Positions 1 through 64,000 of a DNA stretch of 64,000 nucleotides are shown here, in pieces. Source of the stretch: Desulfatibacillum sp. Lineage in GTDB: Bacteria; Desulfobacterota; Desulfobacteria; Desulfobacterales; SpSt-501. The notes beneath the pieces were generated by a model. It made no database searches, had not been told where the DNA came from, and saw nothing but the letters and a program-made list of their open reading frames with translations. The translations under genes were made by a program, and so were the position numbers. How positions within the stretch are numbered: position 1 is the stretch's first letter; the number at the start of each line of letters is the position of its first letter. The stretch covers positions 62,001 through 126,000 of the forward strand of contig DYEU01000012.1 of NCBI GenBank assembly GCA_020725555.1, given 5' to 3'.

Positions 1-732
1 GACGACCGCATGCAGAAGATCGCCCAGGCGGCCGCCCGGGTGTTCTGCGCCGCGGGCCTCGATTTCGGCATCCTCGGCAAGGACGAGAAGGACTCCGGCC
101 ACGAGGTGCGGCGCTTCGGCGAGGAGATGCTCTTCCAGAGCCTCAAGGAGCACAACACCGAGGCCATCCGGGCCTCGGGGGCGCGCTGGATCGTGACCAC
201 CGACCCCCACGCCTACAACGCCCTGCGCAAGGACTACCGGGATCTCCCGCCGGTCCGCCACGCCAGCGAGGTGATCCTCGAGGCGCTTAGCGCGGGGCGG
301 CTTGCGCTCGCGCCCGAGGCCGACGGCGTGCGCACCTGCGTCTACCACGACCCCTGCTACCTCGGGCGGCACAACCGCCTCTACGGCGCCCCGCGGCAGG
401 TGATCGACCGCCTGCCCGGGCTGCGCCGCGTCGAGATGGAGGGCAACTGCCGCGACCGCTCCTTCTGCTGCGGCGGCGGCGGCCTGATGCTCTTCTACGA
501 GCCCGAGGAGGAGATGCGCATGGGGGTCGTGCGCGTGAAGATGGCGCGGGAGGCCGGCGCCGACCTCGTGGTCGCCGCCTGCCCCTTCTGCCTCGTGAAC
601 CTGGAGGATGCGATCAAGGTGGCCGGCCTCGAGGGAGAGCTCGAGGCGGTCGACCTCTGCGAACTCGTCGACCGCAAGCTCGCCCGGCCGGGCGGGCCGG
701 GGGCGGCGAACGGACAGGGAGGCATGGCATGA
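1..732 (+). CDS. Iron-sulfur oxidoreductase with CCG motifs, 3' part (ETF-associated)
   Basis: The frame is open from base 1, so the gene starts upstream and only its C-terminal part (about 243 residues) is visible. It shows the end of one cysteine-rich CCG-type domain, in which the usual Cys-Cys-Gly is Asp-Ser-Gly (about residue 30), and a complete second one (HDPCYLGRHN, then CCGGGG, then ACPFC). Such domains bind unusual iron-sulfur clusters in heterodisulfide reductase HdrB/D, GlpC and LldE. The stop overlaps the etfB start (ATGA). An iron-sulfur oxidoreductase next to etfBA is typical of ETF:menaquinone oxidoreductases (EMO) of Desulfobacterota, whose N-terminus is membrane-bound; that half is outside the window. 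Family assignment is firm, the EMO role is inferred from context. Confidence 0.82.
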   Translation, partial: DDRMQKIAQAAARVFCAAGLDFGILGKDEKDSGHEVRRFGEEMLFQSLKEHNTEAIRASGARWIVTTDPHAYNALRKDYRDLPPVRHASEVILEALSAGRLALAPEADGVRTCVYHDPCYLGRHNRLYGAPRQVIDRLPGLRRVEMEGNCRDRSFCCGGGGLMLFYEPEEEMRMGVVRVKMAREAGADLVVAACPFCLVNLEDAIKVAGLEGELEAVDLCELVDRKLARPGGPGAANGQGGMA

Positions 733-1520
733 ACATTCTGGTGTGCGTCAAGCGGGTCCCGGACACGGCCGAGAACGAGATCGAGGTCCGCCCCGACGGG
801 ACCGACATCCGGCGGGAGGATCTCGTCTACTCGGTGAACGAGTGGGACAACTACGCGGTCGAGGAGGCGATCCAGATCGCCGAGCGGACCGGCGGCACGG
901 TGACCGTGGCGACCGTCGGCGACGCCGACGCCGAGGAGGTCGTGCGGCGCGAGATGGCGATGGGCGCCCAGCAGGGGCTGATGCTGACCGACCCCGCCTT
1001 CGAAGGCTCCGACGGCCGGGGGATCGCCGAGATCCTCAAGGCCGCGGTGCAGCGCGGCCGCTACGACCTCGTGCTCTGCGGCGCCCAGGCCGACGACGGG
1101 GCGGGGCAGGTGGGCGGCATGCTCGCCGCGCTGCTCGACTGGCCCTACGCCTCGCTCGTCAACCGGATCGAGGTCCTCGAGGGGCAGAGGCTGCGCATCG
1201 GCCGCGAGATCGAGGGCGGAAACCAGGAAATGAGCGAGATCGAACTCCCCTGCGTCCTGTCGATCCAGACCGGCATCAACGAGCCGCGCTACGTCGGGAT
1301 CCGCGGCATCCGCAAGGTGGCCTCGGTCGAGATCCCCGCCCTGGGCGCATCCGAGCTCGGCCTCGACCCCTCGAGGGTCGGCCGCGCGGCCTGCCGGGTG
1401 CGCAAGCTCGACTATTTCGTGCCGCCCGCCGGCGCCGGCGCCGAGATCCTCCAGGGCAGCCCCGAGGAAATCGCCGCCCGTCTGGTCGATCTCTTGAAAG
1501 CCAAAGGAGGGCTCAAATGA
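729..1520 (+). CDS. etfB: Electron transfer flavoprotein beta subunit
   Basis: A 263-residue EtfB starting with MNILVCVKRVPDTAENEI, a characteristic N-terminus. EtfB pairs with EtfA to make a soluble heterodimer that takes electrons from acyl-CoA and related dehydrogenases. The C-terminal half carries the usual ETF signature region (about residues 150-190). The start overlaps the stop of the iron-sulfur gene, and its own stop overlaps the etfA start, so the three genes are almost surely co-translated. Gene order FeS-etfB-etfA and the acyl-CoA dehydrogenase about 2.4 kb downstream support a role in feeding electrons from beta-oxidation-like reactions to quinone. Confidence 0.95.
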   Translation: MNILVCVKRVPDTAENEIEVRPDGTDIRREDLVYSVNEWDNYAVEEAIQIAERTGGTVTVATVGDADAEEVVRREMAMGAQQGLMLTDPAFEGSDGRGIAEILKAAVQRGRYDLVLCGAQADDGAGQVGGMLAALLDWPYASLVNRIEVLEGQRLRIGREIEGGNQEMSEIELPCVLSIQTGINEPRYVGIRGIRKVASVEIPALGASELGLDPSRVGRAACRVRKLDYFVPPAGAGAEILQGSPEEIAARLVDLLKAKGGLK

Positions 1521-2494
1521 TGACAGCGCAGGTCTTCGCCTTCATCCCCCACGCCAACTCCCGGATCGACGACGCCGCACCGGAGCTCGCGGCGGCCGCG
1601 CGGCAGCTCGCCCCCGGGGCGCCCGTCACGGCCCTCGTCGCCGGCGACGGGGCCGGCGTGGAGGCGGTGTGCGCCGAGGCCGTCCGCTTCTTCCCCGAGG
1701 TCTGGAAGTTCGCCGCCGCCGAGCTCGCCTACCCGAACGCCGAGCTGCTGCGGCCGCTGCTCTCCCGCGTGCTGCCCCGCGGGGCGATCGTGCTGTTTTC
1801 CCACAACACGCTCGCCATGGACCTCGGCCCGGGCCTCGCGGTGAAGCTCGACGCGGCCTACCTCCCGGACATCGTCGCCTTCGAGGCGCCCGAGGGCCAG
1901 GTGCTGCGGGCGGTGCGCCAGGAGTTCAACGGCCAGGTGAGCACCCATGTGGCCTGCGATCTATCCGGCGGGGCGGTGATCACCCTGCGCGCCGGCTGTT
2001 TCGCCGCCTCCGAGCCGCTCGCCGCGGCCGGCCGGGTGGTCGACCGCTCCGCCGACGCGCAGGGGCTCGCCGCGCGGCGGCGCTTCCTCGAGGTCGTCCC
2101 GGCCGAGGTGGGCGACGTCGACATCACCAAGGAGGAGGTGCTCGTCTCGGTCGGCCGCGGCATCGGCGACAAGGAGAACCTGCCCGTCGCCGAGGATCTC
2201 GCCGAGGCCCTGGGTGCCGTGGTCTCCTGCTCGCGGCCGGTCGTGGACGCCAAGTGGCTCGACAAGAGCCGCCAGGTGGGGACCTCGGGCAAGACCGTCA
2301 AGCCCAAGGTCTATCTCGCCCTCGGCATCAGCGGCTCCTTCCAGCACATGGGGGGCATCAAGGGCAACCCCTTCATCGTGGCCGTGAACAAAAACCCCAA
2401 GGCGCCCATCTTCCAGGTGGCCCAGGTCGGGGTCGTGGCCGATGTGCTGGAATTCGCGCCCGTCCTGGCCGAAGCGGTGCGCAAGGCGAGGTGA
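1517..2494 (+). CDS. etfA: Electron transfer flavoprotein alpha subunit
   Basis: A 325-residue EtfA. The C-terminal FAD domain is clear: SVGRGIGDKENL (about 209-220), RQVGTSGKTVKPKVY and ALGISGSFQH, followed by the AVNKNPKAPIF segment, all typical of FAD binding in the alpha subunit. The N-terminal domain is more divergent. Two ATG codons in tandem at 1517 and 1520; the first overlaps the etfB stop. A good ribosome-binding site (AAAGGAGG) lies just upstream. The next gene starts 3 bases after the stop. Confidence 0.95.
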   Translation: MMTAQVFAFIPHANSRIDDAAPELAAAARQLAPGAPVTALVAGDGAGVEAVCAEAVRFFPEVWKFAAAELAYPNAELLRPLLSRVLPRGAIVLFSHNTLAMDLGPGLAVKLDAAYLPDIVAFEAPEGQVLRAVRQEFNGQVSTHVACDLSGGAVITLRAGCFAASEPLAAAGRVVDRSADAQGLAARRRFLEVVPAEVGDVDITKEEVLVSVGRGIGDKENLPVAEDLAEALGAVVSCSRPVVDAKWLDKSRQVGTSGKTVKPKVYLALGISGSFQHMGGIKGNPFIVAVNKNPKAPIFQVAQVGVVADVLEFAPVLAEAVRKAR

Positions 2495-2497
2495 ACG

Positions 2498-2875
2498 ATG
2501 AAGGAAATCGTCTCCACCGCGAGCGCACCGCGCGCCATCGGGCCTTACTCCCAGGCCGTGCGCCTGGGGAACCTCCTCTTCGTCTCGGGCCAGCTCGCGC
2601 TCGACCCGGCGACCGGCGAGCCCGTCGCCGGGGGGATCGAGGAGCAAACGCGGCGGGTGATGGAGAACCTCAAGGCGGTGGTCGAGGCCGCGGGCTTCCG
2701 GCTCGCGGACGCCGTCCAGGCGACCTGTTTCCTGAGCGACCTCGGGGACTTTGCGGCCTTCAACCGCGTGTATGCCGCCTACTTCGAGGCTAACCCGCCC
2801 GCGCGGGTCACCGTGCAGGCCGCCCGGCTGCCCCGCGACCTGCGCGTCGAGGTGGCCCTCGTCTGCGGCCGCTGA
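2498..2875 (+). CDS. RidA/YjgF/YER057c/UK114 family enamine/imine deaminase
   Basis: At 125 residues this has the full length of the family. The opening IGPYSQAV and the later PARVTVQAARLPRDLRVEV segment are RidA signatures; the arginine in PARVT is the residue that holds the carboxylate of the imine substrate in RidA. These trimeric proteins hydrolyse reactive 2-aminoacrylate and related imines released by PLP enzymes. It begins 3 bases after etfA and probably belongs to the same transcript. Exact substrate is not predictable. Confidence 0.93.
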   Translation: MKEIVSTASAPRAIGPYSQAVRLGNLLFVSGQLALDPATGEPVAGGIEEQTRRVMENLKAVVEAAGFRLADAVQATCFLSDLGDFAAFNRVYAAYFEANPPARVTVQAARLPRDLRVEVALVCGR

Positions 2876-2897
2876 GGCGACGCTCGCGCCCCGGGCC

Positions 2898-3812
2898 ATG
2901 CGCATCGTCACCCGCCCCGACTTCGACGGCGTGGTCTGCGCCGCGCTGCTCCGCGATGCGCTCCGGCTCCCCGGCCCCGTGGTCTGGCTCGAGCCCGACG
3001 AGGTGGGCGCCTCCCCGCCGCGGGTGCGGCCCGGGGATGTCCTCGCCAACCTGCCCTGGCACCCGGCCTGCAGCCTCTGGTTCGATCACCACGCCACGCA
3101 CCGCGTCGAGCCGCCCCCGCCCGGCCTCTTCCGCCTGAGCCCCTCGGCCGCGCGCAACGTCTTCGACTACTTCGCGGGCCGTTTTTCCCGGGATCACGCC
3201 GCGCTCGTCGCCTGGGCCGACCGCATCGACGCCGCCGAGCTCTCCTGCGAGGAGATTCTGCACCCCGAGCGCTGTCTGCCGCTGTGGGTGTCGCTCACCG
3301 TCTCCGCCGAGCGCCCGCGGCGGGAGGATTACTGGGACCATCTCGCCCGGCTCTTGGGCGAGGGAGGGGTCGCCGCCGCGGCCGAGGACCCGCGGGTGCG
3401 CGCGGCCTGCCGCGAGGTGCTCGCGGGGATGCGCGCCTACGAAGCCCGGCTGCGCGCCTGCACGCGGCAGGTCGGCCCCGTCGCCGTGAGCGACTTCCGG
3501 CCCCACCCGGAGACGCCGCCCGGCAACCGTTACCTCGTCTATTGCCTCTACCCCGAGGCGACCGCGAGCCTGCGCATCCGCTGGGCGGACGAGGGCCGCA
3601 CGCACGTCACCCTGCACCTCGGGCACAGCATCGTGAACCGGGGATGCCCCGTGCACGCGGGGCGGCTGCTGGCGCGCTTCGGGGGCGGCGGCCACCGCGG
3701 CGCGGCCTCGGTCAGGCTTCCGGCCGGCCGGGCCGAGGAGGCGATCGCCGCTGTTCTCGCCGCCCTGGCCGGCGCCGAGGGGGCGGCGGCCTCCCCCGCC
3801 GCGGGGCGCTAG
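2898..3812 (+). CDS. DHH/DHHA1-type phosphoesterase-like protein
   Basis: A 304-residue protein. It opens with MRIVTRPDFDGVVCAALL, matching the first DHH-family metal motif, and has WFDHHATH (about residue 58-65), the motif that names the family. Near the end FGGGGHRGAAS matches the DHHA1 substrate-binding loop. Family members include exopolyphosphatase-like, RecJ-like and nanoRNase/pAp phosphatase enzymes that cleave phosphoesters using Mn ions. The total length fits the NrnA-like group, but the middle is divergent. The ATG at 2898 was chosen because upstream in-frame sequence overlaps ridA and is not DHH-like. Confidence 0.8.
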   Translation: MRIVTRPDFDGVVCAALLRDALRLPGPVVWLEPDEVGASPPRVRPGDVLANLPWHPACSLWFDHHATHRVEPPPPGLFRLSPSAARNVFDYFAGRFSRDHAALVAWADRIDAAELSCEEILHPERCLPLWVSLTVSAERPRREDYWDHLARLLGEGGVAAAAEDPRVRAACREVLAGMRAYEARLRACTRQVGPVAVSDFRPHPETPPGNRYLVYCLYPEATASLRIRWADEGRTHVTLHLGHSIVNRGCPVHAGRLLARFGGGGHRGAASVRLPAGRAEEAIAAVLAALAGAEGAAASPAAGR

Positions 3813-3849
3813 CGGCTCCCGCGGGCGGTGGCGGTGTGCGGCCGGGCCG

Positions 3850-4401
3850 TCAGTACACCCGGCCGGAGGGGGCGTCGGGGTAGGGCGGCGGCGGGGGGCC
3901 CGCCCCCGGCCGGTACGGCGGCGGGGGCGGCGGCAGGCGGCTTGCCCGCGGCGCCGGCGGCTCGACCGCCGCCGGCACCCGGTTTCCCTTGGCGTACATG
4001 CACTGCTGGTAGGCCTGGTCGTAGCGGCGCTGCACTTCCCAGCCTGCGCCGAAGGCGCGGTCGTGGGCCATCGCCGACCCGGCGAGCAGCCCCGCGCCCG
4101 CCCCGATCGCGGCCCCGGCGCCGGCGTTGCCCGAGGCGGCCCCGATCAGGGCCCCCGCCGCCGCACCCAGGGCGCCGCCGGCCGCGGCCCCGGCGAAGAG
4201 GTTCTCGTTGACCGTTTCGTTCGCACGCCCGCCGGAGCGGTTTTCGGCCCACCGGCGGCAGACGTCGTCATCCTCCGCGAAGGCCTCGAAGCTCTTGCCG
4301 CTTCCCGGCATGACGAGAACGCTCGGGCCGGGCGGGATGGTCGCGCAGCCGGCGGCGAGCGCCGCCGCGAGCGCAACGACGATACCGGTTCTCAGGCGCA
4401 T
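3850..4401 (-). CDS. Glycine-zipper outer-membrane-type lipoprotein
   Basis: The 183-residue product starts with a lipoprotein signal peptide ending in the lipobox ALAAGC (Cys about residue 19). A long Gly/Ala repeat at about 68-108 (AAGALIGAASGNAGAGAAIG) is a glycine-zipper segment of the kind that inserts into membranes. The C-terminus is Pro/Tyr-rich (PPPPPPYRPGAG), likely unstructured. It is followed in the same direction, with no room for another promoter, the small exported gene at 4418-4771 lying 16 bases upstream. Function unknown; envelope maintenance is plausible only by analogy. Confidence 0.78.
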   Translation of the reverse strand: MRLRTGIVVALAAALAAGCATIPPGPSVLVMPGSGKSFEAFAEDDDVCRRWAENRSGGRANETVNENLFAGAAAGGALGAAAGALIGAASGNAGAGAAIGAGAGLLAGSAMAHDRAFGAGWEVQRRYDQAYQQCMYAKGNRVPAAVEPPAPRASRLPPPPPPYRPGAGPPPPPYPDAPSGRVY

Positions 4402-4417
4402 CGGGCACCTCGCGCGA

Positions 4418-4771
4418 TCAACGGCCGGGCGGGACGGTGTCCGGGACGACACGCATCCAGCCCCCGGGGCAGGAGCGGACGTAGGGGTAGTAGCCCCGCG
4501 GGTTTTCGCAGTAGTACCAGTAGTCTTCCTCGCCGCGGCCGCGTTCGACCCACACCGCCGGGGGCGCCGCGCAAACCCGCGGCGGGGCGGGGTAATAGAC
4601 GACCGGCGGCGGGGCGACCCACACCGGCGGCGGCGCCCAGACCGCGGCCGGCCCGAACCAGAAGCCCAGGTGCACAGTGGTCCGGGAGTGCCGGTATCCC
4701 GCGTGGCCGACCCAGGGCAGGGCGAGCAGGAGCACGAGCAGGGCGGCAAAAAAGATCAGCGGTCGCTTCAT
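4418..4771 (-). CDS. Small exported protein, Pro/Tyr-rich
   Basis: A 117-residue protein with an N-terminal hydrophobic segment (KRPLIFFAALLVLLLALPWV) that reads as a signal peptide or anchor. A central Pro/Val/Trp/Tyr-rich run follows, and the conserved-looking tail contains WYYCENPRGYYPYV then CPGGWM, two cysteines in an aromatic setting that recurs in uncharacterised envelope proteins of Proteobacteria. A ribosome-binding site (GAGGAACCG) precedes the ATG. It lies 16 bases upstream of the glycine-zipper lipoprotein, so the two probably form an envelope pair. Function not known. Confidence 0.75.
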   Translation of the reverse strand: MKRPLIFFAALLVLLLALPWVGHAGYRHSRTTVHLGFWFGPAAVWAPPPVWVAPPPVVYYPAPPRVCAAPPAVWVERGRGEEDYWYYCENPRGYYPYVRSCPGGWMRVVPDTVPPGR

Positions 4772-4845
4772 CGGTTCCTCCGCCTCGTGGCTGGGGTTGC
4801 CAACCGTGACTCTACCCCCGTTAGACGAGGGAACCGCGGCCGGGT

Positions 4846-6177
4846 TTACGGGTCGTGGACCTCCCGAAAGGCCGATGCCGGGAAGAAGCAGACCGGGCAC
4901 TCGGCGGGCGGCTGCTCCCCGAGGTGGACGTGGCCGCAGATGCGGCAGCGCCAGGCCCGGGGTGTCGCGCCGGTGCCGGAAGCCTCCCCCCCCCGATGGA
5001 GGGCGAGCTCCTCGAGGGCGGGCATCACGGGGCGGTAGGCTTCGAGCACGTGGCCGGCCAGGATGTGGCGCTGGACCTCGCTCGTTCCCTCGTAGATGCG
5101 GAAGAGACGGCAGTCGCGCAGGATCTTTTCGACCGGGAAGAGCGGGGTGTAGCCGTAGCCCCCGAAGATCTGCAGGGCCTCGTCGGCGACCTGGAAGGCG
5201 GCCTCGCTCGCGTAGAGCTTCGCGATCGAGGCCGCGATCGTGGGGTCGCCCCCCTGGTCGGCCTCCCAGGCCGCCTTCCAGACGAGCAGCCGGGCCGTTT
5301 CCACCTTCTGGAACATGTCGGCGAGCTTGTGCTGGATCGCCTGGAACCGGGCGATCGGCGTCCCGAAGGCCTGGCGCCGGCGGGCGTAGTCGGCGGCGAA
5401 CTCCATCGCCGAGCGCGCCGCCCCGACGGCGAAGGCGCCGATCGCCGGCCGGGTGCGGGCAAAGGTCCGCATCGCCAGGGCGAAGCCCTCGCCCGGCGGG
5501 GCGAGCACGTTCGCGGCGGGCACCCGCACCGCCTCGAGGCGCACCCCGGCCGTGTTCGAGCCGCGCTGGCCGAGCTTGGGGATCGGCCGGCCGACGCGCA
5601 CCCCGGGTTGCGAGCGCTCGACCAGGAAGGCGCAGATCCCCTCGTGGCGGCTCTTGGGGTCGACGGTGGCGAAGATCGAGAAATAGTCGGCGATCCCGCC
5701 GTTGGTCACCCAGAACTTGGTGCCCTCGAGCACCCAGTCCCCGCCGTCGCGGCGGGCGAGGCAGCGGATGCCGGCGACGTCGGAGCCCATCGTCGGCTCG
5801 GAGGTGGCGAAGGCGATCAGCTTGAAGTCGGCGAGAAGCTCGGCGAAGACGCGGCGCTTGAGCGGCTCGTTGCCGCAGAGCCGCAGCGGCTCCATGCCGA
5901 GCGAGTTGTCGAAGATCGAGGTCGCCAGCCCGGCGCAGGCGGCGGCGAGCTCCTCGGTGATGATCACGTTGTCGAGCAGCCCCAGGCCCTCCCCGCCGTA
6001 GGCGCGGGGGATGTCGGCGTTCATCAGCCCCGCCTCGCGGGCCTTGCGCAGGAGGGCGACCGGCGTCCGCCCCGTGCGGTCGGCCTCCCAGGCCGCGGGG
6101 AGGATCTCGTGCAGCGCAAACTCGCGGGCCTTGCGCCGCAGCGCTTCCTGGGCGGGGCTTAAGCGGAAATCGAGCAT
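4846..6177 (-). CDS. Acyl-CoA dehydrogenase with C-terminal rubredoxin-like domain
   Basis: Residues 1 to about 385 are a standard acyl-CoA dehydrogenase: the helical N-terminal domain, the FAD-binding region (FATSEPTMGSDV, then TKFWVTNGGIADY) and the catalytic region IYEGTSEVQRH, whose Glu363 is at the position of the base that abstracts the alpha proton. After a short linker, residues 409-443 hold a rubredoxin-type knuckle pair, CRIC (411, 414) and CPVC (427, 430), which would bind one iron or zinc. This extra 35-residue domain is not part of ordinary acyl-CoA dehydrogenases (about 380 residues). With etfBA nearby, an electron-transfer role for the iron site is plausible but inferred; the substrate is unknown. 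Confidence 0.9.
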   Translation of the reverse strand: MLDFRLSPAQEALRRKAREFALHEILPAAWEADRTGRTPVALLRKAREAGLMNADIPRAYGGEGLGLLDNVIITEELAAACAGLATSIFDNSLGMEPLRLCGNEPLKRRVFAELLADFKLIAFATSEPTMGSDVAGIRCLARRDGGDWVLEGTKFWVTNGGIADYFSIFATVDPKSRHEGICAFLVERSQPGVRVGRPIPKLGQRGSNTAGVRLEAVRVPAANVLAPPGEGFALAMRTFARTRPAIGAFAVGAARSAMEFAADYARRRQAFGTPIARFQAIQHKLADMFQKVETARLLVWKAAWEADQGGDPTIAASIAKLYASEAAFQVADEALQIFGGYGYTPLFPVEKILRDCRLFRIYEGTSEVQRHILAGHVLEAYRPVMPALEELALHRGGEASGTGATPRAWRCRICGHVHLGEQPPAECPVCFFPASAFREVHDP

Positions 6178-6256
6178 GGGGGCCTCCGGGGAAAGGGGAT
6201 GGTCCCCCCTCTATACCGGAGGGGCGGCCCCGGGGCAAGACGGGGGCGCCGCGGGG

Positions 6257-6286
6257 TTGGACAGGGGCGGGCCGCCGTGCTACAAG
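6257..6286 (+). promoter_or_regulatory. Weak candidate promoter of the EamA transporter gene
   Basis: TTGGAC at 6257-6262 and TACAAG at 6281-6286 with an 18-base spacer, in the 154-base gap before the plus-strand transporter. Matches to the sigma-70 consensus are partial. Confidence 0.3.
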
Positions 6287-6331
6287 ACGCGGCCTTCCGC
6301 AAACCGCACGGCGGGCTCCGGGGGACCGGCC

Positions 6332-7204
6332 TTGGCCACCACGATCAAGCTCTTGCTCACCGCGTTCTTCTGGGGGGGGACCTTCATCGCCGGCCGGATC
6401 CTCGCCGCCGAGGTGGGCCCCTTCAGCGGCGCCTTCCTGCGCTTCCTCGTCGCCGCCGCCTCGCTCGCTTTTTTCCTCGGCCTGCGGGAGGGGCTCAGGC
6501 CGCCGCGCGGCCGGGGGGACGTGCTGCGGCTCATCCTCATGGGGATGACCGGGGTCTTCCTCTACAACGTCTTCTTTCTCCTGGGGCTCAAAGAGATCGA
6601 GGCCGGCCGCGCCGCCGTCCTCATCGCCAACAACCCGATCGGCATCGCCCTCGGGGCCGCGCTCTTTTTCGGCGAGCGGATGAACGCCGGCAAGATCGCG
6701 GGGATCCTGATCTCGGTCTCCGGCGCGGTGATCGTGATCACCCGCGGGGACCCCATCGCCGGCCTGCGGGGCGGCTTCGGCCGGGGGGAGGCCTGCATCC
6801 TCCTCTGCGTCGTCTCCTGGGTCGCCTACTCGCTTGTCGGCAAGCAGGCGATGGGGAGGCTTTCGCCGCTTGCGGCCGTCACCTGGAGCGCGGCCGCAGG
6901 CGCGCTCGGCCTGTTGCCCTTCGCCCTCCTCGAGGGCGTGCACGCCGCAGCCCGCTACTCCGCGGCCGCCTGGGGGAGCATCCTCTACCTCGGCCTTTGC
7001 GGCACGACGATCGGCTTTCTCTGGTACTGCGAGGGCATCCAGACCATCGGGCCGGTGCGCGCCGGGCTCTTCATCAACTTCGTTCCCGTCTTCGCCGTGC
7101 TCTTGGCGGCGCTTCTGCTCTCCGAGCCGCTCACGGCCTCGCTGCTCGCCGGCGCGGGGCTGGTCACGGCCGGGGTCTTTCTCACCACCCGCGCCTCGCG
7201 CTGA
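6332..7204 (+). CDS. DMT-superfamily (EamA) transporter
   Basis: A polytopic membrane protein of about 290 residues with roughly ten hydrophobic segments arranged as two five-helix EamA repeats. Each repeat begins with the family signature (LTAFFWGGTFIAGRI in the first; the second begins near CILLCVVSWVAYSLVGKQAM), and the end of repeat two reads LLSEPLTASLLAGAGLV. EamA proteins export or exchange small metabolites, including amino acids. The best start is TTG at 6332, because no ATG or GTG lies near the beginning of the first helix; this start is uncertain. Its substrate cannot be read from sequence. Confidence 0.85.
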   Translation: MATTIKLLLTAFFWGGTFIAGRILAAEVGPFSGAFLRFLVAAASLAFFLGLREGLRPPRGRGDVLRLILMGMTGVFLYNVFFLLGLKEIEAGRAAVLIANNPIGIALGAALFFGERMNAGKIAGILISVSGAVIVITRGDPIAGLRGGFGRGEACILLCVVSWVAYSLVGKQAMGRLSPLAAVTWSAAAGALGLLPFALLEGVHAAARYSAAAWGSILYLGLCGTTIGFLWYCEGIQTIGPVRAGLFINFVPVFAVLLAALLLSEPLTASLLAGAGLVTAGVFLTTRASR

Positions 7205-7296
7205 GGGGCGCACCGCCGGGGGTTGCATCCCGGCGGCGCCGCGTTTACTCTATCTCCCACGGGGCGTCGGGGAAGGCCCCGAAAGGAGGGTGGTCC

Positions 7297-7677
7297 ATGT
7301 CGCTAGAGCGCTACTTCGAGGAAACCAAGGGGACCGGTGTGCTGGCGACCGCCGACGGTCAGGGACGGGTCGATGCCGCGATCTACGCCCGGCCCCACGT
7401 CATGCCGGACGGCACCCTCGCCTTCATCATGCGCGACCGGCTGACGCACCACAACCTGCAATCGAACCCCTACGCGACCTTTCTGTTCATCGAGCGCACC
7501 ACGGGCTACCAGGGGAAACGGCTCTTCCTCAAGAAAATCCGCGAGGAGCAGAACCCCGAGCTGATCCGGCAGCTCAAGCGGCGGACCTACGCCGACGAGG
7601 ACGACGAGCCGAAATTCCTGGTCCACTTCCAGGTCGAAAAGGAGCTGCCCCTGATCGGCGGCGGGGAGCGGCCGTGA
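7297..7677 (+). CDS. Pyridoxamine 5'-phosphate oxidase family (PPOX-class) protein
   Basis: A 126-residue flavin-split-barrel protein. The first half (GTGVLATADGQGRVDAAIYA) is the family's first beta hairpin, followed by NLQSNPYATFLFIE, where the flavin phosphate is usually held. An acidic segment (TYADEDDEPKF) precedes the last strand. A strong ribosome-binding site (AAAGGAGG) precedes the ATG. The stop overlaps the GTG of the next PPOX gene, indicating translational coupling. Members bind FMN, F420 or heme; which one is unclear. Confidence 0.85.
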   Translation: MSLERYFEETKGTGVLATADGQGRVDAAIYARPHVMPDGTLAFIMRDRLTHHNLQSNPYATFLFIERTTGYQGKRLFLKKIREEQNPELIRQLKRRTYADEDDEPKFLVHFQVEKELPLIGGGERP

Positions 7678-8156
7678 GCGGCTCCCCGGCCCCCCCGCCG
7701 CCGGCCGAGGGGACGGAGGAGGTGCGGGGGCTTCTCGCGCGGCTGCTCGCCGCGGAGCGCTTCGCGGTGCTGGCGACGCAGCGCGAGGGGCAACCCTACG
7801 CGAACCTCGTCGCCTTCGCCGCAAGCGAGGACCTCTCCACCCTCTTCTTCGTCACCCCGCGCGCGACCCGCAAGGTCGAAAACCTGCGACGCGACCCGCG
7901 GGTCGCGCTGCTCGTCGCCGACAGCCGCAACCGCGCCGCCGACATCGCCGCGGCCGCGGCCGCGACGGGGATCGGCGAGGCCCGGGAGCTTGCGGGGGCC
8001 GCCCGCGCGGAGGCGCTCGCGCGGTTTCTCGCCCGGCACCCCGCCCTCGAGGAGTTCGCCCGCGCCCCCACCTGCGCCGCCTTCGCCGTGCGCATCCGGC
8101 GCTACCTCCTTGTGCGCCGCTTCCAGGAAGTGACGGAGGTCTTCCTCGACCCATGA
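7674..8156 (+). CDS. Second PPOX-class flavin-split-barrel protein
   Basis: 160 residues starting at a GTG that overlaps the previous stop (GTGA). The segment ERFAVLATQREGQPYANLVA and the following TLFFVTPRATRKVENL are typical of PPOX proteins that bind FMN or a deazaflavin. It resembles the third copy at 10321-10764 (compare RATRKVENLRRDPRVALL with RATRKYRNLLANPAVSLL) much more than the first. The stop overlaps the start of the next gene (ATGA), so all three plus-strand genes are coupled. Confidence 0.85.
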   Translation: MSGSPAPPPPAEGTEEVRGLLARLLAAERFAVLATQREGQPYANLVAFAASEDLSTLFFVTPRATRKVENLRRDPRVALLVADSRNRAADIAAAAAATGIGEARELAGAARAEALARFLARHPALEEFARAPTCAAFAVRIRRYLLVRRFQEVTEVFLDP

Positions 8157-10324
8157 GCCTCGTTCTCGAACCGCAGGCGATCGGGCCGGGGGACCGCCCC
8201 GTGGCCGGCGGCAAGGCCGTCCGCCTGGCCCGGATGCTGCGGGCCGGGTTTCGCGTGCCCGGTTTCCTCTGCCTCCCCGCCGGCGCCTACCGCCGCTTCG
8301 TCGCCGCCGGCGGCCTCGCCGAGCGCATCCGGCTTGAGCTCTCCCGCAAGGACGCCGCCGCGATGCGCTGGGAGGAGCTCTGGGATTGCGCCACCCGCAT
8401 CCGCAGCCTCTTCCTGCGCCACCCATTCCCGCCGGGGATGGACGGGGCGTTGCGCGAGGCCCTGGCGCGGCGCTTCGGCGACGGCCCGGTCGCCGTCCGC
8501 TCCTCGGCGCTCGAGGAGGACGCCCCGGGGGCCTCCTTTGCCGGCCTCCACGCCTCCTTCGTCGCCGTGTCCGGGGCGGAGGCGGTGCTCGAGCGGATCC
8601 GGCTCGTCTGGGCCTCCCTCTGGTCGGATGCCGCGCTCCTCTACCGCCGGGAGCTCGGGCTGGACCCCGGCCAAAGCGCCATGGCCGTGGTCGTGCAGGA
8701 GATGGTCGCCGGCGAGGCCTCGGGGATCTGCTTCTCCCAGGACCCCGGGGTCCCCTCGCAGGCCGTGGTCGAGGCCGCCTGGGGCCTCAACCAGGCCGTG
8801 GTCGACGGCGAGGTCGAGCCCGACCGCTGGATCGTCGACCGCGAACACCGGCGCATCCTGGAACACCGCCCGCCCGCCCGCCGCGGCCGGCGCCTGATCC
8901 CCACCCCCGGCGGGGTGCGCTTCGAGGCCCTGCCCGCGGCCCTTTCCGGCCGGCCGCCGCTTTCCCCGGAGGAGGCGCTCGCGGTCGCGGACCTCGCGCG
9001 GCGCGCCGAGGAGCACTGCGGCGAACCCCAGGACATTGAGTGGACCCGGAGCGGCGGGGAGTTCGTGCTGCTCCAGTCGCGGCCGACCACGGCGCGCCGC
9101 GGCGGCGCTGGCGGCGACTCCCGCGCGTGGTACCTCGGGTTGCGCCGCAGCTTCGAGAACCTCAAGCGGCTGCGCGCCGGGATCGAGGGGCAAAGGATCC
9201 CCGAGGCGGAGCGCACCGCGGCCGCGCTTGCGGCCGTCGACCTCGCGCGGCTTGCGGATGCCGAGCTCGCCCTCGAGATCGAGCGGCGCCGCGCGATCCA
9301 CCGCCGCTGGCAGGAGATCTACACCGCCGAGTTCATCCCCTTCGCCCACGGCATGCGTCTCTTCGGCGAGGTCTACAACGAGCGGCTGAAACCCGAGGAC
9401 CCCTACGAGTTCACGGCGCTCTTGCGCCGCGGCGGGCTCTTGAGCCTGGAGAGAAACCGCGCGCTCGAGCACCTGGCCGCGCTCGTGCGGGAGCGGCCGG
9501 AGCTCGCCGCCTGCCTCGCCGCCGGCGACTGTGCGGCGGCCGCACCCGATTTCCAAAAGGAGCTCGAGTCCTTTCTCCTGCGCTTCGGCGACGTCACCTG
9601 CGAGCTGGGCGGCCGGGCGCTCTGCGCGGGGGCGCTTCGGCCGCTTCTCCATCTCCTGCACGAGATGGCCCGCCGCCCCTCCCCCGGGCCCCGCGACGCA
9701 CCCGGCCCCGACGCCGAGCGTCTCGAGGAGGCCTATCTCGCCTCCTTCCCCGAGGAGCGGCGGCAGGAGGCGGCCGAGCTGCTCGATCTCGCCCGCGCGA
9801 GCTGGCGGCTGCGCGACGACGACAACCTGCATGTGGGGCGGATCGAGGCGCGTTTGCGCGAGGCCGAGGCCGAGGGGCGGCGCCGGCTCGCGGCCGGCGC
9901 CGCGGAGGAGGCGGCCCTCCGAGGCGCGCTCGCCGCCGCGGAGGAGCCCGGGCCCGCCCCCGCCGCCGGAAACGGGGAGGGGGGCCTTAGGCCGCGCCAG
10001 CTGCGCGGCCAGCCCGCCGGCCCGGGGTTCGCCCGCGGGCCGGCCCGGGTGATCCGCGCCGCCGGCGATCTGGAGCGCTTCCGCGCGGGCGAGGTGCTCG
10101 TCTGCGACGCGATCGACCCGCGCATGACCCACGTCGTCCCGCTCGCCGCGGCGATCGTCGAGCGGCGCGGCGGCATGCTGATCCACGGGGCGATCATCGC
10201 CCGCGAGTACGGGATCCCCTGCGTGACCGGCGTCCCCGAGGCGGTGCGCCTCATCCGCACCGGTGACCTCCTCGCCGTCGACGGCTACCTCGGGATCGTC
10301 ACCGTGGGGGAAGGGGAGCTCTAG
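8153..10324 (+). CDS. PEP-synthase-like phosphotransferase (PEP/pyruvate-binding plus mobile His domain)
   Basis: A 723-residue protein with an N-terminal PEP/pyruvate-binding ATP-grasp domain (residues 1 to about 310; VAVRSSALEEDAPGASFAGL near 115 is the diagnostic motif and ends with QDIEWTRSGGEFVLLQSRP) and a C-terminal phosphohistidine swivelling domain (GGMLIHGAIIAREYGIPCV, about 670-690), with a long helical region between. The C-terminal PEP-binding TIM barrel of true PEP synthase is absent. That architecture is shared with rifampin phosphotransferases and with dikinases of unknown substrate. Start overlaps the PPOX stop. Its stop codon overlaps, within CTAG, the stop of a convergent PPOX gene. 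The substrate is not known. Confidence 0.85.
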   Translation: MSLVLEPQAIGPGDRPVAGGKAVRLARMLRAGFRVPGFLCLPAGAYRRFVAAGGLAERIRLELSRKDAAAMRWEELWDCATRIRSLFLRHPFPPGMDGALREALARRFGDGPVAVRSSALEEDAPGASFAGLHASFVAVSGAEAVLERIRLVWASLWSDAALLYRRELGLDPGQSAMAVVVQEMVAGEASGICFSQDPGVPSQAVVEAAWGLNQAVVDGEVEPDRWIVDREHRRILEHRPPARRGRRLIPTPGGVRFEALPAALSGRPPLSPEEALAVADLARRAEEHCGEPQDIEWTRSGGEFVLLQSRPTTARRGGAGGDSRAWYLGLRRSFENLKRLRAGIEGQRIPEAERTAAALAAVDLARLADAELALEIERRRAIHRRWQEIYTAEFIPFAHGMRLFGEVYNERLKPEDPYEFTALLRRGGLLSLERNRALEHLAALVRERPELAACLAAGDCAAAAPDFQKELESFLLRFGDVTCELGGRALCAGALRPLLHLLHEMARRPSPGPRDAPGPDAERLEEAYLASFPEERRQEAAELLDLARASWRLRDDDNLHVGRIEARLREAEAEGRRRLAAGAAEEAALRGALAAAEEPGPAPAAGNGEGGLRPRQLRGQPAGPGFARGPARVIRAAGDLERFRAGEVLVCDAIDPRMTHVVPLAAAIVERRGGMLIHGAIIAREYGIPCVTGVPEAVRLIRTGDLLAVDGYLGIVTVGEGEL

Positions 10325-10764
10325 CGCCCGGCCGGGGGCTCGAGCGCGGCGTAGTGCGCCTCGTGCACCCCCCGGAGCAGGAGAAGGGAGCGGGGCCGGA
10401 CGCACAGGACCGCCGTCTCGGGGCGCGCCAGCAAGGGGGCCAGATGCGGGTGGGCCGCGGAAAGCAGCCGGCAGGCCGCGGCGCGGCGCCCCGGCTCCTC
10501 GATCACGCGGCACTCCCCCTCGATCGTGAGCGCCTGCGCCTCTTCGCGGGGGCGGGTCTCGCGGGTGTCGATCAGCAGGCTCACGGCGGGGTTGGCCAGG
10601 AGGTTGCGGTACTTGCGCGTCGCCCGCAGGGTCGCCAGATAGAGCTCGGTCCCTTCCGCGTTCGGCGCGTAGGCCATGAGCGAGCAGTAGGGGCGATTGC
10701 CGTCGCTGGTGGCGAGCACGCAGAGGTCCCGTTCCCGGATCAGCCGCATCATCTCCGCGAGCAT
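10321..10764 (-). CDS. Third PPOX-class protein, convergent with the PEP-synthase-like gene
   Basis: 147 residues. Motifs RERDLCVLATSDGNRPYCSL and LATLRATRKYRNLL fit the flavin-split-barrel family and match the copy at 7674 in the second region. The C-terminus (CVRPRSLLLLRGVHEAHY) is a typical last strand. It reads toward the phosphotransferase gene and the two stop codons share the palindrome CTAG at 10321-10324. It may use the divergent region upstream of 10905. Confidence 0.83.
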   Translation of the reverse strand: MLAEMMRLIRERDLCVLATSDGNRPYCSLMAYAPNAEGTELYLATLRATRKYRNLLANPAVSLLIDTRETRPREEAQALTIEGECRVIEEPGRRAAACRLLSAAHPHLAPLLARPETAVLCVRPRSLLLLRGVHEAHYAALEPPAGR

Positions 10765-10904
10765 CCCGTCCTCCGTTTCGGGTTTTCCCCCCGCGGGGGG
10801 GCCGCGGGCCGCTTCGCCCGTGTTTTTTCGGCGGCGGATATGATATCAGAAGGCAGCGGTCGGCGAAACCGCAAGCCCCAGTCCGAATCCCGGAGGAACC
10901 CGCC

Positions 10905-11855
10905 ATGGACGAGCGCATTCGCATCGGGATCAGCGCCTGCCTTCTCGGCCAGCCGGTCCGCTACGACGGCAGCCACAAGCACGACCGTTACATCACCGAC
11001 ACCCTGGGCGAGTACTTCGAGTTCGTCCCCGTCTGCCCCGAGGTGGAGGCGGGGTTTCCCATCCCGCGCGAGAGCCTGCGCCTGGTCGGGGACCCCGAGA
11101 ACCCGCGCATCGTGACCACCCGCAGCGGGGTCGACCACACGGCGCGCATGACGGCCTGGGCCGAGCGCCGCGTGCGCGAGCTCGAGGCCGAAAACCTCTG
11201 CGGCTTCATCTTCAAGAAAGACTCGCCGAGCAGCGGGCTGCTGCGCGTCAAGGTCTACAACGAGAAGGGGATGGCCGAAAAGAAGGGGGTCGGGATCTTC
11301 GCCCGGGCCTTCACGCGCCACTTCCCGCTCCTGCCCGTCGAGGAGGAGGGCCGCCTGAACGACCCCAAGCTGCGCGAGATGTTCATCGAGCAGATCTTCA
11401 CCCTGAAGCGCTGGCGCGAAACCCTCGCCCTGCCGCGGCGCCTGGCGAACCTCGTCGATTTCCACACCCGGCACAAGCTCCTCATCCTCGCCCACAGCCC
11501 GGCCGTCGCCCGCGCCATGGGCAAGCTCGTCGCCGAGGCAAAGCGCCTGCCCGCCGCCGAGCTCTACCGCGACTACGAAAGGCTCCTGATGGAGGCGCTG
11601 CGCACGCGGACGACGGTGCGCAAGAACCTGAACGTCCTGCAGCACATCCTCGGCTACTTCAAGCGCCAGCTCACGGCCGACGAGAAACAGGAGCTGCTCG
11701 AGGTCTTCGACCGCTACCGCCGGGAGTACCTCCCGCTGATCGTCCCGGTGACGCTGCTCAACCACTACGTGCGCAAGTACGACCAGCCCTACCTGCGCGA
11801 CCAGGTCTACCTCAACCCGCACCCGATCGCCCTCAAGCTGCGCAACCACGCCTGA
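10905..11855 (+). CDS. DUF523-DUF1722 protein (YbgA-like fusion)
   Basis: Residues 1-150 are DUF523 (GISACLLGQPVRYDGSHK, VCPEVEAGFPIPRE, FKKDSPSSG), a domain with conserved cysteines and a proposed thiosulfate/2-thiouracil-related chemistry in some members. Residues 165-316 are DUF1722 (E. coli YbgA; DFHTRHKLLILAHSP, then TTVRKNLNVLQHILGYFK). The two-domain fusion is common. In E. coli ybgA lies next to the photolyase gene phr, and here two photolyases follow about 5 kb downstream. A good ribosome-binding site (GGAGGAACCCGCC) precedes the ATG. Biochemical function is not established. Confidence 0.9.
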   Translation: MDERIRIGISACLLGQPVRYDGSHKHDRYITDTLGEYFEFVPVCPEVEAGFPIPRESLRLVGDPENPRIVTTRSGVDHTARMTAWAERRVRELEAENLCGFIFKKDSPSSGLLRVKVYNEKGMAEKKGVGIFARAFTRHFPLLPVEEEGRLNDPKLREMFIEQIFTLKRWRETLALPRRLANLVDFHTRHKLLILAHSPAVARAMGKLVAEAKRLPAAELYRDYERLLMEALRTRTTVRKNLNVLQHILGYFKRQLTADEKQELLEVFDRYRREYLPLIVPVTLLNHYVRKYDQPYLRDQVYLNPHPIALKLRNHA

Positions 11856-11874
11856 CGGCAGGAGCCCCGCTCCC

Positions 11875-12963
11875 ATGGAAGACCTCTTCCTCGGACCCCA
11901 GCGCTACGTCCAGAAGCCCGGCGCCCTTGCCGAGGCGGCCGCGGCGATCCGCGCCTTCGGCCGCCGGCCCCTCGTCCTGGCCGACGAGACCGTGGAGGCG
12001 ATCGTCGCCCCCGTCCTCGCCCCCGCCTGCCCCGCCCAGGGACTCGCTCCCGTATTCCTGCGCTTCGGGGTGGAGTGCAGCCCGGCCGAGATCGAGCGCG
12101 TGGCCGCGGCCGCCCGGGCCGAAGGGGCCGACGTGATCGTGGGGACCGGGGGCGGAAAAGCGCTCGACACGGCACGCGCCGTGGCCGGCCGCCTCGGGCT
12201 GCCGCTCGTCGCCCTGCCGACGAGCGCCGCCACCTGCGCGGCGACCTCCACCCTCTCGGTCCTCTACGAGGGCGGAATCCGCACCGGCCTGATCGACGGC
12301 AAGGCGGCCGCGCTCGTGCTCGTCGACTCCGCCGTCGTCGCCGCGGCCCCGCCGCGCCTGATCGCGGCCGGCATCGCCGACACGCTCGCCAAGTGGTCCG
12401 AGGGCAAGCCCACTTACGAGCGCGAGACCGACCCCTCCCCCGCGCTGCAGGCGGCGATGGACCTCGCGACGCGCGCGCGCGCGATTCTCCTGCGCGAGGG
12501 CCGCCGCGCCTTCGCGGACGTGCGGCGCGGGGCGCTCACGGCCGCGGTCGAGGACGTGATCGCCTGCAACCTGCTTCTCGCCGGCCTGATCGGCGGCGTG
12601 GGCGGCCGGACCTTCCGCGTCGCCCTCGCCCACGGGCTCCTCTACGGCATGACGGTGATGCCCGAGATCCGGCGGCACCTTCACGGCGAGGTCGTGGGCT
12701 GGGGGCTTCTCGTCCAGGCCTGCCTCGAGGGCGACCGGGAGGAGTTCGGGCGGCTCCGGGACCTGTTCGCCGGGCTCGGCCTTCCGACCACGATGGCCGC
12801 GCTGGGGATCCGCGACACCGAGGACCCGCGCTTCCGCGAGGGCCTGCGGCGCACCTGCGAACCCGGCGGCGCGGCCCACAACCTCACGGTCCCGGTCGAC
12901 GAGCCGCGGCTCCTGGCGGCCATCCTCGAGGCCGAGGCCCGGGGAAGGGAAGGGGCGCCGTGA
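11875..12963 (+). CDS. Iron-containing (glycerol-dehydrogenase-type) dehydrogenase
   Basis: 362 residues, GldA-like. GTGGGKALDTARAVA (about 85-100) is the NAD-binding region and LPTSAATCAATSTLS follows. A metal-binding Asp in AAGIADTLAKWSEG and the histidines in ALAHGLLYGM and HLHGEVVGWG match the Asp-His-His set of the GldA branch. Such enzymes oxidise glycerol or related polyols, and some make sn-glycerol 1-phosphate-like products. The stop overlaps the GTG of the next gene. Substrate not predictable. Confidence 0.88.
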   Translation: MEDLFLGPQRYVQKPGALAEAAAAIRAFGRRPLVLADETVEAIVAPVLAPACPAQGLAPVFLRFGVECSPAEIERVAAAARAEGADVIVGTGGGKALDTARAVAGRLGLPLVALPTSAATCAATSTLSVLYEGGIRTGLIDGKAAALVLVDSAVVAAAPPRLIAAGIADTLAKWSEGKPTYERETDPSPALQAAMDLATRARAILLREGRRAFADVRRGALTAAVEDVIACNLLLAGLIGGVGGRTFRVALAHGLLYGMTVMPEIRRHLHGEVVGWGLLVQACLEGDREEFGRLRDLFAGLGLPTTMAALGIRDTEDPRFREGLRRTCEPGGAAHNLTVPVDEPRLLAAILEAEARGREGAP

Positions 12964-14501
12964 ACCGCCCCGTGCTCGTGACCGGGGCGACCGGCTACGT
13001 CGGCGGCCGCCTCGTCGCCGCGCTGCTCTCCCGCGGCCTTCGCGTGCGCGCGCTTGTGCGCTCGCCGGAAAAGCTCGCCCTGCGCCCCTGGCACGGCCAC
13101 CCGGGGCTCGAGCCCGTGCGGGCCGATCTCCTCGAGCGCGAATCGCTGCCCGCCGCGCTCGCCGGCTGCGAGGTCGTCTTCTACCTCGTCCACTCGATGA
13201 TCGCGCAGGGGAGGCGCTTCGCCGAGGCCGACCGCGAGGCCGCGCGCAACCTCGCCGCGGCCGCGGCGCAGGCGGGGGTGCGGCGGATCCTCTATCTCGG
13301 CGGGCTCGCCGCGGAGACGGGCGGCCCCTTGAGTCACCACCTCGCCTCGCGCCTCGAGGTCGCGCGCATCCTCGCCGCCGGCAGCGTCCCCGTGACCGAG
13401 CTCCGCGCGCCGATGATCCTCGGCTCGGGCTCGGCTTCCTTCGAGATCCTGCGCTACCTCGTCGAGCGGCTGCCGGTGATGACGACCCCGCGTTGGGTTC
13501 GCTCGCAGAACCAGCCGATCGCCGTCTCCAACGTGATCGGCTACCTCGTCGGGTGCCTCGAGCGCCCGGAGACGGCGGGGGCCTCCTTCGACATCGGCGG
13601 TCCCGACCGGATCACCTACGAGGAGCTCTTCCGCATCTACGCCGAGGAGGCGGGCCTGCGGCGGCGGCTCATCCTGCCGCTCCCGGTGCTTTCCCCCCGG
13701 CTGTCGGCCCTCTGGATCCACCTTATCACCCCCGTCCCGCGGGCGATCGCGCTGCCGCTCGCCGAGGGGTTGACGAGCGACGCCGTCTGCCGCGACGAGC
13801 GCATCCGCGGGATCATCCCCCAGCGGCTGCTCTCCTGCCGCGAGGCGATCCGGCGCGCCCTGGAGCGGCTTTCCCAGGAACTCTGGAACTCCTGCTGGGG
13901 GCCGGACGGGGGGCTGTTGCCCTTCGAGTGGCCCTACTGCGGGGACCCCGCCTACGCCGGCGGGACGCGCATGCAGATCGCCTACCGCCTCCGCGTCGCG
14001 GCCCGGGCCGAAGAGCTCTGGCGGGTCATCTCCCGCCTGGGCGGCCGAAACGGCTACTTCGCCGCCGGCCCCCTGTGGCGGCTGCGCGGCGCGATCGACC
14101 GGGGGCTCGGGGGGCCGGGGCTCGCGGCCGACCCGCCCGCGGGGGGGCTCGCCGCGGGGCGGCGCTTCGATTTCTGGCGCGTCCTCGTCTGCGACCCGCC
14201 GCATCGGCTCTGCCTGCTCTCCGAGATGAAGGCCCCGGGCGAGGCCCTCTTCGAGCTCGAGGTCGAAGAACGCGGCGGCGAAGCGGAGCTCCGCCTCGTC
14301 TCGCGCTTCCTGCCGCGCGGCCTGGCCGGGCTCCTCTACGGGAGCGTGCTCGAGCCCGCCCACCGCGCCCTCTTCCGGGCCATGCTCCGGGGGATCGCCG
14401 CCGCGGCCGGCCGTCCGGCGGGGAACCCCGAGCGCTTCTCCCCCGCCCCCAAGCCCGTTTGCTTTCTTCCCGCAGGCCCCCCGTCGCCTGCCGGCCCTTG
14501 A
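12960..14501 (+). CDS. Atypical SDR/NAD(P)-binding protein with C-terminal DUF2867
   Basis: 513 residues from GTG at 12960. The N-terminal 300 residues are an extended SDR without a clear Tyr-Lys pair: VLVTGATGYVGGRLVAALL (about 5-23) binds the dinucleotide, and FYLVHSM and YLGGLAAETG follow. A hydrophobic stretch (LILPLPVLSPRLSALWIHLI) lies near 235-255. The last 170 residues are DUF2867, a START-like fold often fused to this SDR group (RFDFWRVLVCDPPHRLCLL). These proteins frequently neighbour photolyase genes. The stop codon at 14499-14501 lies inside the -35 box of the next gene. Confidence 0.85.
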   Translation: MNRPVLVTGATGYVGGRLVAALLSRGLRVRALVRSPEKLALRPWHGHPGLEPVRADLLERESLPAALAGCEVVFYLVHSMIAQGRRFAEADREAARNLAAAAAQAGVRRILYLGGLAAETGGPLSHHLASRLEVARILAAGSVPVTELRAPMILGSGSASFEILRYLVERLPVMTTPRWVRSQNQPIAVSNVIGYLVGCLERPETAGASFDIGGPDRITYEELFRIYAEEAGLRRRLILPLPVLSPRLSALWIHLITPVPRAIALPLAEGLTSDAVCRDERIRGIIPQRLLSCREAIRRALERLSQELWNSCWGPDGGLLPFEWPYCGDPAYAGGTRMQIAYRLRVAARAEELWRVISRLGGRNGYFAAGPLWRLRGAIDRGLGGPGLAADPPAGGLAAGRRFDFWRVLVCDPPHRLCLLSEMKAPGEALFELEVEERGGEAELRLVSRFLPRGLAGLLYGSVLEPAHRALFRAMLRGIAAAAGRPAGNPERFSPAPKPVCFLPAGPPSPAGP

Positions 14502-14525
14502 CACGGGGGGCTTCGGCCTTAGTGT
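14498..14525 (+). promoter_or_regulatory. Candidate sigma-70 promoter of the coiled-coil gene
   Basis: A perfect TTGACA at 14498-14503, a 16-base spacer and TAGTGT at 14520-14525. The -35 box overlaps the stop codon of the upstream gene. The coiled-coil gene starts 66 bases further on. Confidence 0.6.
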
Positions 14526-14590
14526 TGGCATCATCGTCTGTGGGCCCTCACCCAGACAACCCACCGGACAGCCAAAAAGGAGGTCTTCCG

Positions 14591-14902
14591 ATGAATGTGA
14601 TCGATTATTGCAAGGGAATGGAGATGGAGTTGACCGCGTGGAAGGCGAAGATGTACGACCTCACCCGCAAGGTGGAGAGCCTCGGCAGCAAGGAGCGCGA
14701 GAAGGTCCTGCAGAACATCCAGGACCTGAACATCCTGCTCACGGACATGCAGGAGCGCATCGAGCAGCTGCGCAACGAGTGCCCCACGGAGTGGTCGCCC
14801 CAGAAGAAGGAAATCGACCGGGGGACCGTCGACATGCGCAGCAAGTACGAGGAGACCCTGAACCACATCGGCAAGTACGCCCCGGTTTCCATCCCCGGCT
14901 GA
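14591..14902 (+). CDS. Small coiled-coil protein of unknown function
   Basis: 103 residues, mostly helical with heptad-like spacing over about residues 14-65 (KVESLGSKEREKVLQNIQDL then LLTDMQERIEQL), and a polar tail with PTEWSPQKKEI and the end KYAPVSIPG. It has an AAAAAGGAGG ribosome-binding site, its own perfect -35 promoter and a strong Rho-independent terminator, so it is a monocistronic, probably abundant protein. It is markedly less Arg/Ala-rich and more Lys/Glu/Asn-rich than its neighbours, as expected for a highly expressed soluble protein. I do not recognise a characterised family. Confidence 0.85.
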   Translation: MNVIDYCKGMEMELTAWKAKMYDLTRKVESLGSKEREKVLQNIQDLNILLTDMQERIEQLRNECPTEWSPQKKEIDRGTVDMRSKYEETLNHIGKYAPVSIPG

Positions 14903-14932
14903 TCCGATCCTGCACGAGAGACGCTCTTTCCC

Positions 14933-14962
14933 GGCAACGCCCGCAAGGGCGTTGCCTTTTTT
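14933..14962 (+). terminator. Rho-independent terminator after the coiled-coil gene
   Basis: Arms GGCAACGCC (14933-14941) and GGCGTTGCC (14948-14956) pair perfectly around a 6-base loop and are followed by six T. The hairpin starts 31 bases after the stop codon. It is the clearest terminator in the window. Confidence 0.93.
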
Positions 14963-15024
14963 GCGCCCGTCTGCCACAATCCCGCCGCCTGAAGCCGCCC
15001 TTGCGAACCGACAGGAGGCCCTTC

Positions 15025-16533
15025 ATGCGGAGACTGCTGCTTGCGGTGCTGCTTGCGGCGGGGATGCTCCCCGGCCGCCCCGCCCCGGCCGCGGCGCCGG
15101 TCAGCCCGGCGACCGAAACCTGCCTCGAGTGCCACCGCCAGATCCATCCCGGGATCGTGGCCGAGTGGGAAAAAAGCCGCCACGCGCGGGTCACCCCGGC
15201 CGAGGCGCTCGGCCGCAAAGGCCCGGCCCGCCGCCTCTCGGCGGACACGGTTCCCGAGGGGCTCTCCGGGGTGGCCGTCGGCTGCGCCGAGTGCCACGGG
15301 ATGCGGCCCGGCGACCATGCCGACACCTTCGAGCACAACGGCTTCGAGATTCACCTGGTCGTCAGCCCGGGCGACTGCCGCACCTGCCATCCCGAGGAGG
15401 CCGGCCAGTACGCCGAAAACCTCATGTCCCGCGCCTACGGCAACCTCGCCGGAAACCCCGTCTTCGGCGACCTCGAGCGCACGATCCTCGGGCGCATCCG
15501 GCCCGGCAAGGGCCCCCCCCGGATCGAGCCCGCCGCCGCGCCGACCCGGGCCGAGGGCTGCTACTCCTGCCACGGGACGAGGCTCAAGGTCGCCGGCACG
15601 GACGTCCGCACCACCGACCTGGCGGGCGAGCTCGCGTTCCCGGTCATCGAGGGCTGGCCGAACCAGGGGGTGGGCCGGGTCAACCTGGACGGGAGCCTCG
15701 GCTCCTGCGCGGCCTGCCACACGCGGCACCTCTTCTCGGTGAAGACGGCCCGCAAGCCTTACACCTGCAAGCAATGCCACATCGGCCCCGATGTCCCCGC
15801 CTTCAAGGTCTACGAGGCGAGCAAGCACGGGAACCTCTTCTCCTCGCACGCCGCGGAGTGGGACTTCGAGCGCGTGCCCTGGGCCGTGGGCCGCGATTTC
15901 ACCGCCCCCACCTGCGCCGCCTGCCACGTGAGCGCGCTCGTCACCCCCGAGGGCGAGACCGTGGCGAAGCGGACGCACCGCATGAACGACCGGCTCCCCT
16001 GGCGGATCTTCGGCCTGATCTACGCCCACCCCCACCCCGTCTCCGCCGACACGACCGTCATCCGCAACGCCGACGGGCAGCCGCTGCCGACCGACCTGTC
16101 GGGGAAGCCGGCCGCGGGCTTCCTGATCGGCCCGGAGGAGATGGCCAAACGCCGCGACACCCTGCAGGCCGTCTGCCTCGCCTGCCACGGGAGCTCCTGG
16201 GTGCGGGGCTTCTGGGCGCGCTTCGAGCACACGATCGCCGAGACCAACGCGAAGACCCTCGATGCGACGCGCATCCTGACCGAGATCTGGAAGGCCGGGC
16301 TCGCCGCGGGCCCCGCCTCCGGGGGAAGCCCCTTCGACGAAGCCATCGAGCGCCGCTGGGCCGATGTCTGGCTCATTTACGCGAACACGATCCGCTTCGC
16401 CTCGGCCATGGCGGGCGGCGGCGACTACGGCGTTTTCGCCGACGGCCGCCACCGGTTGAACCAGTCGATCGCCGGCCTCGAGGAGTGGCGAGGCGAGCGC
16501 GAAAAGCCCCCGGCCGCCGGCCGGAAGCCCTGA
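15025..16533 (+). CDS. Octaheme c-type cytochrome, hydroxylamine-oxidoreductase-like
   Basis: 502 residues with a signal peptide (MRRLLLAVLLAAGMLPG) and exactly eight CXXCH heme sites at about Cys33, 87, 118, 179, 228, 248, 297 and 384. The region SKHGNLFSSHAAEWDFERVPW and the following DFTAPTCAACHVSALV then THRMNDRLPWRIF resemble the HAO family rather than NrfA or tetrathionate reductases. It has no CXXCK site, so it is not an octaheme nitrite reductase. The C-terminal segment GGGDYGVFADGRHRLNQS (Tyr468) lies where HAO has the tyrosine that cross-links to the P460 heme. Periplasmic; a role in hydroxylamine/nitrite or other small-molecule redox chemistry is inferred. No dedicated quinone-linking subunit adjoins it. 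Confidence 0.85.
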   Translation: MRRLLLAVLLAAGMLPGRPAPAAAPVSPATETCLECHRQIHPGIVAEWEKSRHARVTPAEALGRKGPARRLSADTVPEGLSGVAVGCAECHGMRPGDHADTFEHNGFEIHLVVSPGDCRTCHPEEAGQYAENLMSRAYGNLAGNPVFGDLERTILGRIRPGKGPPRIEPAAAPTRAEGCYSCHGTRLKVAGTDVRTTDLAGELAFPVIEGWPNQGVGRVNLDGSLGSCAACHTRHLFSVKTARKPYTCKQCHIGPDVPAFKVYEASKHGNLFSSHAAEWDFERVPWAVGRDFTAPTCAACHVSALVTPEGETVAKRTHRMNDRLPWRIFGLIYAHPHPVSADTTVIRNADGQPLPTDLSGKPAAGFLIGPEEMAKRRDTLQAVCLACHGSSWVRGFWARFEHTIAETNAKTLDATRILTEIWKAGLAAGPASGGSPFDEAIERRWADVWLIYANTIRFASAMAGGGDYGVFADGRHRLNQSIAGLEEWRGEREKPPAAGRKP

Positions 16534-16558
16534 AGCCGGGGCGCGGCCCGATCCCCCC

Positions 16559-17938
16559 ATGGCCCTGCCGGGAATCCCCGCAAGCCGCATCCAGCGCCTG
16601 AACGACCGGCCGCCCGTCCGCGGCCGCTTCGTCCTCTACTGGATGCAGCAGTCCCAGCGCGCGGAGGACAACCCCGCCCTCGAGTACGCCGCCGCCGAGG
16701 CGAACCGTCTCGATCTCCCCCTCGTCGCCGCCTTCGGCCTGACCGACGACTACCCCGAGGCGAATCTGCGCCATTACGCCTTCCTGCTCGAGGGGCTGGC
16801 CGAGGCGGCAAGGGCCCTCGAGCGCCGCGCCATCGCCTTCGTGCTGCGCCGGGGCTCGCCCCCGGAGGTCGCGCTCGCCCTCGGGCGCGAGGCGGCCCTC
16901 CTCGTCTGCGACCGGGGCTATCTCCGGCACCAGCGGGCCTGGCGGTCGCAGGTGGCCCGCGAGGCGGCCTGCCCCGTCGTCCAGGTCGAGGGCGATGTCG
17001 TCGTCCCCGTGGAGGAGGCCTCCGGCAAGGCCGAGATCGGCGCCCGCACCCTGCGGCCCAAGATCCGCAGGCTCCTCGAGGGGCATCTCGAGCTGCCGCC
17101 CGCGGTCGCCCTCCGGCGCCCGGCGCGGGGGCTGAAGCTCGCGGGGCTCGATGCCGCCGATCCCGAGGCGCTGCTCGCCGCTCTGGCCGTCGACCGCAGC
17201 GTCCCGCCCGTGCCGCGCTTTTTCCGCGGCGGGACGGCGGAGGCGAAGCGCCGCTTTGCGCGCTTTGTGCGCGAGCGGCTGCCCCGCTACGCCGCGCATC
17301 GCAACCAGCCCCAGACCGACGACGTCTCCGCGATCAGCCCCTATCTCCACTTCGGCCAGGTCTCGCCCGTCTGGCTTGCGCGCGCCGTGCGCGACGCCGC
17401 CGCCCCGCCCGAGGCGCGCGAGGCCTTCCTCGAGGAGCTGATCGTGCGCCGCGAGCTCGCCTGCAACTTCGTCTTCTACCGGCAGGACTACGACCGCTTC
17501 CGCGTCGTCCCCGACTGGGCCTGGAAGAGCCTCCGCCTCCACCGCCGCGACCCCCGGCCCCACCGCTACACGGCCGCGGAGCTCGAGGGCGCCCGCACCC
17601 ACGACCCCTACTGGAACGCCGCGATGCGCGAGATGGTCTGCACCGGCTTCATGCACAACGCGATGCGCATGTACTGGGGCAAGAAGATCCTCGAGTGGTC
17701 GCCGGACCCCGAGGAGGCCTTTGCCCTCACCCTCGCCCTCAACAACCGCTGGTTCCTCGACGGGCGCGACCCCAACTCCTTCGCCGGGGTCGCCTGGATC
17801 TACGGCATGCACGACCGCGCCTGGCCCGAGCGGCCGATTTTCGGCAAGGTGCGAACGATGACCGCCTCCGGGCTCGAGCGCAAGTGCGACATCGCGGCCT
17901 ACGTGCGCAAGGTGGAGGCCCTGTGCCGCGGCGGCTGA
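16559..17938 (+). CDS. phr: Class II CPD photolyase
   Basis: 459 residues. The early RFVLYWMQQSQRAEDNPALE and the C-terminal FAD region (TGFMHNAMRMYWGKKILEW, then NNRWFLDGRDPNSFAGVAWI and PIFGKVRTMT) are diagnostic of class II photolyases, which split cyclobutane pyrimidine dimers using FADH- and light. The length is normal. It follows the cytochrome gene by 25 bases and overlaps the next photolyase gene by 16 bases. Confidence 0.94.
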   Translation: MALPGIPASRIQRLNDRPPVRGRFVLYWMQQSQRAEDNPALEYAAAEANRLDLPLVAAFGLTDDYPEANLRHYAFLLEGLAEAARALERRAIAFVLRRGSPPEVALALGREAALLVCDRGYLRHQRAWRSQVAREAACPVVQVEGDVVVPVEEASGKAEIGARTLRPKIRRLLEGHLELPPAVALRRPARGLKLAGLDAADPEALLAALAVDRSVPPVPRFFRGGTAEAKRRFARFVRERLPRYAAHRNQPQTDDVSAISPYLHFGQVSPVWLARAVRDAAAPPEAREAFLEELIVRRELACNFVFYRQDYDRFRVVPDWAWKSLRLHRRDPRPHRYTAAELEGARTHDPYWNAAMREMVCTGFMHNAMRMYWGKKILEWSPDPEEAFALTLALNNRWFLDGRDPNSFAGVAWIYGMHDRAWPERPIFGKVRTMTASGLERKCDIAAYVRKVEALCRGG

Positions 17939-19512
17939 AGAAACCCGCCGCACCGCGGCGCGCGACCTCCCCGCCGACGCACACCCTGCGGCTCCTCCTG
18001 GGCGACCAGCTCAACCCGGACCACTCCTGGTTCGCCCGGCCCGACCCGGGCGTCCTCTACGTCCTGATGGAGGTGCGCCAGGAAACCGACTACGTCCTGC
18101 ACCACATCCAGAAGGTGGCCGGCTTCTTCGCCGCCATGCGCGCCTTTGCCCGGGAGCTTGCCGGCCGGGGGCACCGGGTGCGCTACCTCCGGCTCGACGA
18201 CCCCGAAAACGCGCAGCGCATCCCCGAAAACCTCCGCCGCCTGCTCGCCCGCGAGCGGGCCGGCCGCTTCGAGTACCTCCTGCCCGACGAGCTGCGCCTC
18301 GATGCCGAGCTCGCCCGCTTCGCCCGCACGCTCGCGATTCCCGCCGCGGCCCACGACACCGAGCACTTCCTGACCGGCCGGGAGGACCTCGCGCGGCTCT
18401 TCCCGGCCGGGGGGCGCTTTCTCCTCGAGACCTTCTACCGGCACATGCGCCGGCGCTTCGGGGTGCTCCTTTTGTCCGACGGGCGGCCGGCGGGCGGGAT
18501 GTGGAATTTCGACCGCGAAAACCGCCGGCCCTACGACGGCCGCACCCCGCCGCCCGAGCCGCTTGGCTTCGAAAACGACGTGCGGCCGATCACGGCCATG
18601 ATCCGCGACGCCGGGGTGCAGACCTTCGGGGAGATCGACCCCCGGCGGTTCCCCTGGCCGATCGACCGCGCCCAGGCGGAGCGGCTGCTCGCGCATTTCC
18701 TCGAACACGGCCTGCCCCGCTTCGGCACCTACCAGGACGCCATGAGCTCCGCGCACTGGGCGCTCTTCCACAGCCGGCTCTCGTTCGCCCTCAACGTGAA
18801 GCTGCTCCACCCGATGAGGGTCATCCGGGCCGCGCTCGATGCCCACGAGGCGGACCCGGCACGCGTCGGGATCGCCCAGGTCGAGGGCTTCGTGCGCCAG
18901 ATCCTCGGCTGGCGGGAGTACATGCGGGGGGTCTACTGGGCGCTCATGCCGGGGCTGGAGCGGGCGAACGCCCTCGGCCACGACCGCCCGCTGCCGGCGT
19001 TCTACTGGAGCGGGGAGACGGGGATGCGCTGCGTCGCCGCGGTCGTGCGCCAGTCGCTCGCGCGGGCCTGGGCGCATCACATCCAGCGGCTGATGGTCAC
19101 CGGGAATTTCGCGCTGCTGGCCGGCGTCCATCCCGACGAGGTCGACGCCTGGTATCTCGGCGTCTACATCGACGCCGTCCAGTGGGTGGAACTGCCCAAC
19201 ACGCGCGCCATGAGCCAGTTCGCCGACGGCGGCCGGGTGGCGACCAAGCCCTACGTCTCCGCGGCGAACTACCTCCGCCGCATGAGCGACTACTGCGAGG
19301 GGTGCCGCTACGACCCGGCGCAGCGGACGGGCGAGAGGGCCTGCCCCTTCAACGCGCTCTACTGGGACTTCTTTCACCGCCACCGCGGGCTCCTGGGCCG
19401 GAACCCGCGCCTTGCGCTCGTCTACCGCGGTCTCGACCGGATGGGGGCCGCGGCGCGGCGGGAGCTGCTCGACCACGCCGGCCGCCTGCGCGCCGGGCTC
19501 GAGCGCCTCTGA
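17923..19512 (+). CDS. Iron-sulfur bacterial cryptochrome/(6-4) photolyase (PhrB/FeS-BCP type)
   Basis: 529 residues from a GTG preceded by GGAGG, inside the end of the class II gene in another frame. The N-terminal domain (LRLLLGDQLNPDHSWF) is the photolyase-related Rossmann domain and the FAD domain carries GMWNFDRENRRPYDG, ILGWREYMRGVYW and LPNTRAMSQFADGG. Four cysteines at 370, 458, 461 and 474 have the same spacing (88, 3, 13) as the [4Fe-4S] ligands of Agrobacterium PhrB. Members repair (6-4) photoproducts or act as photoreceptors. The tandem with a CPD photolyase gives both main repair activities in one transcript. Confidence 0.93.
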   Translation: MPRRLKKPAAPRRATSPPTHTLRLLLGDQLNPDHSWFARPDPGVLYVLMEVRQETDYVLHHIQKVAGFFAAMRAFARELAGRGHRVRYLRLDDPENAQRIPENLRRLLARERAGRFEYLLPDELRLDAELARFARTLAIPAAAHDTEHFLTGREDLARLFPAGGRFLLETFYRHMRRRFGVLLLSDGRPAGGMWNFDRENRRPYDGRTPPPEPLGFENDVRPITAMIRDAGVQTFGEIDPRRFPWPIDRAQAERLLAHFLEHGLPRFGTYQDAMSSAHWALFHSRLSFALNVKLLHPMRVIRAALDAHEADPARVGIAQVEGFVRQILGWREYMRGVYWALMPGLERANALGHDRPLPAFYWSGETGMRCVAAVVRQSLARAWAHHIQRLMVTGNFALLAGVHPDEVDAWYLGVYIDAVQWVELPNTRAMSQFADGGRVATKPYVSAANYLRRMSDYCEGCRYDPAQRTGERACPFNALYWDFFHRHRGLLGRNPRLALVYRGLDRMGAAARRELLDHAGRLRAGLERL

Positions 19513-19536
19513 GGCCTCTTCGGGGGGGTCGGGGAC

Positions 19537-20073
19537 CTATCGGCGGCGTTCGTCGCGGGTGGCGGCGGGCACCCGGGCCGTGCGCCACAGGAGCAGCCCG
19601 CGCCGCAGGGCGAGGAACAGGGCCGCGGCGAAGGCGAGCACGCCGTCGAGGGGGCTGCTTTTCAGCGCCATGCGGGTCACCTCGCCCCAGCCCGTCGAGC
19701 CCTGCGAGAAAAAGGTCGCCAGCGGCCAGAACCAGGAGACCCCGGAGGAGGAGAGCGCCGCATCCGCGGCGACGTGCGAGGCCACGAGCAGAAAGGCGGC
19801 CCCGCAGCCGATCCGCGGCAGCCCCCGCCAGCGGTGGGCCGCGCGGGCATAAAGGAAAGCGGCCCCCAGGGCGAAGAGCAGGCTGTGGGTGGGCCCGCGG
19901 TGGAAGGCGCTCCCGTTCCAGGCCCAGAGGAGGCCGAGAAAGACGTCGATGTCGGGCAGGTTGGCGAGCACGGCGGCGGCGAGCGGCGTCTTCCAGTCCT
20001 CGAAGGCCGAGCGGTTCGTTGCGCCCTCGTAGAGCGCAAGCCCGATCGCCGTGTGTCCCAGGGGAAGCGGCAT
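19537..20073 (-). CDS. YdjM/DUF457-type membrane-bound metal-dependent hydrolase
   Basis: 178 residues from ATG at 20073, chosen because MPLPLGHTAIGLALYEGA is the family's usual beginning; the frame is open further upstream but has no family features there, and a GGAGGG ribosome-binding site precedes 20073. Motifs ANLPDIDVFLGL, HRGPTHSLLFALG and ASHVAADAALSS supply the conserved metal-binding Asp and His residues, and four or five hydrophobic segments place it in the inner membrane. It converges on the photolyase gene with 24 bases between. Confidence 0.87.
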   Translation of the reverse strand: MPLPLGHTAIGLALYEGATNRSAFEDWKTPLAAAVLANLPDIDVFLGLLWAWNGSAFHRGPTHSLLFALGAAFLYARAAHRWRGLPRIGCGAAFLLVASHVAADAALSSSGVSWFWPLATFFSQGSTGWGEVTRMALKSSPLDGVLAFAAALFLALRRGLLLWRTARVPAATRDERRR

Positions 20074-20280
20074 GGTGCGGGTGACCCTCCTTTGCGCCGG
20101 CCGCGGGCGCACGCCCGCCGGCCCGTACGGCAGTCCCTTCAATGCAGAATGCATGCCACGCCCCGCGGCTGCCGGCAAAAGAAGATCCTGAATCATTTCA
20201 GAGTGTTTTTTGGAAAGCCGCACCGCCCCGGAAGAGGGGCTTCGATCGGCCTGGGTAGGGTTCCTCCGTTTTCGGGGCAA

Positions 20281-20397
20281 TCACCCACCCAGTTGAACGA
20301 CCAGGCGCACCGTCCCGGCCAGGAGCAGGGCGCCGCCGAGCCCTGCGGCCCAGAGGGCCGCAAACCAGACCCACTGCCGCTTAGTAGCCGCTTTCAT
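20281..20397 (-). CDS. DUF2474 cytochrome bd microprotein
   Basis: A 38-residue protein with a basic N-terminus (MKAATKRQWVWFAALWAAG) and one membrane segment. The size, the W-x-W-F-x-A-L-W pattern and the position directly after the bd oxidase subunit II gene fit DUF2474, the small subunit that goes with CioAB-type oxidases much as CydX does with CydAB. It overlaps the end of cioB by 17 bases, indicating translational coupling. Confidence 0.85.
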   Translation of the reverse strand: MKAATKRQWVWFAALWAAGLGGALLLAGTVRLVVQLGG

Positions 20398-21403
20398 GGG
20401 AGGCTTTGCCCCGGAAGACATGATAGCAGTAGGCCGTGTAGGCGAGCACGATCGGCAGCAGGACCACGGTCCCGACAAGGAGCAGCGATTGCGAGGGCCC
20501 GGCCGCGGCCGCCTGGCGGAAGCTCACCTCGTAGGGCACGGCGTAGGGGTAGAGGCTGATGCCCAGGCCCAGGTAGGCGGTCAGGAAGACGCCGATCGCG
20601 CACAAAAAGGGCCGCACCTCGCGCTGCGACGACCGCAGGTCGCGGGCGATGAGCAGGATCAGGACCAGGCTCGCCGTGGGGATCGGGGCGAGGTAGAAGA
20701 GGTTGGGGATCGTCCACCAGAGGGCGCGGATGTCGGGGTTGATGAAGGGCATGCTCACGCTCACGATCGCCAGAAACACGGCCACCCAGCCGAGGGCGTA
20801 GACCGCCGCGTTCCGGGCCCAGGCCTGGGTGAGGCCCTCGGTCTTCATGACCGTCCAGGTGGCGCCGAGGAGGGCGTAGCCGAAGACGAGCGCGACGCCG
20901 GTCATCACGCTGTAGCCGTTCAACCAGTCGAAGGCGCCGCCGGCGAAGCTGCGCCCCTCGACGGGGATCCCCTGGACCACGGCGCCGATGATCGTGCCCT
21001 GCATGAAGGCCGCGGCGAGCGAGCCGAAGTGGAAGGCGTGGTCCCACAGGCCGCGTTTGCCCGGGGGCGCCTTGAAGCGGAACTCGAAGGCGACCCCGCG
21101 GAAGATCAGCCCGAGCAGCATGGCGATCACCGGGACGTAGAGCGCGGGCATGAGGATCGCGTAAGCCAAGGGAAAGGCGGCGAAGAGCCCGCCGCCGCCG
21201 AGGATGAGCCAGGTCTCGTTTCCGTCCCAGAAGGGGGCGATCGAGTTCATCATGCGGTTGCGGCACTCCTCGGAGGGCGCGAAGGGGAAGAGGATCCCCA
21301 CGCCCAGGTCGAAGCCGTCGAGGACGATGTAGAGGAGAACCGCGACGAGGATCAGTCCGTACCAGACGAGCGGCAGGTCGACCAGATGCTCCAGGCTGAA
21401 CAT
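20381..21403 (-). CDS. cydB: Cytochrome bd-type quinol oxidase subunit II
   Basis: 340 residues, eight or nine membrane segments. The segment MFSLEHLVDLPLVWYGLILV and the following DGFDLGVGILFPFAPS then PFWDGNETWLILGGGGLFAAF are the standard CydB/CioB signatures. It pairs with subunit I, 34 bases upstream, to form the quinol oxidase that reduces O2 to water without pumping protons. Lower-case naming cioB would be equally justified. Confidence 0.96.
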   Translation of the reverse strand: MFSLEHLVDLPLVWYGLILVAVLLYIVLDGFDLGVGILFPFAPSEECRNRMMNSIAPFWDGNETWLILGGGGLFAAFPLAYAILMPALYVPVIAMLLGLIFRGVAFEFRFKAPPGKRGLWDHAFHFGSLAAAFMQGTIIGAVVQGIPVEGRSFAGGAFDWLNGYSVMTGVALVFGYALLGATWTVMKTEGLTQAWARNAAVYALGWVAVFLAIVSVSMPFINPDIRALWWTIPNLFYLAPIPTASLVLILLIARDLRSSQREVRPFLCAIGVFLTAYLGLGISLYPYAVPYEVSFRQAAAAGPSQSLLLVGTVVLLPIVLAYTAYCYHVFRGKASHESGY

Positions 21404-21437
21404 GGCGTGCCTGTCTCCTTTCCCGGCCGTTTGGGCT

Positions 21438-22820
21438 TCAGGCCGCGCCGGTGACGAGCGGCGGCTTCTCGATCCCGTGGTCGCCGTAGGTCGGCTCCTC
21501 GAGCGCCTGCGGGCCCTTGCCGATCAGGTGCAGGATGTAATAGCTGCCGGCCCCGAAGACGAAGGTGTAGACGACGAGAAAGGCGGCCAGGGAGACGGCG
21601 ATCGGGGCGGCCGTGACCGGCGAGGCGCTCTGCGCCGTGCGCAGCACCCCGTAGACGATCCAGGGCTGGCGTCCCACCTCGGTCACGAACCAGCCGGCGA
21701 GCACGGCGAGGAACCCCGCGGGGGTGAGGGCCATGCACCAGAGCTGGAAGGCGCGCGAGTCGAAGAGCCGGCGGCGGAAATAGAGCACCGCGGCGGCCGC
21801 GCCGGTGGCGATCATGAGCAGCCCCAGCCCCACCATGAGGCGGAAGGTCCAGAACACCCAGGCGACCGGCGGCCGCTCGTCGCGCGGCCAGGCCTTGAGC
21901 CCCTTCACCTCCCCGTTCCAGTCGTGGGTGAGGATGAGGCTGGAGAGCTTGGGGATCTCGAGGCTGAAGCGGGTCTCCTCGCGCGCCTCGTCGGGCCAGC
22001 CGAAGAGGACGAGCGGGGCCCCGCGCTGGGTTTCCCAGAGGCCCTCCATGGCGGAGACCTTGACCGGCTGGTGGGCGAGCGTGTTCAGCCCGTGGAGGTC
22101 GCCGAAGACGAGCTGCAGCGGGGCGACGAAGACCGCCATGATCATCGCCATGCCGAACATGACGCGGGCGTGGGGCACGTGGCGGCCGCGGAAGAGATAC
22201 CAGGCGCCGATGCCCGCGACCGTGAAGGCCGTCGTGAGATAGGCCGCGGTCACCATGTGCACGAAGCGGTAGGGGAAGGAGGGGTTGAAGACGGCCTCGA
22301 CCCACGAGGTCGGATGGAGCAGGCCGTCCGGCCCCACGCGGAAGCCCGCGGGCGTCTGCATCCAGCTGTTGGCCGCGAGGATCCAGAAGGCCGAGACGAG
22401 GGTGCCCAGGGCCACGATCACGGTGGCGGCGAAGTGCATCCGCCGGCTCACGCGGTTCCAGCCGAAGAGCATGATCCCGAGGAAGGAGGCCTCGAGGAAG
22501 AAGGCGGTCAGCACCTCGTAGCCCAGGAGCGGGCCGAGGACGTTTCCGCCGCGGTCGGCGAAGACCGACCAGTTCGTGCCGAACTGGAAGGAGAGCACCA
22601 CCCCGGAGACCACCCCCATGCCGAAGGTCACGGCGAAGATCTTGACCCACATGCGGTAGACCTCGGCGTAGACGGGCTTTCCGGTGCGCAGCCAGCGCCA
22701 CTCGAGCACGGCGAGCCAGCTCGCCAGCCCGATCGTAAAGGCGGGGAAGACGATGTGGAAGGACACCGTGAAGGCGAACTGGATCCGGGCGAGGAGCAGG
22801 GCATCCATGGCCTCGAACAT
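21438..22820 (-). CDS. cydA: Cytochrome bd-type quinol oxidase subunit I (CioA-like)
   Basis: 460 residues, nine membrane segments. The heme b595 histidine lies in SFHIVFPAFTIGLASWL (about residue 20), and the GRQPWIVYG motif follows the quinol-binding loop. The total length and the short region between helices 6 and 7 fit the cyanide-insensitive CioA branch more than the long-loop E. coli CydA. ATG at 22820 is preceded by GAGGTGACCC; a second ATG at 22808 is possible. First gene of the cioAB-DUF2474 operon. Confidence 0.95.
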   Translation of the reverse strand: MFEAMDALLLARIQFAFTVSFHIVFPAFTIGLASWLAVLEWRWLRTGKPVYAEVYRMWVKIFAVTFGMGVVSGVVLSFQFGTNWSVFADRGGNVLGPLLGYEVLTAFFLEASFLGIMLFGWNRVSRRMHFAATVIVALGTLVSAFWILAANSWMQTPAGFRVGPDGLLHPTSWVEAVFNPSFPYRFVHMVTAAYLTTAFTVAGIGAWYLFRGRHVPHARVMFGMAMIMAVFVAPLQLVFGDLHGLNTLAHQPVKVSAMEGLWETQRGAPLVLFGWPDEAREETRFSLEIPKLSSLILTHDWNGEVKGLKAWPRDERPPVAWVFWTFRLMVGLGLLMIATGAAAAVLYFRRRLFDSRAFQLWCMALTPAGFLAVLAGWFVTEVGRQPWIVYGVLRTAQSASPVTAAPIAVSLAAFLVVYTFVFGAGSYYILHLIGKGPQALEEPTYGDHGIEKPPLVTGAA

Positions 22821-22877
22821 GGGTCACCTCGGGGATGGGGGCGTTGCGGGGGAGGGTGTCAACCGGTCCTCGGTTGT

Positions 22878-22906
22878 GGTATGCAGGAATCCGCAGACCG
22901 TGTCAA
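22878..22906 (-). promoter_or_regulatory. Candidate promoter of the cioAB operon
   Basis: Minus-strand TTGACA (22901-22906), 17-base spacer, CATACC (22878-22883). The -35 is perfect and the -10 weak. It lies about 60 bases upstream of the cydA start. Confidence 0.4.
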
Positions 22907-22942
22907 GCCCAGCGGGGCCGCCTGCGGCCCCAGGAGGGACCC

Positions 22943-23131
22943 ATGAGCCAAACCCCGGAGCCTTCCCTGTATGTCCGCGTGCGCGACGGCGCGGGAAACG
23001 AGTTCGTCTGCCCGATCGAGGCCCTGAAGGACATCCGCGAGGTCCCCGATGAGATCCTCGACCGCTGTGTGGACGACGCCACCGTCGGCCGCTACGCGGG
23101 CAACATCACCGTGGGCAAGCCCCCCGCCTGA
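22943..23131 (+). CDS. Small conserved-type protein of unknown function
   Basis: 62 residues beginning MSQTPEPSLYVRVRDGAGNE and containing FVCPIEALKDIREVPDEILD then CVDDATVGRYAGNITV. A strong ribosome-binding site (AGGAGGGACCC) and a balanced, acidic composition argue that it is a real gene. It has two cysteines (residues 23 and 42). It stands alone between divergent cioA and a convergent SDR gene. I cannot assign a family. Confidence 0.72.
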   Translation: MSQTPEPSLYVRVRDGAGNEFVCPIEALKDIREVPDEILDRCVDDATVGRYAGNITVGKPPA

Positions 23132-23177
23132 AAGGGGAGGCCCCCCGCGGATCCGGCCTGCCGGCCGCGCACCCCGC

Positions 23178-23879
23178 TCAGGCGAAGAGCCGGAGCGCCC
23201 CCAGGCCGCCGTCCATGCGCAGGATCTGGCCCGTGATCGAGCGGGCGGCGTCGGAGAGCAGGAAGAGGGCCGCCTGGGCGACCTCGGCCGCGGTGCCGAC
23301 GCGCTTGAGGGGGTGCCGCTCGGCGGCGGCCTTGCGCCGCGCCTCGTCGCGGAGCAGCGGCGCGGCCAGCGGCGTGTCCGTGAGCGAGGGGGCGATCGCG
23401 TTCACGCGGATCCGCGGGGCGAGCTCGGCCGCGAGCGCGCGGGTCAGCCCCTCGAGCGCGCCCTTGGCGCCGGCGATCGAGGCGTGCAGGGGCATGCCGG
23501 TGGCGACGGCGACGGTGCTGAAGAGCACGACCGCGGCCCCGGCCTCCGAGGCCTTGAGCCGCGGCAGGGCGGCGGCGAGCACGCGGACCGCCCCCAGGTA
23601 GTTCACCTCGAGATCCTCGAGAAACTCCTCCCGCGACAGCCGCGCGAAGGGCTTTAGCCGGATCGTGCCCGGGCAGTAGACGAGACCCGCCAGCGCCGCG
23701 GGCAGCCGCTCGGGCGGGAGATCCTCCCGGGTGACGTCGAGGGGGATGTGTTCGCTGCCCGGCGGGCCGGGCCGCCGGCAGGCGGCCAGCACCCGGGCCC
23801 CCGCGCGCACGAGCCCGAGGGCGATCTCCCGTCCGATCCCGGAGCTCGCCCCCACCACGAGAACCGCGCCTTCCTTCAT
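23178..23879 (-). CDS. SDR family protein lacking the catalytic tyrosine
   Basis: 233 residues. The glycine motif VVGASSGIGREIALGL (about 8-23) and the ending ITGQILRMDGGLG are typical of classical short-chain dehydrogenases, and the catalytic serine is in VVLFSTVAVATG (Ser121). At the YxxxK site the sequence reads IAGAK: Lys139 is kept and the tyrosine is replaced by Ile135. It may therefore bind NAD(P)H without ordinary ketone reduction, or use another acid. It ends a minus-strand cluster with the epimerase and NAD kinase genes, 12 bases after the epimerase. Confidence 0.88.
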   Translation of the reverse strand: MKEGAVLVVGASSGIGREIALGLVRAGARVLAACRRPGPPGSEHIPLDVTREDLPPERLPAALAGLVYCPGTIRLKPFARLSREEFLEDLEVNYLGAVRVLAAALPRLKASEAGAAVVLFSTVAVATGMPLHASIAGAKGALEGLTRALAAELAPRIRVNAIAPSLTDTPLAAPLLRDEARRKAAAERHPLKRVGTAAEVAQAALFLLSDAARSITGQILRMDGGLGALRLFA

Positions 23880-23891
23880 CCGATGCCTCCT

Positions 23892-24869
23892 TCAGCAGTT
23901 GTCTTTCATGGAGGGAAGCCAGCAGTAGGCGACCGACTCCGCGACCGCGGCCGGGATCCCCTCCCGCACGCTGGGGTAGAGGGGCTCGATGCCGAGGAGC
24001 CGCGAAAGCGTCCCCGGCACCACCGGCAGGTTCAGGTTCCAGGCGCGCACGGCGCCCGCGGAGTAGAGCCCCGGCCGGCTGCGGAAGAGGCGCAGCCCGT
24101 CGAGGAGCAAGGCCGCCGCCAGCGCCGCCCGCCGCGGGACCCGGATCACGCGCAGCCGGGGGTAGGAGGCCTGCACGATCTCGAAAAAGCGGTTCCATGA
24201 GCAGGACGCCTCGTCGGCCACGACGAAGGCGCCCTCGAGGCCGCCCTCGGCCGCGGCAACGAGCGCGCGCGCCGCGTCGCGCACGTGCAGGTGGCCGTAG
24301 AGGTTGTCGCCGCGGCCGGGAAAGAGCATCCAGCCGCGGCGGGCCTCCTCGAAGAAGAGGCTTCGCGCGCCGTAGGTGTGCGGCAGCCGCAGCGAGACAA
24401 AGCGCATGCCCGCCGCGGCCGCGCCGCGGGCGAGCAGGCGCTCGGCCTCGAGCTTCGCCCGGCCGTAGCCCAGCACCGGCGCGGCGGGTGTGGCGAAGTC
24501 GACCGGCCGCTCCCCGCCGGGGTAGACGAGGAGGCTTCCGCCGTAGACCAGGGTCTTCACCCCCGCCGCCGCCGCGGCGTCGAGGAGATGGCGTGAGCCC
24601 TCGACGATCGAGGGCCGGACGATGCGGTAGGCGACGAAGGAGGCGACCGCCGCGAGGTGGATCACCGTGTCGACGCCGGCGACGGCGGCGCGCAGGCTTG
24701 CGGGGTCGAGGAGGTCGCCCGTCACCGTCTCGCCCGCCACGCCGCGCAGGACCAGGCCGCGGAGCGGGCGCCGCACGAGCATGCGCGGCTCGAGGCCGCG
24801 CTCGTTCAACACCCGCGCCACCTCGTAGCCGATGAACCCGGTCGCCCCGGTCAGCAGCACCCGGCGCAT
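23892..24869 (-). CDS. Extended SDR: NAD-dependent epimerase/dehydratase family
   Basis: 325 residues. It begins RRVLLTGATGFIGYEVARVL (dinucleotide binding), then VAGVDTVIHLAAVASFVAY, and has an intact catalytic pair in YGRAKLEAERLL (Y-x3-K). Family members act on nucleotide sugars, hopanoid precursors or 3-beta-hydroxysteroids; similarity in the middle (HLHVRDAARALVAAAEGG) suits the dihydroflavonol-4-reductase-like branch. It follows the NAD kinase gene by 11 bases, the SDR gene follows it by 12. Confidence 0.88.
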   Translation of the reverse strand: MRRVLLTGATGFIGYEVARVLNERGLEPRMLVRRPLRGLVLRGVAGETVTGDLLDPASLRAAVAGVDTVIHLAAVASFVAYRIVRPSIVEGSRHLLDAAAAAGVKTLVYGGSLLVYPGGERPVDFATPAAPVLGYGRAKLEAERLLARGAAAAGMRFVSLRLPHTYGARSLFFEEARRGWMLFPGRGDNLYGHLHVRDAARALVAAAEGGLEGAFVVADEASCSWNRFFEIVQASYPRLRVIRVPRRAALAAALLLDGLRLFRSRPGLYSAGAVRAWNLNLPVVPGTLSRLLGIEPLYPSVREGIPAAVAESVAYCWLPSMKDNC

Positions 24870-24880
24870 GCGGCCGCCGC

Positions 24881-25765
24881 TCAGACCCGCCCCCCGCTCC
24901 AGCGCAGCTTCGCCTTGAGCACGTCGAAGTAGTGCCGTCCGGGAAGCAGGATGAGCGGCAGGGGGTGATCGCTCCGCTTCACCGTGAGGACGTCCTGGTC
25001 GGTCAGCTCGAGGCCGCGCTGGCCGTCGAGGGTGAGCACGATGTCCTGGGAGCCCTTGTCCAGCCGCAGGGTGATCTCGACCTCCTCGGGCACGATCAGC
25101 GGCCGGTTGGTCAGGGTGAAGGGGCAGATGGGGGTGAGGATCAGCCCCGGGACCTTGGGGTGGATGACGGGGCCGCCGGCGGCGAGCGAGTAGGCGGTCG
25201 AGCCCGTGGGGGTGGCGATGATCAGGCCGTCGGCGCGGAAGGTGGTGAGGTAGTGGCCGTTCACGTGGGTCACGATGTTGGCCAGCCGCGCGAGCGCGCC
25301 GCGGTGGATCACGACGTCGTTCAGCACCGTGTCGCGCAGGACCGTCTTTTCCCGGCGGGCGACCACGGCGTCGAGCCGCATGCGGCGGGCGATGTGGAAG
25401 TCGCCCCGCAGCACGTGCTCGGCCGCCTCGAAGAGGTTTTCCTCGAGGATCTCGGCCAGAAAGCCGAGCTCGCCGAACTTGATGCCGAGAAGCGGGATCT
25501 CGCGGTCCCCCACCCAGCGGACCGCGCTGAGGAAGGTCCCGTCGCCGCCGAGCACGAAGACGCAGAAGAGGTCCCGCGGCGGCGGCCGCCTCCGGGAGGG
25601 TTCCCGGCCCCCGGGCGCGGCCTCGCTCGCCGTGCGCAGGACCTCGATGCCCCGAACCCGGAGCCAGGCCGCAAGCTCGTCGGCCTTGGCGGCGGCGTGC
25701 GGGTCCCGCTTGACGTAGAGCGCCACCTTGCGCGGGGCGGCGCGGGAACCCCTGTTCTTCGGCAT
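24881..25765 (-). CDS. nadK: NAD kinase
   Basis: 294 residues. It makes NADP from NAD and ATP (or polyphosphate). [16 protein letters not shown] is the catalytic GGDG motif, [17 protein letters not shown] and [18 protein letters not shown] are the conserved NAD-binding motifs and occur in the expected order. The ATG at 25765 follows a GGAGACGGCC stretch. It is the second gene of a minus-strand cluster and supplies NADP in the neighbourhood of two SDR genes, though that link is only positional. Confidence 0.95.
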
Positions 25766-25820
25766 GCGGGCCGTCTCCTCCCCCTGCGTCAGCGGCGGCC
25801 CTCCCGGCCGCCCGGGGCCT

Positions 25821-26996
25821 TCATAGCGGTTCGGGCCGCTCGCCGCAAGGGGGCACCTCGCGCCGCGGCACGCGAACGAAGACGGCGACGCGGCCCTCCC
25901 CCTCGGCCGGGGCCCACTCGGCGAGCACGATCTCCGCCGCGTTTGCCGGGTCCCGGCGGAGGGGGAGCTTGACCCCCAGCCAATTGAGGTGCAGCCGGAG
26001 CGGCCGCACGGCGAAGGCCTTCTCCGGTGCGGCGAAAAGCGCGGCCAGCCGCCGCAGGAACTCCCCGCCGCCTGCGGCCTCGGCCCCCAGGGACTCGATC
26101 TCGCGCGCGATCGCCTCGAGCGCCTCCGGCGGCCGCAGCCCCCCCTGTTCGCCGCTCCGGGTGGCGGCGATCTTCCACTGCGCGGCGAGCAGGGTTTTCT
26201 CTTCCCGGAGCGCCTCGCGCCGGCGGCGCAAGGCGAGCGTCGCGGCCACCCGGCGGCCGGCGATCTCGCCGAGGAGCCGCCGCGCGGCCGCCCGCCGGAG
26301 GGCCTCCTCGTCGGCGCTCGGCTCGAGGAGTTCGAGCTCCTCGAACTCGACCACGGTCTGCGCCTCGTCGCGGCGCAGGAGATCGCCATCGAGGAGCGGG
26401 GCGAAAACGGTGCGCTCGCGGCGGCGGGCGGTGAGCAGGGCGAAGGCGCACCCGGAGCTGGTGCGCGCGAAGAAGTCGCGGAGTGCCCCGTCCGCGGCGA
26501 GAAAGCGGGAGATCGCCTCGGGGCTCACGAAGAGCGCCCGCAGCAGCGGGTCCCGCGCCCAGCGCCCCGCGGCGAGCTCGACCGGCCCGGGGGTCTCCGC
26601 CAGGGCGCGGCGGAGGTGCTCCGCCGCCCGGCCCAGGGCGGGGGCGAGCTCGCGGCGGCAGTCGCCGGGGGAGCAGGCGAGCGGTGCGCTCGCCGCGGCG
26701 ATTTCCTCGAGGGCCTCGTCGATCAGCGCCGCAAGACGCTGCCGCCGCCTGGCCGCGCGGCGCCTGCGGGCGAGCGCGAGCCTCAGGCCGCGGAGAGCGC
26801 GCCGGGCGGACGCCCGGGGGGCCGCAAGCGGAGGCGCCGTGGGGCTTCGCCGCAAATTGACTTTGGTTTCCGCCTCGGATAGAGGATCCAAGCGTTTTCC
26901 GCCTCGTTGGGCACGGGGGGCGTGTGCGGCAGGCGGGGCGGCCCCGCCCGGCCCCGGAAGGAAACCATGCCCTGCGCACGGAGGCCATCGTAGCAT
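25821..26996 (-). CDS. Unknown protein, long helical, upstream of nadK
   Basis: The frame encodes 391 residues and is rich in Arg, Ala and Leu. It looks helical from about residue 65 to 300 and ends with a distinct globular part ([18 protein letters not shown] and [20 protein letters not shown]). No motif I recognise. It is supported by coding-like third-position GC, absence of stops, a more ordered C-terminus and its place 55 bases upstream of nadK. The start is uncertain: the first 40 residues look non-coding, and a TTG near 26850 might be the true start. Confidence 0.6.
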
Positions 26997-27143
26997 GGGG
27001 GCCCCGGCCCGCCAACCCCGGGGCGGGGCTTGGCCCCTCCTCCGCCGGCGCCGGGGCGCATCCCGGCGGGGCGCCTTGTTCGCCCCCCCGGGGGTGATGG
27101 GGGGCCCGCGGTTTCCTTGCCCGTTTCGGCTGCGGCCTGAGGC

Positions 27144-27172
27144 TTGCGCCCGGCTGCGTTGCGCCCTATCCT
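27144..27172 (+). promoter_or_regulatory. Candidate promoter of the receiver-domain gene
   Basis: TTGCGC (27144-27149), 17-base spacer, TATCCT (27167-27172) in the 281-base divergent gap 26997-27277. I see no other feature in that gap. Confidence 0.3.
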
Positions 27173-27277
27173 GGGGCCGGGATGTTCCGGGGCGCCGGGC
27201 GGGGATGCACGCCGCTCCCCGTCCGGGGGTTTTCCGCGGGGAAGGGCCCGGTGCGATCCGGGCGGGAAGGAGGCGAG

Positions 27278-27766
27278 ATGAGCGATTCGGTCCTCAACGG
27301 CAAACGGCTGCTCGCCGTGGACGACGAGCCCGATGTCCTCGATGCGCTCGAGGAGATCGTCCAGGCCGATGCCCCGGGTTGCACCCTCTACAAGGCGCGG
27401 TCCTACGAGGAGGCGATGCGGCTGCTCGAGGAGCTCGACTTCGATCTCGTGGTGCTCGACATCATGGGGGTGCGGGGCTTCGATCTGCTCGAGGAGGCCG
27501 TCAAGCGGGGCTTGCGGGTCGCGATGCTGACCGCGCACGCGCTCACGCCCGAGGCCCTCAAGCGCTCCTACGACCTCAAGGCGCGTGCGTTTCTGCCCAA
27601 GGAGAAGCTTGCCGAAATCGTGCCCTTCCTCGAGGACGTCCTCACCTGCGATTACGAGACCGGCTGGAAGCGCCTCATGCGCAAGCTGCACGCCTTCTTC
27701 AACGCGCGCTTCGTCTCCGACTGGGAAAAGAAGACCGGCCTCGAGTGGAAGGAATGGGCCAAGTGA
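27278..27766 (+). CDS. Stand-alone response-regulator receiver protein
   Basis: 162 residues. Residues 8-118 are a receiver domain: the acidic pair in LAVDDEPDVLDAL (Asp15-16), the phosphorylated Asp in LVVLDIMGVRGFDLL (about 61), Thr in VAMLTAHAL and Lys in FLPKEKL are all present. The remaining 40 residues form an amphipathic tail (WKRLMRKLHAFFNARFVSDW) without a recognisable DNA-binding fold. AAGGAGG precedes the ATG. No kinase gene adjoins; the nearest is at 56 kb. Confidence 0.9.
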   Translation: MSDSVLNGKRLLAVDDEPDVLDALEEIVQADAPGCTLYKARSYEEAMRLLEELDFDLVVLDIMGVRGFDLLEEAVKRGLRVAMLTAHALTPEALKRSYDLKARAFLPKEKLAEIVPFLEDVLTCDYETGWKRLMRKLHAFFNARFVSDWEKKTGLEWKEWAK

Positions 27767-27791
27767 GCCCCGGGCCGGCGGGCCGAGCGCC

Positions 27792-29093
27792 TCAGGGCAT
27801 GAACCGTTCGGGCAGAAAGGTGCAGATCGCGGGGAACAGAAAGAGCAGCACCCCGCAGAAGAAGATGCTCAGCAGAAACGGGTAGACCCCGCGGTAGATC
27901 GTCCCGAAGGGGACCTTGGTGATGTTCTTCACCACGAAGACGTTGATCGCCACCGGCGGGATCACCACCCCGATCATCACCGTGAGGGCGATGATCATGC
28001 CGAACCAGAGCGGGCTGAAGCCCAGCTTCTCGATCACCGGGAAGAAAATGGGGGTCGCGAGCACCATGAAGGCGAGGTCGTCGATGAAGGAGCCGCCCAG
28101 GAGGTAGATGACCGAGATCATCACCATGACGGCGTAGCGGTTGTAGGGCAGGGAGACGACCCAGTCCGCGGTGATCATCGGGATCTTGGTGACCGCGAGG
28201 AAGTGGCCGAGGACGACCGAGCCCGCGATCAGCATGAGCACCATGCAGGCCGTGCGCAGCGACTCGGCCACCGACTTCACGTAGCCCCGGAAGTTCAAAT
28301 CCCCCTTCAGGATCGAAAGCACGAGGACCGCGAAGGTCCCCACACTTCCCGCCTCGGTGGGCGTGAAGAAGCCTTCCATCAACCCCCCGATCACCAGGGC
28401 GAAGATGACGAGCACCCAGAGCACCTCGGGGAGCGACGCCAGGCGCGTTTTCCAGCTCGAGGGCCGCCCGCGGGGGCCGAGCGCCGGGTTGATCCGGCAC
28501 CAGCCGTAAATGATGCAGACGAACAGGAAGGCGACGATCAGGCCCGGGATCAGCCCGGCGAGGAAGAGCTTGCCGATCGACTGCTCGGTGATGATGCCGA
28601 AGACGATCAGGGTCACGCTGGGCGGCATCAGGATGCCCAGCGTCCCCACCGTGGCCACGATCCCCGTGGAGAGCTTCTTGTCGTAGCCGTAGTGGTCCAT
28701 CTCCGGCACGGCGATGCTGGCGAAGGTCGCGGCCGTCGCCGGGGAGGAGCCGCAGATCGCCTTGAAGGCCGTGGCCCCGGCCACGGTCGCCATGGCGAGC
28801 CCCCCGGGGATGTGGCCGACGAAGGCGTAGGCCGCGGCGTACATGCGGCGGGCGATGCCGGCGTTGAAGGCGATCTGGCCCATGAGGATGAAGAGCGGGA
28901 TGACCGTGAACCCGTAGGAGGAAAGCACGTCGAAGACGTCCTTGGCGAGCAGGTTCAGGCCCGCTTTCCAGGAAACGATCGTGCTGAAGCCCACGAAGCC
29001 GACGAGCGCCATGGCGAAGCCGAGCTCGATGCCGGTGAGAAAGAGCAGCAGCACGGCGGCCAGCCCGACCAGGCCGATCGAGACCTCACTCAT
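27792..29093 (-). CDS. dctM: TRAP transporter large permease subunit
   Basis: 433 residues with about 12 membrane segments. The opening GLVGLAAVLLLFLTGIELGF and internal GGSFIDDLAFMVLATPIFFP are typical of DctM, which forms the Na+-coupled translocation core of tripartite carriers. It overlaps the dctQ-like gene by 8 bases. The third gene of dctPQM, read away from the GntR regulator. Confidence 0.94.
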   Translation of the reverse strand: MSEVSIGLVGLAAVLLLFLTGIELGFAMALVGFVGFSTIVSWKAGLNLLAKDVFDVLSSYGFTVIPLFILMGQIAFNAGIARRMYAAAYAFVGHIPGGLAMATVAGATAFKAICGSSPATAATFASIAVPEMDHYGYDKKLSTGIVATVGTLGILMPPSVTLIVFGIITEQSIGKLFLAGLIPGLIVAFLFVCIIYGWCRINPALGPRGRPSSWKTRLASLPEVLWVLVIFALVIGGLMEGFFTPTEAGSVGTFAVLVLSILKGDLNFRGYVKSVAESLRTACMVLMLIAGSVVLGHFLAVTKIPMITADWVVSLPYNRYAVMVMISVIYLLGGSFIDDLAFMVLATPIFFPVIEKLGFSPLWFGMIIALTVMIGVVIPPVAINVFVVKNITKVPFGTIYRGVYPFLLSIFFCGVLLFLFPAICTFLPERFMP

Positions 29094-29568
29094 AGTGCCC
29101 CCGGAAGAGTTTCACGATGTCCGCCAGCAAGACCAGGCATTCCACGAAGCAGGCCGCCGCGACCCCGTAGGCGACCGGGTAGAACGGAAGCTGGAGCGTG
29201 AGGGAGACCTCCCCGGAGCGCTGCAGGTCGAGGCCGAAGAGGACGAGGTTCCAGCCGATGAGCGCAAACAGGGCGATCCCGAGGCTGCGGGTGGCGAGGT
29301 GGAGCGGCCGCCGCAGCGCCGGCGGGAGCTTGCCGGTGAAGAAGTCGACGTAGATGTGGCCCCGCATCCAGGAGGTGAGCGGCAGGGCGAAGCCGATGAC
29401 CACGGCCCCGGAAAAGGCGACCAGCTCGTAGGTGCCGACGATCGGCCGCCGCAGCAGCCGCAGCACGACATCGAGCACCGTGAGCAGCATGATGAAGGTG
29501 ATGGCGATCCCGGCGATGACGTTGAGCAGGCGGCTCAGCCGCTCGACGAAGGCGAGGGGGCGTTCCAT
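29086..29568 (-). CDS. dctQ: TRAP transporter small permease subunit
   Basis: 160 residues, four membrane segments. LLNVIAGIAITFIMLLTVLD and the R-R-P-I-V-G-T-Y-E-L segment (residues about 38-47) are DctQ family features. It bridges the binding protein and the large permease. It starts 79 bases after dctP and overlaps dctM by 8 bases. Confidence 0.93.
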   Translation of the reverse strand: MERPLAFVERLSRLLNVIAGIAITFIMLLTVLDVVLRLLRRPIVGTYELVAFSGAVVIGFALPLTSWMRGHIYVDFFTGKLPPALRRPLHLATRSLGIALFALIGWNLVLFGLDLQRSGEVSLTLQLPFYPVAYGVAAACFVECLVLLADIVKLFRGHYE

Positions 29569-29647
29569 GCGCGCTCCTCAGCGTGGCCGGGGGCGATCCC
29601 GGCAGAGGGGGGCAGAAGGGCCGGGGCCCTTCTCCCCCCGTGGAGCC

Positions 29648-30676
29648 CTACGGCTGTTTCTTCACTTCCTCGAGGTAAAACTTGAGCGCTTCCTCGCCCG
29701 GGAGGTTCTTCGCCTTCATCCCGGCCACGTATTCGTCCAGGATCGGGCGGACCGCCTGGGCCCATTTCGCATCCTCCTCCTGGGAGAGGGCGATGACCTG
29801 GTTGCCGCGCGCGAGGGTGAACTGGCGGCCCTCCTTGTCGATCTCGTCCCAGAGCCGGCCGGTCTTGTCGACCCATTCGCGGCTGACTTCATCGATCGTC
29901 TTCTGCACCGCCGGGGGCAGGGCCTTCCACTTGTCGAGGTTCATCACCACGAAGAAGCCGGTGCTGTAGGAGGAGCCGAAGTTCTCGATCGTGTACTTGA
30001 CCACCTCGCCCCATTTCCAGCCCTGCAGCGACTCCTGCGGGGCCATGGAGCCGTCGACGACCCCGCGGCTGAGGGCGTCGTAGGTTTCGCCCATGGGCAT
30101 GGCCACGGGCACGGCGCCGAGCGCGGAGACGATCTTCGCCGCCATCCCCGTGCAGCGGATCTTCATCCCCTTGAGGTCGGCGAGGGTGTTCACGGGTTTC
30201 TTCGTGTGCAGCAGGCCCGGCCCGTGGCCGTGGAAGTAGAGCACCTTGACCTCGTTGAACTCGGCGGGCTTGAACTTTTCGTAGTAGGCGTTGATGAGCC
30301 GGCTCGCCGTCAAGCCGCTGCGGATGCCAAGCGGCAGGTCGGTCACCTCGGTCAGCGGGAACTTCCCGCGCGTGTAGGCGAGCACCGAAAAGCCGATGTC
30401 GGAGATGCCCTTGACGACGCCGTCGTAGCACTTGTCGGCCGGGGTGAGGGTCCCCCCGGGGAAGAGGGTGATCTTCACCGCCCCGCCGGTGCGTTTTTCG
30501 ACCTCTTGGGCCCACTCGGTGGCGAGCACGGTCATCTTGTGCGGGGCGGGGAAGAAGATGGAGTAATTGAGCTTGACGGGGTCGGCGGCCTGCGCCGGGC
30601 GCGGCGCTCCGCAGACGATCAGGGCGATTCCCAGAACCGCGGCGACTCCCCAGGCGATCCATGCGGCCTTCTTCAT
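29648..30676 (-). CDS. dctP: TRAP transporter substrate-binding protein (DctP family)
   Basis: 342 residues. The signal peptide (WIAWGVAAVLGIALIVCGAP ending before ADPVKL) sends it to the periplasm. The conserved LKGMKIRCTG region, which includes the arginine that binds the ligand carboxylate, and VDGSMAPQESLQGWKWGEV are DctP-like. A ribosome-binding site (GGGAGGAACGC) precedes the ATG. Ligand probably a carboxylate, otherwise unknown. First gene of the dctPQM operon, with a perfect -35 promoter 230 bases upstream. Confidence 0.93.
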   Translation of the reverse strand: MKKAAWIAWGVAAVLGIALIVCGAPRPAQAADPVKLNYSIFFPAPHKMTVLATEWAQEVEKRTGGAVKITLFPGGTLTPADKCYDGVVKGISDIGFSVLAYTRGKFPLTEVTDLPLGIRSGLTASRLINAYYEKFKPAEFNEVKVLYFHGHGPGLLHTKKPVNTLADLKGMKIRCTGMAAKIVSALGAVPVAMPMGETYDALSRGVVDGSMAPQESLQGWKWGEVVKYTIENFGSSYSTGFFVVMNLDKWKALPPAVQKTIDEVSREWVDKTGRLWDEIDKEGRQFTLARGNQVIALSQEEDAKWAQAVRPILDEYVAGMKAKNLPGEEALKFYLEEVKKQP

Positions 30677-30906
30677 GCGTTCCTCCCTTCGGGCTTGCGG
30701 GTTGGGGGACAGGGGCGCCGGCGTGGCGGCATTCCAGGGATCCGCGCGGGCCGTCTTTGCCGCCGGACCACGCCGCAATGCCGACGAAACCGGACCGCGG
30801 TCTTCGCCCCCGGGGCGCCGGGGGCGTCGCGGCCACACGGCCCGGGTCTTCTCTCGTCGATCCACCGTGGAACGCAGGGCAATGCTGGAGGCGATGGTTT
30901 CGACCT

Positions 30907-30935
30907 TATGTAATCCAAGGCCTCCCGGGTGTCAA
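30907..30935 (-). promoter_or_regulatory. Sigma-70 promoter of the dctPQM operon
   Basis: On the minus strand a perfect TTGACA (30930-30935), an exact 17-base spacer and TACATA (30907-30912). The -35 box begins one base from the TGCAAT-GTG-ATTGCA palindrome, so a protein bound there would contact or occlude RNA polymerase. Confidence 0.68.
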
Positions 30936-30936
30936 T

Positions 30937-30951
30937 TGCAATGTGATTGCA
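30937..30951. promoter_or_regulatory. Palindromic candidate operator between divergent promoters
   Basis: TGCAAT-GTG-ATTGCA is a perfect inverted repeat of 6-base arms around 3 bases. It abuts the minus-strand -35 and overlaps the plus-strand -35 candidate, the expected site for a dimeric repressor such as the adjacent GntR protein. Confidence 0.5.
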
Positions 30952-30975
30952 TTGTAGCTGTGATGAAGCTAAAAA
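30947..30975 (+). promoter_or_regulatory. Candidate promoter of the GntR regulator gene
   Basis: TTGCAT (30947-30952), a 17-base spacer and TAAAAA (30970-30975). The -35 lies inside the palindrome, compatible with autoregulation. It is weaker than the opposing promoter. Confidence 0.38.
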
Positions 30976-31096
30976 GCCGGGGTGCGGCCCTCTCCGCTCG
31001 CGGCGGCGGAAGCTTCGGTTGCCAGATCGCGCCGACCGATGATAGAGCGTTTCCCGCCACGGCGGCGACGGGGAGCGAGCGCCCCGCCCCCCGGGC

Positions 31097-31867
31097 ATGC
31101 GAAAGGACCCCCGAGCGGTGCTCAACCCCCACGAGTCGACCCCGCTCTACCTCGGCCTGCGCGAGCTCCTGCGCGGCAAGCTCGCCGCGGGCGAATACCC
31201 CCCCGACCAGGCCATCCCCTCGGAGCGCGCGCTCTGCCGGGCCTACGGCGTAAGCCGCATCACCGTGCGCCAGGCGATCGCCGGGCTGATCCACGAGGGG
31301 CTTCTCTACCGCCGGCCGGGCAAGGGGACCTACGCCGCCCCGCGCAAGGTGAGCCAGGGGCTCGGCCGCTTCGTCCGTTTCGCGCAGACGGTCGCGCAGA
31401 TCGGCCTTGCCCCGGCGACGCGCATCCTCTTTTCCGGCAACGCGGCGCCGGATCCCGAGGCGGCCGCCGTGCTGGGGCTCGACGCCGAGCGGGTCGCCCC
31501 CCGGCTCCGGCTCCTGGGGCTGGGGGACGGCCGGCCGCTCGTCGTCTACGACTCCTTTTTCGCCCCGGATGCGGGGGCGGCGATCCTCGCCGCGGCCGAG
31601 CGGCGCGGGCGCTCCGGGGCGCCCTTTTCCAGCTACGACCTCTGGGAGGAAGCCGGCGGGCCGCGGCCGGTCCGCGTGCAGCAGACGCTCGAGGCCTTAA
31701 GCGCCGCGGGGCCTGCGGCGAAGCAGCTCGCCGTGCCGCCCGGCCGGGCGCTCCTGCGGGTGGTCTCGGTCTTCGAGGACCGCCGCGGCCGGCCGCTCGA
31801 GTTCCGGCGCGCCCTCTACCGCGGCGACCTCTACAAGTTCCAGGTGGTGCGCGAGCTCGCGGACTGA
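31097..31867 (+). CDS. GntR-family regulator with UTRA domain (HutC subfamily)
   Basis: 256 residues. Residues about 14-85 are a winged helix (LRGKLAAGEYPPDQAIPSER, then YGVSRITVRQAIAGLIHEGL and RRPGKGTY), residues about 95-250 a UTRA ligand-binding domain (GLGRFVRFAQT to RALYRGDLYKFQV). HutC-type regulators bind palindromic operators as dimers and usually respond to the substrate of neighbouring genes. It lies between a divergent dctPQM operon and the downstream TAXI operon and could control either or both. No strong ribosome-binding site; a GTG 20 bases downstream is an alternative start. Confidence 0.92.
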   Translation: MRKDPRAVLNPHESTPLYLGLRELLRGKLAAGEYPPDQAIPSERALCRAYGVSRITVRQAIAGLIHEGLLYRRPGKGTYAAPRKVSQGLGRFVRFAQTVAQIGLAPATRILFSGNAAPDPEAAAVLGLDAERVAPRLRLLGLGDGRPLVVYDSFFAPDAGAAILAAAERRGRSGAPFSSYDLWEEAGGPRPVRVQQTLEALSAAGPAAKQLAVPPGRALLRVVSVFEDRRGRPLEFRRALYRGDLYKFQVVRELAD

Positions 31868-31917
31868 CGAAAGATCCCCGGGGGGCGGGGGTCGGCGGTT
31901 GACAGGCCGTGCATCCA

Positions 31918-31933
31918 ACTGGTAATGACCGGA
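31918..31933. promoter_or_regulatory. DasR/YvoA-like candidate GntR operator before the TAXI operon
   Basis: ACTGGT-AATG-ACCGGA resembles the HutC-subfamily dre pattern ACTGGT-N4-ACCAGT; the right half deviates at two positions. A perfect TTGACA is at 31899-31904, 13 bases upstream, so the site would lie over the spacer and -10 region of the TAXI promoter. Confidence 0.4.
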
Positions 31934-32023
31934 TAGAACCACTGCCGTCTCGCCCCTGCACCGGCACATCCCTTTCCGGCGACCGCCGGTCGCCGCCTTC
32001 CCGCCCGGAGAAAGGAGGAAGCC

Positions 32024-33049
32024 ATGCACGCCCCCCGCCCGCACACCCGTTTCCTCGCCGTGATCGCCTTCCTCGCGCTTGCGCTGGGGACCGGTTTCCC
32101 CGCGGCCGAGGCCCAGGTCCGCAACCTCAACATGGGCAGCACCTCGTCCACCTCGCCGGTCTACGCCTGGGCCGTCGCCACGGCCAACGTCATCAACAAG
32201 GCCAACGTCGGCCTCAACGTCACCGTGGTCGAAAGCGGGGCCGCCCTCGACAACCTGCGCAAGCTGAAGGAGGGCGTCTTCGACTTCGCCCTCTCGATCG
32301 ACATCCCCTCGGCCATGCAGATGTACCACGGGATCGACTCCTTCAAGGGCCAGCCCTGGAAGGACGTGCGCGTCCTCTTCATCCGCAACGTGACCGTGGA
32401 CCGCGTTTACGTGCGCAAGGACGCAGGTGTGCGGACCTTCCGGGAGCTCGCCGGCAAGAAATTTTCGCCGGGCATCCCGGGCGCCTCCTCGACGGCCTAC
32501 ATGATGAAGTTCAACGAGGTCCTCAAGGCGAACATCGCCTTCGTCCCCGGCACGCTCGCCGACTCGATCGCCGCCCTGCAGACGAACCGCATCGTCGGGC
32601 TGCAGAAGACGAGCCCGGTCAAGGCCATGGACTCCTCGCTGATCGAGGTGAACCTCACCACCCCGCTCACCGTGATCGGCTTCACCGCCGAGGACGTGGC
32701 CGCGATCACCAAGGCCTATCCCTACATCCCCTTCATCGAGACCCCCCGGGGGACGATCGCCCAGCTGCCCGAGGCCGGGCCGATGCACGAGCTCGCCCCC
32801 ATCGTGGGCGCGATGGCCTCGAAGGATCTCCCGGAGGATGTCGTCTACCGCATCGTGAAGTCCTACGTCGAGGGCCAGCCGGAGGTCGCCGCCTCCTACC
32901 CCGCGGTCAAGGGGTGGGACCCCGTCGCGGACCTCTTCCGCTATGTACCCGAGGGGGCCGAGGTGCCGGCGCACGCCGGGCTCGTCCGCTACGCGCGCGA
33001 GCGCGGCATCGAGGTGCCCAAGCGCTTCCTGCCCCCCGAAGTGAAGTGA
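32024..33049 (+). CDS. TAXI-family TRAP transporter solute-binding protein
   Basis: 341 residues with a signal peptide ending near FPAAEA. The mature start RNLNMGSTSSTSPVYAWAVA is a variant of the TAXI ligand-binding motif, followed by NVTVVESGAALDNLRKLKEG. TAXI proteins supply ligand (glutamate/glutamine-like or related in known cases) to fused TRAP permeases. AAAGGAGGAAGCC precedes the ATG. The next gene, 64 bases on, is such a permease. Ligand not predictable. Confidence 0.92.
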   Translation: MHAPRPHTRFLAVIAFLALALGTGFPAAEAQVRNLNMGSTSSTSPVYAWAVATANVINKANVGLNVTVVESGAALDNLRKLKEGVFDFALSIDIPSAMQMYHGIDSFKGQPWKDVRVLFIRNVTVDRVYVRKDAGVRTFRELAGKKFSPGIPGASSTAYMMKFNEVLKANIAFVPGTLADSIAALQTNRIVGLQKTSPVKAMDSSLIEVNLTTPLTVIGFTAEDVAAITKAYPYIPFIETPRGTIAQLPEAGPMHELAPIVGAMASKDLPEDVVYRIVKSYVEGQPEVAASYPAVKGWDPVADLFRYVPEGAEVPAHAGLVRYARERGIEVPKRFLPPEVK

Positions 33050-33113
33050 GGCGGGCGGCGGTTCCCCTTTCCGCGCCCGCCCCGCGCGGGCGCCCCCTGG
33101 AGGACCGGGACCC

Positions 33114-35000
33114 ATGCTGCCGCAGAAAGGGTTCACGACCCGGAACGTCCTCTTTGTCGGCGGGTTGGGCTTCGCCCTCTTTCAGCTCGTGCTGCCCGTC
33201 TTCGTCCACCTGATCGACCTCGAGCTACGGGCGCTCCATGTGCTCTTCGGCATTTCGCTCGCCTTCTTCCAGTTTCCCTTCCGCGCCGGCCGCGAGCGCC
33301 AGCGGCCGGGGTTCTGGACCTGGCTGGCGGCGGCGGCCGTGGCCGCGGCGACGCTCAACGTCTTCTTCAAGGCGATGGACATCTACGCCCGGCCCGGCAC
33401 GGCCGACACCGTGGACCTCGCCCTCGGCGCGGTGCTCTTCGTCCTCGTTCTCGAGGCCGGCCGGCGCACGATGGGGATCGCGGCCCCGATCCTTCTTCTC
33501 TCCCTGGTCGCCTACATCTACTGCGCGCCGTGGTTCCCCGGGGTCTGGCAGATGCGGCGGCTCTCCGGATCCTTTCTCCTCGGCTCGGTCTACTACTCCC
33601 CGCTCGGGATCTTCGGCGGGGTAACCGGGATGTCGGCGACCTTCATCGCCATGTTCGTCCTCTTCGGGGCGCTCCTTTCGGTCACCGGCGGGGGGCGGAC
33701 CTTCATCGATCTGGCGCTCGCGCTCACGGGGCGCTTCACGGGCGGGCCGGCCAAGACGGCCGTCGTGGCGAGCTCGCTCTTCGGCAGCATCTCGGGCAGC
33801 GCCGTCGCCAACGTCATGGTGACCGGCAACTACACGATCCCCCTGATGAAGAAGTACGGCTACGAGCCCGAGTTCGCGGCCTCGGTGGAGGCGATCTCCT
33901 CGACCGGCGGCGGGGTCACCCCGCCGATCATGAGCATCACGGCCTTCATGATGGCCGAGTTCCTGAACCTCTCCTACCTCAAGATCATCGTCTACGCCCT
34001 GATCCCCTGCGTCCTCTACTACACGGGGGTGATGGCCGGGGTCCACTTCCGCACCGTGCGCCTGGGCCTGAGGGGGCTACCGCGCGAGGAGATCCCGCCC
34101 TGGTCGGAGATCCTGCGCTTCAAGAAGCTCGCGGGCTTTCTCGTGCCCACGGGGACGCTGCTCTGGCTCATCTTCTCGGGCTACCCCCTCGTCGAGGCGG
34201 GCTTCTGGGCGTCGGCCGCGGCGCTCACGGTCTACGCCGTCAACCACGTGCGCGAGGTGGGCGGCCGCGAGCTCGCGGCCGGGGTGCTGCGCGCGCTCAG
34301 CGCGGGCGGCCTGGACATCGTGCGGCTGGTCCCGATCCTCGTCTGCATGAGCGTCCTCGTCAACCTGATCGGGGTGACGGGGCTCGCCCCGAAGCTCAGC
34401 GCGGTCATCCTCGAGATCGGGACCGAAAACCTCTACCTCTCGCTGTTGATCGCCTCGATCCTGCCGCTCGTTCTGGGGACCGCGCTGCCGGTGGTTCCGA
34501 CCTACCTCCTCTCCATGTCCATCTTGACGCCCGCGCTGCTCAAGCTCGGCGTGGACGAGGTCGCCGCCCACCTCTTCTACATCTACTGGGGGGTTCTCGG
34601 GGCGATCACGCCGCCCACCTGCGAGGCCGCCGTCGTCGCCGCCGGGATCGCCAAGGGAAACTGGGTGCGGACGGCGAACTATGCCATGAAGCTCGGCGCG
34701 GTCGCCTTCTGCCTGCCCTATTTCATGGTCCTTCACCCGGCGCTCGTCGCCCGCGACACGCCGGAGCGGATCGGGATCGCCGCGGTCACCGGCTTTCTGG
34801 GCGCCGTCAGCATGGCCTACGGGCTCTTCGGGCACGCCCCGTCGCGCTGGAACCCGCTCTTGCGGGTGCTGTTCTTCGCGGGCGGCATGATGATGCTCTT
34901 TCCCGGAATGGAGATCTCGGCGGCCGGCCTCGGGGTCGCCGCCGCAAGCCTCGTGCTCAACCGCCTCCTCGGAAACGCCCGCCCCGCCGCCGCGGCCTGA
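33114..35000 (+). CDS. TRAP transporter fused (4TM-12TM) permease, TAXI type
   Basis: 628 residues. The first 180 correspond to the small DctQ-like subunit and the rest to DctM, in one chain, as is normal in TAXI systems. The region SSLFGSISGSAVANVMVTGN and later STGGGVTPPIMSITAFMMAE is a strong family signature. The C-terminal part ends in a run of hydrophobic segments. The next gene starts 34 bases after the stop. Confidence 0.94.
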   Translation: MLPQKGFTTRNVLFVGGLGFALFQLVLPVFVHLIDLELRALHVLFGISLAFFQFPFRAGRERQRPGFWTWLAAAAVAAATLNVFFKAMDIYARPGTADTVDLALGAVLFVLVLEAGRRTMGIAAPILLLSLVAYIYCAPWFPGVWQMRRLSGSFLLGSVYYSPLGIFGGVTGMSATFIAMFVLFGALLSVTGGGRTFIDLALALTGRFTGGPAKTAVVASSLFGSISGSAVANVMVTGNYTIPLMKKYGYEPEFAASVEAISSTGGGVTPPIMSITAFMMAEFLNLSYLKIIVYALIPCVLYYTGVMAGVHFRTVRLGLRGLPREEIPPWSEILRFKKLAGFLVPTGTLLWLIFSGYPLVEAGFWASAAALTVYAVNHVREVGGRELAAGVLRALSAGGLDIVRLVPILVCMSVLVNLIGVTGLAPKLSAVILEIGTENLYLSLLIASILPLVLGTALPVVPTYLLSMSILTPALLKLGVDEVAAHLFYIYWGVLGAITPPTCEAAVVAAGIAKGNWVRTANYAMKLGAVAFCLPYFMVLHPALVARDTPERIGIAAVTGFLGAVSMAYGLFGHAPSRWNPLLRVLFFAGGMMMLFPGMEISAAGLGVAAASLVLNRLLGNARPAAAA

Positions 35001-35034
35001 GGCCTCCCGGGAGGGACCGGAAAGGATCCCCGCC

Positions 35035-36426
35035 ATGGTCCGACGCAAGGAAACCCTGCGCATCCTCTGCCCCAACGGGCACCTGGGGTTCGCCCCGACC
35101 AAGGAGGAGAGCTTCTGGATCGGGGCCGAGACCCGGCCCGATTACTACTGCTGCGACTCGGGCTCCGACGACATCGGGCCCGTGCCGCTCGGAACGGACA
35201 CGAGCGTCAGCCCCTACGACTGGCAGCTCCACGACCTCGAGCTCATGCTCCTCGCCGCGCGCCGCCAGGGGGTGCCGATGATGATCGGCTCGGCGGGCGA
35301 CACCGGGACGAACAGCCGGGTCGAGCGCTACATCGAGATCATCCGCAAGCTCGCCCGCAAGCACCGGCTCCGGGCCTTCAAGCTCGTCGCCTTTTACTCC
35401 GAGCTCGACAAGGCCGAGCTCCGGCGCCGCATGGAATCCGGGGTCGTGGTCGCGGGGCTGGACAACCGGCCCGCCCTGACGCGGGAGGAGCTCGAGGCGA
35501 CCGAGCGCATCGTGGCCATGGCCGGGGTCCATCCCTTCATGAAGGCGCTCGCCCTGGGGGCCGACGTCGTGATCGGCGGCCGGAGCAGCGACGCCGCGAT
35601 CTTCGCCGCGGCGGCCCTGCACGAGGGCTTCCCCGAGGAGCACGCCTACTACCTCGGCAAGGTGCTCGAGTGCGCCTCCTTCTGCGCCGAGCCCTACATG
35701 GCCAAGGAGACCGTGATCGGCACCGTGACCCACCGGGACGTGACCGTGACCGCCATGCACCCGGCGCAGCGCTGCACGGTCGCCTCGGTCGCCGGCCATG
35801 CGATGTACGAGCGCTCCAACGCCTTTTACGAGCATTTCGCGGGCGGCACCCTCGACATGACCGGCTGCCGCTACGAGCAGGTGGACGAGAAGAGCACCCG
35901 CGTCACGGGCCAGCGCTTCCTTGCCTCCGCAGACGGCATCCGCGTCAAGCTCGAAGGATCGGGCCGGGTGGGCGAGCGCTTTATCGGCATCGTCGGCATC
36001 CGCGACCCCTACTCCATCCGCCACATCGATCAGGTGATCGGCTGGGCCCGGAGCCAGGTCGAGGAGCGCTTCGCCGGCCGGCCCTACGAGCTCTACTACC
36101 ACGTCTACGGCCGAAACGGCGTCATGGGGGACCTCGAACCCGTGCGCGAGATCCGCAGCCACGAGCTCTGCATCGTCGTCGAGGGGGTCGCCCCCACGGC
36201 GGAGATGGCCGAGGAGGTGACCCTCATCGGCTCGCGCCAGATCTTCTACGCCCGGCTGCCCGAGGTGAAAGGGACCGCGGGGACGGCGGCCTTCGTGATC
36301 GACGGGGTGCTGCCCGCGCCGCCCGCCTACCGCTGGACGTTGAACCACGTGCTGCCGGTCGCCGACCCGCTGGAGCTGTTCCCGATCCGCGAGATGGTGA
36401 TCCGCGACGGGGAGGAGGGGGCATGA
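35035..36426 (+). CDS. AtuA family protein (DUF1446)
   Basis: 463 residues. RILCPNGHLGFAPTKEESFW, then SAGDTGTNSRVERYIEII and VIGGRSSDAAIFAAAALHEG, are the DUF1446 signatures; in Pseudomonas AtuA belongs to acyclic-terpene utilisation, but its reaction is undefined. It follows the permease by 34 bases and its stop overlaps the start of the DUF4387 gene, so it is the catabolic half of a transport operon. The role may be isomerase- or lyase-like on the imported acid; that is inference. Confidence 0.88.
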   Translation: MVRRKETLRILCPNGHLGFAPTKEESFWIGAETRPDYYCCDSGSDDIGPVPLGTDTSVSPYDWQLHDLELMLLAARRQGVPMMIGSAGDTGTNSRVERYIEIIRKLARKHRLRAFKLVAFYSELDKAELRRRMESGVVVAGLDNRPALTREELEATERIVAMAGVHPFMKALALGADVVIGGRSSDAAIFAAAALHEGFPEEHAYYLGKVLECASFCAEPYMAKETVIGTVTHRDVTVTAMHPAQRCTVASVAGHAMYERSNAFYEHFAGGTLDMTGCRYEQVDEKSTRVTGQRFLASADGIRVKLEGSGRVGERFIGIVGIRDPYSIRHIDQVIGWARSQVEERFAGRPYELYYHVYGRNGVMGDLEPVREIRSHELCIVVEGVAPTAEMAEEVTLIGSRQIFYARLPEVKGTAGTAAFVIDGVLPAPPAYRWTLNHVLPVADPLELFPIREMVIRDGEEGA

Positions 36427-36749
36427 GGACGGTCAAACTCGTCGATCTCGCCAAGACCATCCGCAGCAAGAACGCCGGCACCGACAAGATCACCTTCGAC
36501 ATCATCTTCCGCGAGAAGGAGAACTACGAGCGCGTGAAGCAAAGCGGGGTCCTCACGCGCGCGCGTGTGGCCGAGCTCTTCAACATCCCCCAGGAGCGGA
36601 TCAGCGACTTCCACGAGTTCGACCCCGCGCTCGCGATCAAGTTCACCCTCTACCGCAGCCGGCCGAGCGGCAGCCCCGGGGAAAGCGACATCTTCGGCTG
36701 CCAGCAGTACCCGCCGCTGCTCGACCTCGAGGTGCCGGTCGACCCCTGA
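36423..36749 (+). CDS. DUF4387 family protein (AtuA partner)
   Basis: 108 residues, starting RTVKLVDLAKTIRSKNAGTD, followed by ITFDIIFREKENYERVKQSG, the pattern of DUF4387 proteins found next to AtuA/DUF1446. Its ATG overlaps the AtuA stop (ATGA). The two probably form a complex. No catalytic residue is obvious. Last gene of the TAXI operon; convergent with putA. Confidence 0.88.
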   Translation: MRTVKLVDLAKTIRSKNAGTDKITFDIIFREKENYERVKQSGVLTRARVAELFNIPQERISDFHEFDPALAIKFTLYRSRPSGSPGESDIFGCQQYPPLLDLEVPVDP

Positions 36750-36801
36750 GGAACGGGGCGAAGCGGCCCCCCGCCGCGCCCGCGGCACGCCCCGGGCGGC
36801 G

Positions 36802-39800
36802 TCAGTCCTCGAACGCCGCCGCCCGGAAGCCGAGGTTCCCCCAGCGGTGGGTGTCGATCGAGAGGCTCTGGCCGCGGAGCCCGTGGAGGAGCTCGAGGCG
36901 GCCCTCCATGAGGACGGGGGCGCGGGCGACGTGGACGCCGCGCGCCGCGGCCGCGGCGAGGAGGCGGCCGGAGACGCGGTCGGGGGCCGCGGCGCGGAGG
37001 CGGCAGGTGTCGTCGAGGGCGGCGATCAGCTCCTCCTCGCCCTCCTCGACGCGCGACACGCCCGCCGCGAGGCGGAGGCCTTCCGGCCCCGACAGGAAAC
37101 GGGCCGCGGCGGTGTCGAGCCCGGGGGGCAGGCTGAGGCGCACGCGGTTTCCGGCCGCGCGCGCGGCGGCGAGGCGCACGACGGTCTCGAAGATCCCGTC
37201 CCGCGGGTCGAGGCGCACGACGACCGTCCCGGCGGGCAGAAACCGGTGCCGGTTTTCCTGGCCCCGCAGGTGGTAGGCGTCCGCCGGGGCGAACTCCCGC
37301 TCCATCGCCGCCAGCAGGCTGCGCAGGGCGACGACCGCGCGCCCGATCTCCGCCCGCTCTCCGGCGGGGAAGCGGCCTGAGGCGAGCATCTCCTCCCAGC
37401 GGCCGGCGAGCCGCCACAGGGGGGAGGTGTCGCGGACCGGCTCGAGGGGCGGCGGCCCGGTTTCCTCGACGTCGAGAAACTGCAGCGCGTAGTGGGGGCC
37501 CCCGGCCTGGATCCCCGCGCCGAAGGCCGACTGGCCCATGCCGCCGAAGGGCTGGCGGCCGACGATCGCCCCGGTCGTCGGCCGGTTGATGTAGAGGTTC
37601 CCGGCGCGGATGTGCTCCTGCCAGTAGGCCCACTCCCGCGGGTCGAGGCTCTCGAGGCCCGCGGTCAGCCCGTAGCCCGTCCGGTTGGCGAGGGCGACGG
37701 CATGGGCGAGGTCCCGCGCGCACATCACCGCGAGCACCGGCCCGAAGAGCTCCGTCAGGTGCACGGCGCTTCCGGGCCTCACCCCCCAGCGGATCCCCGG
37801 CGTCCACAGCTGCGGGTTGCCCCCCAGGGGGCGGGGGGCGGGGTCCCAGGACTCGCCGGGATCGAGCCGGGTCAAGGCCTCGCGCAGCGCCCCCTCCGGC
37901 GGCCGCACGAGCGGCCCCATGCGGCTTGCGAAATCCCAGGCCGGGCCCGCGCGAAACGAGGCCGCCGCGTCCGCGAGGCGGCGGCGGAAGGAGTCGTCCT
38001 CGTAGACCTCGCGCTCGAGGATGAGCAGCGAGGTCGCCGAGCACTTCTGGCCGCTGTGGCCGAAGGCGGAGACCACGACGTGGGCGATCGCCTGGTCGCG
38101 GTCCGCGGCCGCGGTGACGATGGTGGCGTTCTTGCCCCCGGTCTCGGCGGCCAGCGGCAGCCCCGGCCGGAGCCGCAGGATCTCGCGGGCGGTCTCGGTC
38201 CCGCCGGTCAGGACGGCGAAGTCGACCCGCGGGTCCAGGACGAGGCGGCGGCCCGCCTCCGCCCCCGCGCCGGGGACGAACTGCAGCGCGCTCGGCGGCA
38301 CCCCCGCCCGGATGAAGCAGCGGACCAGGAGCCAGCCGACGGTCACGGCGAGCGAGGAGGGCTTGAAGACGACCGTGTTGCCGGCCGCAAGGGCGGCGGC
38401 GATCCCGCCGCAGGGGATGGAGACCGGGAAGTTCCAGGGCGAGAGCACCGCGACGACGCCCTTGCCCCGGAGGCGAAGGTGGGGGGCGGCGAACCAGCGG
38501 CGCAGCGACAGGGGGTAGTAGCGCGCGAAGTCGACCGCCTCGGAGACCTCGGGGTCGGTCTCGGTGAAGAGCTTCCCCGTGGTCGCGGCCGCGGCGCCCA
38601 GGAATTCCCCGCGGGCGGCGGCGATTTCGCGGGCGGCGTCGAAGAGGATGCGCTCGCGCTCGGCGTGCGGCATGGCCCGCCAGCCGTCCGCATCGGCGCG
38701 GGCGGCGGCGATCGCCCGCTCGAGTTCGGCCTCCCCGGCCGCGGCGGTGCGGGCGACCGCGACGCGCAAGGGGAGTCGGTTGGGGTCGAGCTCCTCGCGG
38801 GCGCCCGGGCCGGGGGCGATCTCCTCGCCCGCGACCAGGAGCGGGACGGAAAGCGGCGGGGTGACGGGCGCGCGGCGCCAGCGGTCGCGGATCGCGGCGG
38901 CCCAGGCGCGGTTGGCGGCGAGCGCCCAGTCGGTGGGCGGCTCGTTGCGGAAGGCGGCCTCCGCGGCGAGGGGGGATGCGCCCCCGGCCGGCTCCCGGCC
39001 CCGGTCCTGGCGGCGGTGGGGGGCCGGCGGGGGGAGGATCAGGCGGCTTGCGGATTCGCGGAAGGCGGCGGCGAGCGCCTGCCAGGCGTCGTCGCCCGGG
39101 GCGAGGCTCCCGGCGTGGCGCAGGAAGTGGCCCCGACCCGTGTTTTCATCGAGCCTGCGCACGAGGTAGGCGATCGCCGCGAGGAAGTGGCGGCGCTCCG
39201 CCGTCGGGGCGTAGGTGAGCACCTCGAAGCCCCGGGCGGCGATCGCGCGCCGCAGCGGGTTGGCCATGCCCTCGAGCATCTCGATCTGGATGCGCTCCTT
39301 GACGCCGCGGCGCTCGGCCAGCCGGCAGGCGAAGGCGAGGTCGAAGGGATTGTGCGAGGCGATGCCGGGGCGCACGGCGCGGGTGCGCGCGGGGTCGAGC
39401 AGGAAGGCGACCATGCGCTTCCATTGGGCGTCGGTCTCGGCCTTCTCCTCGAAGCAGGCGAGCGGCCAGTTGCGGTGGGCGGCCTCCAGGCGCTCCATCT
39501 CGAGGTTGGCGCCCTTGACGATGCGGATCTTGATCGGGCTGCCGCCGCCCGCGACCCGCGCCTCGGCCCAGGCGCAGAGCTCGCGGAGGATCCCCCAGGA
39601 GTCCGGGAGGTAGGCCTGAAGCGCCATCCCGGCGAAGACCCCGCGGAGCTCGGGGCGCTCGAGGGCGCGGCGGAAGGCCGCGGCGGTGAGGGCGAGGTCG
39701 CGGAAGCCCTCCATGTCGAGGGTCACGGTCTTGGGGACCCACCGGCCGTCGGCGCGCAGGAAGCGGCGGCGGGCGGCCTCGCCGAAGAGGGGGGCGAGCC

Positions 39801-40428
39801 GCTCGGCGATCCGCGCGGCGTTTTCCTCGAAGGCGAGCGGCTCCATCCAGGGGACGAGGCTTGAGATCTTGACCGCGATCTGCTCGACGCCGGGGCGGCG
39901 GAGATCGGCGAGATAGGTTTCCAGGAAGGCCTGGGCCTCGGCCTCGCCCAGCACCTCTTCGCCGATGCGGTTGAGGTTGACCCGCAGGCCCTCCCGCCGG
40001 CGGGCTTCAAGGTAGGCGGCGAGCGGGGCGGGTTCGCCGGGGAGGATGACGTGGCGGCTCTCGCGGCGCAGCCCCGCGAAGACGGCCCGCACGGCCGCCG
40101 CCGGGAAAAGCGGGCCGAGGCGCAGCAGAAGCCGGAGGGCGAGCCGCTCGGGGGGCGAGAAAAAGCTTGGAATGCCCTCGGCGTCGAGCAGCGCGCGCAT
40201 CCCCCCGAGCGCGCGCCGCGGGTCGGCCGGCCGGAAGCCGCGGTCGATCCAGGCGACGAGCACGGCCTTGTCGTGCGCCGCGGCGGCCAGCCGGGAAAGG
40301 CGCCGGCCGCGGCGCCGTTCCGCGGGCGTCGCCTGCGCCGCCGCCTCCTCCCAGAGGCGCCGCGCGAGCGCCGGGGCTTCTTCGGCCGCGGCCGCGATCT
40401 CTTCCCAGGCGTCGGGCAACGGGGTCAT
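36802..40428 (-). CDS. putA: Bifunctional proline dehydrogenase / glutamate-semialdehyde dehydrogenase
   Basis: 1208 residues, start MTPLPDAWEEIAAAAEEAPA. PRODH domain to about residue 480 (PIKIRIVKGANLEMERLEA and IEMLEGMANPLRRAIAARGF hold substrate and FAD), then an aldehyde dehydrogenase (SPWNFPVSIPCGGIAAALAAG, catalytic Cys796 in FGHSGQKCSAT, Glu in LAAETGGKNA). The last 180 residues resemble the extra C-terminal ALDH-like domain of type B PutA. The N-terminal ribbon-helix-helix of E. coli PutA is absent, so it is not a DNA-binding repressor. Proline is converted to glutamate with electrons to quinone. It follows livF by 43 bases. Confidence 0.94.
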   Translation of the reverse strand: MTPLPDAWEEIAAAAEEAPALARRLWEEAAAQATPAERRRGRRLSRLAAAAHDKAVLVAWIDRGFRPADPRRALGGMRALLDAEGIPSFFSPPERLALRLLLRLGPLFPAAAVRAVFAGLRRESRHVILPGEPAPLAAYLEARRREGLRVNLNRIGEEVLGEAEAQAFLETYLADLRRPGVEQIAVKISSLVPWMEPLAFEENAARIAERLAPLFGEAARRRFLRADGRWVPKTVTLDMEGFRDLALTAAAFRRALERPELRGVFAGMALQAYLPDSWGILRELCAWAEARVAGGGSPIKIRIVKGANLEMERLEAAHRNWPLACFEEKAETDAQWKRMVAFLLDPARTRAVRPGIASHNPFDLAFACRLAERRGVKERIQIEMLEGMANPLRRAIAARGFEVLTYAPTAERRHFLAAIAYLVRRLDENTGRGHFLRHAGSLAPGDDAWQALAAAFRESASRLILPPPAPHRRQDRGREPAGGASPLAAEAAFRNEPPTDWALAANRAWAAAIRDRWRRAPVTPPLSVPLLVAGEEIAPGPGAREELDPNRLPLRVAVARTAAAGEAELERAIAAARADADGWRAMPHAERERILFDAAREIAAARGEFLGAAAATTGKLFTETDPEVSEAVDFARYYPLSLRRWFAAPHLRLRGKGVVAVLSPWNFPVSIPCGGIAAALAAGNTVVFKPSSLAVTVGWLLVRCFIRAGVPPSALQFVPGAGAEAGRRLVLDPRVDFAVLTGGTETAREILRLRPGLPLAAETGGKNATIVTAAADRDQAIAHVVVSAFGHSGQKCSATSLLILEREVYEDDSFRRRLADAAASFRAGPAWDFASRMGPLVRPPEGALREALTRLDPGESWDPAPRPLGGNPQLWTPGIRWGVRPGSAVHLTELFGPVLAVMCARDLAHAVALANRTGYGLTAGLESLDPREWAYWQEHIRAGNLYINRPTTGAIVGRQPFGGMGQSAFGAGIQAGGPHYALQFLDVEETGPPPLEPVRDTSPLWRLAGRWEEMLASGRFPAGERAEIGRAVVALRSLLAAMEREFAPADAYHLRGQENRHRFLPAGTVVVRLDPRDGIFETVVRLAAARAAGNRVRLSLPPGLDTAAARFLSGPEGLRLAAGVSRVEEGEEELIAALDDTCRLRAAAPDRVSGRLLAAAAARGVHVARAPVLMEGRLELLHGLRGQSLSIDTHRWGNLGFRAAAFED

Positions 40429-40471
40429 TCGCCGGATGGGTCTCCGCCGCCGGGGGCCGGCGCCCGCGGCG

Positions 40472-41185
40472 TCAGTGTTCTCCGAGGTAGGCCTTGCGCA
40501 CGATCTCGTTTTCGGCGAGGCGGGCGGCCGCGTCGCTGAAGAGGATCGCCCCCGATTGCAAGACGTAGCCGCGGCGCGCGATCTGCAAGGCCATGCGGGC
40601 GTTCTGCTCGACAAGCAGAATCGTCGTCCCGGCCTCGTTCAGCCGCCGGATGGTCTCGAAGATCCCGTCCACGAGCACGGGGGCGAGCCCCATGGAGGGC
40701 TCGTCCATGAGGAGGATCTTGGGGTTGGCCATGAGGGCCCGCCCCATGGCGAGCATCTGCTGCTCGCCCCCGGAGAGGGTGCCGGCGACCTGGCGCGAGC
40801 GCTCCTTGAGGCGGGGGAACAGGGCGAAGACGCGCTCGAGGTTTTCGGCGTTCCGGCGGCGGTCGGAACAGGTGAAGGCGCCCATGTCGAGGTTTTCGAG
40901 GACCGTGAGGCGGCCGAAGATCCGGCGCCCCTCGGGGACCTGAACGATCCCCTCGCGCACGACCTCGTGGGGGGGAAGGCGGGTCAGCTCCCGGCCCTCC
41001 AGGCGGATCGAGCCGCTGCGCGGCCGGAGCAGCCCGCTGGCGGTCTTGAGGAGGGTGCTCTTGCCGGCGCCGTTGGCCCCGATGATGGTGACGATCTCGC
41101 CGCGCTCGACCTCGACGGAGATGCCCTTCAGGGCGTGGATGTTGCCGTAGTAGGTGTGGATGTCCTGGATCTCGAGCATGGCCAT
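40472..41185 (-). CDS. livF: LIV-type ABC transporter ATP-binding protein LivF
   Basis: 237 residues with Walker A (GANGAGKST), signature LSGGEQQMLAMGRALMANPK and Walker B LLMDEPSMGLAP. LivF-like by the TIQ-variant ILLVEQNARMALQIA near the end. Energises uptake of branched-chain or other amino acids. ATG at 41185 (second at 41179) is preceded by GGAGGAAGAG. Confidence 0.93.
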   Translation of the reverse strand: MAMLEIQDIHTYYGNIHALKGISVEVERGEIVTIIGANGAGKSTLLKTASGLLRPRSGSIRLEGRELTRLPPHEVVREGIVQVPEGRRIFGRLTVLENLDMGAFTCSDRRRNAENLERVFALFPRLKERSRQVAGTLSGGEQQMLAMGRALMANPKILLMDEPSMGLAPVLVDGIFETIRRLNEAGTTILLVEQNARMALQIARRGYVLQSGAILFSDAAARLAENEIVRKAYLGEH

Positions 41186-41205
41186 GGCCGCCTCTTCCTC
41201 CCCCT

Positions 41206-41991
<786 letters not shown>

Positions 41992-42002
41992 GCGCTGCCT
42001 CC

Positions 42003-43712
42003 TTAGGGGCGGCCGGCGGCCGCTGCGGCGGGCGCATCGGGGGTCGGCCCGGCCTGCTCTTCGTGTTCGTGCAGCTCGCGGCGCCGGGTCGCCTCGGGCC
42101 AGAGCCCCTCGGGCCGCAAGAGCATCATCGCCACCAGTGCCGCGCCGTAGACGAGCAGGCGGTACTCGGCGAATTCCCGCAAGAGCTCGGGCAGCCCGAC
42201 GAGGGCGAAGGCGCCCACGATCACCCCCGGCATGCTGCCGATGCCGCCCACGATGATCACGCAGAGGATGTTGATCGAGATCATGACGTTGAAGGAGTGG
42301 GGGTAGACCGAGCCGATCTTGGTGGCGAAGATCGCCCCGCTCAGCGCCGAGAAGCCCGCGCCGGTCGCGAAGGCGAGCAGCTTGGCGGCCACGAGGTTGA
42401 TGCCCATCGCCTGGGCGACGTCCTCGTCCTCGCGCACGGCCATCCAGGCCCGGCCGAGGCGCGAGTCGCGCAGCCGCCAGGAGATGAAGCCGACGAGCAG
42501 GCAGCCGGCGAGGATGAGGTAGTAGATCTCCTGGGGGCCGCCGAACTCGAAGCCCACGATTTCGGCCTTGGGGATCTTGCCGATTCCCTGGGCCCCGCCC
42601 AGCCAGGGGCGAAGCGAGTCGGAGAGGACGAGAATGCGGATGATCTCGCCGAAGCCGAGGGTGGCGATCGCGAGGTAGTCCCCGCGCATCTTCAGGACCG
42701 GGATGCCGAGCAGGACGCCGGCGATCACCCCGAAGAGGACGGCGAAGGGCAGCGCCTGCCAGAAGGACAGGGAGAAAAAGCCGAGCTCGGGCGAGGTGAG
42801 GATGGCCACGGTGTACGAGCCGATCGCAAAGAAGGCGACGTAGCCGAGATCGAGCAGCCCCGCGAAGCCGACCACGATGTTGAGCCCGAGGCCGAGAAGC
42901 ACGTAGAGCCCGACGATGGTGAGGACCTCGCTCAGGAAGAGCCCGAGCGCCTGGGGCAGGATCGCAAGCACCAGGGCGAGCAAGGCGAAGGCCCCGATCC
43001 GCAGCCCCCGGCGGCCCCCGGGGGAGAGCCCCGCGATGCGGCCGCGGACGGCGGCCCCCTGGAGCGCCCAGAAGGCCGCGCCGGCGGCGGTGAGGACAAA
43101 GAGCGCGACCGCCCCGCCGGGGGAGAGCCCGAGCCCCTCGAAGACCAGATCGGCCAGGCCCGCGACCGGCCCCCAGGAGGAGAGGACCGGGTAGACCGTG
43201 TCCTGGAGCATGCCCAGGCCGGCGACGCAGACGAGCCCCGCCGTGACCGCGCGGCGCGGCACCGGCGGCAGAAGCCGCAGCCCTGCGGCCGCCGCCCCCG
43301 TGAGGAGCCCCGCCGCCAGGAGCAGGGCGAGCCCGACCTCGAGCTCCTCGCGCTGGAAGACGAGCATCTGGAACACGGCGGGGGAGGCGTTGATCAGGAC
43401 CTGCCGCAGGTTGACCGCCTTGGAGAGCAGGACAAGCAGCGCCAGGAGCGCCGCCGCGGCGAGCCCGCAGACCAGCCCCGCCGCGAGCGCCCGGCCCGTC
43501 CCGGCGCGCCGCAGCCCGCGGTCGGCGGCGAGGTAGGCGATGAAGAGCCCCGTGAAGAAGAGAAGCCCCTCGCCCATGGAGAGAACCCCGCTCACGATTT
43601 CGCGCTGGCTGAAGGCCTCCACGATCCCGACCAGGGTGAGGAGAACGAGGCAGGCCCCGGAGACGAGCCCCAGGCGCAGTCCCGGCAGGCGTTCCCGTGA
43701 TTCGGCGTTCAT
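42003..43712 (-). CDS. livM: LIV-type ABC transporter permease LivM with extended N-terminus
   Basis: 569 residues. The last 310 residues are a normal LivM permease (LGLNIVVGFAGLLDLGYVAF, then REIRILVLSDS-like EIIRILVLSDSLRPWLGGA and VAAKLLAFATGAGFSALSGA). The first 250 residues add about six or seven membrane segments (RLGLVSGACLVLLTLVGIVE onward), longer than the usual 330-460 residue LivM. Such extended LivM proteins exist, but the extra domain has no established role. Confidence 0.92.
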   Translation of the reverse strand: MNAESRERLPGLRLGLVSGACLVLLTLVGIVEAFSQREIVSGVLSMGEGLLFFTGLFIAYLAADRGLRRAGTGRALAAGLVCGLAAAALLALLVLLSKAVNLRQVLINASPAVFQMLVFQREELEVGLALLLAAGLLTGAAAAGLRLLPPVPRRAVTAGLVCVAGLGMLQDTVYPVLSSWGPVAGLADLVFEGLGLSPGGAVALFVLTAAGAAFWALQGAAVRGRIAGLSPGGRRGLRIGAFALLALVLAILPQALGLFLSEVLTIVGLYVLLGLGLNIVVGFAGLLDLGYVAFFAIGSYTVAILTSPELGFFSLSFWQALPFAVLFGVIAGVLLGIPVLKMRGDYLAIATLGFGEIIRILVLSDSLRPWLGGAQGIGKIPKAEIVGFEFGGPQEIYYLILAGCLLVGFISWRLRDSRLGRAWMAVREDEDVAQAMGINLVAAKLLAFATGAGFSALSGAIFATKIGSVYPHSFNVMISINILCVIIVGGIGSMPGVIVGAFALVGLPELLREFAEYRLLVYGAALVAMMLLRPEGLWPEATRRRELHEHEEQAGPTPDAPAAAAAGRP

Positions 43713-43740
43713 GCGGCCAGACTCCTTCGGTTCGTGCGCT

Positions 43741-44802
43741 TCAGGCCTTCTTCACCGCGAGCCGTTCGCCGAGGATGCCGGTCGGCCGGAAGATCAGCAC
43801 CAGGACCAGCATGGTGAAGGCGATCGCGTCCTTCAACTGGTAGGGGGCGGTGATGCCCAGGCCGTCGAGAAAGAGGCTCGGTCCGATCGACTCGACCAGC
43901 CCGAGGAAGATCCCGCCCAGCATGGCGCCCGGGATGTTGCCGATCCCCCCCAGCACCGCCGCGGTGAAGGCCTTGAGGCCGGGGATGAAGCCCATGAAGA
44001 AATGGACCTGCTTGAACATGATCGCGTAGAGCACGCCGGCGGCCCCCGCGGCCGCCCCGCCGATCATGAAGGTCATGGAGATCATGCGGTCGACGTCGAC
44101 GCCCATGAGGGCCGCGGCCTCCTTGTCCTCGGACACCGAGCGCAGCGCGCGGCCGAGCCGGGTGCGCTGGGTGAACTGGTAGAGGGCGAGCATGAGAAGG
44201 GCGGCGGCGAAGATCACGACCAGCTGGAATTTCAGGACCCGCACCGGCCCCAGGTGCATCGGCCCCTCGAGGGCCTTGATCACGGGGTAGGCCTGGAAGC
44301 CCGAGCCGTAGAGGCCGCGGAAGACGTACTGCAGGAAGAAGGAGGCGCCGATGGCCGTGATCAGCGGCACCAGCCGCGGCGCGGTGCGCAGCGGCCGGTA
44401 GGCGATCAGCTCGAGGAGATAGGCGATGAGCGTCGAGGTCGCCATGGAGACGAGAAAGACCATCGCCATGCTGAGCACGGGCTGGGTTTCGAGCAGGCCG
44501 CTGCGGTGGAAGTAGGCCGAGACGTAGTAGGCCGTGTAGGGGCCGCTCATGAAGACCTCGCTGTGGGCGAAGTTGATCATGCGCAGCACCCCGTAGACCA
44601 TGGTGTAGCCCATGGCGATCAGGGCGTAGATGCTCCCCTGGGCGAGGCCGAAGATCGTGAAGTCGACCCAGTGGTCGAGGCTGTAGGCGCCCCGCGCCAG
44701 GGTCGCGATCGAGCCCCAGAGGATGAGGGCGATCAGGATCGCCCCGATCGTCCACATGACGATATCGGTCGGCGTCAGCCTGCTGCGCGTCGGTCGGGCC
44801 AT
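43741..44802 (-). CDS. livH: LIV-type ABC transporter permease LivH
   Basis: 353 residues, eight or nine membrane segments. LAQGSIYALIAMGYTMVYGV and INFAHSEVFMSGPYTAYYV are the standard LivH motifs, and VSEDKEAAALMGVDVDRMI the coupling loop. The ATG at 44802 gives a normal length; 44940 would add an unlikely Arg-rich leader overlapping two hairpins. 28 bases before livM. Confidence 0.93.
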   Translation of the reverse strand: MARPTRSRLTPTDIVMWTIGAILIALILWGSIATLARGAYSLDHWVDFTIFGLAQGSIYALIAMGYTMVYGVLRMINFAHSEVFMSGPYTAYYVSAYFHRSGLLETQPVLSMAMVFLVSMATSTLIAYLLELIAYRPLRTAPRLVPLITAIGASFFLQYVFRGLYGSGFQAYPVIKALEGPMHLGPVRVLKFQLVVIFAAALLMLALYQFTQRTRLGRALRSVSEDKEAAALMGVDVDRMISMTFMIGGAAAGAAGVLYAIMFKQVHFFMGFIPGLKAFTAAVLGGIGNIPGAMLGGIFLGLVESIGPSLFLDGLGITAPYQLKDAIAFTMLVLVLIFRPTGILGERLAVKKA

Positions 44803-44861
44803 CGCGTCGGTGTCCTTGGAGGCGAAATGGTCCCCGCGGGGCGGGGCCGGGCGGCGCTTGC

Positions 44862-44893
44862 AAAAGAGCCGGGCCCGAAGTCGGACCCGGCTC
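44862..44893 (-). terminator. Terminator/attenuator hairpin between SBP gene and livH
   Basis: On the minus strand GAGCCGGGTCCG and CGGGCCCGGCTC pair over 12 positions with one G-T wobble-type mismatch and a 4-base loop, followed by TTTT (44865-44862). Placed 71 bases after the SBP stop and 60 before livH, where ABC operons commonly reduce expression of membrane subunits. Confidence 0.6.
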
Positions 44894-44911
44894 CGGTCAT
44901 GCCGCAGGACC

Positions 44912-44937
44912 CCCGCGGGGCCTTGGCGCCCCGCGGG
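44912..44937 (-). other. Second hairpin upstream of livH
   Basis: CCCGCGGGGC (44912-44921) and GCCCCGCGGG (44928-44937) form a perfect 10-base stem with a 6-base loop, without a T-run. With the hairpin at 44862-44893 it gives two strong structures in 160 bases, suited to protecting the upstream SBP mRNA from 3' exonucleases. Confidence 0.55.
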
Positions 44938-44964
44938 CATGCCCTCGGAGAGCCCCTTGCGGGA

Positions 44965-46194
44965 TCAGTACGGCTTCCAGAAGGGGGACTCCGGGTTGAC
45001 CAGCTTCTTGATGTTCTCCGCGGTCTGCTGGTAGACCGCGATCCGCGGGTCGGCGCAGTCGCCGTAGGGGTCGCAGGTGAGCGTCCCGGTGAGCCCCTTC
45101 AGGCCCTTGGTCGCGTAGAGCGCGTCCCGGAGCGCCTTGCGCGGGATGTAGAGCGTCTCCCCCTCCTTCACCGCCACCTTCTCGATCGCTTTGAAGACCA
45201 TCAGCGCCGCGTCGTAGCCGTGGGCGTGGAAGGGCGCGATCGGCTTTTCGCCGTACTTCTTCTGGTGCTTGTCGAGGAAGCCCTTGTAGCCGGCGGCGAA
45301 GGCCGAGAAATCCGGGCTCGAGTGGAACATGCCCACCGCCGCCTCGCCGGCCGCCTTGTAGAAATCGGGCGAGAAGGAGCCGTCGGCGCTCATGAGGTAG
45401 GTCTGCTCCAGGCCGGCCACCTCCTTCACCTGGCGGGTGATGTGGCCCGCGGCGGCGATGAAGATCGGGTAGTAGATGAACTGCGGCTTCTGGGTCGCAA
45501 TCTTGGTCAGCACCGGCCGCATGTCGGTGTCGGTCGGGGCGACGGCTTCCTGGCTGGTGATCGTGCCGCCGAGCTTCTTGAACTCCTCGGCGAAGACGGC
45601 CTGGAGCTGCTCGGCGTAGACGCTGCCGTCGTGGATCGTGGCCGCGGTCTTGACCCCGAGCTTCTTGATCGCAAACTGCGCCGCCACCGCGCCCTGCACC
45701 TTGTCGTTGTGGGCCGTGCGCAGGTAGCCGTCATACTCGGGGCCGCGCTTGGGGTCGGTGAGGTAGGGGGCGGTGTTCGACGGCGACACCGTCGGGATGC
45801 CCGCCTTCCAGAGGATCGGCGCCCCGGGCCGGGCGGCGCTCGAGCAGTTCGAGCCGATCGCCGCGACGACCGTCGGGTCGGAGGCGATCTTCGTGGCCGC
45901 GGCCTGGCCGCCCTCGGCGTTGCAGCCTTCGTCCTGGCCGCTCAGCTTGATCGGGTGGCCGAGGAGCTTGCCCCCCTGGTCCTGGATGGCGATCTCCACC
46001 CCGCGCTTGGTGTCGGTGCCGAGCGAGGCGTCCGGCCCGGCGACGACCATCCAGTAGGCGATGTGGATGGGTTGGCCCTTCTTGATCGTGACGACGCCGA
46101 TCGGGTCCTTCGGGGGGGCCGCCTGGGCGAGCCCCGCGACCGTGAACCCGGCGAGCACCACCAACGCGACGACGAGAGCGAAACGACGGGTCAT
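44965..46194 (-). CDS. LIV-type ABC transporter periplasmic amino-acid-binding protein
   Basis: 409 residues with a signal peptide (TRRFALVVALVVLAGFTVAG, cleavage after AQA). The fold is type I periplasmic binding protein of the Leu/Ile/Val family: VVAGPDASLGTDTKRGVEIA, AIGSNCSSAARPGAPILWKA, PTVSPSNTAPYLTDPKRG and HDGSVYAEQLQAVFAEEF. Two cysteines in LTCDPYGDCADPRI may form a disulfide. Start ATG at 46194 is preceded by AAGGAGGCAGCC. First gene of the SBP-livHMGF-putA run. The ligand is an amino acid or related compound, not readable from sequence. Confidence 0.92.
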   Translation of the reverse strand: MTRRFALVVALVVLAGFTVAGLAQAAPPKDPIGVVTIKKGQPIHIAYWMVVAGPDASLGTDTKRGVEIAIQDQGGKLLGHPIKLSGQDEGCNAEGGQAAATKIASDPTVVAAIGSNCSSAARPGAPILWKAGIPTVSPSNTAPYLTDPKRGPEYDGYLRTAHNDKVQGAVAAQFAIKKLGVKTAATIHDGSVYAEQLQAVFAEEFKKLGGTITSQEAVAPTDTDMRPVLTKIATQKPQFIYYPIFIAAAGHITRQVKEVAGLEQTYLMSADGSFSPDFYKAAGEAAVGMFHSSPDFSAFAAGYKGFLDKHQKKYGEKPIAPFHAHGYDAALMVFKAIEKVAVKEGETLYIPRKALRDALYATKGLKGLTGTLTCDPYGDCADPRIAVYQQTAENIKKLVNPESPFWKPY

Positions 46195-46293
46195 GGCTGC
46201 CTCCTTGGGTACGTTGTGGGTGGTTGGGGAGTTCCTCATTCGCGCACGCGAAGGCTTCCGCCTCCGGCCAGCTCACTTCGGCGAAGCGCCGTG

Positions 46294-46322
46294 AAGTTAC
46301 TAAACGCGCCTCAGTCTGTCAA
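46294..46322 (-). promoter_or_regulatory. Promoter of the LIV operon
   Basis: Minus-strand TTGACA (46317-46322), a 17-base spacer and TAACTT (46294-46299). It lies about 100 bases upstream of the binding-protein ATG; the 46195-46365 gap holds no gene. Confidence 0.55.
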
Positions 46323-46365
46323 GGTGCCTGCAAGCCCCAGCGGCCGGGGCATCCCCCGGGAATCC

Positions 46366-47343
46366 CTAGAGATCGAGCCAGGTGCCGATGCCCTTCGCGC
46401 GGGCGCGCTCGTAGAGGAGCGGGGCGACGGCCATGTCGTCGATCGCCAGCCCCAGGTTCGCGGTCATCGTGCGCTCGGCGGGGGTTTCGCGTCCCGGCTT
46501 GCGCCCCGTGACCAGCTCGCCCAGATCGGCGTGGATCGGCGGGATCCCCTGGAAATAGCCCATCGACTGGTAGAGCCGGAGCTGGGGCACGTCGTCGGTG
46601 CAGAACTTCGAGGCCTCGGCGAGGGCCGCGCGGCTCCAGTAGGAGTCGTAGTCGACGAGCGAGGCGAAGGCCCCCTCCTCGAGCCACCCCGGCTGGATCG
46701 TCGCGTGCGGGGTCTTCAGGATGGGGCCGGCGGTGACGACGATGTCGCAGCCGCTGACCGCCTCGCGCGGGGTCTTCACCGTCACGACCTCGATCCGGAG
46801 CTGCGGGCCGATCTCCCGGGCGTAGCGCTCCGCCGCGGCGGGGTCGGTGTCGTAGGCGAGGATGCGCCGCAGGGGAAAGAGGACCCGCAGGGCCTCGGCG
46901 TGGCTGCGCGCCTGGACCCCGCAGCCCAGGACCCCGAGAACGGAGGAGTCCGGCCGCGCCAGCCTCCGCGCGGCCACCGCGCTCGCCGCCCCCGTGCGCT
47001 TGGCCGTGATCCACACGCAGTCCATCACCGCGAGCGGCAGCCCCGTCTCGACGTCGTTGTAGATGAGGAGCCCCGTGATGTAGGGGAGCCCCCGCCTGGG
47101 GTTCTCCGGGAACCCGCCCACCCACTTGATCCCGGCGGACTTGAGGTCGGGGATATAGGCGGGCATGGCGTGGAGGAAGTTGTTTCCCCCGCCGGGGTGG
47201 ATCCCGGGCTTGGGGGGCATCTCGGTGCGGCCTTCGCCCTTGGCGCGGAAGGCGGTCTCGAGGGCCGCGATGATCTCCTCCATCGAGAGGCCGACCCGGA
47301 CCACGTCGGCCTGGGAGAGGTATAGCAGGCGGTTTGCAGCCAT
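46366..47343 (-). CDS. Ornithine cyclodeaminase family protein
   Basis: 325 residues. GVLGCGVQARSHAEALRVLF is the Rossmann motif and PARRL-type PDSSV start of the NAD domain; the substrate Lys/Arg lie in IKWVGGFPENPRRGLPYITG (about 70-90). Family members deaminate ornithine to proline, or act as alanine dehydrogenase or ketimine reductase. Upstream of the LIV-putA genes and in the same direction, so ornithine to proline is plausible, but the family is functionally diverse. Confidence 0.9.
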   Translation of the reverse strand: MAANRLLYLSQADVVRVGLSMEEIIAALETAFRAKGEGRTEMPPKPGIHPGGGNNFLHAMPAYIPDLKSAGIKWVGGFPENPRRGLPYITGLLIYNDVETGLPLAVMDCVWITAKRTGAASAVAARRLARPDSSVLGVLGCGVQARSHAEALRVLFPLRRILAYDTDPAAAERYAREIGPQLRIEVVTVKTPREAVSGCDIVVTAGPILKTPHATIQPGWLEEGAFASLVDYDSYWSRAALAEASKFCTDDVPQLRLYQSMGYFQGIPPIHADLGELVTGRKPGRETPAERTMTANLGLAIDDMAVAPLLYERARAKGIGTWLDL

Positions 47344-47388
47344 GGCGGCTCCTTTCCCGGCGCGGGGTTGATCTTTCGGGAGGGATCC

Positions 47389-47417
47389 CTCATACGGGAG
47401 GGACCCGGCGGTGTCAA
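47389..47417 (-). promoter_or_regulatory. Promoter of the ornithine cyclodeaminase family gene
   Basis: Minus-strand TTGACA (47412-47417), a 17-base spacer and TATGAG (47389-47394), four of six matches in the -10. About 46 bases before the ATG at 47343, preceded by a GGAAAGGAGC ribosome-binding site. Confidence 0.6.
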
Positions 47418-47470
47418 GCGGGCCGCGGCGGGGGCGTCCCCCGCCGCCGCAGGAGGGAGGCGCAAGGGGC

Positions 47471-47965
47471 ATGGACGAGGCGGGGCTGCTTTCGTTTCTT
47501 GAGGCGCGGGGGATCCCCTACCGCCGCTCATCCCACCCGGCGGTCTTCACCGTGGCCGAGGCCGCGCGGCGGGTGCCCCCCCTTCCCGGGGCGAAGACGA
47601 AGAACCTCTTCCTGCGGGACAAGCCGGGGCGGCGCCACCTGCTGCTCACCGTCCCGGCCGCCAAGGCGGTCGATCTCGCCGCGCTCTCGCGCGCGCTCGG
47701 GCTGCAGCGGCTGGGGCTCGCCTCGGCCGAGCGGCTCGGCCGCTTGCTCGGGATCGCACCGGGCGCGGTGACGCCGCTTGCCGTCGTGAACGACCCCGAG
47801 GGCCGGGTCGAGCTGTTCTTCGACGAGGAACTCTGGCGCGAGGAGGCGCTCCAGGTGCACCCGCTGGTCAACACGGCGACCCTCGTGCTGGGTCGCGAGT
47901 CGCTCGAGCGCTTCCTGGCGGCCCTCGGCCGGCCGCTGCGCTGCATCCCCGTCCCTTCCCGTTAG
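47471..47965 (+). CDS. YbaK/ProX-type prolyl-tRNA editing protein
   Basis: 164 residues. SSHPAVFTVAEAARRVPPLP, then GAKTKNLFLRDKPGRRHLLL and AKAVDLAALSRALG, match ProX/PrdX proteins, which hydrolyse mischarged Ala-tRNA(Pro); the lysine in KTKNLFL is the family's key residue. The GAVTPLAVVNDPEGRVELFF loop supports the ProXp-ala-like type. The stop overlaps the stop of the convergent CheX-FliN gene. Confidence 0.88.
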   Translation: MDEAGLLSFLEARGIPYRRSSHPAVFTVAEAARRVPPLPGAKTKNLFLRDKPGRRHLLLTVPAAKAVDLAALSRALGLQRLGLASAERLGRLLGIAPGAVTPLAVVNDPEGRVELFFDEELWREEALQVHPLVNTATLVLGRESLERFLAALGRPLRCIPVPSR

Positions 47966-49464
47966 TCCTTGAGGCCGCGGAGCCGCTCCCGGCGGCCGGC
48001 GATCTCGGTGATGCGGATCCCGTACTTTTCGTTTTTCACGACGACCTCGCCGCGGGCGATGAGGACGTCGTTCGCCAGGATGTCGACCGGCTCGCCCTCG
48101 AGGCGCGAGAGCTTGAGGGCCGAGCCCGGCTGCAGCCGCAGGAGCTCCTGGATGGGGATGCGGCTCCTGCCGAGCTCGACGGTGAGCTCGACGGGGATGT
48201 CGACGAGGAGATCGAGGCCGAAGTCTTCGGGCAGGCCGGGCGCCTCGGGGGCGGGGGCCGCCGGCCCGGGGGGCGGGGCGGCGGGCGGCGCGGCCTGCGC
48301 CGCGGGGGAGGGCTCGCGGGCGGCGGGGCGCCCGGAGGTGGCGCGGCCGGCCTCCGCGGCCGGCTTTTCGGCCCCGGCCGCTGGGGTCTCCTCCACGCGG
48401 TAGTGGACTTCCGTTGCGCCGCGGGGGGCGGCCTTCACGAGATCGGAGATCTTGAAGCCCATTTCGGCGAAGACCGGCAGGCCCCCGGCCTCGAAGGCGA
48501 AGCGCTCGTAGCGGTCGAGGTTCAAGGCCTCGATCATGAAGTCCGTCCCCGCCGTGACCGAGGGGGTCGAGAGCGCGCAGCGCAGGCCCGTGTCGGTGAG
48601 CGCCGATTTGAGGCCGCCGGTCACGATGTTGCCGAGCTCGCCCAGCATGTCGTGGATCGCCGCCTCGTCGTCGATCTCCCCGGGCTCGACCCCGAGCATG
48701 TTGGCCGCCATGCGGCGGGCGAGCTCCTCGCCCACGTGCACGCTCACCACCCCGGTTGCGTCGCCCGCGAAGCAGACCGAGGAGACAAGCCGCTTTCCCT
48801 GCAGGCTCGAGGCCGAAACCGTATCGACCGGCGCGAGCGCAAGGGAAAACATCGTCTCGAAGACCTCGGTCACGGCCGCGGCGATCTTGGCGCGCGGGTC
48901 GAGCGCCTCGAGCTTGGCCGCATCCACGTGCGGCAGCCGGGACATCGCCTCCGGCGTGCCGAAGTCGAGCCCCGCCTCGGCGGCCTCGACGCCCTTGAGG
49001 CCGGCCTCGACGACGAAGACGTGCTCCCCGTGGCGGAAGGCCATGCGCTCGAAGCGGTCCATGGCGAGCGAGCGGATGGTGAAGTCGGTGCCGAAGGTGA
49101 TCGAGGGCGTGGAGAGGACACAGGGGTGGCCCGCGTCGTTGAGCGCGGATTTCAGGTTCCCGCCGACGATGTTGGTCACCTCGGCGAGGAGATCGCGGAC
49201 ATCGGTGCCAAGATCGACCTCGGCCGGCTCCTGCTCGAGCATGCGCCCCGCCATCAGCCGGCCGAAGGTCTCGGTCACCTGAAGGTTGAAGATCCCGGTG
49301 ACCGCGCCCGCGAAATTGAGCGTGCCGACGAGGCGGTGGATGCCGAATCCCGGCGGGGGCTCCGCGGCGAGCGGCTCGACCTCGAGCGCGAGCATCGTGC
49401 CGTAGGTGTCGATCACCGAGGACGTGATGCGCTCGCGGATGTCGAAGGTGGAAAGGTCGCCCAT
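47962..49464 (-). CDS. Tandem CheX-CheX-FliN fusion protein
   Basis: 500 residues. Residues 1-165 and 190-345 are two CheX/CheC-type modules. Each has an intact phosphatase motif: Asp91, Glu95, Asn98, Pro120 and Asp272, Glu276, Asn279, Pro301, with the Asn-to-Pro step 22 in both. A Pro/Ala-rich linker spans about 355-410. Residues 415-490 are a FliN/SpoA domain (DLLVDIPVELTVELGRSRIP, then PGSALKLSRLEGEPVDILAN and IARGEVVVKNEKYGIRITEI). The layout recalls FliY, the CheY-P phosphatase of the flagellar switch in Gram-positive and related bacteria. No flagellar or che gene is in the window. Ribosome-binding site AGGCAGCG is weak. Confidence 0.88.
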   Translation of the reverse strand: MGDLSTFDIRERITSSVIDTYGTMLALEVEPLAAEPPPGFGIHRLVGTLNFAGAVTGIFNLQVTETFGRLMAGRMLEQEPAEVDLGTDVRDLLAEVTNIVGGNLKSALNDAGHPCVLSTPSITFGTDFTIRSLAMDRFERMAFRHGEHVFVVEAGLKGVEAAEAGLDFGTPEAMSRLPHVDAAKLEALDPRAKIAAAVTEVFETMFSLALAPVDTVSASSLQGKRLVSSVCFAGDATGVVSVHVGEELARRMAANMLGVEPGEIDDEAAIHDMLGELGNIVTGGLKSALTDTGLRCALSTPSVTAGTDFMIEALNLDRYERFAFEAGGLPVFAEMGFKISDLVKAAPRGATEVHYRVEETPAAGAEKPAAEAGRATSGRPAAREPSPAAQAAPPAAPPPGPAAPAPEAPGLPEDFGLDLLVDIPVELTVELGRSRIPIQELLRLQPGSALKLSRLEGEPVDILANDVLIARGEVVVKNEKYGIRITEIAGRRERLRGLKD

Positions 49465-49560
49465 CGCTGCCTCGCGGGCGGCCGCGCAGCCCCCCCCTTG
49501 CGCCCCCCCCCGGCCCCGGAGCGCCGCCCGGGCGGCGGGGGCCGGGCCGCATTTCCCCGC

Positions 49561-49926
49561 TCAGGGCTTCAGCTTCAGGCTGTCGAAGGGGTCGCGCTCC
49601 CAGGAGCGCGAGGCGGATTCGATTGCGCCCGCGTCCGTCCCGTAGAAATCGACCGTGGCGACATGTTCGCACAGCGACCGGATCTTTTCAACCACCGGCC
49701 GGTGCTCGGGGTGGTCCTGGTAGCGGGCGAGCGTTTCAGCGTTGGCGAAGAGGCCGACCAGGGCGAAATCCCAGGAGCGCTCGCTCCGCAGCACGTCGCG
49801 GCCGAACTCGTAGACGCGGATCTCCGGGATGCGGTTGGGCAGATCGTCGAGGAGCCTCTCGAGGTCGCGGATCTCCTCCTCAGGGACGCCCGGCCGGAAT
49901 TTCATCAGGACGACGTGGTTGAGCAT
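49561..49926 (-). CDS. Dabb (stress-responsive A/B barrel) family protein
   Basis: 121 residues, beginning LNHVVLMKFRPGVPEEEIRD and containing FALVGLFANAETLARYQDHP then EHRPVVEKIRS, the classic dimeric alpha/beta-barrel pattern. Some members are oxygenases or cyclases, most are uncharacterised. It lies 26 bases upstream of the next minus gene's stop, but with a separate start. Confidence 0.88.
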   Translation of the reverse strand: MLNHVVLMKFRPGVPEEEIRDLERLLDDLPNRIPEIRVYEFGRDVLRSERSWDFALVGLFANAETLARYQDHPEHRPVVEKIRSLCEHVATVDFYGTDAGAIESASRSWERDPFDSLKLKP

Positions 49927-49952
49927 GACGGTCTTCGGCCTCCCGCGGCGCC

Positions 49953-50684
49953 TCAGGGTCGGGCGGGGATCCAGCCGGCGCCGCCCTTCGGCCGGACCGC
50001 AACCCCGGTGAACCAGACCCTGAATACGCCGTCCGCCCCGCGGCGGTCAAGGGAGAGCCTGAGCGGTCCCACCTCCCGCCAGTCCTCCCAGGTCGTGACC
50101 CGCGTGGGCCGGGGCTCGCCGCCCTTGCGGTAGACCCATTGCAGGATGCGGCCCTCGGGGTCGAGGAAGAGCTCGTAGACGTCGCCCGGGGTGTAGCCCT
50201 CGTCGGCGGGGTAGGCGACGACGACGCGCCGCGCGCGGCCCTGCCCGATCGGCAGCGCGGCGGGTGCGGGGTCTTCGGAGATCCTCGCCGCAAGGTCCCA
50301 GGTGAGCCGCAAAGGGAACAGGAGCCAGTAGTTGTCGTTGACGAAAAGGGGGTCTGCCGCGCGGGCGCGCTCGGAGGCGGAGCCGGAGGAGAGAAGGCCG
50401 CGCTCCCAGGTCAGCTCTTCCGCGGCCCCCCCGGCCGGGCGGAAAGTCACGCGGTCGGCGGCGGGCGCCCAGAGCCAGCTGCGGCTCACCTCCCGGTCGG
50501 GGAGCTTGACGTGGAAGGTGTAGGCGATCTCTTCGATTTGCGCGAACTCGGAAACCCCGCTGCCGCGGGCGATCGCGGCGCGCAGATCACCTGCGGCAGC
50601 GGCGGGGGCCGAAAGACAAAGGATGGCGGACAGCCAAAGCGTCACCGGCGCAAGGGCCCTGCGGCCCGGGTGGGCGGGGGTCAT
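49953..50684 (-). CDS. Exported protein of unknown function
   Basis: 243 residues with a signal peptide (VTLWLSAILCLSAPAAAA). The mature part is beta-rich with AYTFHVKLPDREVSRSWLWA and PGDVYELFLDPEGRILQWVY, reminiscent of periplasmic lipid-carrier/LolA-like folds, although I cannot assign it. Start at ATG 50684 follows AAAGGAGACCCGCC. Confidence 0.72.
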   Translation of the reverse strand: MTPAHPGRRALAPVTLWLSAILCLSAPAAAAGDLRAAIARGSGVSEFAQIEEIAYTFHVKLPDREVSRSWLWAPAADRVTFRPAGGAAEELTWERGLLSSGSASERARAADPLFVNDNYWLLFPLRLTWDLAARISEDPAPAALPIGQGRARRVVVAYPADEGYTPGDVYELFLDPEGRILQWVYRKGGEPRPTRVTTWEDWREVGPLRLSLDRRGADGVFRVWFTGVAVRPKGGAGWIPARP

Positions 50685-50804
50685 GGCGGGTCTCCTTTCT
50701 CGTTTCGAGAAACAACAACTTCCCCGGCACAAGCGCCGGCGCCTTAACATAAGCCGAAATCGTCGCGGGAAAAGGGGGGAGGCCGGCGCGGGAGGGGAGC
50801 CGGG

Positions 50805-51329
50805 TCAGCCGCGGCGGGAGCGCAAATGGACGATCTGGTTCTTGATTTCGCTCACGATGAAGCTGCTCCGCAGGGCGGCCGCGATCGGGCCCTCGCCCGG
50901 CGGCGCCCCGAGCACCGCGGCCGCGTGGCGGCGGATCGCGAGGATCCCTTCCGCCACCTCGCGCCGGAAATAGCCGGCGCGGGCGAGGCAGTTCGGCGGC
51001 GGGGCCTGTCCCAGGTTGATCCGCAGGCGGGGGACGAAGAGCGGCGCGCCCTCCTCCTCCGCGGCCGCCTCCGCCGGCCGGCGGCCGAGGTAGGCGAGCT
51101 GGTTCGCCATTTCCTCCAGGGTGAAGTAGGACCTGAGCGCCGCGGCGAGCTCCTCCTGCGTGGGCTCGACCCCCGTCGTGCGCCGGGTGAACTCGAGAAT
51201 TTCATGGAGGGCCTCGGTGAGGCGGGGTCCCAGCCGCAAAAGCGCCGGCGGGGCGGGGCGCGGGGGGACCCGGCCCCCGGCGGCGGAAGGGGCGCGCTTT
51301 ATGTCCGCAGGGGATCCGGCGAGGGTCAT
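50805..51329 (-). CDS. Unknown protein with a duplicated helical module
   Basis: 174 residues from ATG at 51329 (the frame is open further up but that part overlaps the neighbouring gene and looks non-coding). Two related blocks, about 37-81 and 121-169, end in AALRSYFTLEEMANQLAYL and AALRSSFIVSEIKNQIVHL. Between them is a Pro/Asn stretch (RLRINLGQAPPPNC). No known domain recognised. Cytoplasmic by composition. Confidence 0.62.
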   Translation of the reverse strand: MTLAGSPADIKRAPSAAGGRVPPRPAPPALLRLGPRLTEALHEILEFTRRTTGVEPTQEELAAALRSYFTLEEMANQLAYLGRRPAEAAAEEEGAPLFVPRLRINLGQAPPPNCLARAGYFRREVAEGILAIRRHAAAVLGAPPGEGPIAAALRSSFIVSEIKNQIVHLRSRRG

Positions 51330-51447
51330 CCGGCGAAGGGGGCGGGCGGGGGTTCGGGCCGCGCTTCGGCCGGCATCCCCGCCCGGCTTTTCGGCCGCAT
51401 CTTCCCGTTCCGCGGGCGCTTTCAGGCCGCGGCGAAGAAAGACCGCC

Positions 51448-51786
51448 TCAGAACTCGCCCAGCGGTCGCTGGAAGGTCCAATCGAAGGGTGCGACCACGA
51501 GCTTTTCGGTCGCCTGGTCGGTGTTGCCGCCGAGCGCCGCAAAGGGGTAGCTCACCAGCCAGACCGCCGTCCCCAGGACCGTGCCCACCATCCCGATCGG
51601 CCGCATGACGAGCGCATCCCACATCATCTGGCCGCCGGTCGGCTCCTGCTCGCAGTCCGTATAGTATTCCTTGTCGAGGCATTTGCCGCCGGCCGTGCGA
51701 TAGGCCGAGGCCGCCCCCGCCGTCCCGGCGCACAGCACGAGTGCCGCCATGAGCGCTGCCATCCACGCCGATTTCCCGAACCTCAT
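51448..51786 (-). CDS. Small exported protein with a C-terminal membrane segment
   Basis: 112 residues. A signal peptide (WMAALMAALVLCAGTAGAAS) is followed by a short region with two cysteines (GGKCLDKEYYTDCEQEP) and a hydrophobic glycine-rich stretch (RPIGMVGTVLGTAVWLVSYP). A ribosome-binding site AAGGAGGAGACC and a good promoter precede it. I do not recognise the family; envelope location is likely. Confidence 0.75.
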   Translation of the reverse strand: MRFGKSAWMAALMAALVLCAGTAGAASAYRTAGGKCLDKEYYTDCEQEPTGGQMMWDALVMRPIGMVGTVLGTAVWLVSYPFAALGGNTDQATEKLVVAPFDWTFQRPLGEF

Positions 51787-51859
51787 GGTCTCCTCCTTCG
51801 TGGCGGACCCCGGCGTCCTCCCGGGATCCCCTCGCTTGCGGGCCGGGGCGGCCCGCCGG

Positions 51860-51876
51860 GTTGCATGCCCTGCAAC
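51860..51876. promoter_or_regulatory. Inverted repeat in the leader of the small exported gene
   Basis: GTTGCA-TGCCC-TGCAAC, perfect 6-base arms, centred about 15 bases after the predicted transcription start. It could be an operator or a leader hairpin. Confidence 0.35.
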
Positions 51877-51884
51877 CGTCCTCT

Positions 51885-51914
51885 ATTATATCCGACAGTC
51901 GGCGCAAAACTCAA
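51885..51914 (-). promoter_or_regulatory. Promoter of the small exported gene
   Basis: Perfect minus-strand TATAAT (51885-51890), 18-base spacer, TTGAGT (51909-51914), within an AT-rich gap (51877-51960) between divergent genes. It is the best -10 in the window. Confidence 0.65.
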
Positions 51915-51962
51915 ATCGAAATCTTAACCCATTGAAAGCATAAGTTTTTTTAAGGATCGCGG

Positions 51963-54404
51963 ATGGGCGCCTTCTCCGAGACCCTCGAGGTCGCCGTGCC
52001 GTTGCCGGTGCCGGGGACCTTCACCTACGGCGTGCCGGCCGGCCTCGAGGGGAAAATCCTCCCCGGCATGCGCGTCCTCGTCCCCTTCGGCCGCCGGCGG
52101 CTGAGCGCCTGGGCGCTGGGGCCGGGGGAGCAGTCCGGCCGCGGGGACCTCAAGGCCGTCCTGGACGCGCCCGACGCGGAGCCGCTCTTTCCGGAGGCGA
52201 TGATCCCCTTCTTCCGCTGGACGGCCGCCTACTACAAGCAGCCGCTCGGCGAGGTGATTCGGACCGCGCTGCCGGCGGGGACGCGCCTCTTCGAGCGGAC
52301 CGTCTACCGCCTGCGGCCGGAGGCGCTCGCCCGGCTCGAAACGGAGCCGCTTTCCGCTCCCGAGGAGCGGATCGTCGGCCTGCTCCGCCGGGGGGAGAAA
52401 ACGCTCGCCGGGCTTTCCCGCGGGGTCGCGGAGGCCGGCCTCCGCCGCCACCTCGCCGCCCTCGAGCGCCGCGGCCTCCTGGAGCGCTCGCGCCGCCTGG
52501 CGCAGGGCGGCGGGGCCCCGCGGCTCAAGCCCTGGGTGCGCGCCCTCCCCGGCGCCGCGCCGCAAGGCCTCCCTCCCCGGCAGGAGGAGGTCTTCCGCGA
52601 GATCGCGCGCGAAGGCGAGATCGCCCTCGACGAGCTCGCCCGGCGCCTGCCCCGCGCGGCCGCCGCCGTGCGGGCGCTGCTGCGCAAGGGCCTGGTCGAG
52701 CGCTTCCGCCGCCGGCTCTACCGCGACCCCCTGGGGGAGCCGATCCTTCCCGATCGGCCCCCCGTCCTCACCCCGGAGCAGGAGGCCGCGGTCGCCGCCC
52801 TCGCCGCCGCCCTGGGCAAGGGCTTCGCCCCCTTCCTGCTGCGCGGGGTGACGGGGAGCGGCAAAACCGAGATCTACCTCCGCCTCGCCGCCGCGGCCGT
52901 CGCGGCCGGGTTTTCCGTCTTGGTCCTCGTCCCCGAGATCGCCCTCATCAGCCAGACCGAGCGCCGCTTCCGCGCCCGCTTCGGCGAGCGGATCGCCGTC
53001 CTGCACAGCCGGCTCGCCGCGGGCGAGCGCTTCGACCAGTGGTGCCGCGTGCTGCGGAGCGAGGCGCCGATCGCGCTCGGCGTGCGCTCGGCGGTCTTCG
53101 CCCCTCTCCCGCGCCTCGGCCTGATCGTCGTCGACGAGGAGCACGACCCGTCCTACAAGCAGGAGGGGGGCGTCCCCTACCACGCGCGGGACCTCGCCCT
53201 CGTCCGCGGCCGGGACCACGGGGCGGTGGTCGTCCTCGGCTCGGCCACCCCGTCGCTGGAGTCGGCCTACAACGCCAAGCGCGGCAAGTACACCGAGCTC
53301 GTCCTCACCCGCCGCATCGAGGAGCGCCCCCTGCCCGCGGTGCGCGTGGTCGACCTGCGGGCCATGCGCGGCCGGCGCGGTCCCGGCCGCTTCATCGGCG
53401 AGGAGCTGCGCGCGGCGCTCGCCGAAACACTCGGCCGCGGCGAGCAGGCGCTCGTCTTTCTCAACCGCCGGGGGTTTGCGGGCTTTCCGGTGTGCGCCGC
53501 CTGCGGGGAGGCGCTGCGCTGCCCGCGCTGCGAGATCGCCCTCACCCTCCATCGCGCCGAGCGGCGCTACCGCTGCCATTACTGCGGCTTCGAGCGGCCG
53601 GCCGGGGAGGAGGCCTGCGGCTCCTGCGGGCGGCGCGAGATCCGGCCCCTGGGGCTGGGGACCGAAAAGGTCGAGGAGGCGCTCCGGGCGCTCTTCCCGC
53701 AGGCGCGCATCGCCCGCATGGACAGCGACACGACCCGGGCCAAGGGCAGCCTCCTCGCCCTGCTCCGCGGCCTGCGCGAGAAGACGATCGACGTCCTCGT
53801 CGGGACCCAGATGGTCGCCAAGGGGCACGACTTCCCGGGGATCACCCTCGTGGGGGTCGTCTGCGCCGACCTGTCGCTGCACTTCCCGGATTTCCGCGCC
53901 GGCGAACGCACCTTCCAGCTCCTCGCCCAGGTGGCCGGCCGCGCCGGCCGCGGCGAGCAGCCGGGGAGGGTCGTGCTGCAGACCTACAACCCGGAGCACG
54001 TCATCCTTCAGGCCGCCTGCCGTCAGGACTACGACGCCTTCTACGAGTCCGAGATGGGTTTCCGGCGCGAGCTCGGCTACCCCCCGCTTTCGCGGATCAT
54101 CCTGCTCCGGATTTCCGGCCCGGGAAAGGGGGAGGCCGAGCGCGCCGCCCGGGCCGTGGCCGGGGCGTGCCTTGAGCTGCGGCGCCGGGAGGGCGGGCGC
54201 TTCGCCGCGGTCGAGGTCCTGGGGCCGGCCGAGGCGCCGCTTGCCCGGGTCGCCGGCCGGAGCCGCTTCCAGGTCCTCCTCAAAGGCGCGGACCCGGGGC
54301 CGCTCCACCGCTTGGCCGAGCGCTGCCTGGCGCGGCTCCCGGAGCTCGGCCTGCCGGCTTCGGTGGCCGCCGAGGTGGACGTGGACCCCCTCTTCCTGCT
54401 CTGA
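51963..54404 (+). CDS. priA: Primosomal replication protein N' (replication restart helicase)
   Basis: 813 residues. The N-terminal DNA-binding region starts ETLEVAVPLPVPGTFTYGVP. Walker A is LLRGVTGSGKTEIYLRLA, the DEEH box is IVVDEEHDPSYKQEGGVPYH, and the zinc module holds four CxxC pairs (CAACGEALRCPRCE, CHYCGF, CGSCGR). Helicase motifs GTQMVAKGHDFPGITLVGVV and QVAGRAGRGEQPG complete it. It reloads the replisome at stalled forks. Rather longer than E. coli PriA (732). AAGGATCGCGG precedes the ATG. Confidence 0.96.
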   Translation: MGAFSETLEVAVPLPVPGTFTYGVPAGLEGKILPGMRVLVPFGRRRLSAWALGPGEQSGRGDLKAVLDAPDAEPLFPEAMIPFFRWTAAYYKQPLGEVIRTALPAGTRLFERTVYRLRPEALARLETEPLSAPEERIVGLLRRGEKTLAGLSRGVAEAGLRRHLAALERRGLLERSRRLAQGGGAPRLKPWVRALPGAAPQGLPPRQEEVFREIAREGEIALDELARRLPRAAAAVRALLRKGLVERFRRRLYRDPLGEPILPDRPPVLTPEQEAAVAALAAALGKGFAPFLLRGVTGSGKTEIYLRLAAAAVAAGFSVLVLVPEIALISQTERRFRARFGERIAVLHSRLAAGERFDQWCRVLRSEAPIALGVRSAVFAPLPRLGLIVVDEEHDPSYKQEGGVPYHARDLALVRGRDHGAVVVLGSATPSLESAYNAKRGKYTELVLTRRIEERPLPAVRVVDLRAMRGRRGPGRFIGEELRAALAETLGRGEQALVFLNRRGFAGFPVCAACGEALRCPRCEIALTLHRAERRYRCHYCGFERPAGEEACGSCGRREIRPLGLGTEKVEEALRALFPQARIARMDSDTTRAKGSLLALLRGLREKTIDVLVGTQMVAKGHDFPGITLVGVVCADLSLHFPDFRAGERTFQLLAQVAGRAGRGEQPGRVVLQTYNPEHVILQAACRQDYDAFYESEMGFRRELGYPPLSRIILLRISGPGKGEAERAARAVAGACLELRRREGGRFAAVEVLGPAEAPLARVAGRSRFQVLLKGADPGPLHRLAERCLARLPELGLPASVAAEVDVDPLFLL

Positions 54405-54431
54405 GGCCCGGGGGGAAGGGCCGGGGGGCGG

Positions 54432-54461
54432 TTGACATCGCCGCGGCCGCCCCGATAGGAT
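54432..54461 (+). promoter_or_regulatory. Candidate promoter of the DUF1573 gene
   Basis: TTGACA (54432-54437), 18-base spacer, TAGGAT (54456-54461), four of six -10 matches. 63 bases before the ATG. Confidence 0.55.
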
Positions 54462-54523
54462 TCTTGTTCCACGGCGGCCGCCGCAGGCGGGCGCCGGGCT
54501 GCGGTGCGAGGTCGAAGGCGGGG

Positions 54524-55264
54524 ATGCCGATCCGCGACATCACGGTGCGCCGGGGATGCCTCTGGGCGCTTTTCATTCTCCTTGCGGGGAGTTTCCCCGC
54601 CAGGGCCGGTGCGGAACCCGCGCTCTTCGTTCCCGAGCGGGGCTTCGAGTTCGCCCCGGTGATCGACGGCGAGACCGTGGTGCACGACTTTGCGATCGCC
54701 AACCGCGGCGGCGCGCCGCTGGTCATCCACCAGGTGCGCGCCGACTGCGGCTGCACGGCGGTTTCCTACCCCCGCCAGGTGCCGCCCGGCGGGGAGGGGA
54801 AGATCCGGCTGCGGCTCGACACCTCGGGCTACGGCGGCCGCAGGATCGAAAAGACGGCCGAGGTGCTGACGAGCGACCCGGCCGAGCCGGTCTTCCGGCT
54901 GCGGCTGGCGGGCGAGGTGCAGCGCCTGGCGCTCATCCAGCCGCGGGTGCTGCAGCTGCGCGGCGCGGCGGGGGAGCGGCTGCGGGGCGAGATCCTCGTC
55001 CAGCCGGAGCCGGGCCATCCCTTCCGCATCCTGGAAGCCCGCGCCGGCGGCGGGACGATCCGGGTCGAGACCCTCGCCGAGGAGCACAACGGCCGCCCCG
55101 CCTTCCGCCTGCGGGTTGAGACCCTGCGCACCGAGGCGGGCTCTTACAACGACACGATCCGCCTCAAAACCGACCACCCCCGCAGGCCCGAGCTCGACCT
55201 GCGGGTCTTCGTCTACCTCAGGCCGGCCGCCTCCCCCGCGGGCGCGGCGGAGGGCGGCCGATGA
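54524..55264 (+). CDS. DUF1573 exported protein
   Basis: 246 residues, signal peptide about residues 9-30 (CLWALFILLAGSFPARAGAE). The DUF1573 core (FEFAPVIDGETVVHDFAIAN, RGGAPLVIHQVRADCGCTAV, YGGRRIEKTAEVLT) has the usual DCGCT motif, an Ig-like/ASPM-SPD-2-Hydin fold. Periplasmic or surface. Its stop overlaps the start of the HAD gene (ATGA). No further function known. Confidence 0.88.
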   Translation: MPIRDITVRRGCLWALFILLAGSFPARAGAEPALFVPERGFEFAPVIDGETVVHDFAIANRGGAPLVIHQVRADCGCTAVSYPRQVPPGGEGKIRLRLDTSGYGGRRIEKTAEVLTSDPAEPVFRLRLAGEVQRLALIQPRVLQLRGAAGERLRGEILVQPEPGHPFRILEARAGGGTIRVETLAEEHNGRPAFRLRVETLRTEAGSYNDTIRLKTDHPRRPELDLRVFVYLRPAASPAGAAEGGR

Positions 55265-55932
55265 CGCCGATCCGCGTGGTCGCCTTCGACTGCGACGGGG
55301 TCCTCTTCGACACCCTCGAGGCGAACCGGCATTACTACAACCGCATCCTGGCGCGCTTCGGGCGCCCCCCGCTCGATGCCGAGCGGCTGCGGTTCGCCCA
55401 CGCGCACACCGTGCACGAGACGCTCGAGCTCCTCTTCGCGGACCCCGGCGAGCGCGAAGCCGCGCACGCCTTCCGCCGCACCATCGACTACGGCGACTTC
55501 ATCGCCCACCTCACGATCGAACCCGACCTCAAGGCGCTTCTCGACTGGATGGGCGGCCGCTTCCACACGGCGATCGCCACCAACCGCACCGACACGATGG
55601 GCCGGCTGCTCAGGGCCTTCGGCCTGGAGGGCCGCTTCGACCTGGTCGTCACCTCCCTCGACGTCGCCCGGCCCAAGCCCGCCCCGGACTGCCTGCTCAA
55701 GATCCTCGAGCGCTTCGCGGCCGAGCCGCGGGAAGCGCTCTTCGTGGGCGACTCCGCGGTCGACGAGGCGACGGCCCGCGCGGCGGGCGTTGCCTTCGTC
55801 GCCTACCGCAACCCCGCGCTGGCGGCCGCCCATCACATCGACGCCCTCGGCCGGCTGCGCGATCTGCTCGACGGCCTGCAGCCCCCGGGCGGGGAGGCAT
55901 CTGCCCGGCAACGAAAGGAGACTCCGCGATGA
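55261..55932 (+). CDS. HAD-family phosphatase (phosphoglycolate-phosphatase-like)
   Basis: 223 residues. FDCDGVLFDTLEANRHYY provides the nucleophile Asp (residue 9-11 DxD), AIATNRTDTMGRLL motif II, KPAPDCLL motif III lysine, and VGDSAVDEATA motif IV. The Gph-like cap domain lies in residues 20-90. The start overlaps the previous stop, the stop overlaps the next start. Confidence 0.9.
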   Translation: MTPIRVVAFDCDGVLFDTLEANRHYYNRILARFGRPPLDAERLRFAHAHTVHETLELLFADPGEREAAHAFRRTIDYGDFIAHLTIEPDLKALLDWMGGRFHTAIATNRTDTMGRLLRAFGLEGRFDLVVTSLDVARPKPAPDCLLKILERFAAEPREALFVGDSAVDEATARAAGVAFVAYRNPALAAAHHIDALGRLRDLLDGLQPPGGEASARQRKETPR

Positions 55933-56285
55933 CCGAGACCCCCGCGCCGCCCGCCGCACCCGAAGAGGACGGCGGGTGGGAGGAACGACGCCTGTGCAGC
56001 GACGAGTCCTGCATCGGGGTGATCGGCCCCGACGGCCGCTGCAAGGAATGCGGCCGGCCGGCGGAAGAGGGGGGAGGGGCCGAGGCGGCTTCCCCCTCGG
56101 GCGCGGCGGCGGCCGGGCCCCCGGCGGCGGGGGGGGAGGCGGTGGGGGCGCCGGACCCGGAGGCGGGGCCGGCGGCGGAAGACGACGACTGGGCCAGCCG
56201 GCGCCTGTGCAGCGACGAGTCCTGCATCGGGGTGATCGGCCCCGACGGCCGCTGCAAGGAATGCGGCCGGCCGGCGGAGGGGTAG
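55929..56285 (+). CDS. Duplicated four-cysteine protein
   Basis: 118 residues made of two copies of one unit: C23-x4-C28-x9-C38-x2-C41 and C94-x4-C99-x9-C109-x2-C112, exactly 71 residues apart, joined by a Gly/Ala/Pro/Glu linker. Each unit could bind one zinc or iron (RRLCSDESCIGVIGPDGRC). The two DNA copies are identical over 77 bases, so the duplication is recent or kept identical. Translationally coupled to the HAD gene. I know no matching family. It would be 47 residues with one unit. Confidence 0.8.
   Translation: MTETPAPPAAPEEDGGWEERRLCSDESCIGVIGPDGRCKECGRPAEEGGGAEAASPSGAAAAGPPAAGGEAVGAPDPEAGPAAEDDDWASRRLCSDESCIGVIGPDGRCKECGRPAEG
55989..56065 (+). repeat. 77-base direct repeat, copy 1
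   Basis: Identical, base for base, to 56202-56278; offset 213 bases (71 codons), so it keeps the reading frame. It encodes RLCSDESC through CKECGRPA. Confidence 0.95.
56202..56278 (+). repeat. 77-base direct repeat, copy 2
   Basis: Exact second copy of 55989-56065, ending seven bases before the stop of the gene. Divergence begins immediately on both sides. Confidence 0.95.
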
Positions 56286-56300
56286 CCCCCGGGTGCGCGT

Positions 56301-58019
56301 TCAGGCCGGGACCGGCTGGGCTTCGGCCTCGGCCGCCTTGAGCGGCAGCGCGATCGTGAACAGCGCCCCGTTTCCGGGCACGTTTTCGGCCGTGATGCGG
56401 CCGTGGTGGTCCTCGACGATCCCCAGGCAGATCGAAAGCCCCACCCCCATTCCCATCGTCTTCTTGGTCGTGAAGAAGGGGTCGAAGATGCGGTTCAGGT
56501 CCTTGGGCGGGATGCCGGGGCCGGAGTCGCGGATTTCGATCACGAACTCGTCGTCCCGGTTGTAGGTGCGCACGGCGATCTCGCCGAAGGCGCCCTGCTG
56601 GAGGTGGACCCGCTCGAGGTAGCCGGGGACCCCGGTGATGGCCTCGACGGCGTTGTTCACCAGGTTCATGAGCACCTGCCCCATCTGCTGCGGCGAGGCG
56701 ATGAGCGTCGCCCGGGCGGCGTGCAGCTCGAGCCGAGGGGTGATCATGTTTTTCTTGAGCAGGCTCTTGACGAGCGCGAAGGTGTTCTCGACCACCTGGT
56801 TCATGTCCACGAGCTGCTTGCGCTCCTTGCCCGGCCGGTTCAGGTCGATCAGGTTTTTCACCGTGTCGCGGATGCTGTTGAAGGCGCTCTTGATGAGCTC
56901 GAGCTTGCGCTGGAGGTAGTCGTCGCCGCTGTAGGTCGACTTGAGGACGTTCAGCAGCGCCGTGATCCCCTGGAGCGGGGAGTTGATCTCGTGGGCGATC
57001 GAGGCCGCGAGCTGGCCGGTCGCGGCCAGGCGCTCGGAGCGGATGAGCTGGTTTTGCAGCCGTTTCATCGCCGTGATGTCCCGGGCGACGCACAGGCGGC
57101 AGGGCTCGCCCAGGTAGACGATCCGGCGGCAGCTGAGATCGAAGGGGATCGCGCCCCCGTCGCGGGTGCGCAGCTGCACCTCGAGGCGCGCCTCCCCGCG
57201 CGCGCCGGCCTCCTCGAGCACGGCCGCGAGCTGGTCGGCCTGCTCGGGGATCGCCAACTCGACGAGCGGGCGGGCGACGAGCTCGCGCGGCTCAAATCCG
57301 GTGTTCCCGCGCACGCGGTCGTTGCACTCCATGACGAGGCCCTTCTCGTTCAGGATGAAGACGCAGTCGCCCACGTTCTCGAAGAGCTCCTTGTAGCGCG
57401 TGAGCTCCTCGGCGCGCTTGAACTCGGTGGTGTCCGTGGCGATGATCGTGGCCGCGATCACCCGGCGCTCGAGCCGCAGCGGCCCGATGCGGAAGGTGTA
57501 CCAGAGCGAGCGCCGGCCGTTTTCCATGAGCACCTCGAACATGTCCGTCTCCCCCGTCTGGAAGACGCGGCGCACGATGTCGCGGGAGGTCTTGCGCGCC
57601 TCCTCGGGGAGCAGCTCGTGGAAGGAGCGGCCGATCATGAGCCCCGGCGGGATGCCGGCGAGCGCGTGGTTGGCGAAGCGCACCGTGCCGGACTGGTCGA
57701 CGGTGAGGATCGTGTCGGGCGCGGTTTCGACGAGCGAGCGCCAGAGCTCCTCGGACTCGTTGAGCCGCCGGGTCGCCTCCTTGAGGCGGTTGATGATCGA
57801 CTGGGCGTGGGAGCCCAGGATGACGAGCAGGCAGAGCACCACGACGCGGATGTAGATGTCGTAGAGGTCCGGCCCGATCAGCTGCTTGATGAAGTTGAAC
57901 TGGTTCGAGAAGAAGATGTTCAGGATGGAGTCGAGCACCCAGTAGACGGTCGAGATCAGGATGACCGACAGCACCATCGAGTCCGAGGACTTGCGGAAAT
58001 CCAGGCCTGAGGATCTCAT
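56301..58019 (-). CDS. Membrane PAS-PAS sensor histidine kinase
   Basis: 572 residues. Two membrane segments (about 15-37 and 53-75; VLSVILISTVYWVLDSILNI, YIRVVVLCLLVILGSH) with almost no periplasmic part. PAS 1 about 85-200 (ETAPDTILTVDQSGTVRFAN), PAS 2 about 208-318 (ENVGDCVFILNEKGLVMECN). The HisKA domain carries His343 in LAASIAHEINSPLQG, and the ATPase NLVNNAVEAI, EIRDSGPGIP and GMGVGLSICLGIVEDHHGR. No response regulator adjoins; the receiver protein at 27.3 kb is a possible partner only in principle. Confidence 0.93.
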   Translation of the reverse strand: MRSSGLDFRKSSDSMVLSVILISTVYWVLDSILNIFFSNQFNFIKQLIGPDLYDIYIRVVVLCLLVILGSHAQSIINRLKEATRRLNESEELWRSLVETAPDTILTVDQSGTVRFANHALAGIPPGLMIGRSFHELLPEEARKTSRDIVRRVFQTGETDMFEVLMENGRRSLWYTFRIGPLRLERRVIAATIIATDTTEFKRAEELTRYKELFENVGDCVFILNEKGLVMECNDRVRGNTGFEPRELVARPLVELAIPEQADQLAAVLEEAGARGEARLEVQLRTRDGGAIPFDLSCRRIVYLGEPCRLCVARDITAMKRLQNQLIRSERLAATGQLAASIAHEINSPLQGITALLNVLKSTYSGDDYLQRKLELIKSAFNSIRDTVKNLIDLNRPGKERKQLVDMNQVVENTFALVKSLLKKNMITPRLELHAARATLIASPQQMGQVLMNLVNNAVEAITGVPGYLERVHLQQGAFGEIAVRTYNRDDEFVIEIRDSGPGIPPKDLNRIFDPFFTTKKTMGMGVGLSICLGIVEDHHGRITAENVPGNGALFTIALPLKAAEAEAQPVPA

Positions 58020-58089
58020 GGGAAGGCTCCCGCCTCGTTGCGGTTGCGGCAAGGCGCCCCGCGGCGCCGGCTCCGAAAACGCCCCGCGG

Positions 58090-58119
58090 ATCCTACCACA
58101 ACGCAGGGGGGGCGACCAA
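58090..58119 (-). promoter_or_regulatory. Candidate promoter of the histidine kinase gene
   Basis: Minus-strand TTGGTC (58114-58119), 18-base spacer, TAGGAT (58090-58095). Moderate fit; 71 bases before the ATG at 58019. Confidence 0.4.
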
Positions 58120-58133
58120 GAGGAAATCCGGCC

Positions 58134-58619
58134 GTGAGCGCGACCCGGGGCGCACGCTGGCTTGCCGCGCGCGGGATCCCCTTCCGCCTCGTGCGCTACG
58201 AGCACGCCGTGAAGGGCGCGGCCTGCGCCGCCCGGGCGACGGGCGTGCCCCTCGCGGAGGTGGTGAAGACGCTCGTGGTCGAGGCCGAAGGGGAGGGCTG
58301 CCTCCTGGCGCTCGTCCCCGGCGACCGCGAGCTCGACCTGCGGCGCCTGGCGCTCGCGCTCGGCGTCAAGCGCGCCCGTCTCGCCGACCCCGCCGATGCC
58401 GAGCGCGTGACGGGCTACCGCGTGGGCGGGATCAGCCCCTTCGGGACGCGGCGCGCGCTGGCCGTCGTGGTCGAGGCCGCGATCCTCACCCGCGAACGCA
58501 TCCTCGTGAACGCCGGCGGCCGCGGGGTGATGCTCGCCATGGCCCCGGCGGGCTTGCTTGAGCTTCCCGGCGTCCGCGTGCTCGAGATCACCCCTCTCCC
58601 CGCCGCCCCCTTACGGTAA
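58134..58619 (+). CDS. YbaK/EbsC-type aminoacyl-tRNA deacylase
   Basis: 161 residues from GTG at 58134. It has the deacylase fold (YEHAVKGAACAARATGVPLA, then EVVKTLVVEAEGEGCLLALV), with the family lysine in VVKTLVV, and the YRVGGISPFGTRRALAVVVE loop of YbaK Cys-tRNA(Pro) deacylases. A second family member in the window, clearly distinct from the ProX-like one at 47471. Confidence 0.9.
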   Translation: MSATRGARWLAARGIPFRLVRYEHAVKGAACAARATGVPLAEVVKTLVVEAEGEGCLLALVPGDRELDLRRLALALGVKRARLADPADAERVTGYRVGGISPFGTRRALAVVVEAAILTRERILVNAGGRGVMLAMAPAGLLELPGVRVLEITPLPAAPLR

Positions 58620-58644
58620 GCCCCGCGCCGGGGCCCCCCCCCGA

Positions 58645-58673
58645 TTGACAGCCCCGGCCGGCGGTCCCATGTT
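58645..58673 (+). promoter_or_regulatory. Candidate promoter of msrAB
   Basis: TTGACA (58645-58650), 17-base spacer, CATGTT (58668-58673); perfect -35, weak -10, 31 bases before the msrAB ATG. Confidence 0.45.
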
Positions 58674-58703
58674 CCCCTGCAGACCCGAAGAGGAGGGTTT
58701 TTT

Positions 58704-59825
58704 ATGAAACCGAAAACCGCGACGCTTGTCCTTCTCGCGGCAGGCGTTCTCTGGATGCCGGCCGCGGCGCCCGCGGCCGGCGAGGACGGCGCGCCCATGA
58801 AACCCGACCGATCCCTGCTTCGCAAGGCGACCTTCGCCGGCGGCTGCTTCTGGTGCAGCGAGGCCGATTTCGAGAAACTCCCCGGGGTCGCGGAGGTGAT
58901 CTCCGGGTACACCGGCGGCCGGGTCCCGCACCCGACCTACGAGGAGGTGAGCGCCGGCCGCACGGGCCACGTGGAGGCCGTCCAGGTGCTCTACGACCCG
59001 AGCCGCATCGGCTACGGCGAGCTCCTCGAGGTCTTCTGGCGGCACATCGACCCGACCGACGCGGGCGGGCAGTTCGCCGACCGCGGCTCCCAGTACCGCA
59101 CGGCCATCTTCTACCACGACGAGGAGCAGAAGCGGCTGGCCGAGAAGTCGAAGAAGGCGCTCGCCGCCTCCGGCCGCTTCAAGCGGCCGATCGTGACCGA
59201 GATTCTGCCCGCCAAGGAGTTCTACCCGGCCGAGGACTACCACCAGGACTACTTCCGCAAGAACCCCTTGCACTACGGCATGTACCGCGAGGGCTCGGGG
59301 AGAAACGCCTTCATCCGCAAGACCTGGGGCGAAGACTCCCCGCGGCCCAGGGACGACGGCCGCAAGACCCGCTGGAGCGGCTTCCGCAAGCCGCCGGTTG
59401 AGGAGCTGAAACAGCGCCTCTCGCCCCTGCAGTTTCAGGTGACGCAGGAGGAGGGCACGGAGCCCCCCTTCGAAAACGAGTTCTGGAACCACAAGGGCGC
59501 GGGGATCTTCGTCGACGTCGTCTCCGGCGAGCCGCTCTTCAGCACGACCGACAAGTACGACTCCGGCACCGGCTGGCCGAGCTTCACGCGGCCGATCGAC
59601 CCGCACTTCATCGTCGAGCGCATCGACCGGAGCTTCTTCATGGTCCGGACCGAGGTGCGCAGCCGCTACGCCGATTCGCACCTGGGCCACGTCTTCCCGG
59701 ACGGCCCGCCGCCGACGGGGCTGCGCTACTGCATCAACTCGGCCGCGCTGCGCTTCGTCCCCAAGGAGCGCCTGGAGGCCGAGGGCTACGGGGAGTACCT
59801 CACGCTCTTTGCCGAAGCGCGCTGA
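58704..59825 (+). CDS. msrAB: Exported peptide-methionine (S)/(R)-sulfoxide reductase MsrA-MsrB
   Basis: 373 residues. A signal peptide ([20 protein letters not shown]) sends it to the periplasm. MsrA, about 40-200, carries the catalytic Cys in [15 protein letters not shown] and the DYHQDYF region; MsrB, about 230-365, has [13 protein letters not shown] and the catalytic Cys in [13 protein letters not shown]. The CxxC zinc pairs of some MsrB are absent. It repairs oxidised methionine in exported proteins. AGAGGAGGG precedes the ATG. Confidence 0.95.
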
Positions 59826-59858
59826 GGGCGGCGCCGCCGCCCCCTCCCCGCCGCGCAA

Positions 59859-59887
59859 TTGACTCGGAGGCCCGGAGGGCATAAGGT
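59859..59887 (+). promoter_or_regulatory. Candidate promoter of the SulP-USP operon
   Basis: TTGACT (59859-59864), 17-base spacer, TAAGGT (59882-59887), in the 175-base gap before the transporter. Confidence 0.45.
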
Positions 59888-60000
59888 CCCCCGCAACCCG
59901 GCAGGAAGCCTCTTCCCCCGCCCGCGGGGCGCAAGCGTGCGCGCACCCTCCCCGCCGGCCCGCGGGCGGGAATCCCACCCGCCGGGTCCTCGGATCGGGC

Positions 60001-61836
60001 GTGTTCGGCTTTCTCTCCCAGCTTGCGCCGTTTTCCCCCTGGGTCCTCCGCTACCCGCGGCGGCACCTGAGGGGCGATCTCGTCGCCGGGCTCACGGTCG
60101 CGGTCGTCGCCATCCCCCAGTCGATGGCCTACGCCCTGATCGCCGGGCTGCCCGTGCAGCACGGGCTCTACGCCTCGGTCGTGCCCACCGTCGCGGCCTG
60201 CCTCTGGGGGAGCTCGGCGCACCTCGTGACCGGGCCCACGACCGCGGTCTCGCTCGTCGTCTTCACCACCCTCTCGGGGGTCCTCGCCCCCGGGGACCCC
60301 GCCTGGGTTGAAGCCGCCCTCGTGCTGGCGCTGCTCGTCGGGGCGATCCAGGCGGCGATGGGTCTCTTGCGGCTGGGGGCGCTTCTCGATTTCGTCTCGC
60401 ACTCGGTGATCGTGGGCTTCAGCACCGGGGCGGCCGTCCTGATCGGCTTCAAGCAGCTTCCCAACTTCTTCGGCCTGGAGGCGGGCCGGGGCGGCCATTT
60501 CCTGAAGGCCCTCGCGGAGATGGCCTCCGCCCTGCCCCGGGCGCACCCCGAAACCCTGCTGCTCGGCCTGCTCACCGTGGCCGTGATCGCGGGCGTCAAA
60601 AAGCTCCGCCCCGCCTGGCCGGGCACCCTCTTCGCCCTCATCCTCTGCGGGGCGGCGGTCGCCCTCTTCGACCTCGACCGCCGGGGGGTCGCGGTCGTGG
60701 GGGCGATCCCCCGGAGTCTTCCCCCCTTCCGCGTGCCGGGGGTCTCCTGGGAGGAGATCCCGCGGCTTTTCCCCGGCGCGCTCGCCATCGCCGTCCTCGG
60801 CCTGGTCGAGGCGGTCTCGATCGCCAAGGCGATCGCCTCCGAGACGCGCCAGCGGCTGAACGTCGACCAGGAGTTCATCGGCCAGGGGATGGCGAACCTC
60901 GCGGCCGGCCTCTTCAGCGGCTACCCCGGCAGCGGCTCCTTCACCCGCTCGGCGGTCAATTTCCGCAGCGGGGCGAACACCCCCCTGAGCGGCATCGTCT
61001 CGGCGGCCGCGGTCGGCCTCACCGTGCTGGTCGCCGCACCGCTCGCCGCCCGCATCCCCATCGCCGCGCTTGCCGGCGCGCTGCTCGTCGTCTCCGTGGA
61101 GATGATCCACCTGCGGGAGATCCGCCGCATCGTGGCCGCGACGCGCAGCGACGCGGCGGTCCTGGTGGCGACCTTTCTCGCCGTGCTGCTGCTTTCGATC
61201 GAGTTCGCGGTCTTCGCCGGGGTTCTCCTCTCGATTGCGCTCTATCTCAAGACGACCTCGCGGCCGCGGATCTACTCCACGGTCCCGGACCTCGTGAGCG
61301 GCAAGATGGTGCGCTCGAGCCGCGGCCGGATCTGCTGCCAGATGGACATCGTGCGGATCGAGGGCTCGCTCTTCTTCGGCTCGGCCGCCTGGGTGCAGGA
61401 GGACCTGCAGCGGAGGCTCCGAAGCCACCGGTGGATGGCCTGCCTCCTGCTGCGCCTGCACCAGGTGAACAACCTCGACGCGAGCGGGGTGCACGTGATC
61501 GACGGGATTCACGAGGAGCTTCGCCGCCGCGGGGGCGGGATCTACTTTTCCGGGGTGAACAACCGCGTCTTCCAGGTCTTCAAGAACTCGGGGCTGCTCG
61601 GCCGCGTCGGCGACACGCACATCCGGCCGAGCACGGGCGCCGCGATCCGGCAGGCGATGCGCGAGAATTTCTGCCCCGTCGTCTGCGCGGCCTGCGAGGT
61701 TGCGGTCTTCCACGAGTGCCCGGAGCTCAAACGCGGCCGCTGGGAGGTCCTGGGCAAGGGGGCGCGGCCGCGCTGCGCCTTAGAGGCCGCGGCGGCCGCC
61801 GGGATGGCCCCGCCCGCAAAGGAGGAAAGGGCGTGA
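60001..61836 (+). CDS. SulP-family anion transporter with STAS domain and Cys-rich tail
   Basis: 611 residues starting at GTG (no clear ribosome-binding site, but the family start FGFLSQLAPFSPWVLRYPRR begins there). GLTVAVVAIPQSMAYALIAG is the conserved first helix region, GLFSGYPGSGSFTRSAVNF the SLC26 signature. About residues 440-560 are a STAS domain (LLLRLHQVNNLDASGVHVID). The end has CPVVCAACEVAVFHEC, four cysteines in 16 residues, then a basic tail. It imports sulfate, bicarbonate or other anions; substrate unassigned. Stop overlaps the next start. Confidence 0.92.
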   Translation: MFGFLSQLAPFSPWVLRYPRRHLRGDLVAGLTVAVVAIPQSMAYALIAGLPVQHGLYASVVPTVAACLWGSSAHLVTGPTTAVSLVVFTTLSGVLAPGDPAWVEAALVLALLVGAIQAAMGLLRLGALLDFVSHSVIVGFSTGAAVLIGFKQLPNFFGLEAGRGGHFLKALAEMASALPRAHPETLLLGLLTVAVIAGVKKLRPAWPGTLFALILCGAAVALFDLDRRGVAVVGAIPRSLPPFRVPGVSWEEIPRLFPGALAIAVLGLVEAVSIAKAIASETRQRLNVDQEFIGQGMANLAAGLFSGYPGSGSFTRSAVNFRSGANTPLSGIVSAAAVGLTVLVAAPLAARIPIAALAGALLVVSVEMIHLREIRRIVAATRSDAAVLVATFLAVLLLSIEFAVFAGVLLSIALYLKTTSRPRIYSTVPDLVSGKMVRSSRGRICCQMDIVRIEGSLFFGSAAWVQEDLQRRLRSHRWMACLLLRLHQVNNLDASGVHVIDGIHEELRRRGGGIYFSGVNNRVFQVFKNSGLLGRVGDTHIRPSTGAAIRQAMRENFCPVVCAACEVAVFHECPELKRGRWEVLGKGARPRCALEAAAAAGMAPPAKEERA

Positions 61837-62783
61837 ACCTGCTGACCCTGGTGAGCGCGAAACCCGAGTCGGCCCGCGCGCTCGAGCTCTCGGCCGGGAT
61901 CGCGGCGAGGATCCCCGGCGAGTGGACGGTGGCGGCCGTGCGGCGCGGCACCCCCGCGGCCGAGCCCCCGCCGCCGCTCGGCGAGGAGCTCGGCGCCGCA
62001 GCGCGGCCGGATCTCCCCCCGGGGGTCCGCATCCTGCTCGACGCGGCCGACCGGATGCGGGCGGCGGGGCTGCTCGCCCCGTGTTCGGGGATCCGGCTGC
62101 GCGAGGAGGCCCACGGGGTGAGCTTTCACCTCGAGCGGCCAGCCGGCGGGCACGTCACCTTCGTCGAGCGCTTCGGCGACCTGGTCGAGGAGCTCAACCG
62201 GGAGATCGACGAGCACGCCGTCGATCTCGTCGTCGCCGCGTTCCCCCGCCGCGGCCCGCTCAGCCGGTTTGCGCCCCTCAACCTGCCGCGGCGCTTCGCC
62301 CTCGATCTCCACGCCTCCTTTCTCGTCGCCCGCCGCGGCGGGCTCGACAGCCGGGTCGTCGTCTGCGCCGACGGCTCGCCCTCCTCGCACCGCATCTTCC
62401 CCTTTCTCGAGCGGATGCTCCCCGCGCTGGACGGGCCGATCGAGCTTCTCTGCGCCCATCGTCCCGACTCCCCGCCCGAGGAGCATCGCCGCGCCGCGCG
62501 CTGCCTGAACGCCGCGGCGGCCTGGCTCGCCCGGGCCGGGAGGACGGCCACGGTCTCCCGGCCCGTGGGGCCGCGGCGCTACCGCGTGATCCTCGAGGCC
62601 GCTGGCGCCGACGCCCTGCTCGTCCTGGGCGAGAGCGGAAAGCACGACGTCCACCGCCGCACGATCGGGACCCTCCCCCTGCGCATCCTGCCGCGCACCG
62701 ACGCAAGCGTCCTTCTCGTCAAGCAGCCGGCCGCCCCGGACCCCGACTGGTTCGAGGCGGAGTGCGGCCCCGCGGCGCCCTAA
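61833..62783 (+). CDS. Universal stress protein-like (two-domain) protein
   Basis: 316 residues from GTG overlapping the SulP stop (GTGA); AAAGGAGGAAAGG precedes it. The C-terminal half is a typical UspA fold (SRVVVCADGSPSSHRIFPFL, then ADALLVLGESGKHDVHRRTI and ILPRTDASVLLVKQP), the N-terminal half a degenerate one (VNLLTLVSAKPESARALELS). The ATP-binding G-x2-G-x9-G-S motif of the second half is incomplete. Probably acts with the transporter. Confidence 0.83.
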   Translation: MNLLTLVSAKPESARALELSAGIAARIPGEWTVAAVRRGTPAAEPPPPLGEELGAAARPDLPPGVRILLDAADRMRAAGLLAPCSGIRLREEAHGVSFHLERPAGGHVTFVERFGDLVEELNREIDEHAVDLVVAAFPRRGPLSRFAPLNLPRRFALDLHASFLVARRGGLDSRVVVCADGSPSSHRIFPFLERMLPALDGPIELLCAHRPDSPPEEHRRAARCLNAAAAWLARAGRTATVSRPVGPRRYRVILEAAGADALLVLGESGKHDVHRRTIGTLPLRILPRTDASVLLVKQPAAPDPDWFEAECGPAAP

Positions 62784-62785
62784 AA

Positions 62786-62814
62786 ACAAAAAGGGCGGGG
62801 GCTGCCCCCCGCCC
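62786..62814 (-). terminator. Rho-independent terminator of the PEP-CTERM gene
   Basis: On the minus strand GGGCGGGGG pairs with CCCCCGCCC, followed by TTTTTGTTTTTA. It starts 33 bases after the stop of the PEP-CTERM gene. It lies just past the USP stop, but the T-run is on the minus strand only, so it serves the minus-strand gene. Confidence 0.85.
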
Positions 62815-62846
62815 GATGCGGCGCCAAAGCCCGCTTCAAGTCCCGT

Positions 62847-63527
62847 TTAGCGGGTCCTGCGGCGCAGAGCGCCGGCCGTCGCCGTCAACCCCAGCCCGAG
62901 GAGCAGGATCGTTTCAGGCTCGGCAATGGGCTGCGGGCCGGGGGGGGCGATCCGGGCTGCGACCCAGGCGCTCCCCTCGCCCCCGGTCGCGAGAGGGATT
63001 CCCTGGATGTGCGCGGCCGAGATATAGCCGGTCTCCCCCGGCGGGGGGAAGAAGGAGGCGGCCGTGACCCCCGAGAGGATCACGCGGAGGGTCTCGCCCG
63101 CGGTCAAGCGGTTTCCGTTGTCGCTTGCCGCGGCCGAAAACTCAAATCCGATCTCGAAGCCGCTCAAGGGGCTCGACCCCAGGCCCAAGCCCCCCGCGGG
63201 GCTGAACGAATAGACAAAGCTCGCCGTGGGGACATACCCCGTCTCGAAGGAGGGGAGGACCACCACGCCCGAGCCCAGGTTGTAGAGATTCAAGAACCAG
63301 GAGCCGACGAACTGCGAGCCGCCGAGGTTTCGCACATCGAGTTCCAAAAGCACCCCTCCTGCGGTGCGGTCGCTCACGTCGGCGACGAGCCAGGGCGAGG
63401 CGCCGCGCGGGGTGTCCCCCGAGTAGATGAAGTCGAGGTTGATGGGGGTCGCCTCGAGCGGGGAGGTGAAGAAAACCGATAAGACCAGCAGGATCAAGGC
63501 GGAAGAAAAAATCTTTGCGTTTTTCAT
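62847..63527 (-). CDS. PEP-CTERM sorting-domain protein
   Basis: 226 residues with ATG at 63527 (GGAGG five bases upstream; a GTG at 63533 is less likely). Signal peptide MKNAKIFSSALILLVLSVFF, cleavage after LEA. The C-terminus has the full sorting signal: EPE, a hydrophobic helix (TILLLGLGLTATAGAL) and RRRTR. Such proteins are processed by exosortase EpsH/XrtA and go to the surface or biofilm matrix. The middle is beta-rich (SFVYSFSPAGGLGLG). No exosortase gene in the window. Confidence 0.93.
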   Translation of the reverse strand: MKNAKIFSSALILLVLSVFFTSPLEATPINLDFIYSGDTPRGASPWLVADVSDRTAGGVLLELDVRNLGGSQFVGSWFLNLYNLGSGVVVLPSFETGYVPTASFVYSFSPAGGLGLGSSPLSGFEIGFEFSAAASDNGNRLTAGETLRVILSGVTAASFFPPPGETGYISAAHIQGIPLATGGEGSAWVAARIAPPGPQPIAEPETILLLGLGLTATAGALRRRTR

Positions 63528-63626
63528 GCCCACCTCCCTCGATCTTCTTGCGGTCGATAACCCGCGACCCCCTGGAGAACGACCCGGGATGAAACCCTCG
63601 CCTCAGGCAAAGCAAAGTTTTCCGGC

Positions 63627-63656
63627 AAATTACCCCGCCCCTGCGGCCGCTGTCAA
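63627..63656 (-). promoter_or_regulatory. Candidate promoter of the PEP-CTERM gene
   Basis: Minus-strand TTGACA (63651-63656), 18-base spacer, TAATTT (63627-63632), in an AT-rich gap; about 100 bases before the ATG. The rest of the 238-base gap 63528-63765 shows nothing further. Confidence 0.5.
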
Positions 63657-63765
63657 GAAAAATAGCGATTTCGGGGAGATATGAAATCCTTTTCCTTAAA
63701 ATGGGAGCTTGCCTGCCCAGGAGCAGGGAAGGGATCCGGATGCTTCCGCGGGCGCCCGGATTGCT

Positions 63766-64000
63766 TCACGGCCAGGTGGGGTCGTCCGAAACTGTTGGGT
63801 CGTCGGGGCGGATGAAGCTCAGGCGGAAGTTCCGGATCGTCGCCGCCTGCAGGTCGCCCGGTCCGGTCTGGGTGGTGAAGCCGAAGAGGACGCGTTCGAA
63901 ATCCGTGTGGTCGGCCGGCAGGAGCCGGATGGTCTGCTCGAGCTGCGCCGGTCTCGTCAGCGGCGAATACTTCACGCGCGTGTCGGCGAAGAAGCTCGAG
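63766..64000 (-). CDS. 3' part of an unknown gene
   Basis: The frame is open to the right edge, so the gene begins outside the window. The visible 77 residues (TRPAQLEQTIRLLPADHTDF, then RVLFGFTTQTGPGDLQAATI) end in DDPTWP and contain no recognised motif; they look beta-rich, like the end of a secreted or cell-surface protein. Its stop lies 238 bases upstream of the PEP-CTERM start, too far to be sure of a link. Confidence 0.6.
   Translation of the reverse strand, partial: SSFFADTRVKYSPLTRPAQLEQTIRLLPADHTDFERVLFGFTTQTGPGDLQAATIRNFRLSFIRPDDPTVSDDPTWP

Follow-up and report, generated by a model that had tools for sequence, protein, structure and literature searches.

A TAXI TRAP operon with a putative AtuA-DUF4387 lyase of the CmlAB fold in Desulfatibacillum sp.

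In a DNA stretch of 64,000 nucleotides from Desulfatibacillum sp. (the window), five genes between positions 31097 and 36749 are, with moderate confidence, best explained as a self-contained import-and-cleave operon. It would combine a TAXI-type TRAP transporter and a lyase of the CmlAB fold under the control of a UTRA-GntR regulator, with the adjoining DctPQM transporter as a separate system. The TAXI protein would bind a small hydroxy-carboxylate and the fused permease would import the acid. AtuA as the large and DUF4387 as the small subunit would form one enzyme, which would cleave a 3-hydroxy acid at the C-C bond next to its hydroxyl-bearing (probably tertiary) carbon. The products, a keto compound and a simple acid, would go straight into central metabolism, so that no other enzyme would be needed in the operon. 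The regulator would bind a pair of overlapping dyads in the gap between the GntR and TAXI genes, and presumably keeps the operon repressed in the absence of its ligand. The imported substrate is probably a hydroxy acid similar to citramalate, and not citramalate itself.

Gene content and conservation of the operon

The first gene encodes a GntR-type regulator with a UTRA (HutC-type) ligand domain (31097-31867, forward strand; PF00392 2e-17 and PF07702 2e-18, both over cut-off). It is followed on the same strand by a TAXI-family TRAP solute-binding protein with a signal peptide (32024-33049; TIGR02122 TRAP_TAXI 103 bits, cut-off 84), whose relatives in the PDB are 1US4/8U79, and by a fused TRAP permease (33114-35000; TIGR02123 TRAP_fused 502 bits, cut-off 321). 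AtuA (DUF1446; 35035-36426, forward strand; PF07287 6e-24) and DUF4387 (36423-36749, forward strand; PF14330 1e-36) are the putative large and small subunits of a two-subunit C-C lyase. An earlier reading, based on the letters and open reading frames only (the sequence-only reading), had described these five genes in this order, and Pfam and NCBIfam profiles confirmed all of them at these positions. The tight spacing it noted applies to the ATGA overlap joining AtuA to DUF4387 (36423-36426) and to the gaps of 64 bp between TAXI and permease and 34 bp between permease and AtuA. The gap between GntR and TAXI, however, is wider (156 bp) and contains the predicted operator.

The source genome (3.59 Mb, 35 contigs) carries one AtuA gene and one DUF4387 gene. 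In another species of the genus (the congener) the whole block is syntenic, with the gene order response regulator, DctMQP, GntR, TAXI, permease, AtuA, DUF4387 and PutA. Protein identity between window and congener is 95% for AtuA, 96% for TAXI and 93% for the permease, and 72 of the codon differences in AtuA are synonymous and 25 non-synonymous. This synteny with mainly synonymous codon differences indicates that the arrangement is real and maintained, and not a product of chance. Gene content, spacing, operator and conservation in the congener all support the former description as an import and catabolism operon. The GntR gene has changed more quickly than the other operon genes (48 non-synonymous and 68 synonymous differences). 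On the reverse strand, a PutA-like bifunctional proline dehydrogenase/aldehyde dehydrogenase is encoded at 36802-40614. It reaches 359 bits against a cut-off of 747 for the PutA equivalog and extends about 220 residues past its aldehyde dehydrogenase domain.

Relationship of the AtuA-DUF4387 pair to citramalate lyase

In a sequence search against solved structures, AtuA has a sole strong match, 9ERQ_A (CmlA, E 2e-77), and DUF4387 also has only one, 9ERQ_B (CmlB, E 2e-21). The two proteins match the A and B chains of one complex (9ERQ/9EVF), which was deposited as the citramalate lyase CmlA/CmlB. The deposition title of 9EVF is "Citramalate lyase - ADP - pyruvate complex". A structure model of AtuA (pLDDT 87.7), built from the subfamily of the window, was aligned to 9EVF_A over 452 residues (Z 48.5, rmsd 2.6), with the next best chain at Z 8.7, and Foldseek gave a TM score of 0.90 for the same chain. 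Structural matches other than 9EVF cover residues 312-432 only with Z < 9, and nothing was drawn from these. A literature search found no primary paper for 9ERQ/9EVF, so the name citramalate lyase rests on the deposition together with gene context.

This context is found in the glutamate-fermentation loci on a Prevotella nigrescens plasmid (L103:2856-12232) and in E. coli (L151:4446-13877). In both, genes for AtuA, DUF4387 and fumarase come after glmS-glmL-glmE-mal. The fumarase is of class I, and glutamate mutase and methylaspartate ammonia-lyase adjoin the CmlA-type pair. CmlA-type pairs also adjoin fumarase in Klebsiella and Neorhizobium. The Prevotella and E. coli clusters contain a route from glutamate to citramalate in which only the citramalate-cleaving step is missing. 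A paper of 2015 called it unclear what becomes of citramalate in the E. coli cluster, and at that time the DUF1446 gene had no assigned function (PMC4682846). AtuA-DUF4387 as a citramalate lyase would close this gap. A review of 2025, citing unpublished results, describes that the AtuA-like ThnQ/ThnS of anaerobic naphthalene degradation cleave a 3-hydroxy acid which is a tertiary alcohol (PMC12016498). C-C cleavage beside a tertiary hydroxylated carbon is the theme common to CmlAB and ThnQ/ThnS. ThnQ/ThnS, likened here to the window pair by description, differ in their CoA-ester substrate and in belonging to a long degradation operon. The sequence-only reading had stated that AtuA and DUF4387 have no defined reaction. 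This is outdated for the family in view of 9ERQ/9EVF and ThnQ/ThnS but still true for the subfamily found in the window.

The window pair shares both subunits, the fold of the whole large subunit and the family-invariant residues with CmlAB, but is only 35% (AtuA) and 43% (DUF4387) identical to it. Across the alignments, identity to CmlA is 33-35% for the window AtuA and 53-56% for the fumarase-linked proteins. The window's own group, in contrast, is 48-74% identical to the window AtuA across 80 loci from Bacillota, Pseudomonadota, Actinomycetota, Deinococcota, Lentisphaerota and others. In the tree this group is separate from the CmlA clade, which includes the fumarase- and methylaspartate-linked proteins, on a long and fully supported stem; deep placements are unsure because several rows are long. 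About 50 positions, many of them polar, are invariant in both groups, and 33 positions are fixed differently, the window AtuA lacking the CmlA-fixed residues at these. It deviates at one of the invariant positions (A263), at which P is the usual residue of its clade. We infer from the shared invariant and the group-specific fixed positions that the window pair belongs to a sister subfamily of CmlAB with the same chemistry and a different substrate, so that citramalate is probably not the substrate. With an identity of 33-35%, the reaction itself could be a different one as well.

A profile search identified no mesaconase or methylaspartate genes in the window operon, again in contrast to the loci of CmlAB. 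In the source genome, methylaspartate ammonia-lyase (MAAL_C) has no match over the cut-off and the single class I fumarase is located on another contig. For these two reasons the acid is probably imported and not made from glutamate. The E. coli cluster glmS-glmL-glmE-mal-DUF1446-DUF4387-symporter-fumarase also places AtuA-DUF4387 beside a dicarboxylate transporter. Its pair, however, belongs to the CmlA-type clade and its citramalate is an intracellular product of glutamate, while the substrate of the window operon seems to be taken up from outside.

The regulator, its predicted operator and the divergent DctPQM transporter

The GntR/UTRA protein is 33-42% identical to UTRA regulators located beside AtuA of the same subfamily in other phyla. 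A 16 bp operator motif (consensus ACTTGTTATAACAAGT) was trained on the regions upstream in other UTRA-GntR loci and seeded with two palindromes present there. The window was left out of this training. The motif was found in 28 of 44 regions. Its best two sites in the 64 kb window adjoin each other upstream of TAXI (31918 and 31928), and form a predicted GntR operator of two overlapping dyads, ACTGGTAATGACCGGA and ACCGGATAGAACCACT, 10 bp apart (31918-31943). The median motif score upstream of AtuA is 21.6 in loci with the regulator and -2.1 in loci without it, of which only the latter figure, together with the window, is an independent test, since the motif was trained on regulator-bearing loci. 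A first-order Markov control of 64 kb gave single scores as high as 11.7. One site alone is therefore not significant, and the case for the operator is based on the adjacency of the two sites, on where they lie and on their conservation in the congener. There, ACTGGTAATGACCGGATAG forms an unbroken island in an otherwise diverged GntR-TAXI gap, and the first operator site is again the best in 19.5 kb. CTGGTNATNACC has 11 matches in the whole genome, among which the match in the operator region alone scores well. Just upstream of the operator, TTGACA (31899-31904, forward strand) may represent a -35 element, and CGGTTGACAGG is conserved here in the congener; a scan with the sigma-70 consensus did not find a complete promoter. 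The palindromic operator upstream of TAXI is the predicted binding site of the UTRA-GntR protein.

On the other side of the regulator, a second TRAP system of three genes is encoded on the reverse strand, as the sequence-only reading had observed. It consists of the binding protein DctP (29648-30676; PF03480 7e-53), the small permease DctQ (29086-29568; PF04290 6e-21) and the large permease DctM (27792-29093; PF06808 8e-91, TIGR00786 over cut-off). DctP has many solved relatives; no ligand was derived from them, and a literature search on these relatives yielded nothing. The divergent adjacency is real and conserved in the congener, which would fit the former proposal that one regulator serves both TRAP systems and that related carboxylates enter by two routes. 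The predicted operator, however, is present upstream of TAXI only. The gap between DctP and GntR contains no such site (best motif score -5.5) and instead carries the palindromic element ATTGCAATGTGATTGCA (30935-30951), which is conserved in the congener, unlike the GntR operator and unique in the source genome within one mismatch. Relatives of DctP occur in 35 of 58 genomes of the order, and in stretches from two other families of the order DctPQM was found without GntR, TAXI or AtuA. In the other genomes of the order that were listed, DUF4387 has no match. The missing operator site, the different palindrome and the occurrence of DctPQM without AtuA in two other families let DctPQM appear independent. 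It looks like a separate neighboring transporter, and two uptake routes under a shared regulator are highly improbable.

Gene neighborhoods of the subfamily and the possible substrate

Within the subfamily, AtuA has DUF4387 as its next gene in 80 of 81 other loci. Across 82 loci, named genes were counted up to 9 kb from AtuA, and these counts are approximate, as the clusters were made by BLAST on mechanical ORFs. As importers, a Dpp-type ABC permease was found in about 35 loci, TRAP DctM in 20, SSF in 12 and a tripartite tricarboxylate (TTT) binding protein in 9. A sigma-54 activator (41 loci) and UTRA-GntR (23) were found as regulators, and C45 (29) and C26 (18) as hydrolases. TAXI and fused permease directly upstream of AtuA occur only in the window and the congener among the loci examined. 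The pairing with DUF4387 is kept while the transporters vary, which argues for an interchangeable transporter and for the enzyme pair as the core of the system.

The loci of Rhodobacterales and relatives have DUF4387 and an AtuA of the window's subfamily (about 65% identical), but use a Dpp ABC importer and a sigma-54 activator and contain a C45 enzyme as an extra amide hydrolase. In Rhodobacterales (L045, L055, L056, L059, L063 and similar loci) RpoN-SBP5-DppBCDF-C45 hydrolase-sigma-54 activator-AtuA-DUF4387 form a highly conserved block, which in many loci starts with the gene for sigma-54 itself. The SBP5 of an ABC-linked locus matches generic peptide-, opine- and glutathione-binding relatives in the PDB and gives no clue to the substrate. 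In five loci of unrelated genomes (L032, L033, L045, L051, L085), genes resembling glutaryl-CoA dehydrogenase and succinate-glutarate CoA-transferase are located near the AtuA pair. Glutarate was considered as a product and rejected as too thin, since these neighbors occur in 4-5 loci only and both are below the NCBIfam cut-offs. The source genome contains a separate cluster of SBP5, DppBC and ATPases, followed by an amidohydrolase and a C26 peptidase (L130:1728-9085). By sequence the amidohydrolase reads like an isoaspartyl dipeptidase (IadA-like), and the cluster looks like an operon for uptake and hydrolysis of isopeptides. Its C26 gene, the strong one of the genome, was considered as part of the AtuA system and rejected, because it belongs to this Dpp cluster and has no operator site.

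For the enzyme pair, several other functions can be weighed against the cleavage of a citramalate-like acid. A strict citramalate lyase, which would convert imported (S)- or (R)-citramalate to pyruvate and acetate, agrees with the nearest solved relative, the sole characterized fold mate, and with citramalate being a C5 dicarboxylate like the known TAXI ligands. The sequence distance compared to the fumarase-linked clade, the 33 fixed differences and the separate, long-stemmed group in the tree argue against it, as do a genome without a methylaspartate ammonia-lyase over the cut-off and with its fumarase elsewhere, and amide hydrolases instead of mesaconase as neighbors in the subfamily. We regard it as unlikely. 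The distance from CmlA could also point to a different chemistry in the same fold, for example a nucleotide-dependent ligase, an isomerase or a hydrolase, and nucleotide chemistry is possible because 9EVF contains ADP. Given the conserved family-wide invariant residues, two separate lyases known or deposited in the family and an operon with no other catabolic enzyme, such a function is quite unlikely. Utilization of acyclic terpenes is suggested by the family name AtuA only. The flanking genes scanned (27182-40614) include neither geranyl-CoA carboxylase nor other Atu partners, and the loci of the subfamily have transporters and regulators instead. A role in terpene degradation alone, which the sequence-only reading had named as evidence against its proposal, is hardly credible here.

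A further possibility refines the import-and-cleave operon and does not compete with it. The pair would cleave the acid part of an amide conjugate, which C45 or C26 hydrolases release in other genomes, and here the free acid would be imported. In many related loci the pair has an amide hydrolase of type C45 or C26 beside it, two unrelated types with seemingly one job, and an amidohydrolase lies near the pair in L044. The window operon, however, contains no such hydrolase, the strong C26 gene of the genome belongs to another transporter cluster, and many TRAP, SSF and TTT loci have neither C45 nor C26. This origin of the acid is a tentative suggestion. For the subfamily as a whole, it is possible, but somewhat less than an even chance, that it represents an unrecognized, widespread lyase with a substrate other than citramalate, which is released from an amide conjugate by C45/C26 enzymes in many lineages and taken up by transporters that can replace each other (Dpp ABC, TRAP, SSF, TTT).

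Among TAXI systems with known ligands, the glutamate transporter VcGluP and the alpha-ketoglutarate transporter of Proteus mirabilis both take up C5 dicarboxylates (cited in PMC11574862). They share the TAXI protein and the fused permease with the window system, which differs in that its transporter genes are linked to those of a UTRA regulator and of a two-subunit catabolic enzyme. By analogy, these ligands would fit a small dicarboxylate as substrate of the operon and prove nothing.

The system belongs to a family whose chemistry was only recently deposited. AtuA and DUF4387 are moved from "no known reaction" to a concrete chemistry that can be tested, and two subfamilies are set apart that share the label "acyclic terpene utilization" in automatic annotation. 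The small operon of an importer and one enzyme, together with an operator common to many phyla, offers a short route to the substrate. The answer would carry over to the 80 loci studied here and probably to many more; one scan gave 551 relatives of the family. If the proposed function is true, it would represent an undescribed catabolic route in Bacillota, Pseudomonadota, Actinomycetota, Deinococcota, Lentisphaerota and other phyla.

Follow-up and report, generated by a model that had tools for sequence, protein, structure and literature searches.

FliY of Bacillus subtilis and Thermotoga maritima joins a CheC-type phosphatase domain to a FliN domain, and in most bacteria that possess it, FliY takes the place of FliN. 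The B. subtilis protein also carries a CheY-P-binding peptide at its N terminus. CheY-P is, likewise, the usual substrate of CheX. In Campylobacterota, one report (PMC9321776) describes a cheX-fliNO gene order, with a possible cheX beside fliN, and suggests a functional link between them. In the open literature, we found no description of a CheX-CheX-FliN architecture; an earlier mention in subscription reviews is possible.

Here, we analyse such a gene, located in a window of 64,000 nucleotides (the whole stretch of DNA examined) from a Desulfatibacillum genome. The open reading frame starts with ATG and codes for two CheX modules, a linker and a FliN-type SpoA domain (Table 1).

Table 1. Parts of the CheX-CheX-FliN gene and their positions in the window
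Feature	Position	Strand	Details and basis
Whole gene, CheX-CheX-linker-FliN/SpoA fusion	47962..49464	minus	500 aa; ORF, Pfam
CheX module 1, residues 1-160, motif D91-x3-E95-x2-N98 + P120	48985..49464	minus	Pfam, motif scan
Motif DLLAEVTN, module 1 residues 91-98	49171..49194	minus	motif scan
CheX module 2, residues 186-345, motif D272-x3-E276-x2-N279 + P301	48430..48909	minus	Pfam, motif scan, AlphaFold2
Motif DMLGELGN, module 2 residues 272-279	48628..48651	minus	motif scan
Pro/Ala-rich linker, residues 346-411, fast evolving	48232..48429	minus	composition, dN
FliN-type SpoA domain, residues 412-500	47965..48231	minus	Pfam 420-488, TIGR02480

Domain organization of the fusion

An earlier note, made from the DNA letters, had described two CheX-type modules, a Pro/Ala linker and a FliN/SpoA domain in a 500-residue protein. 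All of these parts were recovered here. In Pfam, two stretches match CheX (106.3 bits, cut-off 27), residues 420-488 match FliMN_C (84.5 bits, cut-off 23.8), and there is a weaker match to CheC (41.9 bits, cut-off 22). The linker holds 15 Pro and 21 Ala in its 66 residues. The SpoA domain passes the NCBIfam FliN model TIGR02480 (95 bits, cut-off 84.05) and is 51% identical over 83 residues to the flagellar FliN of its own genome. The NCBIfam FliY models match only residues 410-499 and stay below their cut-offs (104.4 vs 218; 55.1 vs 219); the SctQ models also fall short of theirs. Judged by its profile matches, the fusion is a CheX and a FliN, and domain type and model cut-offs place it outside FliY. 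The resemblance to the plan of FliY, which had also been pointed out, therefore holds for the joining of a phosphatase to a SpoA domain but not for the kind of phosphatase: since the modules are CheX-type, the fusion is not simply a FliY with an extra repeat. Modules 1 and 2 are 42% identical over 151 residues and, on sequence grounds, are an internal duplication.

Active-site motifs and fold

The motif [DS]x3Ex2Nx21P, whose Glu and Asn are the catalytic residues of CheX, matches the fusion exactly at residues 91 and 272, in agreement with the two Asp-x3-Glu-x2-Asn motifs, each with a Pro 22 residues on, that had been noticed before; shuffled copies of the protein gave 0.007 matches on average. 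Among 16 compared proteins with two CheX modules, both motifs are kept in 15, including all 14 that have a FliN part. The lone exception is an unfused protein (G030), with Ser in place of Asn in the first module.

An AlphaFold2 model of module 2 (48433-48936), built on an alignment of six repeats, reached a pLDDT of 87.3. Its best structural matches are eight solved CheX or CheX-like entries (Z 15.8-18.9), with 6vpw at the top (Z 18.9), followed at a distance by CheC (Z 11.8-12.2) and FliY (Z 9.8) of T. maritima and by FliM (Z up to 9.3). Its Glu and Asn fall in the same alignment columns as the corresponding residues of five solved CheX or CheX-like chains. As modelled, module 2 has a CheX fold, which goes against a repeat folding otherwise, an outcome that the earlier note had regarded as fatal to its reading. 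For module 1, the CheX fold appears only in a low-depth full-length model. Since the latter was built from 3 usable sequences and has a mean pLDDT of 58.9, with residues 345-500 under 50, its SpoA part and its relative placement of the CheX modules were not used. No FliM-like LSQEEIDALL peptide was seen by eye in the fusion, and in the low-depth model module 1 enters its first helix at residue 9. Since CheX is known as a dimer, the tandem modules may, by analogy, be a built-in pair.

The fusion and the flagellar cluster of the source genome

The source genome (3.59 Mb, 100% complete) contains only three SpoA matches, namely the fusion, FliM and FliN. FliM and FliN are encoded in a large flagellar/chemotaxis cluster on another contig (C32), where Pfam confirms FliM, FliN, FliF, FliG, CheA, CheR, CheD, CheB, a CheY-size receiver and two standalone CheX; the other flagellar gene names in this cluster were assigned by us. 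Hence, the fliM, fliN, fliG and che genes that the earlier note proposed to look for are all present on C32, with FliM and FliN of the ordinary kind; a fliY of the same architecture as the fusion was not found in the flagellar operon. CheZ was not found in this genome. One standalone CheX, CheX-A (L008 9178-9663), adjoins a receiver-STAS (REC-STAS) regulator (9682-10425), and the other, CheX-B, adjoins the CheY-size receiver. The fusion is the third CheX-type and the second FliN-type gene of the genome and therefore replaces neither CheX nor FliN.

When the genes predicted in the genome's own flagellar and chemotaxis stretches (L008-L010) were compared by BLAST with the 61 predicted genes of the window, no flagellar or chemotaxis gene was found besides the fusion, as the earlier note had stated; the same comparison returned two generic two-component proteins (27278-27766 and 56301-57977).

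Distribution and selection

In a first search of 58 genomes, the source included, copies that are full-length or nearly so turned up within the genus and in further families of the order. In a profile search, the fusion was present in one open frame in 60 of 389 genomes of the order, counted by hand as matches with an open frame of 440 or more; 26 of these were matched in two pieces, the SpoA piece of some lying outside the matches listed. Four further genomes were read apart from the 60: G121, with one CheX and FliN; G149, where one CheX and FliN are visible at a contig end; G204, with two CheX on a contig that ends before any FliN part; and G319, which has the full architecture with the first CheX split over two frames. 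A phylum-wide search (395 genomes, E <= 1e-80) gave 8 matches, four of them outside the order and all in one family (f121). Of these four, G653 and G518 are complete, G613 is truncated at a contig end, and G458 has only one CheX, joined to FliN. The named relatives are metagenome-assembled genomes labelled uncultured Desulfobacterales and Desulfobacteraceae.

Comparison with the homolog of G003 gave a dN/dS of about 0.20-0.25 in the CheX modules, a dN of 0 against a dS of 0.35 in SpoA, and a dN of about 0.25 in the linker; by these rates, the CheX modules and SpoA are under purifying selection. SpoA is thus the most conserved part, the linker the least and the CheX modules lie between, consistent with a docking domain that is fixed, a tether that is loose and enzymes that are constrained. 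In the SpoA tree, the fusion domains form a paralog lineage apart from the flagellar FliN of the same genomes (support 98/98 on a short alignment of few columns, leaving out G032, whose frame is FliM, and G063, where no FliN was found). In the CheX-module tree, repeats 1 and 2 do not separate cleanly into two clades, and in some genomes the two repeats group within one protein or among close relatives, which could reflect more than one duplication, gene conversion or poor resolution.

The fusion follows one FliM lineage

FliM is present in 56 of the 60 carriers vs 161 of the 329 other genomes (Fisher p = 8e-12, uncorrected for relatedness). In the other four carriers (G035, G268, G123 and G316, which are 95%, 86%, 73% and 64% complete, respectively), neither FliM nor FlhA was found. 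The last three may be incomplete bins. The absence is harder to dismiss in G035, in which no FliM, separate flagellar FliN or FlhA was found and the fusion is kept; a congener, G331, has both FliM and FlhA. In 12 of the 14 carriers checked, no SpoA protein except FliM and FliN accompanies the fusion (three SpoA matches each).

The FliM proteins of carriers match the Pfam FliM model with E-values from 1.7e-52 to 6.2e-39, and about 120 of the 161 non-carrier FliMs outscore them (hand count). FliM of the source genome is 30-35% identical to 13 canonical FliMs and 50-94% identical to 20 other carrier FliMs. In a tree of 48 FliM rows, all 25 carrier-labelled rows (22 with complete fusions, two truncated at contig ends, G204 and G613, and G458 with one CheX and FliN) fall into one clade with support 100/100, the 23 non-carriers being hand-chosen, the canonical ones mostly from high-scoring matches, and many low-scoring non-carrier FliMs being left out (e.g. 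G093, G100, G105, G139 and G180). Seven rows labelled as non-carriers belong to the same clade: G001, G004, G030, G034, G094, G130 and G155, of which G030 lies near the root and G155 has a single lost-motif CheX with FliN. The other side of the tree consists of 16 rows, all non-carriers. As far as this tree of sampled genomes reaches, the fusion is restricted to one divergent FliM lineage of sulfate-reducer-like bacteria. Within one bacterial order, the FliM proteins (L126-L165, L187-L193) split deeply into two lineages that share about 30-35% identity.

An LSQEE-type N terminus is kept in the 21 carrier FliMs compared; PMC6946799 names the EIDAL region of the FliM N terminus as CheY-binding. 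CheZ was not found in any of the 22 carriers tested and was found in 5 of 15 non-carriers. With no CheZ detected in any tested carrier, CheX-class enzymes likely end the CheY-P signal in these bacteria.

Genomic neighbourhood of the fusion

In the source genome, the fusion lies tail to tail with a gene for a tRNA-editing domain and behind a Dabb-domain gene. The closest relative shares this order, and others of the genus share part of it. Three nearby genes of the window without a Pfam match (49953-50684, 50805-51239 and 51448-51762) also keep their order in several genomes of the genus.

In other lineages, the fusion is found in or beside the flagellar/chemotaxis cluster. In G183 and G075, cheY-cheX-cheB-flgK-flgL and one small gene precede it on the same strand; in G115, the same series precedes it with one opposite-strand gene between (CheB, FlgK, the flagellin-domain FlgL and the fusion being Pfam-confirmed). 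In G653, outside the order, it precedes sigma-54 activators and the run flgB-flgC-fliE-fliF-fliG through to fliM-fliN, on the same strand; a gene for a receiver and sigma-54 activator is directly downstream of the fusion and a second one precedes flgB, which lacks a Pfam match and was named from its similarity to a gene of the source genome. The csrA-fliW pair adjoins the fusion in G208 and lies within 3 kb of it in G041. At several other loci (e.g. L047-L050, L052), no flagellar gene adjoins the fusion. The position seen in the source genome is thus local, and the term orphan, used in the earlier note, suits the source genus but not the wider order, given the number of carriers and the loci just described.

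A simple consensus scan of the 250 bases preceding each of 37 family genes, two of them FliN-only and two coding for CheX-CheX without FliN, offers weak evidence on flagellar promoters. It gave no standout sigma-28 or sigma-54 site upstream of the fusion in the source genome, and strong sigma-54-like sites in 4 of the 37 stretches (G041, L102, L113, L115), two of them from one family. The only strong sigma-28-like site among the 37 precedes the second G020 gene. This gene (L055 7682-8701) codes for CheX-CheX and lacks a FliN part; G020 has the fusion as well.

Shortened and unfused relatives

Several relatives have shorter forms of the architecture. G121 and G458 have one CheX with an intact motif, followed by FliN. 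In G081, G185, G155 and G175 (L203-L206), the single CheX has its Asn replaced, together with the Glu in G185 and G155, and the FliN domain looks intact; in these proteins, the enzyme seems to have decayed while the docking part persisted. FliN-only genes with long low-complexity N-terminal tails stand at the syntenic place of the fusion in G001 and G034 (L056 7950-8369; L057 7764-8249) and are apparently remnants left once the CheX part was lost. In G094 and G130, SpoA-only matches lie on the same contig as the usual neighbour gene of the fusion, less than 1 kb from it. The SpoA of G001 groups with the fusion SpoA of G006 (support 97/87), so that the CheX part was most likely lost in G001. 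In G004, neither the fusion nor its neighbour gene was found. Collectively, the CheX-reduced, CheX-decayed and FliN-only forms suggest that the FliN part is kept longest.

G030 presents the unfused state, with a CheX-CheX protein of 332 aa (L053 7237-8972) beside a receiver protein that resembles the partner of CheX-A, and with separate FliN genes.

Proposed function

We consider it likely that the fusion is a FliY-like flagellar-switch phosphatase, made of tandem CheX modules on a flexible tether and a dedicated second FliN paralog. It probably sits in the motor, where it ends swimming-direction signals. The SpoA domain would pair with FliM or FliN and thereby dock in the C-ring at the FliN tier; the two CheX active sites, suspended close to the rotor, would dephosphorylate CheY-P at the switch. 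The turning signal would be shortened in this way in cells with no detected CheZ. The earlier note had offered, as one of two options, a switch phosphatase whose gene lies apart from the flagellar locus; the placement of the cluster on another contig, the link to one FliM lineage and the proximity to the cluster in other lineages all speak for it. Counting against a switch phosphatase are the four FliM-less carriers, especially G035, the distance from the cluster and the lack of a standout sigma-28 or sigma-54 site upstream in the source genome, and the fact that the phosphatase part is dispensable in some flagellated relatives (G001, G034, G081, G185, G155, G175, G004). A possible but more tentative view is that CheX-CheX-FliN is a clip-on, adjustable phosphatase that replaces a variable share of FliN and so tunes CheY-P lifetime in each motor. 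This lifetime would be set by the number of phosphatase-bearing subunits installed amid ordinary FliN, and the ring position could be kept with less enzyme or none, as in the one-CheX, lost-motif and FliN-only relatives.

The same domains could act elsewhere than at the switch. The SpoA domain might dock on the export side, through FliH-type contacts, with CheX acting on a regulator of flagellar expression or assembly, as an assembly checkpoint. The sigma-54 activator genes around the fusion in G653, csrA-fliW in G208 and G041, and the few strong sigma-54-like sites would suit this idea; we regard it as unlikely, because the fusion lies at the cheY-cheX-cheB-flgK-flgL end of the cluster in G183, G075 and G115, the CheY-binding type of FliM N terminus is kept in carriers, and CheX generally acts on CheY-P. 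Another candidate substrate is the REC-STAS regulator paired with CheX-A, in which case the fusion would bring that separate pathway to the motor. Indeed, the tandem modules resemble CheX-A (42.5% and 37.8%) more than CheX-B, which module 2 matches at 29% and module 1 not at all; a matching regulator is found close to CheX-A in 15 of 16 loci, that of the source genome included (others L166-L180), with the receiver part only in G030 and none on the short stretch of G051; and in G030 the unfused CheX-CheX stands next to a regulator with the length and start sequence of the CheX-A partner. Since the REC-STAS gene does not adjoin the fusion in the loci read, this pathway seems quite improbable. 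A role unconnected with flagella, in which SpoA would serve the phosphatase for oligomerisation, could account for G035, but FliM accompanies the fusion in nearly all carriers and in a single clade, and no non-flagellar SpoA partner was found in the 14 carriers checked, which leaves such a role highly improbable. The second option of the earlier note, a SpoA domain serving another secretion or motility machine, is not supported, and non-flagellar secretion was rejected, because FliM and FliN are the sole other SpoA matches in the source genome.

Comparison with known systems

The switch phosphatase that we favor can be set beside three described proteins. Like FliY, it combines a member of the CheC/CheX/FliY phosphatase superfamily with a FliN-type SpoA domain at the C terminus, and the single-CheX relatives with lost motifs count as a parallel. 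Unlike FliY, it has two CheX modules instead of one CheC-type domain (Z of 16-19 with CheX, about 12 with CheC), its genome keeps a separate FliN, and its gene does not follow fliM in the source genome. With the standalone CheX of T. maritima, Borrelia burgdorferi, Vibrio, Shewanella and Desulfovibrio it shares the fold and the Glu/Asn motif, but it joins two covalent copies to a putative motor-docking domain. As for FliN, the fusion SpoA passes the same model, but it belongs to a separate paralog lineage and bears an N-terminal extension of 400 residues. The cheX-fliNO order of Campylobacterota differs in having separate genes and one CheX, in another phylum (PMC9321776).

The fusion marks a distinct FliM lineage in Desulfobacterales-type bacteria. 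Its relatives provide a natural series, from two intact CheX through one intact and one lost-motif CheX to FliN alone, with unfused CheX-CheX beside them, which suits testing the contribution of a rotor-borne phosphatase. Compared with FliY, the architecture suggests that signal termination was tied to the flagellar rotor a second time, by CheX and not CheC, and alongside FliN instead of replacing it.
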